From: Blautia sp.
GTDB lineage: Bacteria; Bacillota; Clostridia; Lachnospirales; Lachnospiraceae
Assembly (NCBI GenBank): GCA_029257775.1
Contig: JARIAQ010000008.1
Coordinates: forward strand, 1-36,255
Length of the DNA stretch: 36,255 bases
Reading direction: 5' to 3'
This document shows positions 1 through 36,255 of this stretch, piece by piece (the stretch's first letter is position 1; each line of letters opens with the position of its first letter). Position numbers and translations under genes: made by a program. The notes beneath the pieces are model-generated. The model did no database searches. It saw only the letters and a list, made by a program, of their open reading frames with translations, and was not told where the DNA came from.

Positions 1-26
1 CCTACATGATAAATTTGTCCTGTCAT
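1..26 (-). CDS. Partial 5' end of a minus-strand gene (8-9 codons)
   Basis: Reading the minus strand there is an ATG at 26-24, preceded by AGAGGG about six bases upstream, and followed by an open frame beginning M-T-G-Q-I-Y-H-V that runs off the window. The Shine-Dalgarno-like spacing makes a real start plausible, but eight codons do not allow a family assignment. It would be divergent from the small membrane protein at 251. Confidence 0.35.
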
Positions 27-136
27 TTAATTCCCTCTTTCTATAGTTGACTGTCAAAAATATGGCAGTGTTAAGTTAATTGAAGCATAATCGAAATATG
101 CAGGAATGTCAATATTGTAAAAAAATAAAAATTGTG

Positions 137-165
137 TTGACATTTGAAAATTCATAAAGTAAAAT
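137..165 (+). promoter_or_regulatory. Sigma-A type promoter for the 161-aa membrane protein
   Basis: TTGACA at 137-142 and TAAAAT at 160-165 are separated by 17 bases, a near-consensus vegetative promoter. It would give a leader of about 80 bases before the ATG at 251. Confidence 0.75.
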
Positions 166-250
166 ATTACCATAAAAAAGATTTGAAAAAGCATTTAATT
201 AGTAAAAATGCACAAAAGAAAACGGGGTTAAACGAGGAGGTAAAAGAACG

Positions 251-736
251 ATGAAGAAAAAAGTTATGTTTATTGTTCTGGGAATTATACTGTTTGTTGT
301 AGCAGCAATAGGAATAGTTTTTGCGGTTTTCAACAAAAATAAAGAGCCGATTACAGCAGAGCAGTTTAAATCTACAATGGAAGAAAAAGGATATGTTGTA
401 AAAGATGTAACAGATCAATATTCTGAGTATGAGTACGTCAAAAAAATATTTGTAGCAGAAGCATCTGATGGCGCTTATCAAATTGAATTTTATGAATTAG
501 CAGATGAATCTTATGCAGCTAATTTTTATGCAAACAATAAAGCAATATTTGAATCCTCAAAAGGGAATGCCTCTGGGGAAACGAGTGTGAGTATGAAAAA
601 TCACTCAAAATATACTTTATCGTCAAATAATAAATACCAAGTAGTATCTAGAATTGATAATACAGTTATTTATTTAAATGTTCAGGATAAATATAAAGAT
701 ACTGTGAAAGACTTATTAAAAGAATTAGGATATTAG
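251..736 (+). CDS. Small N-terminally membrane-anchored protein of unknown function
   Basis: This encodes 161 residues. The start ATG follows GGAGG at 236-240 with ten bases between. Residues 5-27 form one hydrophobic helix after a KKK start, with no lipobox and no clear signal-peptidase site, so the remaining ~130 residues probably sit outside the membrane as an uncleaved, anchored domain. That domain is rich in Lys, Glu, Tyr and Ser and carries no motif I recognise. It stands alone between its own promoter and a strong hairpin, so it is monocistronic. I cannot assign a function; small proteins of this shape are common and poorly characterised in Clostridia. Confidence 0.8.
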   Translation: MKKKVMFIVLGIILFVVAAIGIVFAVFNKNKEPITAEQFKSTMEEKGYVVKDVTDQYSEYEYVKKIFVAEASDGAYQIEFYELADESYAANFYANNKAIFESSKGNASGETSVSMKNHSKYTLSSNNKYQVVSRIDNTVIYLNVQDKYKDTVKDLLKELGY

Positions 737-740
737 GAAG

Positions 741-775
741 ATAGAGATAGCGCTTGTTTGTAGCGCTATCTCTAT
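741..775. terminator. Hairpin between convergent genes (probably bidirectional terminator)
   Basis: A perfect 14-bp inverted repeat (741-754 with 762-775) has a 7-base loop, followed on the plus strand by TTTCATTATAG, a weak U-tract. It lies between the stop of the 161-aa gene and the stop of the minus-strand ZIP transporter gene. Confidence 0.7.
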
Positions 776-779
776 TTCA

Positions 780-1583
780 TTATAGAAAAAGCAGTAAACT
801 AATTGCCATTACCACCATTCCTGAAATTAATCCATAAATAGACAGGTGATGTTCCCCATATTCTCTTGCAGCTGGAAGCAATTCATCAAATGAGATAAAT
901 ACCATAATTCCAGCTACTCCGCCAAAAAGCAATCCAAATACAGAATCATTCATAATTGGACGCAATACTAACCAGCCTAATAAGGCTCCTGTTGGTTCTG
1001 CTAAACCAGAAAGAAAAGAATAATAAAAAGCTTTCTTTTTAGAACCAGTTGCTTGGTAAATTGGTACAGATACAGCAATTCCTTCAGGAATATTATGAAT
1101 AGCAATTGCTACTACAATGGGAATTGCCAGATTTGGTTCTTGTAAAGCAGAAATAAAAGTTGCAAGGCCTTCTGGAAAATTGTGAATGGCAATTGCTAAA
1201 GCCGTGAATAGTCCCATACGCATCAGTCGTTTAGGTTGATGATTATTGGTTTCTGAAGATTCCATTGTTTTTATTTCATGAGGATTTTCAGCAGAAGGAA
1301 TTAATTTGTCAATAATGGCAATTAGCAGCATACCTCCAAAGAAAGCTCCCACGGTAGCCCAACTGCCTAGTTTAGTTCCCATTTGGGAAATTAAAGACTT
1401 TTGTGCTTTAAAAAATATTTCAATCATGGACACATAAATCATGACTCCAGCCGAAAAACCAAGTGAAACAGATAAAAATTTCCGGTTTGTGTGGCGACAG
1501 ATAAAAGCAATACAGCTTCCAATTCCAGTGCTTAATCCTGCTAAAAGCGTTAAGAAAAACGCCCAATAAACGGTATGATCCAA
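780..1583 (-). CDS. zupT: ZIP-family divalent metal transporter (ZupT-like)
   Basis: This is a polytopic membrane protein of 267 residues, the usual length of bacterial ZIP transporters, which import Zn, Fe or Mn. Two family motifs are clear: HNFPEGLATF in one helix and HNIPEGIAVSVP in the next, the paired H-N-x-P-E-G sites that form the binuclear metal site. The loop before them is polar and variable. The start chosen is TTG at 1583-1581, because GGAGGTG lies seven bases upstream; an ATG five codons earlier (1598) overlaps that ribosome site and is unlikely. Its promoter and a palindromic operator lie directly upstream, and that operator resembles sites in front of the ygbA/heme genes, so iron or another metal under shared control is inferred. 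Metal specificity cannot be read from sequence. Confidence 0.9.
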   Translation of the reverse strand: MDHTVYWAFFLTLLAGLSTGIGSCIAFICRHTNRKFLSVSLGFSAGVMIYVSMIEIFFKAQKSLISQMGTKLGSWATVGAFFGGMLLIAIIDKLIPSAENPHEIKTMESSETNNHQPKRLMRMGLFTALAIAIHNFPEGLATFISALQEPNLAIPIVVAIAIHNIPEGIAVSVPIYQATGSKKKAFYYSFLSGLAEPTGALLGWLVLRPIMNDSVFGLLFGGVAGIMVFISFDELLPAAREYGEHHLSIYGLISGMVVMAISLLLFL

Positions 1584-1617
1584 AAGTACACCTCCCATAG
1601 ATAATTTAGTAACACAA

Positions 1618-1639
1618 TAGGTTAGTTATAACTAACCTA
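1618..1639. promoter_or_regulatory. 22-bp perfect palindrome, candidate metalloregulator operator
   Basis: The core is GGTTAG-TTATAA-CTAACC, symmetric over 22 bases. On the minus strand it begins six bases after the zupT -10 hexamer, so a bound protein would cover the transcription start. The half-site GGTTAG matches the half-site known from DtxR/IdeR/MntR boxes, although those have a shorter centre. Related elements occur at 9841, 9887 and 11255. Confidence 0.75.
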
Positions 1640-1645
1640 AGGCGA

Positions 1646-1674
1646 AGTATAACACAGTTTCTATAAATCTTCAA
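1646..1674 (-). promoter_or_regulatory. zupT promoter
   Basis: On the minus strand TTGAAG (1674-1669) and TATACT (1651-1646) are spaced by 17 bases. The operator palindrome at 1618-1639 lies just downstream. Confidence 0.75.
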
Positions 1675-1693
1675 GAAATAAAATGAACAAAAG

Positions 1694-2704
1694 TTATTTA
1701 GTAGAGTCTCTTTGAATAATAGAAGGTAGTGTTATGTAGCTTTGAATATGCATTTGTGGACATTTGATTATTTTTAGCAAATTTTTGGCAGCTTCTATTC
1801 CTAAAGAATATAAATTAATATCTACAACAGTAGGCAAAGGGTCAATCATAAATGAAAAAGGATAGTTATCAAAGCAAATAAACGAAATATCTTTTGGGAT
1901 AGATAATCCATGTTCACGAATAGCTTTTACCACTCCAACAGCGGATATACTGTTTTCGCAGATGATGCCATCGGGAATAGGGGAAGAGGTAAGTAATCGT
2001 GTTGCTAGCTTATATCCTTCCTCAATAGTAGGTTCTCCATATAATAAATATTCTGGAGAAATTGGGATTAAACGTTGTGCTGCAAATTGGCGGACACCAT
2101 GTAGGCGCATTTGCGAAATACGGTCTTGTTTTCTTCCTCCTACAAAAGCCATTTTTCGAATGCCGCGGTCATATAAAAATCCAGCTGCTATTTCACCGGC
2201 TACAATGTTGTTAATATCAATCCAGGAACTTGAGGTTTCAAAGCAGGGCTTTCCAATAAGAATATGAGGAAATTGTTGCGTTAATAAAAGACGAGTAATT
2301 TCCGGTGACACTGCATATCCATGAAGAATAATTCCATCAGCACTTTTTGTTGTAATAATTTTTTGGATTACTTGATAGGCATCGTCTAAAGATAAGGCGT
2401 TGACAAATTGAAGCATATAATCTTTTTTGTGAAAAATTTCTTCAGTGCCTGTGAAAATTTCAAAGATATATGGATTCATTAGCGCCATATGAGGTTCTGA
2501 TAAAGTTAGAAAAACAATTGTTCTTGTTTTTTGTTTTGCAAAATTTCTGGCTCTTATATTAGGAATATAGTGAAGTTCTTCTATAATAGCATTAACATGG
2601 TTTGTAGTTTGTGCAGAAATTAAAGGTGAATGATTTAAAACCTTGGATACGGTAGATGGAGATACTCCTGCAGCTTTGGCAACATCTCTAATTGTAATAG
2701 ACAT
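1694..2704 (-). CDS. LacI-family transcriptional regulator of the maltodextrin locus
   Basis: This encodes 336 residues, typical of LacI/GalR repressors. The N-terminal helix-turn-helix reads TIRDVAKAAGVSPSTVSKVL (residues 3-22) with the hinge helix near residue 50, followed by a periplasmic-binding-protein-like effector domain to the end (for example LIGKPCF, ICFDNYPFS). An AGGAGG lies 12 bases before the ATG, rather far. The gene is divergent from the glucosidase/maltodextrin operon, which it most likely controls in response to a malto- or isomalto-oligosaccharide. Candidate half-sites TTATGAAAC occur at 2752-2760 (near its own -35) and as an inverted repeat before the glucosidase gene, implying autoregulation as well. 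A MalR-like role is inferred, not shown. Confidence 0.9.
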   Translation of the reverse strand: MSITIRDVAKAAGVSPSTVSKVLNHSPLISAQTTNHVNAIIEELHYIPNIRARNFAKQKTRTIVFLTLSEPHMALMNPYIFEIFTGTEEIFHKKDYMLQFVNALSLDDAYQVIQKIITTKSADGIILHGYAVSPEITRLLLTQQFPHILIGKPCFETSSSWIDINNIVAGEIAAGFLYDRGIRKMAFVGGRKQDRISQMRLHGVRQFAAQRLIPISPEYLLYGEPTIEEGYKLATRLLTSSPIPDGIICENSISAVGVVKAIREHGLSIPKDISFICFDNYPFSFMIDPLPTVVDINLYSLGIEAAKNLLKIIKCPQMHIQSYITLPSIIQRDSTK

Positions 2705-2728
2705 AATATTATTGTTCCTCCTAGTAAA

Positions 2729-2760
2729 ATTATATATATAGAATTACACCGGTTTCATAA
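2729..2760. promoter_or_regulatory. LacI-regulator promoter with candidate operator
   Basis: On the minus strand TATAAT (2734-2729) is a good -10; the -35 region is weak and falls in TGAAAC, part of the sequence TTATGAAACCGGTGTAA. The centre ACCGGT and flanking TGAAAC resemble a LacI-family operator. The same half-site recurs in the inverted repeat at 2859-2888. Confidence 0.5.
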
Positions 2761-2788
2761 AAAGTCAATAGAAATAATGCAAAAACTG

Positions 2789-2817
2789 TTGTATTTTTAC
2801 AAAAAAATGGATAGAAT
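2789..2817 (+). promoter_or_regulatory. Promoter of the maltodextrin operon
   Basis: TTGTAT (2789-2794) and TAGAAT (2812-2817) are spaced by 17 bases. Transcription would begin near 2825, leaving a leader of about 78 bases that contains the inverted repeat at 2859-2888. Confidence 0.55.
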
Positions 2818-2858
2818 TAGAATTACATTAAATGAAATGTACATATATAATTTTAAAT

Positions 2859-2888
2859 TTATGAAACAAATGGTAAATTGTTTCATAA
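2859..2888. promoter_or_regulatory. Inverted repeat before the glucosidase gene (operator or leader hairpin)
   Basis: TTATGAAACAA (2859-2869) is repeated in inverse as TTGTTTCATAA (2878-2888) around eight bases. The right arm ends just before the ribosome site GGAAAGAGGG of the ATG at 2902. It shares TTATGAAAC with the site near the LacI gene, favouring a LacI-family operator used as a roadblock; an RNA hairpin is the alternative. Confidence 0.6.
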
Positions 2889-2901
2889 GGAAAGAGGGAA
2901 T

Positions 2902-4536
2902 ATGGAAAAGAAATGGTGGAAAACAGCTGTAATTTATCAAATTTACCCTAAGAGTTTTCAAGATTCCAATAATGATGGAATTGGAGACATTGGTGGAATT
3001 ATAAACAGACTGGATTATTTGGAAGAACTGGGAATTGATGCCATATGGATTTCTCCAATTTATAAATCACCTCAGGTTGATAGTGGATATGATATTTCAG
3101 ATTATCAGGATATCGATCCGATTTTTGGAAATATGGAAGACATGGATCGCTTGATAGAAGAATGTAATAAACGAAATATTCGTATTATTATGGATTTAGT
3201 ATTGAATCATAGTTCGGATCAACATCGTTGGTTTCAAGAAGCGAAAAAAAGTAAAGATAATCCTTATCACGATTATTATATTTGGAGAGATGGAAAAGAA
3301 GGAGAAGTGCCAAATGAAATGATGGCGTACTTTGGCGGGTCAGCCTGGGAATGGGTGCCGGAGTTGGGACAATATTATTTTCATCAGTTTACACCAGAAC
3401 AACCGGATTTAAACTGGCATAATGAAAAAGTCAGACAAGAATTATATCAAATGATATGCTGGTGGATGGATAAAGGAATACAGGGATTTCGTTTAGATGT
3501 TATTGATTTGATAGCAAAAGAGCCGGATTTATGTATTGCAGAAAATGGTCCAAAGCTTCATGAATATGTCCGAGAACTTAGTAGAAGTACATTTCAGAAA
3601 AAACCAGAGATTGTAACGGTAGGTGAGGCCGGAAATACAGGTGTGGAAAGTGCATTATTATTTTCAGCGCAAGATGGCAGTGAGTTGTCTATGGTGTTTC
3701 AATTTGAACATATGGATATGGCACACAAAAAAGAAAATCAAATTAACTGGGTGCTTCCGTTTGATTTATTGGAACTAAAAGAGATTTTAAGTAAATGGCA
3801 GGTAGAGTTATATGGAAAAGGTTGGAATAGTCTTTTTTGGGACAACCATGATCAGCCAAGAATTGTATCTCGTTGGGATAATGATCCGACATATCGAGAA
3901 GAAAGTGCAAAAATGTATGCTATGTTACTTCATGGAATGCAGGGAACACCGTTTATTTACCAGGGCGAAGAATTGGGCATGACAAATGTGGCTTTTGACA
4001 GTATTACAGATTATAGAGATATAGCAGCAAAAAATTTATACGATAGAATGCTGGGCAGAGGCTATACAAAAGAGGAGGCAATAGAGCTAATTCAAAAAGA
4101 CGGAAGAGATAATGCCAGAACACCAATGCAATGGGATAAAAGTCTTCATGCTGGATTTACAAAGGGGACTCCTTGGATTAAGGAAAATCCTAATTATGAG
4201 GAAATTAATGCAGAAGACGAAAGGAAAGATCCTAATTCTATCTTCCATTTTTATAGAAAGCTCATTCAATTAAGAAAAGAGTATGCTATTTTTGCTGATG
4301 GAAAGTATTGTTTACAGGATAAAGAAAACAAAGAAAGTTTTTCATATCTTCGAAGTAGTGACACAGAGGAATTATATGTCGTATGTAGCTTTGTAAATGG
4401 TTGCAGTAAGGTATCTATTCCGGAAAGATTTCTAAAAGATGGAGTGTTGCTTGCATGCAATTATGAGGAGTCTTTACCAGAACAGCTTCAGCCTTATGAG
4501 GGAAGAATTTATTATAGGAAGAAAAATGCAGAATAA
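2902..4536 (+). CDS. malL: Oligo-1,6-glucosidase / alpha-glucosidase, GH13
   Basis: This cytoplasmic enzyme of 544 residues hydrolyses terminal glucosidic bonds in isomalto- or malto-oligosaccharides. All four GH13 regions are present: DLVLNHSS; GFRLDVIDLI with the nucleophile at D199; TVGEAGNTG with the general acid E242; and FWDNHDQPR with D317. The Val after the nucleophile Asp (LDV) is the residue associated with alpha-1,6 preference in oligo-1,6-glucosidases, where alpha-1,4 enzymes usually have Ala. The ATG at 2902 is preferred to an upstream TTG at 2878 because GGAAAGAGGG sits just before it and the protein then starts at the conserved WWK-x-AVIYQIYPKSF. It is first in the maltodextrin operon, and its last 11 bases overlap the next gene. 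Confidence 0.92.
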   Translation: MEKKWWKTAVIYQIYPKSFQDSNNDGIGDIGGIINRLDYLEELGIDAIWISPIYKSPQVDSGYDISDYQDIDPIFGNMEDMDRLIEECNKRNIRIIMDLVLNHSSDQHRWFQEAKKSKDNPYHDYYIWRDGKEGEVPNEMMAYFGGSAWEWVPELGQYYFHQFTPEQPDLNWHNEKVRQELYQMICWWMDKGIQGFRLDVIDLIAKEPDLCIAENGPKLHEYVRELSRSTFQKKPEIVTVGEAGNTGVESALLFSAQDGSELSMVFQFEHMDMAHKKENQINWVLPFDLLELKEILSKWQVELYGKGWNSLFWDNHDQPRIVSRWDNDPTYREESAKMYAMLLHGMQGTPFIYQGEELGMTNVAFDSITDYRDIAAKNLYDRMLGRGYTKEEAIELIQKDGRDNARTPMQWDKSLHAGFTKGTPWIKENPNYEEINAEDERKDPNSIFHFYRKLIQLRKEYAIFADGKYCLQDKENKESFSYLRSSDTEELYVVCSFVNGCSKVSIPERFLKDGVLLACNYEESLPEQLQPYEGRIYYRKKNAE

Positions 4537-5161
4537 AACAAATAAAAATACTGGAATTTTTATTAAAGTAATTACAGAAATTACAGGGGTTTTTGTTTTT
4601 TCTGTGGGGATTCATAGGTTCATTGCGTATAACCATATTGTACCAGGAGGGGTTACTGGTTTGGCTACATTATGTAATTACTTATTTGGGATTCCTATAG
4701 GATTTATAACATTTCTCATTAATTTTCCACTACTTTTTTGGGGATTAAAGTTTTTGGGAAAACATACAATTCTGCGAACGATTATAACAGTAGTGGAATT
4801 ATCCTTTATGCTGGATATAGGTGTTATGTGGGTACCGGTCTATCATGGGAATTTATTGTTATCTAGTATATGTGGTGGATTATGTATGGGGTTAGGGCTG
4901 AGTATGATTTTGATTAGCGGAACAACAACAGGAGGAGGTGATCTCCTTGGCAAAATGATACAGCGGAGAAGACCTAACATATCTATGGGGAAAATCCTTT
5001 TTACAATAGATGCTCTTGTTATATCCTCTTCGGCTTTTGTGTTTAAAGAAATGAAACCTGCAATATTTGGAATAATAACTATGCTGGTTTGTGCCATTCT
5101 TTTGGATTTTGTGAATCAGGTTTCTGCAAGAATTCGTTACAAATGTTATATGAAAAATTAA
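4526..5161 (+). CDS. YitT-like membrane protein, short form lacking DUF2179
   Basis: This encodes 211 residues with about five hydrophobic segments. Features typical of the YitT membrane domain are visible: GxxRFIAYNHIVPGGVTGLA near the N-terminus, GTTTGGGDLLGKMIQRR, and MGKILFTIDALVI. Family members are usually about 280 residues with a C-terminal DUF2179 domain; here the protein ends right after the last helix. The ATG at 4526 is chosen because AGGAAG lies just upstream; it overlaps the glucosidase stop by 11 bases, so translation is probably coupled. The family has no settled function. Its place between a glucosidase and a sugar transporter is unusual and suggests a transport-related role, which is inference only. 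Confidence 0.8.
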   Translation: MQNKTNKNTGIFIKVITEITGVFVFSVGIHRFIAYNHIVPGGVTGLATLCNYLFGIPIGFITFLINFPLLFWGLKFLGKHTILRTIITVVELSFMLDIGVMWVPVYHGNLLLSSICGGLCMGLGLSMILISGTTTGGGDLLGKMIQRRRPNISMGKILFTIDALVISSSAFVFKEMKPAIFGIITMLVCAILLDFVNQVSARIRYKCYMKN

Positions 5162-5197
5162 AATTATTATTGAATATTGGATAAGGAGAATACAAAG

Positions 5198-6517
5198 ATG
5201 AAAAAAATCATTTCAATTTTATTGAGTATGGGGTTAGTAGTAACATCATTTGCTGGTTGTGGAACAAAAGAGACAGCTAAAGATACTGGAAAAGGACAGG
5301 AAGATCCTGTAGAAATTGTTTTGTATCAGTATAAACTAGAAATTGCTAAACAGCTTGATGCAGCAGTTGAGAAGTATATGAGTGAGCATAAAAATGTTAA
5401 AATTATTGTAGAATCTAATGGAGAAGGGTATGGTACAACATTACAGGCAAAAATGCAGTCTGGACAGGAGCCTACAATTTTTAATGTTCAGGGTCCTTCC
5501 GATGTAAATGACTGGATGCATAAATTAGAAGATTTGTCTGATCAGCCATGGATTGAACATGCAGCTAAAGGCACTTTAGAGGATATTAAAAAAGACGATA
5601 AGGTATATGGCTTGCCTTGTGGAGTAGAAGGATACGGATTTATTTATAATAAGGGAATCTTTGAAGATGCTGGTATTCATGCAGAAGAAATTAAAGATTT
5701 TGCTTCTCTTGAGAAGGCCGTTATGGCTCTTGATGCTAAAATTAAATCTGGAGAGTTGAAAGAAAAATACCCTGATTTAGAGGCTGTATTTGAATTTCCT
5801 GCAAAAGAAACATGGCTGACAGGACAGCATACCACCAATGTGGCATTAAGTGTTGAATTAGGTAGCTCTTTAAACGCTTATGAATCAAAAAGTATTGAGT
5901 ATCAATATGCGGATCAGTTAAAGAAAATCATTGATCTTCAGTCATCTTACACAGTAGCAGGGGAAAATAGAGGTAAATTAAATTCTGTAGATAATACTGC
6001 ATGTGTAGAAAATGGTCTTGCAATTGAAAGAGTTGCTATGGCACAACAGGGGAACTGGATTTACCCATCTGTATCAGCCATTGATCAAGAAGTGGCAGAT
6101 GAATTATCCATTTTGCCAATGCCATTAGAAGGGGTAGTAGAAGATAGTATTCCAGTCGGTGTGCCAATGTACTGGGTAGTAAATAAAGATGCAACAGATG
6201 CAGAAAAAACAGCAGCAAAAGATTTCTTGAACTGGTTATATCAGTCTGAAGAAGGAAAAGAAATTATTGTAAATGAATTTAATTTTATTCCAGCATTTAC
6301 AAATTATGATGATTTACAGGCAAAAGATGAGTTAAGTAGAGCCATTCAGTCTTATGTTAATGAAGAAAAGACAATTCCATGGGTATTTAATGGTTATCCA
6401 AGTGGATGGTGTATGGATGTTATGGGAAGTCAGATTCAGAAATATTTATCTGGAAATGCAACTTGGGAAGAGGTAATTGCAGTTGTACGTGATAAATGGG
6501 AAGAACTTTCTAAATAA
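5198..6517 (+). CDS. Maltodextrin-type ABC transporter substrate-binding lipoprotein
   Basis: This is an extracellular lipoprotein of 439 residues, family-1 carbohydrate-binding type. Its signal peptide ends in the lipobox SFAGC, with the lipidated Cys near residue 20. The mature part has family features such as VYGLPCGVEGYGFIYNKGIFEDAGI and a C-terminal AKDFLNWLYQSEEGKEII. The ATG at 5198 follows AAGGAG with proper spacing; an earlier in-frame codon at 5177 is not preceded by a ribosome site. Two permease genes follow within 13 bases. With an oligo-glucosidase and a glucanotransferase in the same operon, malto- or isomalto-oligosaccharides are the likely ligands. Confidence 0.9.
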   Translation: MKKIISILLSMGLVVTSFAGCGTKETAKDTGKGQEDPVEIVLYQYKLEIAKQLDAAVEKYMSEHKNVKIIVESNGEGYGTTLQAKMQSGQEPTIFNVQGPSDVNDWMHKLEDLSDQPWIEHAAKGTLEDIKKDDKVYGLPCGVEGYGFIYNKGIFEDAGIHAEEIKDFASLEKAVMALDAKIKSGELKEKYPDLEAVFEFPAKETWLTGQHTTNVALSVELGSSLNAYESKSIEYQYADQLKKIIDLQSSYTVAGENRGKLNSVDNTACVENGLAIERVAMAQQGNWIYPSVSAIDQEVADELSILPMPLEGVVEDSIPVGVPMYWVVNKDATDAEKTAAKDFLNWLYQSEEGKEIIVNEFNFIPAFTNYDDLQAKDELSRAIQSYVNEEKTIPWVFNGYPSGWCMDVMGSQIQKYLSGNATWEEVIAVVRDKWEELSK

Positions 6518-6529
6518 CAGGAGGATAAT

Positions 6530-7399
6530 ATGAAACAGTCAAAAAAAATCTTTTGGATATTTCTATTACCCAGCCTTCTCTCTTTTTTACTTGTAGTTGT
6601 AGTACCTTTAATTATGGGTTTGTATTATTCTCTTACGGATTGGAACGGAATCAGTGAAGAGATTAATTTTATAGGGCTAGCAAATTATCATAAAGTCTTG
6701 TTTAATGACCCAGAATTTATAAATGCTTTTACATTTACATTTCGCTATGCCATTGTAGAAGTACTCGTTGTAAATATATGTGCCATGGGATTGGCACTGT
6801 TTATAACAAGTAAACATATGCCGTTTAGTAACTTTTTTAAAGGGACATTTTTTCTTCCCAACCTTATAGGTGGAATTCTTTTGGGCTTTATCTGGCAGTT
6901 TATTTTCACAAAAGGATTTTCCTCGTTAGCAGCTACATATGGAATTCCATTTTTAGATAATTGGCTTTCTACAACAGAGACAGGATTTTTTGGATTGGTT
7001 ATGGTCAGTTCATGGCAAAGTATAGGATATATGATGTTGATTTATATTGCGGGACTTACTTCTATATCAGAAGATGTTATGGAAGCCGCAGCCATTGATG
7101 GGGCAATTGGTTGGAAAAGATTTCGTTATGTTATTCTACCCCTGATGCTCCCATCAATTACAGTAGGACTTTTTATGAATGTTGCAGGTGCATTTAAAGT
7201 TTATGATCAGAATTTATCTTTGACTGCAGGTGGACCATATAATTCCACACAAATGATATCAATGAATATATATAATACGGCATATTCTTATCAGAATTTA
7301 GGGTTAGCACAGGCAAAAGCAGTAATTTTCTTGATTATAGTAGGATGTATTGCCTTTACTCAATTGTATTTTACCAAGCGGAAAGAGGTGGCGATGTAA
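6530..7399 (+). CDS. Sugar ABC transporter permease, MalF type
   Basis: This inner-membrane permease of 289 residues has six predicted helices. The cytoplasmic EAA loop reads MEAAAIDGAIGWKRFRYVILP, which docks on the ATPase. It lacks the long periplasmic loop of enterobacterial MalF, as usual in Gram-positives. AGGAGG stands seven bases before the ATG. The stop overlaps the next start in ATGTAATG, so the two permeases are translationally coupled. It would pair with the MalG-type gene and an ATPase encoded elsewhere. Confidence 0.92.
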   Translation: MKQSKKIFWIFLLPSLLSFLLVVVVPLIMGLYYSLTDWNGISEEINFIGLANYHKVLFNDPEFINAFTFTFRYAIVEVLVVNICAMGLALFITSKHMPFSNFFKGTFFLPNLIGGILLGFIWQFIFTKGFSSLAATYGIPFLDNWLSTTETGFFGLVMVSSWQSIGYMMLIYIAGLTSISEDVMEAAAIDGAIGWKRFRYVILPLMLPSITVGLFMNVAGAFKVYDQNLSLTAGGPYNSTQMISMNIYNTAYSYQNLGLAQAKAVIFLIIVGCIAFTQLYFTKRKEVAM

Positions 7400-8223
7400 T
7401 GAAAAAGAGTACAAAGAAAAAGATCTTGTATGGAAGTGTAGCAGGTATATTAGCAATTATTTTTATATCACCTTTTTACGTGTTACTTACAAACTCCTTT
7501 AAAACTCCTAAGGGTATTTTTAAAGATATTTTTGGTATGCCCGGAGAATATTTTACTTTAGAAAACTATGTTGATGCATTCCATGAACTGGATTTTTTGA
7601 GAACATTTTGTAATTCCTTAATCATTACAGTGGTGGCAACATTTTTGATACTACTCACGTCGTGTATGGCGGCTTGGGTGTTAGAAAGAAATAAAAGTAA
7701 GCTCAGTAATGCGATATATGTTATGTTTTCTGGATATATTTTGGTTCCTTTTCAATGTGTTATGATTCCGTTAGTAAAGTTTATGGGTGAATTAAATATG
7801 ATGAGTCCTTTTGGATTGATTATCATGTATATAGGATTTGGTTCCAGTATGGGGATTATGTTTTATCATGGATTTATGAAAAGTATTCCGATATCTTTGG
7901 AAGAAGCTGCTATTATTGATGGATGTAGTAGATGGAAAATCTTTTTTAAAATCATATTTCCTTTATGTAAAACGATGACTTTTACTATTGCAATTTTGGA
8001 TGCTATGTGGATCTGGAATGATTTCCTTTTGCCATCATTGATTATTAACACACCAAAAACCTTGACGATTCCGTTAAAAATGTTTTACTTCTTTGGTAAA
8101 TATACGAAAAAATGGGAATTGGCAACAGCTGCACTGGTTATTTCTATTCTCCCCATTATTTGTTTCTTTGCATTTGCGCAAAAAAATGTTATTAAGGGAA
8201 TTACGGCTGGAGCTGTAAAATAA
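7399..8223 (+). CDS. Sugar ABC transporter permease, MalG type
   Basis: This is the second permease subunit, 274 residues with about six helices. The EAA loop is LEEAAIIDGCSRWKIFFKIIFP. The start at 7399 overlaps the preceding stop (ATGTAATG) and has GAGGTGG upstream; an earlier in-frame ATG at 7345 would lie inside the MalF-type gene and is rejected. The C-terminal WNDFLLPSLIIN and the closing helix with a short basic tail are typical of MalG/LacG-like proteins. No ABC ATPase gene follows; the complex probably uses a shared MsmX/MalK-type ATPase, a common arrangement in Firmicutes. Confidence 0.92.
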   Translation: MKKSTKKKILYGSVAGILAIIFISPFYVLLTNSFKTPKGIFKDIFGMPGEYFTLENYVDAFHELDFLRTFCNSLIITVVATFLILLTSCMAAWVLERNKSKLSNAIYVMFSGYILVPFQCVMIPLVKFMGELNMMSPFGLIIMYIGFGSSMGIMFYHGFMKSIPISLEEAAIIDGCSRWKIFFKIIFPLCKTMTFTIAILDAMWIWNDFLLPSLIINTPKTLTIPLKMFYFFGKYTKKWELATAALVISILPIICFFAFAQKNVIKGITAGAVK

Positions 8224-8237
8224 AAAATAAGGAGATT

Positions 8238-9722
8238 ATGATTATGCGTTCATGTGGAATACTTCTTCATATTACCAGTATTCCCTCTAAATTTGGAATT
8301 GGAACATTGGGAAAAGAAGCTTTTGAATTTGTGGATTTTTTGAAAGAATCCGGACAGAGGATGTGGCAAATTTTGCCCGTTGGTCCTACTTCCAAAGGAG
8401 ATTCTCCTTATCAGTCTTTTTCATCATTTGCAGGTAATCCATTGCTGATAGATTTGGAAAGATTAATAGAATTAGGATTACTCAGTTATGAAAAGGTAGA
8501 AGCAGTAGATTTTGGAGAAAATACAGAAAGAGTGGATTATGAGAAGCAATTTTTGAATAAATATCCACTTTTATATGATGCATTTCAGGTTTTTAAAGAG
8601 CAGGATAATTGGACAGAATATCATGAATTCTGTAATCGTCAAAAAGAATGGCTGCAAGATTATGCTCTATTTATGGCTTTAAAGTATTATTTTAACCAAA
8701 AACCTTGGAGTCAATGGGATGAAGATATAAAAAGAAGAGATTTATCGGCAATTAAAAAATATGAAAAATTATTGAAAGATGATATAGAATACTGGAAATT
8801 TATTCAGTTTTTGTTTGATTGTCAATGGCGAGAATTAAAAGAGTATGCTAATTTGCAGAATATTAAAATAATAGGTGATATTCCTATTTATTTATCTTAT
8901 GATAGTGTAGAGGTATGGACTCAGCCAGAAATATTTGAGTTGGATGAAGATTTAAATCCGAAGAGAGTAGCAGGATATCCTCCAGATGATACGTTTTCAA
9001 AAACAGGACAATTATGGGGAAACCCTCTTTATTGTTGGGATGTTATGAGGCAGGATGGATATAAATGGTGGATTAACCGGATTCGCTTTTCTTTGGAACT
9101 ATACGATGTTTTGCGCATTGATCATTTTCGAGGATTTGATAGTTATTATGCTGTTCCTTTTAAAGATAAAACAGCAGAGCATGGTGAATGGTGCCCGGGA
9201 CCAGGAAAAGAATTATTTAAAGCTATTAAATCGGTGTTGGGTGATCTTCCTATTATTGCGGAGGATTTAGGACTGAAAACGGAAAATGTAAAAGAAATGT
9301 TGGATTATAGTGGGTATCCGGGAATGAATGTAATGGAGTATGCTTTTTCCGGTGAAGAAGAGAGTGATGATATGCCCCATAATTTTAAAAAAAATAGTGT
9401 AACCTATTTGGGGACTCATGATAATGATACGTGTCTTGGATATCTAAAAAACCAAAGTGAGGATTCTTTGCAATTTATTCAAAAATATTTAGGTACTTCA
9501 GACGTTATATCCAGCGTATGGGGTATGATTCGCTCTGCGTATGCATCGGTATCTGAATTAGTGGTTATTCAAATGCAGGATTTTTTAGAATTGGGATCAG
9601 AATCTCGAATGAATTATCCATCAACTTTATCGGGAAACTGGACTTGGAGAATGAAAAAAGAAGATTTGAATCATGAATTAGCTATGCGAATAAAGGAATT
9701 AGCTTCGGTATATTTTCGGTAA
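8238..9722 (+). CDS. malQ: 4-alpha-glucanotransferase (amylomaltase), GH77
   Basis: This cytoplasmic enzyme of 494 residues transfers maltosyl units between malto-oligosaccharides, releasing glucose and making longer chains for phosphorylase. GH77 signatures are complete: GQRMWQILPVGPT near residue 35, GDIPIYLSYDSVEVW, RIDHFRGFDSYYAVP with nucleophile D295, IIAEDLG with acid/base E342, and THDNDT with D395; these match the spacing of the Thermus enzyme. AAGGAG lies five bases before the ATG at 8238. It closes the maltodextrin operon, 14 bases after the second permease, and is followed by a strong terminator. Confidence 0.95.
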   Translation: MIMRSCGILLHITSIPSKFGIGTLGKEAFEFVDFLKESGQRMWQILPVGPTSKGDSPYQSFSSFAGNPLLIDLERLIELGLLSYEKVEAVDFGENTERVDYEKQFLNKYPLLYDAFQVFKEQDNWTEYHEFCNRQKEWLQDYALFMALKYYFNQKPWSQWDEDIKRRDLSAIKKYEKLLKDDIEYWKFIQFLFDCQWRELKEYANLQNIKIIGDIPIYLSYDSVEVWTQPEIFELDEDLNPKRVAGYPPDDTFSKTGQLWGNPLYCWDVMRQDGYKWWINRIRFSLELYDVLRIDHFRGFDSYYAVPFKDKTAEHGEWCPGPGKELFKAIKSVLGDLPIIAEDLGLKTENVKEMLDYSGYPGMNVMEYAFSGEEESDDMPHNFKKNSVTYLGTHDNDTCLGYLKNQSEDSLQFIQKYLGTSDVISSVWGMIRSAYASVSELVVIQMQDFLELGSESRMNYPSTLSGNWTWRMKKEDLNHELAMRIKELASVYFR

Positions 9723-9740
9723 TTTTAAATTGATGTATTC

Positions 9741-9784
9741 GGCCAGATTAGATTAGTAAGAGAATCTAATCTGGTCGAGTTTTT
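9741..9784 (+). terminator. Rho-independent terminator of the maltodextrin operon
   Basis: A 14-bp stem (9741-9754 with 9763-9776, one G-U pair) is closed by an 8-base loop and followed by GAGTTTTTATTT. Confidence 0.85.
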
Positions 9785-9804
9785 ATTTGGATAAGAAAAA
9801 GAAG

Positions 9805-9840
9805 GTCAATATTGACAAATATTTTAGATTTTCTTACAAT
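9805..9840 (+). promoter_or_regulatory. ygbA promoter with palindrome on the -35
   Basis: TTGACA (9812-9817) and TACAAT (9835-9840) are spaced by 17 bases, a very strong promoter. The -35 is embedded in a perfect 12-bp palindrome GTCAATATTGAC (9805-9816). The GTTAG-type box at 9841 begins directly after the -10. Confidence 0.8.
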
Positions 9841-9858
9841 AGTTAGTGTTCTCTAATT
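9841..9858. promoter_or_regulatory. GTTAG-N6-CTAA box 1 (ygbA)
   Basis: AGTTAG-TGTTCT-CTAATT is an inverted repeat with one mismatch, placed on the transcription start of the ygbA promoter. It has the same half-site and six-base centre as the zupT palindrome. Confidence 0.65.
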
Positions 9859-9886
9859 ATAAAAGAGAGCTATTTTTTGCATGATT

Positions 9887-9904
9887 AGTTAGAAAATGCT
9901 AACT
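9887..9904. promoter_or_regulatory. GTTAG-N6-CTAAC box 2 (ygbA leader)
   Basis: AGTTAG-AAAATG-CTAACT is a perfect 6+6 inverted repeat, 46 bases after box 1 and 38 bases before the ygbA start codon. Two boxes in tandem suggest cooperative repression. Confidence 0.65.
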
Positions 9905-9942
9905 TATGAAATGGAAATAATAGAAAAATAGGAGAATTTGTC

Positions 9943-10272
9943 ATGAAAGATTTGAATAGAAAGCGGGAAAATGAGATTAATGTAGTTGGCCAAATGATTC
10001 ATATTTATTGTAAAGGGAAACATGGTAGGAAAGAGTTGTGTCCAGAATGTCAGGAACTTTATGATTATGCGGTACAACGAGTGAATCACTGTCCTTTTAT
10101 GGAGACAAAAACCTTTTGCTCCAACTGTAAGGTTCATTGTTATAAACCAGTGTATCGAGAAAAAATTAAAGAAGTTATGCGCTATGCAGGGCCTCGAATG
10201 CTTTTTGTGCATCCGGTTATGGCAATCAAACATGTAATAGAGATGCAGAAAGAGAAAAGAAAACAGAAGTAA
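9943..10272 (+). CDS. ygbA: YgbA family protein (nitrous oxide-stimulated promoter family)
   Basis: This encodes 109 residues and matches the YgbA/PF11756 pattern well: IYCKGKHG, LCPECQELYDYAVQR, HCPF, then CSNCKVHCYKP and MRYAGPRMLFVHP. Eight Cys (C23, C33, C36, C50, C59, C62, C66 and others in register) suggest Fe-S or Zn binding. In enterobacteria ygbA belongs to the NsrR/Fur-controlled response to nitric oxide and iron, but its biochemical role is not settled. AGGAG precedes the ATG. Here it is the first gene before a DtxR/NEAT-like regulator and a heme importer, under a promoter with GTTAG boxes, which fits an iron- or heme-responsive setting. Confidence 0.9.
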   Translation: MKDLNRKRENEINVVGQMIHIYCKGKHGRKELCPECQELYDYAVQRVNHCPFMETKTFCSNCKVHCYKPVYREKIKEVMRYAGPRMLFVHPVMAIKHVIEMQKEKRKQK

Positions 10273-10295
10273 TTGGGATAGGGAGGTAAGTGCGT

Positions 10296-11075
10296 GTGTC
10301 AAATTTACAGGAAATGTTACGGCTTAGAGTATTACTGGCTTTTTTAAAAGAAGATGAAAGTTGTACAGTTATGGGGATTTCCCGTAGTTTAAATGAAACG
10401 AAACAGAATATTAGCAGAACCATTATTATGCTGGAACAAGAAGGAATGGTGGATAGGAAAGATATAAGACATCCAATACTTACAGAGCAGGGACGGAATA
10501 CGGCAAAGTTATATTCGCAAAAAATGGAAATTGGAATGCAGTTTCTAAATGGAGAAGGCGTAAGTATGGAAAATGCCAGAAAAGATGCCTGTTACTGGGC
10601 CATTCATAATACAGAAGAGACCATGGATATTTTTCGGAAATGTGAGGAGAAGAATGAAGTAAAGAGGCAGATGAAATCAAAACCTTGCTTTTCAGGAACT
10701 ACTTTTATTAAAAATTTAAAAGATGGGGTTTATCATTTTCCTTTTTTTATACATGGTGGAACTGATATTGCCATTAATAAATGTTTTGAACATCCGTGTG
10801 TCTGTCATGTAGAAAATGGAAACGGAAGTATTCTGGTAAGGCTTTTACAAAATGAGAAGCAAAAAATAAAAACAATACAATATTTTGATCATGGTATTTA
10901 TATATCACTTGAGAAAAGTGGGGATATTTTTTCTTTCCCAGTGGAAATATTAGAATTTGTGAACTTTGGTGAGGGGCAAGGACAGGTTATTTATGGGACA
11001 GCTTATCTGAAAATACAATGTGAGTATCTGGGAGAAAAACAAGAAAAAAACGTGATGTTTACAATTATTTTATAA
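10296..11075 (+). CDS. DtxR-like winged-helix regulator with C-terminal NEAT-like domain
   Basis: This encodes 259 residues in two parts. Residues 1-70 look like a DtxR/MntR winged helix (GISRSLNETKQNISRTIIML, then LTEQGR), and 70-115 like the DtxR dimerization region, including DAC-Y-W at 97-101. Aligned by eye to DtxR, metal ligands H79, E83, H98, E105 and H106 fall on M77, M81, R95, A102 and I103; only the Cys (C99) remains. From residue ~140 the chain resembles the NEAT domains of the next gene: NLKDGVYHF against NLKDGIYEV, HVENG against RVENG, FSFP, and a closing AYLKIQCEY. It contains a Cys/His patch HPCVCH (166-171). There is no signal peptide, so it should be cytosolic. GTG at 10296 is preferred: GGGAGG ends nine bases before it but only three before the GTG at 10290. 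A role as heme- or iron-responsive regulator is inferred. Confidence 0.75.
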   Translation: MSNLQEMLRLRVLLAFLKEDESCTVMGISRSLNETKQNISRTIIMLEQEGMVDRKDIRHPILTEQGRNTAKLYSQKMEIGMQFLNGEGVSMENARKDACYWAIHNTEETMDIFRKCEEKNEVKRQMKSKPCFSGTTFIKNLKDGVYHFPFFIHGGTDIAINKCFEHPCVCHVENGNGSILVRLLQNEKQKIKTIQYFDHGIYISLEKSGDIFSFPVEILEFVNFGEGQGQVIYGTAYLKIQCEYLGEKQEKNVMFTIIL

Positions 11076-11096
11076 GAAAGTCGCAAAAACAGGACA
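11074..11096 (+). repeat. Direct repeat copy 1, upstream of the NEAT operon
   Basis: These 23 bases begin AAGAAAGTCGCA at the stop codon of the regulator gene and match the copy at 11151-11173 at 20 of 23 positions. The two lie 77 bases apart in the gap before the wall NEAT gene and may be protein-binding sites. Confidence 0.6.
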
Positions 11097-11150
11097 GAGG
11101 AGATTCTAAGAATTTATGCAATCTGAATAGGATACTAGGAATAATATAGG

Positions 11151-11173
11151 AAGAAAGTCGCAGAAATACGACA
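11151..11173 (+). repeat. Direct repeat copy 2, upstream of the NEAT operon
   Basis: This is the second copy of the 23-base element. It contains a small inverted repeat, GTCG-CAGAAATA-CGAC; copy 1 keeps the left arm and part of the right. No clear vegetative promoter was found in 11076-11304, although TTGCTA (11176) and TATGAT (11201) lie 19 bases apart. Confidence 0.6.
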
Positions 11174-11254
11174 AATTGCTATGTGAAAAATAAAAAAAAT
11201 TATGATACTCTGAGTTTGCTTAGAAAATAACTAAAGCATTTTTTTTAGTGCATA

Positions 11255-11272
11255 AGTTAGTTAATACTAATG
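11255..11272. promoter_or_regulatory. GTTAG-N6-CTAA box upstream of the NEAT operon
   Basis: AGTTAG-TTAATA-CTAATG keeps the left half exactly and CTAA of the right half, at the same six-base spacing as at zupT and ygbA. It is 33 bases before the start codon at 11305 and is flanked by TGCAT on both sides. Confidence 0.5.
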
Positions 11273-11304
11273 CATGAATAGAACCATAAGGGAGGAATTA
11301 CAAC

Positions 11305-13401
11305 ATGAGAAACGTTAAAAGATTTTTGAAACGTGGACTTGCAAGTGCACTTGCAGTTGTTATGATGATGGGAAACAGTGCACTGTATGTATCTGCAGCA
11401 GAATCATCAGAGGCTGGAAAATATAATGTTCCAGTAAAAAATCTGGAAAGTGGAGCGCCGATATCTGCTGTAAATGAAGCTTTTAAAAACGCTTTTGGAA
11501 CAAATGTGTTATTAGAAGTTAAGGACGATGGAACAAAGACAGCAACTGTTCAATTACAGCATATGATTATTAATATCATGGGTGAATACCATGCAAACAT
11601 AAAAACTATTGAGAATGCACAGTACACTAAAACTAAGATAGAAAAAGTGTCCAAGACATTTGGAGATCCAACAACAGAAGATATTGAAGTGCCGTCAGAG
11701 GCAATTATTACATTGCCCCAGCCAGATCAAAATGGTGGATATCCTATTACACTTACAGTAGATTTTATGGATAATTTTATGGGAGGAGGCAATCCTTATC
11801 CAACAGAAGTAACATTGACTTTAGATATGGATCGAGCAGAAGCAACACCTGCAGATTATTCAAAGGTTGATGCCGCTCTTGCAAAGGTACCTTCTGATTT
11901 GACTGGATTTACAGAAGAATCTGTGACGAAATTAAATGATGTAGTTGGTAAAGTAGATCGAACATTAAAATCCAATCAACAGAAATTAGTAGATCAGATG
12001 GCAGTAGATATTGAAGAAGCAATTAAAGGATTGCAGAAAAAACCAGAGCCAAGCCCAGAACCAAATCCAGAGCCAAATCCAGACCAAAAACCACAGGAAT
12101 TAGCAGATGGTGTGTATAAAATTCCAGTAGCTCTTTGGAATGCAACAAGTGATCAGCCATCTATGGCAGCATCTGCTTTTGATGAAATGGCAAAGGTTCG
12201 TGTAGAAAACGGAAAAGCAGTTATGTATGTTTCTACAAAACCAATGTCTTTAGGACCAATTGTTGCAAGTTTACAGGAAATGAAAGTTTATGATTTAAAT
12301 GATAATTATGAGGATGCAGTGGTAGAAGAAAAATCTGAAGATGGAAATCCAACATTATTTTCCTTTACACTTCCACACACACAGGAATATATCAAAGTAA
12401 TGGTTAATCCTCATATTGATATGATGGGAAATAAAGATATTCCTGCAAGAATTAAAGTTAATTATGAAGCAAAAGAAAATATTACTGCAGATTATTCAAA
12501 AGTTGATGCCGCTCTTGCTAAAGTTCCTACAGACTTAAGTGGTTACACAAAAGAATCTGTAGAAAAATTAGAAAAAGCAGTAAATGCAGTAGTAAGATTA
12601 CTTGAAAACAGTCAGCAGTCAGAAGTGGATCAGATGGCAGCAGATATTGAAGAAGCAATTAAAGGCTTAGAGAAAAAACCAACAGAACCACAGAAACCAA
12701 CAGAACCACAAAAACCAACAGAACCACAAAAACCAACAGAACCACAGAAACCAGCAGAACCACAGAAACCAGCAGAACCACAGAAACCTTCAGAAAGTGA
12801 AGTGTTAGATAAGAATAATCTTAAAGATGGAATTTATGAAGTAGCTGTTGATTTATTTAATGCAACAAAAGATCAGCCATCTATGGCAGCACAGTCTTTA
12901 TTAAGCCCAGCAAAAATTGTTGTAAAAAATGGCGTAAAGACAATGTATGTTTACACAAAACCAATGACATTTGGAAGTATTACAGCAAGCCTTCAGGAAA
13001 TGCGTGTATTTGACAAAAATGGAAATTATAAAGATGCTGTGGTAGCAGAAAGTAAAGATGGAAATCCAACATGTTTTTCATTTGAGCTTCCACATATGGA
13101 TCAGTTTATTGATGTACAGGTAAATCCACATGTAGAAATGATGGGAAATCAGTTTTTAGATGCAAGAATTCGTGTTCAATATAATACATTAACTCAGATT
13201 TCAAAAGATCCACAGGATGCATCTATAAATGTTGTAAAACCTAGTTCATCAAGTGTGAAACCAGGCAGTTCCTCAACAAATTCAAAAACAAATCCAAAAA
13301 CAGGAGATTCTTCTGAAGTTGCATTATATATGAGTCTTATCTTTGTGTCAGCTGCATTGACTTTGACAGTGTATAGAAGAAGAACTCATAAGGAGAAATA
13401 A
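11305..13401 (+). CDS. Cell-wall-anchored protein with three NEAT domains and two FIVAR domains
   Basis: This encodes 698 residues. The order is signal peptide (1-31, cut near YVSA-A); NEAT1 ~38-177; FIVAR ~183-244; Pro/Glu linker; NEAT2 ~266-389; FIVAR ~396-457; six PTEPQK/PAEPQK repeats; NEAT3 ~506-628; Ser-rich stretch; sorting motif NPKTG at 663-667; membrane helix; basic tail RRRTHKEK. NEAT domains bind heme at Gram-positive surfaces. The canonical Y-x-x-x-Y of the last strands is not seen; NEAT2 and NEAT3 instead share PSMAA (M287, M527) and VNPHxxMMGN (M373/M374, M612/M613), suggesting Met ligands. NEAT1 is divergent. GGAGG precedes the ATG. It is first in the heme-relay operon, and the next gene begins two bases after its stop. 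Sortase attachment to the wall is inferred from the NPKTG motif. Confidence 0.9.
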   Translation: MRNVKRFLKRGLASALAVVMMMGNSALYVSAAESSEAGKYNVPVKNLESGAPISAVNEAFKNAFGTNVLLEVKDDGTKTATVQLQHMIINIMGEYHANIKTIENAQYTKTKIEKVSKTFGDPTTEDIEVPSEAIITLPQPDQNGGYPITLTVDFMDNFMGGGNPYPTEVTLTLDMDRAEATPADYSKVDAALAKVPSDLTGFTEESVTKLNDVVGKVDRTLKSNQQKLVDQMAVDIEEAIKGLQKKPEPSPEPNPEPNPDQKPQELADGVYKIPVALWNATSDQPSMAASAFDEMAKVRVENGKAVMYVSTKPMSLGPIVASLQEMKVYDLNDNYEDAVVEEKSEDGNPTLFSFTLPHTQEYIKVMVNPHIDMMGNKDIPARIKVNYEAKENITADYSKVDAALAKVPTDLSGYTKESVEKLEKAVNAVVRLLENSQQSEVDQMAADIEEAIKGLEKKPTEPQKPTEPQKPTEPQKPTEPQKPAEPQKPAEPQKPSESEVLDKNNLKDGIYEVAVDLFNATKDQPSMAAQSLLSPAKIVVKNGVKTMYVYTKPMTFGSITASLQEMRVFDKNGNYKDAVVAESKDGNPTCFSFELPHMDQFIDVQVNPHVEMMGNQFLDARIRVQYNTLTQISKDPQDASINVVKPSSSSVKPGSSSTNSKTNPKTGDSSEVALYMSLIFVSAALTLTVYRRRTHKEK
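12679..12786 (+). repeat. Six tandem 18-bp units encoding PTEPQK / PAEPQK
   Basis: The unit CCAACAGAACCACAGAAA occurs six times with few changes and is followed by a degenerate seventh start. It encodes a stiff Pro-rich spacer before NEAT3. Near-identical units make copy-number change by slippage likely. Confidence 0.95.
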
Positions 13402-13403
13402 AA

Positions 13404-14138
13404 ATGAAAAAAATTATCTGTACATTTATGGCATTTACAATGATGATGGTGACACCAATTGTAACAAAGGCCATGGAAAAAGGTGCTTTTGTTGCTGAAG
13501 TAGAAACTTCCTATGCCAATCCAGATACAGGTGTTACTGTAGATGGGGGAACCAATATTGCATTGGGAGACAGCATGTGTGCAAGTATTATGGAAGATCA
13601 GGTACTGATTGAACAAACAGAAGATAAGATGTATGTGACAGCAGGGCTTGGTTTGATGTCAAATGTAAGTGATGTTTCCATGAAAGTGATGAATGCAGAC
13701 GGAGAGTTTAGAGATGTAGAACTGACATTGACAGGATCTTGTGAAAGAGATGGAGATACATGTAACCATTATCGTTTTGAAATGAATCCAGAGGATAAAT
13801 ATTTTAGTCCAGTTATTTTTGTAACTCCTATGGGAAGAAATGTACAGTTTTTTGTGAAAATCAATTATGATTCAGCACAGCCAGGTACTGGGAATTTCGC
13901 CAGTGAGATGATACAGGAAACATCTCAAGAAGTGGAAGAAATTCCAGAAGAAGAAATTGTAGAAGAAGAAAAGGCAGAACCAGAAAAAGTAGAAGAAGAA
14001 AAGCCAGAAGAACCTGTAAAAGAGGCAGAAAAATCTTCTGTTTCAAATTCAAATCCTACAATTTGGATTGGACTGGGCGTATCTGTGGTAGTTCTTGCAG
14101 GAGTAGCAATTTTGATTGTAAAGAAGAAAGGCAAATAA
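13404..14138 (+). CDS. Shp-like membrane-anchored heme-binding protein
   Basis: This encodes 244 residues: signal peptide (1-23), one heme-binding domain (~27-155), an acidic Glu/Pro-rich stalk (~170-212), a membrane helix (~221-239) and tail KKKGK, with no sorting motif. The domain resembles streptococcal Shp: NPDTG-x-x-x-DGG, LGDSMCAS and FVTPMGRNVQFFVKI. Shp binds heme with two methionines; the equivalent residues here would be M58 and M143. C113 and C119 could form a disulfide. In streptococci Shp takes heme from a surface protein and hands it to HtsA; here the upstream neighbour is a wall NEAT protein and the downstream one an HtsA/IsdE-like lipoprotein, the same order of transfer. Similarity was judged by eye from remembered family sequence. 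Confidence 0.85.
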   Translation: MKKIICTFMAFTMMMVTPIVTKAMEKGAFVAEVETSYANPDTGVTVDGGTNIALGDSMCASIMEDQVLIEQTEDKMYVTAGLGLMSNVSDVSMKVMNADGEFRDVELTLTGSCERDGDTCNHYRFEMNPEDKYFSPVIFVTPMGRNVQFFVKINYDSAQPGTGNFASEMIQETSQEVEEIPEEEIVEEEKAEPEKVEEEKPEEPVKEAEKSSVSNSNPTIWIGLGVSVVVLAGVAILIVKKKGK

Positions 14139-14139
14139 G

Positions 14140-15012
14140 ATGAAGAAATTAAAAATTATTTCCCTGCTTTGTGCTTCTGTAATGCTTATGACAGGATGTG
14201 TAGTAAAATCTGGGCCAAAGGATGCAAACGATTCTCAAAGAATTGTGGCAACTTCCGTAGCAACTTGTGAGATTTTAGATAGACTTTCCGTAGATGGGGT
14301 AGTAGGGATTCCGCAAACGGAAAGCTATCAGGTTCCAAAGCGATACGAGGAGGCTACAAAACTTGGCTCCCCCATGGCACCGAATATGGAGATTGTAAAA
14401 TCTTTGAATCCTACAGTAATTCTATCGCCTAATTCTTTAGAAGGAGAATTGAAGCCACAGTATGATGCCATAAATGTAGAATCTTACTTTTTAAATCTGA
14501 AAAGCGTGGAAGGAATGTATCAGTCCATTGAAGATCTTGGGAAAATGTTCCAAAAAGAAGAAGAGGCAGAAAAGTTAGTTCAAGAATTTGAGGCATTTAA
14601 AGAAGAATATGCTGCAAATATTCAGGGGAAAGAAGCACCATCTGTATTGATTTTGATGGGTCTTCCAGGGGCTTATGTAGTAGCGACAGAGAGTAGCTAT
14701 GTAGGCAATCTGGTAAAGCTTGCAGGTGGAGAAAATGTATATGGTGATGGAGAAGGAAAAGACTTTTTAAATGCCAATACAGAGGATATGTTGGAAAAGA
14801 ATCCTGATATTATTTTAAGAACTTCTCATGCAATGCCGGAACAGGTAAAGATTATGTTTGCAGATGAGTTTAAAAATAATGATATTTGGAAACATTTTCA
14901 GGCAGTGCAGAACGATAAAGTGTATGATTTGGATCATGAAAAATTTGGCATGAGTGCCACATTTCGATATCCTGAAGCTTTAGAAGAATTACAGCCAATT
15001 CTTTATCCATAA
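14140..15012 (+). CDS. isdE: Heme ABC transporter substrate-binding lipoprotein (IsdE/HtsA-like)
   Basis: This encodes 290 residues, a class III (helical-backbone) binding protein with lipobox LMTGC (C20). The stretch LGSPMAPNMEIVKSLNPTVI is characteristic of IsdE/HtsA heme receptors, whose heme is bound by one Met and one His; M79 here stands in that Met position and H230 (RTSHAMPEQV) is the likely His. Further family sequence follows at NDIWKHF and FGMSATFRYPEAL. The start codon lies one base after the previous stop. It would receive heme from the Shp-like protein and pass it to the FecCD permease. The downstream gap contains a hairpin that may lower expression of the permease relative to this receptor. 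Confidence 0.92.
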   Translation: MKKLKIISLLCASVMLMTGCVVKSGPKDANDSQRIVATSVATCEILDRLSVDGVVGIPQTESYQVPKRYEEATKLGSPMAPNMEIVKSLNPTVILSPNSLEGELKPQYDAINVESYFLNLKSVEGMYQSIEDLGKMFQKEEEAEKLVQEFEAFKEEYAANIQGKEAPSVLILMGLPGAYVVATESSYVGNLVKLAGGENVYGDGEGKDFLNANTEDMLEKNPDIILRTSHAMPEQVKIMFADEFKNNDIWKHFQAVQNDKVYDLDHEKFGMSATFRYPEALEELQPILYP

Positions 15013-15021
15013 TAAGTAAAA

Positions 15022-15079
15022 AGAAAGGGGCTGTTGCATTAAGGGACAATTAGGTACCTGATGCAACTGCCTCTTTTCT
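15022..15079 (+). terminator. Hairpin between receptor and permease genes (possible leaky terminator)
   Basis: AGAAAGGGGCTGTTGCAT (15022-15039) pairs imperfectly with ATGCAACTGCCTCTTTTCT (15061-15079). The U-rich stretch lies inside the 3' arm and no U-run follows, so strong termination is uncertain. It may act as a partial terminator or an mRNA-stabilising stem within the operon. Confidence 0.55.
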
Positions 15080-15101
15080 GAAATAATAAGGAGGAAGTAG
15101 C

Positions 15102-16094
15102 TTGATTAGCAAGAAACAAAAGGTAGTCTGTTTTGTAGTTACTGCAATAGGACTCATGTTATTATTTTTGGTGGCAGTAAATACAGGAAGTATTAAAGTT
15201 ACACCATGGGAGTTGTTTCGTGGACTTTTTATTGAATATGATCAAAATGTTGAAGCAATTTACGATTTAAGGATTCCAAGAATTTTGATTGCTATGACAG
15301 GTGGAGCCGCAACAGCAGTATCTGGAGTATTATTGCAGGCAGTTATGAAAAACCCTCTGGCAGATCCGGGGATTATTGGTATTAGTTCTGGAGCAAGCCT
15401 GATGGCTGTTTTAATTACGGCATTTGCGCCATCTCTTTTTTTTGTTACACCATTATTTGCGTTTTTAGGTGGGATGGCAGCTTTTTTATTGGTATATAGC
15501 CTTTCTTGGAAAGATGGATTGTCACCTCTTCGTATTATTCTTGTGGGGGTAGCTGTTAATGCGGCTTTGACAGGTCTTATGAATGCTTTTAATAGCGGAA
15601 CAGGAAGTACATTTTCTGGCGCTGCCAATATTGTGAATGGTAATATTACAATGAAAACTTGGGGAGATTTTACTACGCTGATTGTTTATACAGTAATTGG
15701 TTTACTTGCGTCTGTATTTGTACTGGAGCAATGTAACCTTTTGGCATTGGAAGATAAGACGGCAGCAAGTTTGGGAATCCATGTGAATAGAAATCGTATG
15801 ATTATTTCTGTTATTGCCGTTTTGTTAGCAGGTATTTCTACTGCAATAATTGGTCCTATTAGCTTTTTGGGACTGATTGTACCTCACATTGCAAGACTTT
15901 TAGTAGGTAGTAATCATAAAGTGTTAGTTCCTTATACAATGCTTGCAGGTGCTTTTGTATTTTTACTGGCAGATACGGTGGGAAGAACCATTGCACAGCC
16001 TTATGAAATCAGTGCATCTGTAATTATGTCTGTTGTGGGAGGACCTTTTTTTATCTTGCTGTTGAGGAGGTCAGGAAATAATTATGGAAAATAG
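15102..16094 (+). CDS. FecCD-family heme/iron ABC permease
   Basis: This membrane permease of 330 residues has about ten helices, the usual size for FecCD/BtuC proteins. Family motifs include LRIPRILIAMTGGAATAVSGVLLQAVMKNPLADPGIIGISSGAS near the N-terminus (residues ~55-100), and GPISFLGLIVPHIARLLVGSNHK near ~260. Translation starts at TTG (15102), which has AAGGAGG seven bases upstream. It overlaps the ATPase gene by 11 bases, so the two are coupled. By context it imports heme delivered by the IsdE/HtsA-like lipoprotein; sequence alone would also allow siderophore or cobalamin. Confidence 0.92.
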   Translation: MISKKQKVVCFVVTAIGLMLLFLVAVNTGSIKVTPWELFRGLFIEYDQNVEAIYDLRIPRILIAMTGGAATAVSGVLLQAVMKNPLADPGIIGISSGASLMAVLITAFAPSLFFVTPLFAFLGGMAAFLLVYSLSWKDGLSPLRIILVGVAVNAALTGLMNAFNSGTGSTFSGAANIVNGNITMKTWGDFTTLIVYTVIGLLASVFVLEQCNLLALEDKTAASLGIHVNRNRMIISVIAVLLAGISTAIIGPISFLGLIVPHIARLLVGSNHKVLVPYTMLAGAFVFLLADTVGRTIAQPYEISASVIMSVVGGPFFILLLRRSGNNYGK

Positions 16095-16860
16095 TGTGTT
16101 TTGTGTTAAAGATCTTTCCTTTTCTTATGGAAAACATCAAGTAATTAAAAATATGAATTTTGAGGTTGAAAAAGGGAAGGTTACTACATTGATTGGAGCT
16201 AATGGATGTGGAAAATCAACTTTATTTCATCTTATGACAAGAAACTTGAAGCCAGATCAAGGAGAAATTCTTCTGGAAGGAAAGAATATCAGTCAGTTGA
16301 AATTAAAGGAATTTGCTCGTAAAGCTGCCATTGTACATCAGTATAATACTGCACCAAATGATCTTACGGTAGAGAAGCTGGTTTCTTATGGAAGAGTGCC
16401 TTATCATCGAATTGGAAAATTAAAAGAGACAGAAGAAGAGGAAGAAAAGATTAAATGGGCAATGGAGATTACCAATACATGGAAGTATAAAGATAAGCCA
16501 GTATCTACTCTTTCAGGAGGACAAAAACAAAGGGTATGGATCGCTATGTCTTTGGCTCAAGATGCAGGAATCTTATTTTTGGATGAGCCTACTACCTATT
16601 TGGATGTCAGATACCAGTTGCAGATTTTGAAGCTGATTCGTCGTTTGAATGAGGAATACGGTATTACAGTAATTATGGTATTACATGATATTAATCAGAG
16701 CTTGTATTACAGTGATAATATTTTAGCCATGAAAGATGGTAAAATTATTGCACAGGGAAGACCTCAAGAAGTTATCAGTACAAAGCTTATTAAAGAGGTA
16801 TATGATGTGGACTTGAATTTGATTTATGTGGATAATGTTCCTTTTGTGATACCGGTATAG
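16084..16860 (+). CDS. Heme/iron ABC transporter ATP-binding protein (FecE/HtsC type)
   Basis: This ATPase of 258 residues powers the FecCD importer. Walker A is GANGCGKST (~38-46), the signature is LSGGQKQR (143-150), Walker B is ILFLDEPT (163-170), and the H-loop follows in VLHDINQ. The C-terminus GKIIAQGRPQEVISTKLIKEVYDVD is typical of the FhuC/FecE group. It is the last gene of the heme operon, overlapping the permease by 11 bases and followed by a strong bidirectional terminator. Confidence 0.94.
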   Translation: MENSVFCVKDLSFSYGKHQVIKNMNFEVEKGKVTTLIGANGCGKSTLFHLMTRNLKPDQGEILLEGKNISQLKLKEFARKAAIVHQYNTAPNDLTVEKLVSYGRVPYHRIGKLKETEEEEEKIKWAMEITNTWKYKDKPVSTLSGGQKQRVWIAMSLAQDAGILFLDEPTTYLDVRYQLQILKLIRRLNEEYGITVIMVLHDINQSLYYSDNILAMKDGKIIAQGRPQEVISTKLIKEVYDVDLNLIYVDNVPFVIPV

Positions 16861-16863
16861 TGT

Positions 16864-16910
16864 AAAACAATGAAAAAATCCCCAAAAAGGGGATTTTTTC
16901 ATTGTTTTTT
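16864..16910. terminator. Strong bidirectional terminator
   Basis: A long perfect stem (16864-16883 with 16889-16907; core ATCCCC/GGGGAT) has loop AAAAA. It is T-rich on both outer sides, TTTTTT on plus and TTTTACA on minus. It serves the heme operon and the convergent NifX operon. Confidence 0.92.
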
Positions 16911-17256
16911 AGTGTTCTTCAAAGTCATGTTCATGGCAAACAGAACCTGTGGATTCTAATTCACCTTTTAAGTATTTTTCTACTGCTTTAGTAGGATCGC
17001 CTTGGATACCAATTACTACTTCAACATTTCTTTCGTTAAAAATATCAACGGCTCCGCCGCCCATTCCTCCAGAAATAATCACTTCTACTCCCATATCTGC
17101 CAGGAAATTTGGAAGGAATCCTGGTTTGTGTCCTGGATTGGGAACATCATTTCTAGATACAATTTTACCATTTTCTCCTTCGTAAATAATAAATGTTTCA
17201 CAATGTCCAAAATGACCGGCAACGGTGTTGCCCATAGCAGCTACTGCAATTTTCAT
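16909..17256 (-). CDS. NifX/NifB-like dinitrogenase iron-molybdenum cofactor domain protein
   Basis: This encodes 115 residues with one pfam02579-type domain: MKIAVAAMGN-TVAGHFGHCETF, then ISGGMGGGAVDIFNERNVEVVIG. Such small proteins bind Fe-S or Fe-Mo cofactor precursors, and many occur in non-nitrogen-fixing anaerobes with unknown clients. The C-terminus CHEHDFEEH is rich in metal-binding residues and lies beyond the usual domain. AAGGAG precedes the start. It is last in a minus-strand operon with two ferredoxin-MinD ATPases and a DUF134 regulator; no nitrogenase genes are in view, so a role in Fe-S cluster handling is inferred. Confidence 0.9.
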   Translation of the reverse strand: MKIAVAAMGNTVAGHFGHCETFIIYEGENGKIVSRNDVPNPGHKPGFLPNFLADMGVEVIISGGMGGGAVDIFNERNVEVVIGIQGDPTKAVEKYLKGELESTGSVCHEHDFEEH

Positions 17257-17279
17257 AATAATTTACTCCTTTTTTCTTT

Positions 17280-18149
17280 TTATTTTTCTTTCAGGATTTT
17301 CATAGTATTCTGGAAGATTCTATACAAAGCATCTCTGGCTGGACAGTCATAGGATGCTATGCTTTTCCCATCATTAATCGCTTTGGAAGCTTGTTGATCG
17401 TAAGGTATTTTTCCCACAAAGGGGATAGAATGTTCGGTGCATAATCTTTCAATTTCCTCAGTTTTTTCTATATCTATATCGTATTTATTGACGCAAATAA
17501 CAGATTTTGTTCGAAAAACAGATGCAGTATTTAGAATCCGTTTTAGATCACTTATGCCAGAAATAGAAGGTTCAGCTACAATCAGTACCATATCTACCCC
17601 ACTTACAGATGCAATGACTGGGCATCCAATTCCCGGAGAGCCGTCAATAATTGCAAGGTCCATATTTTCACTTACCCAACGTTTCATTGCTGCTTTTACT
17701 TCTGATACAAGCTTACCGGAGTTTCCTCTTCCCATTTTCAGTGTGGCTGTTGAAAATATTGTATTGCCAGTATAAAGAGAAAGTTTTCCAGCTTCGTCAG
17801 GTTTTAGAACCACTGCATTTACCGGACATACGTATTCACAGACGCCACAACCTTCACAGGCATATTCTTGTATACGGCATTTGCCGTCTACTTTCTGAAT
17901 TGCATGAAATTTGCAATGTTGGATACATTTCATACAGCCAATGCATTGATCTTCATCTATATAGGATTTTTCAGACCCATAAAAGATAGAAGTTTTTGGC
18001 TTTGTGTTTACAGATGTTACGATATGAAGGTTTGGTGCATCTACATCACAGTCTGCAATTGCTTTTGCATTGGCAAATTGAATAAATGCTGCGGCTGTTG
18101 TTGTTTTTCCGGTGCCGCCTTTTCCGCTTAAAATTAAAAGTTGTTTCAT
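17280..18149 (-). CDS. MinD-superfamily ATPase with two inserted 4Fe-4S ferredoxin motifs (2)
   Basis: This encodes 289 residues. The P-loop is the deviant MinD/NifH type, LSGKGGTGKTTTAAAF (residues 6-21). An inserted ferredoxin module at ~65-115 carries two clusters (CIGCMKCIQHC and CEGCGVCEYVCP), and IIDGSPGIGCPV follows. This is the COG1149 architecture, common in strict anaerobes and linked to Fe-S cluster or redox-dependent assembly. It overlaps the upstream paralogue by four bases (ATGA). The two paralogues probably form a complex, as such pairs are usually adjacent. The precise substrate is unknown. Confidence 0.93.
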   Translation of the reverse strand: MKQLLILSGKGGTGKTTTAAAFIQFANAKAIADCDVDAPNLHIVTSVNTKPKTSIFYGSEKSYIDEDQCIGCMKCIQHCKFHAIQKVDGKCRIQEYACEGCGVCEYVCPVNAVVLKPDEAGKLSLYTGNTIFSTATLKMGRGNSGKLVSEVKAAMKRWVSENMDLAIIDGSPGIGCPVIASVSGVDMVLIVAEPSISGISDLKRILNTASVFRTKSVICVNKYDIDIEKTEEIERLCTEHSIPFVGKIPYDQQASKAINDGKSIASYDCPARDALYRIFQNTMKILKEK

Positions 18150-18982
18150 GCAGGTGCACCTCCGATTTCTTCCAGCAGATGACGAAACATCTGAGCTGTT
18201 TTTTCATCTTCTTCACTTGCTAGTTTTCCTTCGGAACACATTTGTGCCAGTTTTTGGCTAAAAGGGATTCTTAAAAGAATAGGAACGTTGTGTTGTACAC
18301 AAAAATTTTCTAGTGGTTGGTAAGTAGAATCCATTTTGTTTATAATGATGCCACATGGTTTTTGAAGAAGTGTTACCAGTTCATATACCATACAGAAATT
18401 GTGAAAGCCAAATGCAGTAGGTTCTACAACGAAAATACAGTAATCAGCTCCTTCGATACTTTCAATAACTGAACAGGCACTTCCGGGAGGGCAATCGATA
18501 ATAATAAGTTCTGAAGCGTTTTCTACGGATTTTAATGCTTGAGCAATGACCGCTACGCCGGAGGCTTCTCCTAAATTTAATACTCCTGTTATTACTTTTG
18601 TATGACGGTGATAGCCTTGTTCTATTATTCCAATAGCTTTTTCTTTTTCTTCAATAGCATTTTCTTTACATACCAAGGAACACCCTCCGCAGGAGTGACA
18701 TACTTCGGGGAATAATAGAGGTTTGTCTTTGATAAAAACCAGTGCATTAAATTTACAAAAATCCACACATTTTCTACATCCGGTACACTTTTTTTCATCA
18801 AAAACAGGAAGGTAGGTATAGACATTTGTTTTGGTAACATCTTCTGGTTTGAAAAATAATCTGCCATTGGGTTCCTCTACATCGCAATCTACATAAACGG
18901 ATTGATTTGCAACGGCAGCTAAGTTAGTAGAAACAAAAGTCTTTCCAGCTCCGCCTTTTCCACTTAATACAGCAATTTTCAT
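18146..18982 (-). CDS. MinD-superfamily ATPase with two inserted 4Fe-4S ferredoxin motifs (1)
   Basis: This encodes 278 residues from the ATG at 18982, which directly follows the upstream stop (TAA-G-ATG) and gives the conventional start MKIAVLSGKGGAGKT. An earlier ATG at 19009 adds nine residues, has no ribosome site and lies inside the previous gene. The P-loop, a ferredoxin insert (CTGCRKCVDFC and CHSCGGCSLVC) and IIDCPPGSACSV are present. It is paired with the similar gene downstream through a 4-base overlap. It is predicted to bind ATP and two 4Fe-4S clusters and to act with the NifX-like proteins of the operon; the client is unknown. Confidence 0.92.
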   Translation of the reverse strand: MKIAVLSGKGGAGKTFVSTNLAAVANQSVYVDCDVEEPNGRLFFKPEDVTKTNVYTYLPVFDEKKCTGCRKCVDFCKFNALVFIKDKPLLFPEVCHSCGGCSLVCKENAIEEKEKAIGIIEQGYHRHTKVITGVLNLGEASGVAVIAQALKSVENASELIIIDCPPGSACSVIESIEGADYCIFVVEPTAFGFHNFCMVYELVTLLQKPCGIIINKMDSTYQPLENFCVQHNVPILLRIPFSQKLAQMCSEGKLASEEDEKTAQMFRHLLEEIGGAPA

Positions 18983-18983
18983 C

Positions 18984-19718
18984 TTACTGGATACCTTGAA
19001 AACCTGCATGAAAATGTGTTAACGGTGCAAGTTTCTTTTCCTTATATAATTGTATGTTTGCTTTTGCATCTGTATTTTCAGATTTGTAAATGGCAATATT
19101 TGCTGCTTGCAAGACTTGAGCTGAATTTTCCCCACAGCGTATGGTAATTAAAGACTGAATATTTTGATCAACAAGGAACTGGGCTGCTTTTAACCCAGCG
19201 CCTCCTTGTGCGCAAGCAGCAGTATTTTCTATAATCTCAACTTTTTCATCAGATTCATTTGCTATCATAAAATATGGTGCGCGTGCAAAAGATGGACATA
19301 CACTTTTTTTGTCCTCATCTACCGGAATGGCAATCTTCATTATATTTTCCTCCTTTATATTTTGTTCATGGGTTTCATATAGTTTATACTTACAGCATCT
19401 GCCACGACCACAAGAGTGAATCTCGCCATTACAAATTTTGTAATGACCACCTAAAATTTTTAAAGGACGTCCATCTACTAAGGTTTCTGCTAATTTTTTT
19501 CGCGCAGATGTATAAATTTGCTGAACAGTAGTTCGCGCAACTTCCATTTGTGCACTACACTCTTCTTGAGACATTCCTTCCTTATCAATTAATCGGATGG
19601 TTTCATATTCATCTACGGTTAAAATAATAGGTTGCTTATTGAGCCTATTATCCACGGGATGAAATTCCACTGTATTGGGTAAGCCACAGACTTTTCTGCA
19701 TTTTCTTGGCCTTGGCAT
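18984..19718 (-). CDS. DUF134 DNA-binding domain fused to a NifX-like domain
   Basis: This encodes 244 residues. Residues 1-100 are DUF134: MPRPRKCRKVC at the start, then a sigma-like helix-turn-helix EGMSQEECSAQMEVARTTVQ, and a Cys cluster CGRGRCCKY at ~103-111. Residues ~127-244 are a NifX/dinitrogenase-cofactor domain starting MKIAIPVDED. GGAGGT stands before the ATG at 19718. Within the linker lies a full ribosome site, AAAGGAGG (minus strand, 19356-19349), eight bases before an in-frame ATG (19340), so the NifX domain alone could also be made (118 residues). It is first in the operon and likely regulates it, sensing a cluster or metal through its second domain. This is inference from architecture. 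Confidence 0.9.
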   Translation of the reverse strand: MPRPRKCRKVCGLPNTVEFHPVDNRLNKQPIILTVDEYETIRLIDKEGMSQEECSAQMEVARTTVQQIYTSARKKLAETLVDGRPLKILGGHYKICNGEIHSCGRGRCCKYKLYETHEQNIKEENIMKIAIPVDEDKKSVCPSFARAPYFMIANESDEKVEIIENTAACAQGGAGLKAAQFLVDQNIQSLITIRCGENSAQVLQAANIAIYKSENTDAKANIQLYKEKKLAPLTHFHAGFQGIQ

Positions 19719-19744
19719 AGATGTACCTCCTTATAAATAGTTTA

Positions 19745-19795
19745 TGGCATATGTTATTTATAATTCTATTATACGCCATAAATGACATATGTCAA
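19745..19795 (-). promoter_or_regulatory. Promoter and repeated CATATG elements of the DUF134 operon
   Basis: On the minus strand TTGACA (19795-19790) and TATAAT (19773-19768) are spaced by 16 bases. The -35 is part of the palindrome TGACATATGTCA, and a second CATATGCCATAAA lies downstream of the -10. CATATG followed by (T/C)CAT thus flanks the promoter on both sides, fitting an operator for the DUF134 protein itself. Confidence 0.75.
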
Positions 19796-19807
19796 TAATA
19801 AAAAAAC

Positions 19808-19836
19808 TTGACAAAGACTTCTGTCTATGATACGCT
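19808..19836 (+). promoter_or_regulatory. Promoter of the rpmG-secE-nusG-rplKA operon
   Basis: TTGACA (19808-19813) is followed after 17 bases by TACGCT (19831-19836), with TG one base upstream (an extended -10). The -35 lies 13 bases from that of the divergent DUF134 promoter. The leader to rpmG, about 145 bases, holds a GGCAGTTACGTGAAGCTGCC stem (~19936-19955) and a run of T at 19861-19870; its purpose is not clear. Confidence 0.6.
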
Positions 19837-19987
19837 TTAACGGCAACAGTGGAAGTAGGTCTTTTTTTTTATGCCTAACTTTATTGTTTGGGTTGATAAA
19901 AAGATCTTTGTTGCGGTAACAAGACGTTGCATAATGGCAGTTACGTGAAGCTGCCAGCGATAAAAGACACATGGAGGTGGAGAAGTC

Positions 19988-20137
19988 GTGCGCGTAAAAA
20001 TCACATTGGCATGTACAGAATGTAAACAGCGTAATTACAACATGACAAAAGAAAAGAAAAATCACCCAGAACGTATGGAGACAAAGAAATACTGCAAATT
20101 CTGTAAAACTCATACACTGCACAAAGAAACCAAATAA
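19988..20137 (+). CDS. rpmG: 50S ribosomal protein L33
   Basis: This encodes 49 residues: [35 protein letters not shown] and KTHTLHKE. The four Cys in two C-x-x-C pairs mark the zinc-binding (C+) form of L33. It starts at GTG (19988), with GGAGGTGG seven bases upstream. It stands 20 bases before secE, the usual rpmG-secE-nusG order in Firmicutes. Confidence 0.95.
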
Positions 20138-20157
20138 TAAGGTTTAAGAGGTGAATT

Positions 20158-20361
20158 ATGGAAGCAGAAAAAAAGCAGAAAGCTCCAAAGAAGAACAGAT
20201 GGAAAGGACTTCAGGCTGAATTTAAGAAAGTAATCTGGCCTGATAAGCAGACTCTGGCAAAACAGACAGTTGCAGTAGTATCCATTACTGCCGTTGTTGG
20301 GGTGCTGATTGCTGTTATTGACAGCGGAATTTTGCAGCTGCTTAACTTATTAATTAAGTAA
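20158..20361 (+). CDS. secE: Preprotein translocase subunit SecE
   Basis: This short single-helix SecE of 67 residues has a basic N-terminus, the amphipathic FKKVIWPDKQTLAKQT motif, and a C-terminal transmembrane helix (~40-64). It clamps SecY in the SecYEG channel. GAGGTG precedes the ATG. Confidence 0.96.
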   Translation: MEAEKKQKAPKKNRWKGLQAEFKKVIWPDKQTLAKQTVAVVSITAVVGVLIAVIDSGILQLLNLLIK

Positions 20362-20377
20362 GGACAAGGTGAGTAAG

Positions 20378-20899
20378 ATGTCAGAAGCAAATTGGTATGT
20401 TGTTCATACTTATTCAGGGTATGAAAACAAAGTAAAGGCCAACATTGATAAGACAATTGAAAACAGACACCTAGAGGATCAGATTTTAGAAGTCCGAGTA
20501 CCCATGCAGGACGTAGTGGAACTGAAGAACGGTGAGAAAAAACAGGTTCAGAAAAAGATGTTCCCAGGCTATGTTCTGATTCACATGGTAATGAATGACG
20601 ATACATGGTATGTCGTAAGAAACACACGTGGTGTTACAGGATTTGTTGGTCCGGGTTCTAAGCCAGTTCCTCTTACAGAGGGAGAAATTGAAGCACTTGG
20701 TATTTCCTTCGTAGGAGATGTTGAGATTGATTTCACAGAAGGCGACAGTGTCGTTGTCACAGGCGGTGTTTGGAAAGATACTGTGGGTGTTGTTCAAAGT
20801 ATTAATGAAGCAAAACAGATTGTGACAATTAATGTTGAGCTGTTTGGTCGCGAAACACCAGTAGATTTAAGTTTCGCAGAAGTAAAAAGTCTTTCATAA
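20378..20899 (+). CDS. nusG: Transcription termination/antitermination factor NusG
   Basis: This encodes 173 residues, standard length. The NGN domain begins ANWYVVHTYSGYENKVK and includes FPGYVLIHMVMNDDTWYVVRNTRGVTGFVG; the KOW motif lies near residue 125 (EGDSVVVTGGVWKDTVGVV). The ATG at 20378 is preferred over a GTG at 20369, because AAGGTGA sits at good distance from the ATG and the protein then starts at the conserved position. It couples RNA polymerase to ribosomes and modulates pausing. Confidence 0.96.
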   Translation: MSEANWYVVHTYSGYENKVKANIDKTIENRHLEDQILEVRVPMQDVVELKNGEKKQVQKKMFPGYVLIHMVMNDDTWYVVRNTRGVTGFVGPGSKPVPLTEGEIEALGISFVGDVEIDFTEGDSVVVTGGVWKDTVGVVQSINEAKQIVTINVELFGRETPVDLSFAEVKSLS

Positions 20900-20947
20900 G
20901 ATAGACAAGAGAATAACAGGATGCAAGGGTCATAATGTCAAATGGCT

Positions 20948-20976
20948 CGTGGGAGGGACATTCCCGCAATTACCAC
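20948..20976 (+). promoter_or_regulatory. Leader element copy 1, before rplK
   Basis: These 29 bases are identical to those at 21434-21462. They can fold as GTGGGA with TCCCGC around a short loop, or as outer GTGG with CCAC enclosing GGGA with TCCC. They end six bases before the rplK ribosome site region. A ribosomal-protein binding site (L1 or L11) is likely. Confidence 0.65.
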
Positions 20977-20995
20977 ATTATAGGAGGTGCCGAAA

Positions 20996-21421
20996 ATGGC
21001 AAAGAAAGTAACAGGTTATATTAAATTACAGATTCCTGCTGGAAAGGCAACACCAGCTCCACCGGTTGGTCCTGCTTTAGGTCAGCATGGTGTAAACATT
21101 GTTCAGTTTACAAAAGAATTTAACGCAAGAACAGCAGATAAGGGAGATTTAATCATCCCTGTTGTTATTACAGTATATGCGGACAGAAGTTTCAGCTTCA
21201 TCACAAAAACTCCGCCGGCTGCTGTTTTATTAAAGAAAGCTTGCAACATCAAATCTGGTTCAGGCGTTCCTAATAAAACAAAAGTTGCTACAATTTCCAA
21301 AGCTAAAATTCAGGAAATTGCAGAAATGAAAATGCCAGATTTAAATGCAGCATCCTTAGAAGCAGCTATGAGCATGATTGCTGGTACTGCAAGAAGTATG
21401 GGTATTCAAGTAGAAGATTAA
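20996..21421 (+). CDS. rplK: 50S ribosomal protein L11
   Basis: This encodes 141 residues, exactly the usual L11 length. The conserved start [20 protein letters not shown] and [14 protein letters not shown] are present, and [13 protein letters not shown] follows in the C-terminal rRNA-binding domain. The ATG at 20996 is used, with AGGAGG at 20982-20987; an in-frame GTG overlapping the ribosome site is rejected. Confidence 0.97.
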
Positions 21422-21433
21422 ACTATCAACAAA

Positions 21434-21462
21434 CGTGGGAGGGACATTCCCGCAATTACCAC
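21434..21462 (+). promoter_or_regulatory. Leader element copy 2, before rplA
   Basis: This is an exact second copy of the 29-base element upstream of rplK. It fills most of the 56-base gap between rplK and rplA and runs straight into the rplA ribosome site TAGGAGG. Perfect identity across copies that need not code argues for selection on RNA structure or sequence. Confidence 0.7.
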
Positions 21463-21477
21463 TAGGAGGTTATTTAT

Positions 21478-22173
21478 ATGAAACGCGGAAAGAAATACGC
21501 AGAAGCTGCAAAAGCAGTTGACCGTACAAATTTATATGATCCAGCTGAGGCAGTTTCTTTAGTAAAGAAGACAGCCGTAGCTAAATTTGACGAAACAATC
21601 GAAGCTCATATCAGAACAGGCTGTGATGGACGTCATGCTGAACAGCAGATTCGTGGTGCAGTTGTACTGCCTCACGGAACAGGAAAAACTGTTCGTGTTT
21701 TAGTATTTGCTAAAAATGCAAAAGCTGACGAAGCATTAGCAGCTGGTGCAGACTTCGTAGGAGCTGAAGATTTAATTCCAAAGATCCAGAACGAAGGATG
21801 GTTAGATTTTGACGTTGTTGTTGCTACACCAGATATGATGGGTGTTGTTGGTCGTTTAGGACGTGTACTCGGACCTAAAGGCTTAATGCCAAACCCAAAA
21901 GCTGGTACAGTAACTATGGACGTTACAAAAGCTATCCAGGATATTAAAGCTGGTAAGATTGAATATCGTCTTGATAAAACAAATATCATTCACGTGCCAA
22001 TCGGAAAAGCTTCTTTCACAGAGGAGCAGTTAGCGGACAACTTCCAGACGCTTATGGGAGCTATTAACAAAGCTAGACCAAGCGCATTAAAGGGTGTGTT
22101 CTTAAAGAGCGTAACTCTGGCTTCCACAATGGGACCAAGCGTAAAGGTTAACCCAGTTAAATTAGCTCAGTAA
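21478..22173 (+). CDS. rplA: 50S ribosomal protein L1
   Basis: This encodes 231 residues, standard size. [20 protein letters not shown] at the start, the central [21 protein letters not shown] loop (which contacts rRNA) and [14 protein letters not shown] are typical. L1 is the known autoregulator of the L11 operon in E. coli. The operon ends here with a terminator; rplJ and rplL, which often follow, are absent from the window. Confidence 0.97.
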
Positions 22174-22185
22174 TAGATAAAAAAC

Positions 22186-22231
22186 AAGAGGCTGTTACAC
22201 TAGAAAATTAGTGAACAGCTTCTTTTTTTAG
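22186..22231 (+). terminator. Rho-independent terminator after rplA
   Basis: AAGAGGCTGTTACACTA pairs with TAGTGAACAGCTTCTT (one bulge), followed by TTTTTTT. It marks the end of the ribosomal-protein operon. Confidence 0.9.
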
Positions 22232-22325
22232 GTTTGAAAAGGCATTTGTTCTATCGTTGACTTGTAAATAATATTTTGCTAGAATTATTTTGCATAGCCT
22301 GTGGCTGATAAAGAAAGGTGCTTGT

Positions 22326-23288
22326 ATGAATTATATTGTTTTTGATTTAGAATGGAATCAATGCCCATATGGAAAAGAACGAGAAAATAAGAAATTACCC
22401 TTTGAGATTATTGAAATTGGTGCAGTAAAGCTAGATGAGAAAAGAAATGTGGTAGATTCTTTTCAGGAGATTATAAAACCGGCAGTTTATCATCGCCTTC
22501 ATTTTCGTACGAAGGAAATTTTAGGTATTACTTCACAAAGACTAGAAGAGGGGATTTCCTTTAAATCTGCTGCGAAAAAATTTTTAGACTGGTGTGGAAC
22601 AGATGTAAAGTTTTGTACCTGGGGTTCGGCAGATTTGGTAGAGTTACAGCGAAATCTGAAATATTATCGGATGCTTTCTCTGCTTAAAGGTCCTATTTTT
22701 TATTATGATGTGCAGAAATTATTTGGATTGATTTACGAAAATGAAAAAACTACCCGTTCATTAGAATATGCTATTGATTTTTTGAAAATGGATAAAGGAG
22801 ACGCTTTTCATCAGGCGTTGAACGATGCACATTATACTGCAGAAATTTTGAAAAAAATACCGCAGAATTTTATGAAAAAAAATTATTCGATTGATTGTTA
22901 TCAGAATCCTAAGAATAAGGATAGTGAAATTTATACGGTATTTAAAGATTATTCTAAATTTATATCCAGAGAATTTTCTTCTAAGGAAGATGCTATGATG
23001 GATAAGGAAGTGACGAAAACCCAGTGTTTTCTTTGTAAACATACGGCTAAAAAGAAAATTCGATGGTTTTCCGTTAATCCAAAGTCTCATTTATGTCTTG
23101 CCTATTGTCCGGAGCATGGGTATTTTAAAGGAAAGGCAAGAATAAAGAAAACAGATGAAGGTAAATATTATGTAGTAAAAACTTTGAGACGAATTGATGA
23201 AGCGGGAGCGCTGGAAATCCGTGAAAAGAGAGAAAGCTTAAGAAAAAAACGTCGTATGAAAAGACGTCAGGAAAAAACGAAAAAATAG
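22326..23288 (+). CDS. DEDDh-type 3'-5' exonuclease (KapD-like) with C-terminal Cys cluster
   Basis: This encodes 320 residues. Exo I is visible in YIVFDLEWNQ (D7, E9), Exo II around CTWGSADLVEL, and Exo III as AFHQALNDAHYTAEIL (His and Asp), the DEDDh pattern of RNase T/KapD/DNA pol III epsilon-type enzymes. Beyond residue ~190 comes an extra part with C-F-L-C, then C-L-A-Y-C-P-E-H, which may bind zinc, and a very basic tail (RKKRRMKRRQEKTKK) suggesting nucleic-acid binding. The ATG at 22326 fits the conserved start MNYIVFDLEWNQ; an upstream in-frame start at 22290 is less likely. The substrate is unknown. Confidence 0.82.
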   Translation: MNYIVFDLEWNQCPYGKERENKKLPFEIIEIGAVKLDEKRNVVDSFQEIIKPAVYHRLHFRTKEILGITSQRLEEGISFKSAAKKFLDWCGTDVKFCTWGSADLVELQRNLKYYRMLSLLKGPIFYYDVQKLFGLIYENEKTTRSLEYAIDFLKMDKGDAFHQALNDAHYTAEILKKIPQNFMKKNYSIDCYQNPKNKDSEIYTVFKDYSKFISREFSSKEDAMMDKEVTKTQCFLCKHTAKKKIRWFSVNPKSHLCLAYCPEHGYFKGKARIKKTDEGKYYVVKTLRRIDEAGALEIREKRESLRKKRRMKRRQEKTKK

Positions 23289-23330
23289 GGATACGCATGG
23301 AATTTGTATGCGTATCCCTATTTTTATTTA
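23281..23330. terminator. Bidirectional terminator between exonuclease and carboxypeptidase genes
   Basis: AAAAATAGGGATACGCAT (23281-23298) pairs perfectly with 23308-23325 around a 9-base loop, with A-tract and T-tract on the flanks. It lies between convergent stops and overlaps both gene ends. Confidence 0.92.
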
Positions 23331-24730
23331 TTTATTTGTTTTGCTTTTCTACGTTTGTGACGTTTTATGCTTCTTTTTATTTTTACAATTAAAAGTACAA
23401 GATAAAAGAGAACGCCTGTAATTAGTAAAAAGAGTGCGATGTATTTCCAGGTAGGAAAAATAATAGTTTTTTCGGGAGTGTTTTTGTCTTTTGAAGGAGT
23501 GGAAAGAGCAGGTGATTCCGTTGTTTTTGTTTCTTCAAAAGATAATTCTTGGGCAGCTTCCAGAATTTCACTGGAAGCTTGTATAGAGGAACTTCCCAGT
23601 AGTTGTTTTCCGTAATAGTAATCCATGTTCAGTATATTATTCTCCAAAGTGGCTTTATAAGTTAGGCTTTCCTTTACTTCTTTTGGAATACTAAGGGAAG
23701 CATTTGCTAATGCTGTGGTTAAAAGTCCTTTTTCCTCCAAAAGTTTTCCTAATTCGTTAGAATTTGAAGGGGTAGGGGTGATTGTAGCAGTATTTAAAAG
23801 TTGGAAATTGTCAAACCCATAGTCCAAAAGAACTTTTGTGTCTGTATATTGGGCAGGAATGCTAACATCTGCTAATAAAACACAGACAAGCCTTCGCCCG
23901 TTTCTTTCTGCATAAGTAACTAAGGTGTTGCCGGACTTTTCTGTATATCCTGTTTTACCTCCCAGACAGCCTTCATAATGTTCAGCACCTTGTAAAACCA
24001 TTTTATGATGATTGTTTAGCCATCGTTCTTCGTCTGTGAGATTTGTTTTTGGAACAATATAATAAGGCGTTTTTATGATTTCTTGAAAAGTATCATTTTG
24101 GAAAGCTGCTTTTGCAATAATTGCTAAATCTCTGGCAGTGGTATAGTGGTTTTCGTCGTATAAACCATTGGCATTTACAAAGTGTGTATTTGTACAGCCT
24201 AATTCCAAAGCTCGTTGATTCATTAAATCTACAAAAGCAGGAACTGTTGAGCTGATATATTCTGCAACGCCGGAGGATACTTCGTTAGCAGACGCAAGCA
24301 AAATGGCATAAGCGCAATCTTTCATGGTAAGCGTTTCTCCGGGTTTAATCCCAATATGTGTACTTCCTGCTTCAATATTGTTGACTTCATCAGTAAAGGT
24401 TATTTGTGTTTCAAAAGGTACTTTTTCAATGGCCAGCATAGCAGTCATAATTTTCGTAGTGCTGGCAGGTGCCCGTTTGTCGTCAATTCCTTTTGCATAA
24501 AGTATTTCTCCAGTATCAATATCCATAACAATGCCTGTTTCTGCCATGATTTTCGGACCTTCAGGCCAGCCGGAAATGTTGTTTGATTGAATTTCCCATT
24601 CATAACTTTCAGGAACAGCAGGTGTTTCAGGAGTTGCTTCTGTTGCCATAACAAGAGTTGTTCCGCAGTTTATAGCAATCATGGTACTTGCTAAAATTGC
24701 GCAGAACGAAGATAATCTCCTCTTTTTCAT
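23324..24730 (-). CDS. D-alanyl-D-alanine carboxypeptidase (class C low-mass PBP)
   Basis: This encodes 468 residues. A signal peptide is followed by an extended N-terminal stretch; the serine-peptidase motifs are complete, with SxxK in PASTTKIMTA, SxN in LLASANEVSSG, and KTG in LGGKTGYTEKSG. It trims the terminal D-Ala of peptidoglycan stem peptides (S11 family, DacF/PBP5-like). The C-terminus carries a membrane helix (IALFLLITGVLFYLVLLIV) and the basic tail KRHKRRKAKQINK, so it is anchored by a true transmembrane segment rather than an amphipathic helix. It has its own promoter and converges on the exonuclease gene. Confidence 0.94.
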   Translation of the reverse strand: MKKRRLSSFCAILASTMIAINCGTTLVMATEATPETPAVPESYEWEIQSNNISGWPEGPKIMAETGIVMDIDTGEILYAKGIDDKRAPASTTKIMTAMLAIEKVPFETQITFTDEVNNIEAGSTHIGIKPGETLTMKDCAYAILLASANEVSSGVAEYISSTVPAFVDLMNQRALELGCTNTHFVNANGLYDENHYTTARDLAIIAKAAFQNDTFQEIIKTPYYIVPKTNLTDEERWLNNHHKMVLQGAEHYEGCLGGKTGYTEKSGNTLVTYAERNGRRLVCVLLADVSIPAQYTDTKVLLDYGFDNFQLLNTATITPTPSNSNELGKLLEEKGLLTTALANASLSIPKEVKESLTYKATLENNILNMDYYYGKQLLGSSSIQASSEILEAAQELSFEETKTTESPALSTPSKDKNTPEKTIIFPTWKYIALFLLITGVLFYLVLLIVKIKRSIKRHKRRKAKQINK

Positions 24731-24769
24731 GATAAAATCCTCACTTTTTCATTCGGTAAACTATGGTAC

Positions 24770-24798
24770 ATTATAATTGATTTATGACATTATATCAA
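24770..24798 (-). promoter_or_regulatory. Promoter of the carboxypeptidase gene
   Basis: On the minus strand TTGATA (24798-24793) and TATAAT (24775-24770) are 17 bases apart, 40 bases before the start codon. Confidence 0.8.
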
Positions 24799-24854
24799 TA
24801 ATGTTGTATTTTATACATTAAAATATACATAATAAGTTTAAAGCAGGTTTGCTC

Positions 24855-24884
24855 TTGACAAATTTAGCGGATAGTAAGTATAAT
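24855..24884 (+). promoter_or_regulatory. Promoter of the ileS T-box transcript
   Basis: TTGACA (24855-24860) and TATAAT (24879-24884) are 18 bases apart. Transcription would begin near 24891, just before stem I of the T-box. Confidence 0.85.
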
Positions 24885-24891
24885 GAAACCA

Positions 24892-25138
24892 TGTGAAAAA
24901 CTGTGATGGAGAGAGTATTTGACTGTAGAAAATTTCAGCGAGTCGGGGATGGTGAAAGCCTGATATGAGTAGCAGTGAAAGAAAATCACTCCGGAGTTGC
25001 TATCTGAATGAAGTAGGAGATGCCGGGTTTCCTCCGTTAAAGGGAGCGCATATAAAAGTGACAATACTTTGTATGTTGTAAGAGGTGGTATAGCGAAAGT
25101 GAATTTTACTCTCGTCCTGTTACAGGACGAGAGTTTTT
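24892..25138 (+). promoter_or_regulatory. T-box riboswitch, isoleucine specific
   Basis: Stem I contains the AG-bulge/distal pattern CAGCGAGTCGGGGATGGTG-AAAGCCTG, and the specifier region GAAAATCACTCC has ATC (24985-24987) as the likely Ile codon. The antiterminator bulge GGTGGTA holds UGGU (25086-25089), complementary to the ACCA end of tRNA-Ile. The intrinsic terminator ACTCTCGTCC...GGACGAGAGT-TTTTTT lies at 25108-25139. Uncharged tRNA-Ile would favour read-through into ileS and the genes behind it. This element accounts for most of the 486-base gap between genes. Confidence 0.93.
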
Positions 25139-25216
25139 TAATTTCATGGAAAATTATTTTCTGTGGAACAAAACTCTTATCAGACACGCAAAGGAAATCA
25201 AGAGAGGAGAATATAA

Positions 25217-28200
25217 ATGTATCAAAAAGTTACTACAGATTTAAACTTCGTAGAACGCGAAAAAAATATTGAAAAATTCTGGAAAGATAACGATATTTTT
25301 AAAAAGAGTATGGAGCAGAAAAAAGAGGGAGAAACTTATACTTTTTATGATGGACCTCCAACTGCCAATGGTAAACCTCATATTGGTCATGTACTGACTC
25401 GTGTAATCAAAGATATGATTCCAAGATATCGTACTATGAAAGGAAAAATGGTTCCTCGTAAAGCTGGTTGGGATACCCATGGACTTCCAGTAGAGCTTGA
25501 AGTAGAAAAGCTTTTAGGTCTTGACGGCAAAGAGCAGATTGAAGAGTATGGTCTGATTCCTTTTATTGATAAATGTAAGGAAAGTGTATGGAAATATAAG
25601 GGAATGTGGGAAGATTTCTCCTCCACTGTAGGATTTTGGGCAGATATGGACAACCCTTATGTTACTTATGATGATAATTATATAGAATCTGAATGGTGGG
25701 CATTAAAGGAAATTTGGAATAAAGGACTTCTTTATAAAGGATTTAAGATTGTACCTTATTGCCCACGTTGTGGAACTCCTCTTTCAGCACAGGAAGTAGC
25801 ACAGGGGTATAAAGATGTAAAAGAACGTTCTGCTATTGCTCGTTTTAAAGTAGTAGGTGAAGATGCATATATTCTGGCATGGACTACAACACCATGGACA
25901 CTTCCTTCTAACGTGGCTCTTTGTGTAAATCCAGAGGAACAGTATGTAAAAGTAAAAGCAGCAGACGGATATACTTATTACATGGCAGAGGCTCTTCTTG
26001 ATACGGTTTTAGGTTCTTTAGAAAGAGAAGAAGGTACACCTGCTTACGAAGTTCTGGAAACTTATGTTGGAAAAGATTTGGAATATAAGGAATATGAACC
26101 ATTATATAATTTTAAGAAGCTGAATAAAAAAGCTCATTATGTTGTATGCGATAGCTACGTAACTTTAACAGATGGTACTGGAGTTGTTCATATTGCACCT
26201 GCATTTGGTGAAGATGACAGTAAGGTAGGAAGAAAATACGATTTGCCATTCCTTCAGCTTGTAGATGAGAAGGGTGAAATGACAGAGGAAACAAAATGGG
26301 CAGGTACTTTCTGTAAGAAAGCAGATCCAGAAGTGTTAAAAGACTTAGATGAAAGAGGCTTGTTATTCTCAGCACCGAAGTTTGAGCATAGTTATCCACA
26401 CTGCTGGAGATGTGATACTCCATTGATTTATTATGCAAGAGAATCCTGGTTCATTAAAATGACTGCAGTAAAAGATGACTTGATTCGTAACAATAATACA
26501 ATTAACTGGATTCCAGAAAGCATTGGAAAAGGCCGTTTTGGTGATTGGCTGGAAAATGTACAGGATTGGGGTATTAGCCGTAATCGTTACTGGGGTACAC
26601 CATTAAATGTATGGGAATGTGAATGTGGACATCAACATTCCATTGGCAGTAGACAGGAACTTTTTGAAATGAGTGGAAATGAAGCTGCTAAGACAGTTGA
26701 ACTGCACAGACCATATATTGATGAAATTACAATTACTTGTCCAAAATGTGGAAAACCAATGCATAGAGTACCAGAAGTTATTGACTGTTGGTTTGATTCT
26801 GGAGCAATGCCTTTTGCACAGCATCATTATCCATTTGAAAATAAGGATTTATTTGAGCAGCAGTTCCCAGCTGACTTTATTTCAGAAGCAGTAGATCAGA
26901 CTCGTGGTTGGTTTTATTCTCTTTTAGCAGAATCTACATTGTTGTTTAATAAAGCACCATATAAGAATGTTATTGTTCTGGGACATGTACAAGATGAAAA
27001 TGGACAGAAGATGAGTAAATCCAAAGGAAATGCTGTAGATCCATTTGATGCTTTGGAAAAATATGGAGCAGATGCTATTCGTTGGTATTTCTATGTAAAC
27101 AGTGCACCATGGCTTCCAAATCGTTTCCATGGAAAAGCAGTCCAGGAAGGACAGCGCAAATTTATGGGTACATTATGGAATACTTATGCATTTTTTGTTC
27201 TGTATGCAAATATTGATGAATTTGATGCAACAAAATATACATTAGAATATGATAAACTTCCTGTAATGGATAAATGGTTGTTATCTAAGCTGAATACAGT
27301 AGTAAAAGCAGTAGATGAAAATCTGGAAAATTACAGAATTCCTGAAACAGCAAGAGCACTTCAGGACTTTGTAGATGATATGAGTAACTGGTATGTAAGA
27401 AGAAGTCGTGAACGTTTCTGGGCGAAAGGAATGGAGCAGGATAAGATTAATGCTTATATGACTTTGTATACTGCTTTAGTTACAATTTCCAAAGCAGCAG
27501 CGCCAATGATTCCATTTATGACAGAAGATATCTACCAAAATCTTGTAAGAAATCTTGATAAAAATGCACCTGAAAGTATTCATTTATGTGATTTCCCAGA
27601 AGTGAAAGAAGAGTGGATTGATCAGGAATTAGAGCAGAACATGGATAATTTATTAAAAGCGGTTGTTATGGGACGTGCGTGCAGAAATGCAGCAAATATT
27701 AAGAACCGTCAGCCAATTGGAAAAATGTTTGTAAAGGCTCCATTTGAATTATCTGATTTCTACAAAGAAATTATTGCAGATGAGTTGAATGTAAAGGAAG
27801 TTATATTTACAGATGATGTAAGAGAATTTACATCTTACAGCTTTAAACCACAGTTAAAGACAGTTGGACCGAAATACGGAAAATATTTAGGTGGTATTAA
27901 AGAGCATCTTTCTCAGCTGGATGGAAATAAGGCCATGGACGAATTAAAAGAAAAAGGCCAGATCACCTTTGAAGTAAATGGTCAGGAAATCGTTTTGACA
28001 GAAGATGACCTTTTAATTGATATGGCACAGATGGAAGGATATGTTTCTGAGGCAGACAATGATGTAACAGTGGTATTGGATACAAACCTGACACCGGAGC
28101 TAATTGAAGAAGGTTTTGTTCGCGAGATTATTAGTAAAATTCAGACTATGCGTAAGGAAGCTGGATTTGAAGTTATGGATAAAATTCAGATTTCACTTGC

Positions 28201-28360
28201 AGATAACCAAGTAATCGAAGGAATTTTCCGTGTACACGAAAAAGAAATTAAATCAGAGGTTCTGGCAGAGAATGTAGTATACAATGAAGTAAGTGGTTAT
28301 ACAAAGGAATGGAAGATTAACTCTGAAAATGTAAAATTAGGTGTAGAAAAGCTTTCATAA
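25217..28360 (+). CDS. ileS: Isoleucyl-tRNA synthetase, long eukaryote-like (IleS2) type
   Basis: This enzyme of 1047 residues charges tRNA-Ile. The class I motifs are PHIGH (54-58) and KMSKSKG starting near 598. The CP1 editing domain has AWTTTPWTLPSN, and GWDTHGLPVELEVEKLLG is present. The length and the LPVELEVEK sequence fit the IleS2 group, which is associated with natural low sensitivity to mupirocin, rather than the ~920-residue IleS1 of Bacillus; this is judged by eye. GAGAGGAG precedes the ATG. It is controlled by the T-box upstream, and glgP follows after 20 bases in the same direction with no terminator seen. Confidence 0.95.
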   Translation: MYQKVTTDLNFVEREKNIEKFWKDNDIFKKSMEQKKEGETYTFYDGPPTANGKPHIGHVLTRVIKDMIPRYRTMKGKMVPRKAGWDTHGLPVELEVEKLLGLDGKEQIEEYGLIPFIDKCKESVWKYKGMWEDFSSTVGFWADMDNPYVTYDDNYIESEWWALKEIWNKGLLYKGFKIVPYCPRCGTPLSAQEVAQGYKDVKERSAIARFKVVGEDAYILAWTTTPWTLPSNVALCVNPEEQYVKVKAADGYTYYMAEALLDTVLGSLEREEGTPAYEVLETYVGKDLEYKEYEPLYNFKKLNKKAHYVVCDSYVTLTDGTGVVHIAPAFGEDDSKVGRKYDLPFLQLVDEKGEMTEETKWAGTFCKKADPEVLKDLDERGLLFSAPKFEHSYPHCWRCDTPLIYYARESWFIKMTAVKDDLIRNNNTINWIPESIGKGRFGDWLENVQDWGISRNRYWGTPLNVWECECGHQHSIGSRQELFEMSGNEAAKTVELHRPYIDEITITCPKCGKPMHRVPEVIDCWFDSGAMPFAQHHYPFENKDLFEQQFPADFISEAVDQTRGWFYSLLAESTLLFNKAPYKNVIVLGHVQDENGQKMSKSKGNAVDPFDALEKYGADAIRWYFYVNSAPWLPNRFHGKAVQEGQRKFMGTLWNTYAFFVLYANIDEFDATKYTLEYDKLPVMDKWLLSKLNTVVKAVDENLENYRIPETARALQDFVDDMSNWYVRRSRERFWAKGMEQDKINAYMTLYTALVTISKAAAPMIPFMTEDIYQNLVRNLDKNAPESIHLCDFPEVKEEWIDQELEQNMDNLLKAVVMGRACRNAANIKNRQPIGKMFVKAPFELSDFYKEIIADELNVKEVIFTDDVREFTSYSFKPQLKTVGPKYGKYLGGIKEHLSQLDGNKAMDELKEKGQITFEVNGQEIVLTEDDLLIDMAQMEGYVSEADNDVTVVLDTNLTPELIEEGFVREIISKIQTMRKEAGFEVMDKIQISLADNQVIEGIFRVHEKEIKSEVLAENVVYNEVSGYTKEWKINSENVKLGVEKLS

Positions 28361-28380
28361 AAGTTGGGGAGGAAAAGGGA

Positions 28381-30843
28381 ATGTTAAACAATCATTTTAA
28401 AAAAGAGGAATTCAAAAAAAGCGTTAAAGAAAATGTGAAAATGCTTTATAGAAAAACAATAGAAGAAGCGACCCAGGAACAAGTTTTTCAGGCGGTTTCT
28501 CTTGCTGTAAAGGACGTAATTATTGACAACTGGCTCTTGACACAGAAACAGTATGAGAAGGACGACCCGAAGATTGTTTATTATCTATCCATGGAGTTTC
28601 TCATGGGTAGGGCCCTTGGAAACAACTTAATTAATTTATGCGCTTATGATGAAGTAAAAGAAGCTTTAGATGAGCTTGGATTTGATTTAAATGTAATTGA
28701 AGACCAGGAGCCGGATCCGGCTCTTGGAAACGGCGGTTTGGGACGATTGGCTGCTTGCTTTTTAGATTCTTTGGCAACTTTAGGATATTGTGCTTATGGT
28801 TGCGGCATTCGTTATCATTATGGATTATTTAAACAGAAAATTGAAGATGGTTATCAGGTGGAAGTTCCAGATAACTGGTTAAAAAATGGTTATCCTTTTG
28901 AAATGCGTCGCCCAGAATATGCTAAAGAAGTAAAATTTGGCGGTTATGTTAAAGTGGAATATGATCCTGCCACAGGTAGAAATCATTTTATTCAGGAAGG
29001 TTATCAGTCTGTACTTGCGGTACCTTATGATATGCCTATCGTAGGATATAATAATAATATTGTTAATACTCTGCGTATTTGGGATGCAGAAGCAATTAAT
29101 GATTTCCGTTTGGATTTATTTGATAAAGGGGAATATCATAAAGCCGTAGAGCAGGAGAATCTTGCAAAGAATATTGTAGAGGTTCTGTATCCAAATGATA
29201 ATCACTATGCAGGAAAAGAGCTGCGTTTAAAACAGCAGTATTTCTTTATTTCTGCAAGTATTCAGGAAGCCATTGAGAAGTTTAAGAAGACACATAGTGA
29301 TTTACATGATTTACCGAAGAAAGTAGCCTTTCAGTTAAATGATACGCATCCAACTATGACAGTGGCAGAACTTATGCGTATTTTAGTGGATGAGGAAAAT
29401 CTGGAATGGGAAGATGCATGGAATATTACAACCCAGACTTGTGCTTATACCAATCATACAATTATGTCAGAAGCATTGGAAAAATGGCCAATTGAGCTGT
29501 TCTCCAGACTCTTGCCAAGAATTTACCAAATTATTGAAGAAATTAATCGTAGATTTTTACTGGAAATTCAGCAGAAATACCCTGGAAATCAAGAAAAAAT
29601 CCGCAAAATGGCAATTATTTATGACGGACAGGTGAAAATGGCACATCTTGCTATTGCCGGAGGTCATTCTGTAAACGGCGTTGCCAGACTTCATACAGAA
29701 ATTCTTGAAAAACAGGAATTAAAAGATTTCTATGAGATGTATCCGGACAAATTTAATAATAAAACAAATGGAATTACCCAGAGACGTTTCCTATTACATG
29801 GAAATCCCCTATTGGCATCTTGGGTAACAGATCACATTGGAGATGGATGGATTACAGATTTATCACAGCTTTCTAAATTGAAAGTATATGCAGATGATCA
29901 AAAAGCGCAGCAAGAATTCATGAATATCAAATACCAGAACAAAGTGCGTCTGGCAAAATATATTTTAGAGCACAATGGAATTGAGGTAAATCCTCATTCA
30001 ATCTTTGATGTTCAGGTAAAACGTCTGCATGAATATAAACGTCAGTTAATGAATATTCTTCATGTTATGTATTTATATAACCAGATTAAAGAGCATCCAG
30101 AAATGCCATTTTATCCAAGAACTTTTATCTTTGGAGCAAAGGCAGCAGCTGGTTATCGACGTGCAAAACAAACGATTAAATTAATTAATGCAGTAGCAGA
30201 TGTAATCAATCATGATGCTTCTATTAATGGTAAGATTAAAGTGGTATTTATTGAAAATTATCGTGTATCCAATGCAGAAATGATTTTTGCAGCAGCAGAT
30301 GTATCTGAGCAGATTTCTACTGCAAGTAAAGAAGCATCTGGAACAGGAAATATGAAGTTTATGCTTAATGGTGCTCCTACTATTGGTACAATGGACGGTG
30401 CAAATGTGGAAATTGTAGAAGAAGTTGGTGCAGAAAATGCATTTATCTTTGGTTTGTCCTCAGATGAAGTTATTAACTACGAAAACCATGGTGGATATGA
30501 TCCAATGCAGTATTTTAACAATGATCCAGATATTCGAAATGTGTTGATGCAGTTAATCAATGGAACATATTCCAATGGAGATTTCAATATGTTTAGAGAA
30601 ATCTATGATTCTCTTCTTAACACAAATAGTAGTGACAGAGCAGATACTTACTTCATTCTGGCTGACTTTAAATCTTATGCAGAAGCACAGAAAAAAGTGG
30701 AAGAGGCTTATCAAGACGAAACAAGATGGGCAAAGATGGCACTTTTAAATACAGCCTGTGCAGGTAAATTTACTTCAGATAGAACTATTCAACAGTATGT
30801 AGATGAAATCTGGCATTTAGATAAAGTTGTTATTGGAAAATAA
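28381..30843 (+). CDS. glgP: Glycogen/maltodextrin phosphorylase
   Basis: This encodes 820 residues, the full length of GT35 phosphorylases. It releases glucose-1-phosphate from alpha-1,4-glucan ends. Substrate-loop and active-site sequence appear as DPALGNGGLGRLAACFLDSLATL, QLNDTHPT and VKRLHEYKRQL. The PLP-binding lysine is in SGTGNMKF (K659), followed by LNGAPTIGTMDGANVEI. GGGGAGG precedes the ATG. It follows ileS by 20 bases, so it may be under T-box control; functionally it belongs with malQ and the maltodextrin operon some 19 kb upstream. A terminator follows. Confidence 0.96.
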   Translation: MLNNHFKKEEFKKSVKENVKMLYRKTIEEATQEQVFQAVSLAVKDVIIDNWLLTQKQYEKDDPKIVYYLSMEFLMGRALGNNLINLCAYDEVKEALDELGFDLNVIEDQEPDPALGNGGLGRLAACFLDSLATLGYCAYGCGIRYHYGLFKQKIEDGYQVEVPDNWLKNGYPFEMRRPEYAKEVKFGGYVKVEYDPATGRNHFIQEGYQSVLAVPYDMPIVGYNNNIVNTLRIWDAEAINDFRLDLFDKGEYHKAVEQENLAKNIVEVLYPNDNHYAGKELRLKQQYFFISASIQEAIEKFKKTHSDLHDLPKKVAFQLNDTHPTMTVAELMRILVDEENLEWEDAWNITTQTCAYTNHTIMSEALEKWPIELFSRLLPRIYQIIEEINRRFLLEIQQKYPGNQEKIRKMAIIYDGQVKMAHLAIAGGHSVNGVARLHTEILEKQELKDFYEMYPDKFNNKTNGITQRRFLLHGNPLLASWVTDHIGDGWITDLSQLSKLKVYADDQKAQQEFMNIKYQNKVRLAKYILEHNGIEVNPHSIFDVQVKRLHEYKRQLMNILHVMYLYNQIKEHPEMPFYPRTFIFGAKAAAGYRRAKQTIKLINAVADVINHDASINGKIKVVFIENYRVSNAEMIFAAADVSEQISTASKEASGTGNMKFMLNGAPTIGTMDGANVEIVEEVGAENAFIFGLSSDEVINYENHGGYDPMQYFNNDPDIRNVLMQLINGTYSNGDFNMFREIYDSLLNTNSSDRADTYFILADFKSYAEAQKKVEEAYQDETRWAKMALLNTACAGKFTSDRTIQQYVDEIWHLDKVVIGK

Positions 30844-30857
30844 TTTTAAAATCAGAT

Positions 30858-30897
30858 AAAAAAGTCTTTTTACTTTCAAGTAGAAAGGCTTTTTTTG
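30858..30897 (+). terminator. Rho-independent terminator after glgP
   Basis: AAAGTCTTTTTACT pairs with AGTAGAAAGGCTTT (two G-U pairs) and continues into TTTTTTTG. Confidence 0.85.
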
Positions 30898-30959
30898 TTG
30901 AATGAAGATAAGAATATAAGGATTTTTAAAAAAAACTGGTGCAATTTATATAAATAAGA

Positions 30960-30965
30960 TATAAT
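30960..30965 (+). promoter_or_regulatory. Probable -10 for the DUF1266 lipoprotein operon
   Basis: TATAAT stands 30 bases before the ATG at 30995. The -35 region (CTGGTG, about 18 bases upstream) is poor, so the promoter is tentative. Confidence 0.4.
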
Positions 30966-30994
30966 AGAAAAAAATGCGTGAAAGGAAAAGATTT

Positions 30995-32377
30995 ATGAAA
31001 ATAATAAAAAAGAATAAGAAAAAAGTTCTCTCTTTAATCATGGCATCTATGGTTACAATATCTGCCTTTGGAGGGTGTGGAAAACCTTCTCAAGATGAAG
31101 GAACTTCTATGGAAAAATTGGGAAAATTGGAAGGCAATTATAAAAAGTCACCATTTGAGCAAATTGACGTAAATAGTGATACTGTAAAATGGATGTGTTC
31201 CGCCTATGCTGTTTATACAAAATATAATAATAAAGATTTAAGTGCCATCGGTGGAGTAAAAGAATCTGGTGGAGAGTATGAACAGGAAAGAATTAAAAGG
31301 ACTCTTTCAGAAGGTTGGCATATTGAAAATCGTGATGATGTTGTAGAAGTAGTCAATAACTTGATTACAGAGGGATATGGAGGAGAATATAAGAAAGTAG
31401 TGAAAAAGTTAGAAGAAAAGGGTTTGTTAGATCTTTCTACAGAGGAAGCTATGGCAAAGCTAGAGGATGATTCTGATCTTCCACGTTACCAGGATGCTCA
31501 TGAAATGTATACTGCATACGGAGAGCATGGAATGGATGGTTGGGACTATTGTAGAGCATTGCAAGTTTTAGGAGACTGCTATCAAGCAGAATATATTAAT
31601 CTGGAGGAGTGTCTGGACTTATCTCTTCCAATTGCCAAAAAGCTGCAGAGTTCCTTTAAAAGCTGGGAAGAGGTAGCAGACAGCTATATTCATGGATATG
31701 CATTTTGGCAAGAAGAAACAATGGAAGATGTAGAACCTAGATTTAGAATTGAGGCTTATACGGAATTAGCGGAAATGCCAGAAGGACCATATTCTGTTCC
31801 TTATGATACCAAGTTGGAAAATACATGGGGGAATGGGGAACAAAAGAAAGAAGAGCGAAAGGACAAAGAAATAGAAGATGGGTACACTCCAATCAGATGT
31901 GGAGAGACCGATGTATTGCAAGTAAGACTGCCTGAAGAATATATTTTTAAAAAGGAAAGTTATGAAAAATATAATATTACAGAATTGGATAAAATGGGAC
32001 CTGATGATAAAAAGGAGTATAGTGTAACCTATAAGGCAGTGTATCTGGATGAAGAAAATTCAGCAGAAATGGAACAAGAAGATATACTTAAAGCCATAGA
32101 AGCTACTAAAGCCAGAGCGGAAGAAGCTGGAGATACTTATGAGGTAGGCGAAGTAAGTACCATGCAAGTTGGAGATTTGACAATTTCTTATATCATGGAA
32201 CAGAATGTAGAAAAAGAAAGCGGTTCTCAATATATTAAGTATAACGCATGGACAGAAGTAGGGGGTAAATATTTGCTTGTGTGCAGTGTGGCTGAAGGGG
32301 CATTAAAAGATAAAACATTGACACTGGATTGGAATAGTGACATTTTTCAAACTTTGTTTTCAGATATAAAGTGGTGA
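30995..32377 (+). CDS. DUF1266-containing lipoprotein of unknown function
   Basis: This encodes 460 residues. A basic signal peptide ends in the lipobox AFGGC (Cys near residue 28). The ATG at 30995 is preferred because GAAAGGAAAAG precedes it; an in-frame ATG seven codons earlier lacks a ribosome site. Residues ~55-240 match the DUF1266 pattern: WMCSAYAVY, ERIKRTLSEGWHIENRDDV, GWDYCRALQVLGDCYQAEYI, LPIAKKLQSSFKSWEEVADSYIHGYAFW. The last ~150 residues form a separate domain without a family I know. The stop is four bases before the next gene. Domain function is unknown; the protein faces outward. Confidence 0.82.
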   Translation: MKIIKKNKKKVLSLIMASMVTISAFGGCGKPSQDEGTSMEKLGKLEGNYKKSPFEQIDVNSDTVKWMCSAYAVYTKYNNKDLSAIGGVKESGGEYEQERIKRTLSEGWHIENRDDVVEVVNNLITEGYGGEYKKVVKKLEEKGLLDLSTEEAMAKLEDDSDLPRYQDAHEMYTAYGEHGMDGWDYCRALQVLGDCYQAEYINLEECLDLSLPIAKKLQSSFKSWEEVADSYIHGYAFWQEETMEDVEPRFRIEAYTELAEMPEGPYSVPYDTKLENTWGNGEQKKEERKDKEIEDGYTPIRCGETDVLQVRLPEEYIFKKESYEKYNITELDKMGPDDKKEYSVTYKAVYLDEENSAEMEQEDILKAIEATKARAEEAGDTYEVGEVSTMQVGDLTISYIMEQNVEKESGSQYIKYNAWTEVGGKYLLVCSVAEGALKDKTLTLDWNSDIFQTLFSDIKW

Positions 32378-32381
32378 GTTT

Positions 32382-33779
32382 ATGAAGATACAATGGGAGT
32401 TATATTTTTTACAGCAGGAAAAAGAACTGCAAAAAGCAAAAAGGAAGAAAAGAAAGAAACGGAAAATAACCATATATACGATAGTGTGTATGTTGACACT
32501 AATGGTCTTGGCCGGAGGAATTTCTCTGTATTCTTTCTACAATAGTGATTATGGAAAGTTAAAACATAGAGTTGATCAGTATGATTATAGATTGGCATCG
32601 GTAAAAATGGCCCAGTATGTCAATGAAAAATATGGAGAGAAAGTGTGCAATTCAGATGAGCTTTCTGTGGATTTATGGGATCCATCGGATACAAGAACTT
32701 ATATTGGTTTGCGTGGGGTGTCGCAACAGGATCCAAGTAAAAAAATTTATATGCTGTACTTGTCTAAAGAAGAAGTTGTATATTTGGATACCTTTCAATG
32801 GGATGAGATTTCTCAGGAGTTAGAGCAAGAGGCAATAGAAAAGACAGGATTGGAAAATGTGTGTTGTGATACTTTAACATATTCGCACCTAACTTTGCGT
32901 AAAAGATATCATTTCTGTCCATGGGTAGCCACAGGTGCCTATATAACAAAGTATGAAGGAGATTTGGAGGAGTTTTTTGCCCAGGAAAAAAAGATTAGAG
33001 GAGAACTTCCGGATATAAAAGAATTGGAAGGACTTCGGATCAATGGAGGAATTACCTTCTACTTTGGAGATACATCAATTCCTACTATGAGAGAACGAAT
33101 CCAAAATCCTTCCTTAGAATACCAGAAAAAATTTGAATCTGGTTTAAAAGAAATGGAGGAAAAATATCAGATTGACATTGCTTCCGCAGTCTTATTTCAG
33201 AATGCTTTTTTAAAGATGAAGACTGTCGTAGAAGAAAAGAAAAGTTATTCTGTTTTTCCTACTACATTTTTAGATTATGGTAAGGGCGAAACATTTTTTA
33301 ATCCGGCATATACGTTGCTTAGTATGTCTTATGATCAAATATTTGTACCAAAGGCAGAGAAGGCAAGAAAGGGTATTTATATATTTTCTACTAATGAAAA
33401 AGAATGTTTAAATACTTATACCTGTAAGGAGACAAAACCTCCAGAAGATCTTAAAAAGTTTGCAGAAAATAAACTGCCAGACTGGCAAATGGATCAGACA
33501 TTTTTATTTCAGAGTCAAGACAAAGAGGGGGAGGAAAATTATTCTTCACGCTATGCATTAGCAATTGATACCGAAGAATTATATTCTAAGAAAGAGGTTT
33601 CAGTGATTGGTTGGGATATTACATGGGAAGTATATCAGTTAGAGGAAGAAAATCCTTATCCTCCCAAAGTAAATGATTATGCAAGGTATGGAATGGAAGA
33701 TGGATTTATGATTTTTACAGATAGGGAGATATATGGAGAAAATCATAAGAATAAGATTTATTCTATTTTGGTAAAATAA
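32382..33779 (+). CDS. Membrane-anchored protein of unknown function
   Basis: This encodes 465 residues. A highly basic cytosolic stretch (residues ~18-28, KAKRKKRKKRK) precedes one membrane helix (~29-52), then a large extracytoplasmic part that is rich in Glu, Lys and Tyr with no motif I recognise. The positive stretch before the helix fits an N-in, C-out anchor. The ribosome site is weak (GGTGAG), and the gene starts four bases after the DUF1266 gene, so translation is probably coupled. It is likely to work with its operon neighbours, a DUF1266 lipoprotein and two XpaC-like membrane proteins. Confidence 0.75.
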   Translation: MKIQWELYFLQQEKELQKAKRKKRKKRKITIYTIVCMLTLMVLAGGISLYSFYNSDYGKLKHRVDQYDYRLASVKMAQYVNEKYGEKVCNSDELSVDLWDPSDTRTYIGLRGVSQQDPSKKIYMLYLSKEEVVYLDTFQWDEISQELEQEAIEKTGLENVCCDTLTYSHLTLRKRYHFCPWVATGAYITKYEGDLEEFFAQEKKIRGELPDIKELEGLRINGGITFYFGDTSIPTMRERIQNPSLEYQKKFESGLKEMEEKYQIDIASAVLFQNAFLKMKTVVEEKKSYSVFPTTFLDYGKGETFFNPAYTLLSMSYDQIFVPKAEKARKGIYIFSTNEKECLNTYTCKETKPPEDLKKFAENKLPDWQMDQTFLFQSQDKEGEENYSSRYALAIDTEELYSKKEVSVIGWDITWEVYQLEEENPYPPKVNDYARYGMEDGFMIFTDREIYGENHKNKIYSILVK

Positions 33780-33802
33780 TCGGATATGGGAGGAATAAAG
33801 AG

Positions 33803-34744
33803 ATGAGAAAATATAATTCAAAGATAGCGAGTAAAATCGCTGGAGTTATATTCGTAATCATTGGAATATACGGAGTGATTTATTATAGCTTTGCAGCTAT
33901 GGTAGATTTCAGTCTGGCACAGGACTATAAAAAGGTGTTTCCAGATGCATCTCAGGAAGATATGATTTTTGTGTTAAAGGATCTTTCCCTTGTATTGTTA
34001 TTCTTAGCACTGACAATTTTTGGGTTTCATAAGCTAATACAGATTTTAAAATTTTACAGACTAAAAAAGATTATTGGACAGAGAGAACTGGTACCTTTAG
34101 ATGAACTTGCAGAAAAACTTCATATTTCAAAAGGAAAGATGCGCAAGGAAATAGAGAAGATGATTCAGCATAATTTTTTTCTCCAAGGTCATATGAATCA
34201 AGAGTTTACTTGTCTTATTACGACAGACTGGAAATATGAACAATATTTGCAAGTGATGAAGGCGTGGAAAGAAGAACAGAAAAAATGGGAATCACGTGGA
34301 TTTGATGAAGAAAAACGTAAACTTGTGGAAAAGGCCCAGCATTGTCTGGAACAGATTCAACAGTCCATAGCAATCATTTCTAAAAAGGCACAGGGCATGG
34401 AAGTTTTTCTGCAAAATTTGGAGAAATTGGAAAGCAAAGTGAAAAATTTACTTTCCGTTTGTAATCATACTCCAGAAAATCTTCCTGAGATGAGTATGTT
34501 TTTGAATTATTATCTTCCTACAGCGGAGAAATTTGTAAAGGAATATGAGCAACTTTCTGAATATGAAACTTTAGGAAGGAATATGGAAATTTTAAAAAAG
34601 GATATTATAGAAGGTGTGGAAGAACTTTCAAGTGCATTTGATCAGATCGCTATAAGAATGTGTGATAAGATGGAGGGCGATATTTTTCAGGATATTCAGG
34701 TTTTAGAAGTGCTAATGGAACAAAACCGCAGAAAAGGAGCGTGA
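33803..34744 (+). CDS. XpaC-like membrane protein with winged-helix-like segment (1)
   Basis: This encodes 313 residues: two N-terminal membrane helices (~10-35, ~60-82), a helix-turn-helix-like segment (~92-130, VPLDELAEKLHISKGKMRKEIEKM), a coiled coil (~150-215), and a C-terminal part FLNYYLPTAEKFVKEYEQL...DIQVLEVLMEQ that resembles the XpaC family (5-bromo-4-chloroindolyl phosphate hydrolysis protein, often next to TelA). The family name is historical; the molecular role is not known. AGGAGG precedes the ATG. The stop is four bases from the start of a paralogous gene. Confidence 0.75.
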   Translation: MRKYNSKIASKIAGVIFVIIGIYGVIYYSFAAMVDFSLAQDYKKVFPDASQEDMIFVLKDLSLVLLFLALTIFGFHKLIQILKFYRLKKIIGQRELVPLDELAEKLHISKGKMRKEIEKMIQHNFFLQGHMNQEFTCLITTDWKYEQYLQVMKAWKEEQKKWESRGFDEEKRKLVEKAQHCLEQIQQSIAIISKKAQGMEVFLQNLEKLESKVKNLLSVCNHTPENLPEMSMFLNYYLPTAEKFVKEYEQLSEYETLGRNMEILKKDIIEGVEELSSAFDQIAIRMCDKMEGDIFQDIQVLEVLMEQNRRKGA

Positions 34745-34748
34745 AAAC

Positions 34749-35561
34749 ATGAGTAGAAAACGACAGATTCTTGATATTGCAGGGATTGTTCTGGGAGTTC
34801 TTTTGATCCTACGGAATGGAACGAGTTTTGCATTGGAATATGTGAATCGCAGTAGCCCTGATTATTATGTGCCAGGGATTATGAAATACCTTGAAAAGCA
34901 AATGTTGCTTTCTCTTTTGTTAGTTATTATAGGAATGTTTGTAATATGGTTTAGTTGCAGGGATTTTGCATTGTATCGCAGATATAAGATTTTTCAGAGC
35001 GTTTGTGCTAAGAGAGAGTATATTCAGGTGCAAGAATTGGCACAGGAAGGACATTGTTCTCTGTCGAAAGCAGTAAAAAGTATCAAAGGAATGTTAAAGA
35101 AAAATTTACTTCCTGGAGCCGTTTTAGATGCACAGGAAGGAATGCTTTTATTTAGTGAAAATCTTAAAAAATCTTATGAAGAGGCATGGGTGTTGTGGAA
35201 TGAAAAGCAGAAAAGATGTGTGAGAGCAGGGGTGTCCTTGGAAGATCAAGAGATGTTTTTACAAGGGAAATTTCTGGCAGAAGAAATTGGAGAACTGGTA
35301 AAAGAAGTACAAGAACCAGAAATCCAAAAACAATTGAAAAAAATTTCAGATTTATATGTGTGGCGTTATGAACATGTAGAAGAAGAAATAAAGAATAAGG
35401 AATTTTTGAAGATTGTATGTACAGAATATTTGCCACAAATAAAGAATATGACACATAAATATATTCAAATGAGAAAGTTAGAAGATGAAACACAAGATTC
35501 TCTTCTTATAGAAGAAAAGATTCGCGATTTTTTGAAAAATTTTCCGAAGGATTCCCTTTAA
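34749..35561 (+). CDS. XpaC-like membrane protein with winged-helix-like segment (2)
   Basis: This paralogue of the previous gene has 270 residues. Two N-terminal helices (~8-28, ~53-72) are followed by a helix-turn-helix-like segment (IQVQELAQEGHCSLSKAVKSIKGMLKKNLL, ~93-122), a helical middle and EYLPQIKNMTHKYIQM, a degenerate form of the LNYYLPTAEK motif of its partner. AAGGAG precedes the ATG. It is the last gene of the DUF1266 operon; no clear terminator was seen before the riboswitch promoter 12 bases on. The two XpaC-like proteins probably form a hetero-oligomer at the membrane. Confidence 0.7.
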   Translation: MSRKRQILDIAGIVLGVLLILRNGTSFALEYVNRSSPDYYVPGIMKYLEKQMLLSLLLVIIGMFVIWFSCRDFALYRRYKIFQSVCAKREYIQVQELAQEGHCSLSKAVKSIKGMLKKNLLPGAVLDAQEGMLLFSENLKKSYEEAWVLWNEKQKRCVRAGVSLEDQEMFLQGKFLAEEIGELVKEVQEPEIQKQLKKISDLYVWRYEHVEEEIKNKEFLKIVCTEYLPQIKNMTHKYIQMRKLEDETQDSLLIEEKIRDFLKNFPKDSL

Positions 35562-35572
35562 AGAGAAAAACC

Positions 35573-35601
35573 TTGACAGTTTTATGTAGATTGTGTAGTA
35601 T
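35573..35601 (+). promoter_or_regulatory. Promoter of the cobalamin riboswitch transcript
   Basis: TTGACA (35573-35578) and TAGTAT (35596-35601) are 17 bases apart; TATAAA starts three bases later as an alternative -10. Confidence 0.75.
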
Positions 35602-35626
35602 AAAAGTGATTACAAACTGCATAGTA

Positions 35627-35820
35627 TATAATGGTCGTTGAATATTGGAAATATTCAAGGTTAAAAGGGAAATCGGTGTAAATCCGATACAGTTACCTCT
35701 GCTGTGATGCGGACAAAAAAACATGCCATTGGATGTAAGTCTGAGAAGGAGTTTTGGCGTATGATGCTAAGTCAGAAAAACTGCCATTATAACACATAGG
35801 TGTTTTCCAGGTAGAGGAAT
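35627..35820 (+). promoter_or_regulatory. Cobalamin (B12) riboswitch
   Basis: P1 is exact: TATAATGG (35627-35634) with CCATTATA (35784-35791). The core is recognisable as AAAAGGGAAATCGGTGTAAA-TCCGATACAG, then a CTGCTGTGATG segment, and a B12-box-like GATGCTAAGTCAGAAAAACTGCC near 35763-35786. A downstream AGAGG (~35813) can pair with CCTCT (~35696), matching the usual kissing-loop partner. A terminator follows at 35861. Together these explain most of the 408-base gap before the last gene. Confidence 0.92.
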
Positions 35821-35860
35821 ATTTTGTGGTACATAATTTTAAAAATTAAATAAATAAATG

Positions 35861-35899
35861 AAAAGTTCTTTTGCCTGAAAAGGTAAAAGAACTTTTTTT
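35861..35899 (+). terminator. Terminator downstream of the cobalamin riboswitch
   Basis: AAAAGTTCTTTTGCCT pairs with AGGTAAAAGAACTTTT (one G-U) around GAAA, followed by TTT. It is probably the expression platform that stops transcription when B12 is bound. Confidence 0.85.
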
Positions 35900-35968
35900 G
35901 TGCAACCAAAAGAATTTTTACGGTACATCATGTAAAATGCAGAAAGTAAAATGAAAAAGGAGGATATT

Positions 35969-36255
35969 ATGAAAGGAAAAATGAAATTTTCAAACAAACG
36001 TATGCTTAGCTTATTGTTGGCTATGGTGTTGATGTTATCACAGTTTTCAATACCTGTTTATGCGGACAATGAAGTAATGGCAGAAGAAGATGAAATGTTG
36101 TCAGGAACAGGTGAGGCTGAGGAGGTTGCCGCAGAGCCTTTGGAAGAACAAAGTGAGGAAACAGAAGCGGTAGCAGAACCAGTAGCTGAGAATCCAGCCA
36201 TATTATCCAATGGGGTATCTTCCCCTGTGGCACCAACAAGCGAAAATGAAATCAT
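35969..36255 (+). CDS. Secreted protein under B12 riboswitch control (3' end outside window)
   Basis: The visible 95 residues comprise a basic start, a hydrophobic core and an Ala signal site (LSLLLAMVLMLSQFSIPVYA-D, cut near residue 33), then a strongly acidic, low-complexity stretch (many Glu, Ala, Val, Pro). AAGGAGG lies five bases before the ATG. Because a cobalamin riboswitch stands upstream, the most likely role is capture of cobalamin or a related corrinoid at the cell surface; the acidic stretch would be a spacer from the wall. The family cannot be decided from this part. A surface protein with a DUF4430-like (transcobalamin-like) domain is one possibility. Confidence 0.8.
   Translation, partial: MKGKMKFSNKRMLSLLLAMVLMLSQFSIPVYADNEVMAEEDEMLSGTGEAEEVAAEPLEEQSEETEAVAEPVAENPAILSNGVSSPVAPTSENEI

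Follow-up and report, generated by a model that had tools for sequence, protein, structure and literature searches.

The regulator gene and its surroundings

The window analyzed here, i.e., the whole 36,255-nucleotide stretch of a Blautia sp. contig, carries a gene for a DtxR-type regulator with a predicted C-terminal NEAT domain (hereafter REG; 10296..11075, + strand). The protein has 259 amino acids from a GTG start, or 261 from an alternative GTG start at 10290. An N-terminal winged helix and DtxR-type dimerization helices, whose metal ligands are lost, occupy approximately residues 1–122 (10296..10661, +), while the predicted NEAT domain spans residues 140–259 (10713..11072, +) and includes a CFEHPCVCH segment (10782..10808, +; residues 163–171) that reads G-FEHPC in many relatives. 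The motifs on which the original prediction had been built were all recovered in the translation (TEQGR, DACYW, NLKDGVY, VENG, FSF, LKIQCEY, and HPCVCH at residues 166–171). Since the translation opens directly with the first helix of the winged helix and is, by eye, without an export signal, REG is presumed to be cytosolic.

The gene sits, as originally described, between ygbA and a heme importer. ygbA (9943..10272, +; YgbA_NO family, PF11756, E 6.4e-45), presumably the first gene of the transcription unit, ends 23 nt upstream of the REG start. On the other side, a 229-nt gap separates REG from a gene for a cell-wall protein that combines two NEAT domains with a sortase B-type sorting signal (11305..13401, +; PF05031, E 3.8e-27 over two stretches; TIGR03063, 28.2 bits for a cutoff of 18.15). 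This is followed by genes for a Shp-type cell-surface heme-binding protein (13404..14138, +; PF11545, E 3e-38), an IsdE-type heme-binding lipoprotein (14140..15012, +; TIGR03659, 383.9 bits for a cutoff of 298.65), a FecCD-type permease (15102..16094, +; PF01032, E 4.6e-85), and the ABC ATPase of the importer (16084..16860, +; PF00005, E 5.4e-34). A candidate sigma-70-like promoter, TTGACA-17-TACAAT, lies upstream of ygbA (9812..9840, +); it is a consensus match only (11 of 12 positions), and five such matches occur in 9650–11400 compared to a mean of 7.9 in shuffled sequences.

A DtxR-type half without metal ligands and a predicted NEAT half

Searched alone against Pfam, REG yielded weak matches to helix-turn-helix families and to the DtxR dimerization domain (PF02742, E 0.021), and a PHROGs search yielded weak helix-turn-helix matches only. 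When a profile of 51 family members was compared to PDB, MntR (E 8.9e-15) was among the matches listed, and both the DtxR-type winged-helix DNA-binding domain and the dimerization helices are present in REG. Unlike in the metalloregulators DtxR, MntR, and IdeR, however, the conserved metal ligands are absent: MntR ligands H77, E99, E102, and H103 align with M77, C99, A102, and I103. The profile alignment to MntR thus did not restore the metal ligands, in agreement with the original prediction. The accompanying claim that only the Cys had been kept is correct insofar as C99 is present in REG, but this residue is not conserved and is replaced by Ser in the relative at locus L031. Across the 51 aligned rows (71 loci minus 18 fragments, near-copies, or odd frames, and then minus L089 and L134), His occupies position 77 in only 2, Ala or Ser occupies position 102 in 36, and mostly Tyr, Leu, or Phe are found at position 99. 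The metal site of this family is thus dead, and the Cys of REG is no remnant on which a site could be rebuilt.

DtxR carries an SH3-like domain where REG has its predicted NEAT domain, and NEAT domains have been described as surface heme chaperones. The window protein alone did not match the Pfam NEAT model (PF05031, curated cutoff 32.8 bits). Among ten relatives, six matched it with E-values of 5.1e-6 to 0.12, all below the cutoff and each beginning at model position 2–4, and a second scan matched three of three further relatives (E 3.4e-5 to 1.8e-4); the best score among these 13 was 27.4 bits, compared to the 32.8 required. In comparisons to PDB, the NEAT chain 3sik (E 3.7e-8) was among the matches listed for the 51-member profile, and 4myp (E 4.5e-8), 3sik (E 4.9e-8), and Shr 9w5y (E 0.0018) were matched by a C-half profile of 45 rows from which the window was left out. 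Similarly, hhalign returned 98.1% when the comparison was with non-regulator NEATs and 98.3% when it was with five canonical NEATs, the corresponding reversed controls giving 0.7% and 0.35%, whereas no match was obtained against an alignment of Shp alone (0.4%).

We also evaluated this relationship in both directions within a set of 2698 open reading frames from 83 context loci, L085, L086, and the window. An HMM of regulator C-halves matched 31 non-regulator sequences at E < 0.01 (nominal database of 100,000 sequences). Of these, 27 were also matched (E < 0.2) by a seed HMM of two wall NEATs, while the other four were three regulator pieces and one regulator paralogue; no match was found among 2618 reversed frames. 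In the window's own genome, a regulator profile also matched the wall NEAT (E 0.0096). In the opposite direction, the two-sequence wall-NEAT seed did not reach an E-value below 1e-3 with any of 80 regulators, the lowest being 0.0045, but after widening with non-regulator NEATs only, it matched 48, 55, and 25 of the 80 in three rounds, with no match among 1680 copies that had been shuffled or reversed. REG of the window was not among the regulators matched by these HMMs. An earlier, iterated NEAT HMM had absorbed regulators and was unusable as evidence, and was thus rebuilt with regulators kept out. For L095, a canonical member from Faecalicatena contorta, Foldseek returned a NEAT match, and the best 50 entries of its VIA-align table comprised DtxR-like and MarR rows only.

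Fold prediction of the REG C-half yielded a NEAT beta-sandwich, in agreement with the profile searches and with the resemblance first noted by eye. A C-half that is instead an unrelated beta-sandwich or the SH3/FeoA-like domain of DtxR would fit the absence of a NEAT match for the window protein alone, yet it is very improbable in light of the predicted fold and the C-half profile matches to NEAT structures. The predicted fold is the one shared by the surface NEATs of Isd, Hbp, Shr, and Shp, whose N-terminal half could be aligned (DGxY...S-M-x-N...F..P..L.V); in contrast to these, REG has no visible secretion signal and is fused to a DNA-binding domain. Overall, the interpretation of REG as a DtxR-NEAT regulator is supported, and its architecture and family membership are established as far as prediction can take them.

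A regulator family in heme-related neighborhoods

A contig scan with the window protein alone as query found no relative, and relatives were recovered by a taxonomic-family search and an alignment query. Across 397 genomes of the window's taxonomic family, matches were obtained in 93, of which 12 (the window's included) covered the C-half and the others corresponded to halves of ordinary DtxR proteins or to fragments. At the order level, 250 of 392 genomes matched, mostly through ordinary DtxR, and distant members were added. Searches with C-half profiles matched 12 of 391 genomes at the class level, two of them also in a NEAT surface protein, which likewise added distant members, and 7 of 398 at the phylum level (profile A7), although in two of the 7 the match was confined to ordinary NEAT proteins. 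A scan of one genome per species across 84,980 species provided 71 named loci, with Diplocloster, Faecalicatena contorta, Eubacterium, Pseudoflavonifractor, Thomasclavelia, and Faecalibacillus among the taxa represented. When 64 regulator C-halves and 68 NEAT domains were placed in a tree, built from few columns with a quick search, a branch with an SH-aLRT of 95 separated the regulators from the NEAT domains, except for one long stray NEAT fragment on the regulator side, a pattern that fits a single fusion event.

Some loci depart from the common arrangement. REG is apparently split into two frames or cut at L042 (7780-8133, −, in G018, partial match E 6.0e-9), L119, L150, and L133, where either a real loss or an assembly error may be the cause. 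The single-contig genome G1440:C1, from outside the class, encodes two distant copies of REG, separated by about 22 kb (L173 and L178). A paralogue adjoins some distant REG genes (L050, L051, L054, L082, L155:5990-6907, +; L156:2311-3180, +; L168:17163-17999, −). In the six paralogues aligned, the DtxR metal motif is intact (ACRMEHV-like; Fe_dep_repr_C, 58.9 bits in L155), and the C-half matches that of REG (hhalign, 96.6%) and not the NEAT sets, so that metal-sensing and heme-sensing partners may possibly stand side by side at these loci.

The heme-related neighborhood is conserved. A NEAT/Shp/Isd-type importer gene was found in 48 of the 71 loci, a CydDC-like gene in 27 (both halves in 23), and ygbA in 13; at least one of these was detected in 60 of 71 loci and in 54 of 58 loci of at least 9 kb, leaving out of the importer count and of both totals L150, whose match is a piece of its own regulator. 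Of 52 genomes selected as REG-less, 3 contained IsdE, and one of these later proved to have a distant REG. Heme-transport genes as neighbors are also what is expected of a one-component heme sensor. Separately, CydDC-like heterodimeric ABC transporters were observed near REG at L088:2377-5782, L146:7873-11221, L148:9710-13107, and L152:4258-7651, four loci in which ygbA is also present and no Isd importer gene was found. For the L088 pair, the scores to CydD (404 bits) and CydC (325.7 bits) fell just short of the respective cutoffs of 435 and 329.05, and heme ABC transporter is the name given to related NCBIfam models.

In NEAT domains, a Ser-Met-type 3-10 helix sits over the heme and the first Tyr of a YxxxY motif is usually the axial ligand, while the NEAT domains of Shp and Shr hold heme through Met, a residue that favors the ferrous form. 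In the REG family, the SM of the helix and the Met of a closing HMPES hairpin were invariant in 50 of 50 aligned relatives, a count that is biased because these loci were found by patterns built on either motif. In a pattern-independent sample of 12 family-level members, 7 kept both Met, one (L038) had shifted SAM and QMP instead, and 4 (the window, L031, L037, and L039) had neither; among 64 distinct members, window included, SM was present in 59 and the closing xMP in 57, with HMA in two more. The SM of the relatives aligns with that of canonical NEATs, and the second Met aligns, in a low-confidence stretch, with the axial Tyr of surface NEATs, a position occupied by K248 in the window REG. 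As in Shp and Shr, two Met would thus stand at pocket positions in most relatives, and on the basis of this alignment we propose Met-ligated heme. That the NEAT domain serves instead as a protein-contact or structural module, with REG acting without a small ligand or paired with another DtxR protein, appears unlikely: some NEAT domains do bind protein and not heme, and in distant relatives REG stands in tandem with a partner whose DtxR metal motif is intact and whose C-half is related, yet most relatives keep the Met pair at pocket positions and the window has no gene of this kind next to REG.

The window REG itself departs from this pattern. In place of the SMANxGF of relatives, its helix has IAINKCF, and it has lost the loop that precedes the KY strand. 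With L031 (53% identical), in which ygbA likewise lies directly upstream of the regulator, it shares both the absence of the Met pair and a CFEHPCxCH segment providing C163, H166, C168, C170, and H171. The two group in a supported subclade (SH-aLRT 99) that lies within the Met-bearing relatives, and the Met pair was lost separately in L037/L039 (SH-aLRT 99 and 98 for the two pairs). Since both Met are gone, the window REG may bind its ligand through this Cys/His set, or none at all. These features, along with the ygbA gene upstream in both loci, lend appreciable weight, a little short of even, to a reading in which the window REG is no longer a heme sensor, its NEAT fold binding a metal or Fe-S cluster via CFEHPCxCH or its cysteines sensing redox or NO. 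However, H166 and C168 also occur in many Met-bearing relatives and hence need not be new ligands, and the heme importer still adjoins REG. Taken together, we lean slightly toward a scenario in which a broad family of one-component regulators of anaerobic Bacillota recruited a surface NEAT domain once as an intracellular heme receptor, which replaced the DtxR metal site and held heme via two Met, and in which at least two branches, including that of the window, subsequently lost the Met pair and put the fold to a new use.

GTTAG boxes and a proposed model of heme-responsive repression

The loci are strongly enriched in an inverted repeat, GTTAG-N6-CTAAC, with 135 occurrences in 66 loci (971 kb) for 0.3 expected, while none of the other spacings of the two halves between 2 and 12 was seen more than twice. 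Within the window, a TTAG-N6-CTAA box lies just past the candidate −10 hexamer (9843..9856), a full box (GTTAGAAAATGCTAAC, 9888..9903) between the candidate promoter and ygbA, a shorter box (TTAGTTAATACTAA, 11257..11270) upstream of the wall-protein/heme-import operon, and a perfect box (GTTAGTTATAACTAAC / AGGTTAGTTATAACTAACCT, 1621..1636) just upstream of a ZIP-family metal transporter gene (780-1598, −). With one mismatch allowed, the short box showed no excess within the window (24 vs 22.8 expected). Across the 63 loci with room, a box was found 20–150 nt before REG in 29, up to 600 nt after it in 38, and at either position in 46.

A box specific to REG was considered and dropped, as genomes without REG carry it too: the mean was 7.0 per genome in 26 genomes taken as REG-less, a rough control that included one genome with a distant REG (G005), and 8.9 in 30 genomes with REG, and the heme importer of the REG-less G028 also has a GTTAG-N6-CTAAC box. 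Because of this near-equal frequency and the G028 importer, another DtxR protein may own the boxes, and the window's genome does encode an ordinary DtxR (G000:C28) with an intact ACRMEHV motif. An ordinary DtxR-type iron regulator as owner, with REG using other sites or only competing, is thus a plausible if minority alternative, against which stand the boxes near REG and the recognition-helix stretch VSRAM that canonical REGs have in common with ordinary DtxRs; the window REG reads NISRTI. The boxes therefore fit REG, as judged from sequence, and are no proof that REG binds them. Other boxes in the window's genome (G000) were seen at L163 (3533), L164 (3569), and L165 (3192), two of these loci having TetR-like (by eye) and ABC-type genes, and one such box precedes a gene for an 833-residue protein with a signal-like start, which suggests that the box marks a wider regulon.

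As a whole, REG is probably best explained as a heme- or ligand-responsive one-component DtxR-NEAT repressor of ygbA-REG and the importer. It would combine a DtxR/MntR-type DNA-binding and dimerization module, whose metal site is dead, with a NEAT domain as the ligand-binding part. Binding as a dimer to boxes of the GTTAG-N6-CTAAC type, REG would repress both its own ygbA-REG promoter and the wall-NEAT/Shp/IsdE importer operon. For the family, the ligand would most likely be heme, which the SM-helix Met and the HMPES-hairpin Met would hold within the NEAT pocket, and by analogy with DtxR the liganded form would be the one that represses import. The window REG may instead bind heme or iron via C163, H166, C168, C170, and H171, or alternatively work without heme.

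Previously described one-component heme sensors include PefR and HsmR (MarR), HrtR, HatR, and FhtR (TetR), and Irr (Fur), which are cytosolic regulators of heme homeostasis as proposed here for REG; none is NEAT-based in the portions of two reviews available to us (PMC12670364, PMC11442138). Additional features listed with NEAT domains in the available part of a 2014 survey are LRR, FMN, SLH, FIVAR, LPXTG, YSIRK, and fn3, and the terms “DNA-binding”, “transcription”, and “regulator” are absent from its main text, as distinct from its supplementary tables (PMC4143258). In full-text literature covering few subscription journals, a NEAT domain joined to a DNA-binding domain was not among the matches listed. 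Within this literature, the evidence points to DtxR-NEAT regulators being an undescribed family.

If true, an intracellular NEAT domain on a DNA-binding module would represent a new way of sensing heme, and REG would illustrate how a domain used in transport can turn into a regulator. With members that have the Met pair and members that lack it, nature offers a series in which the question of the ligand is directly testable. For many gut Clostridia, a likely regulator of heme uptake and of CydDC-like transport would also be named.
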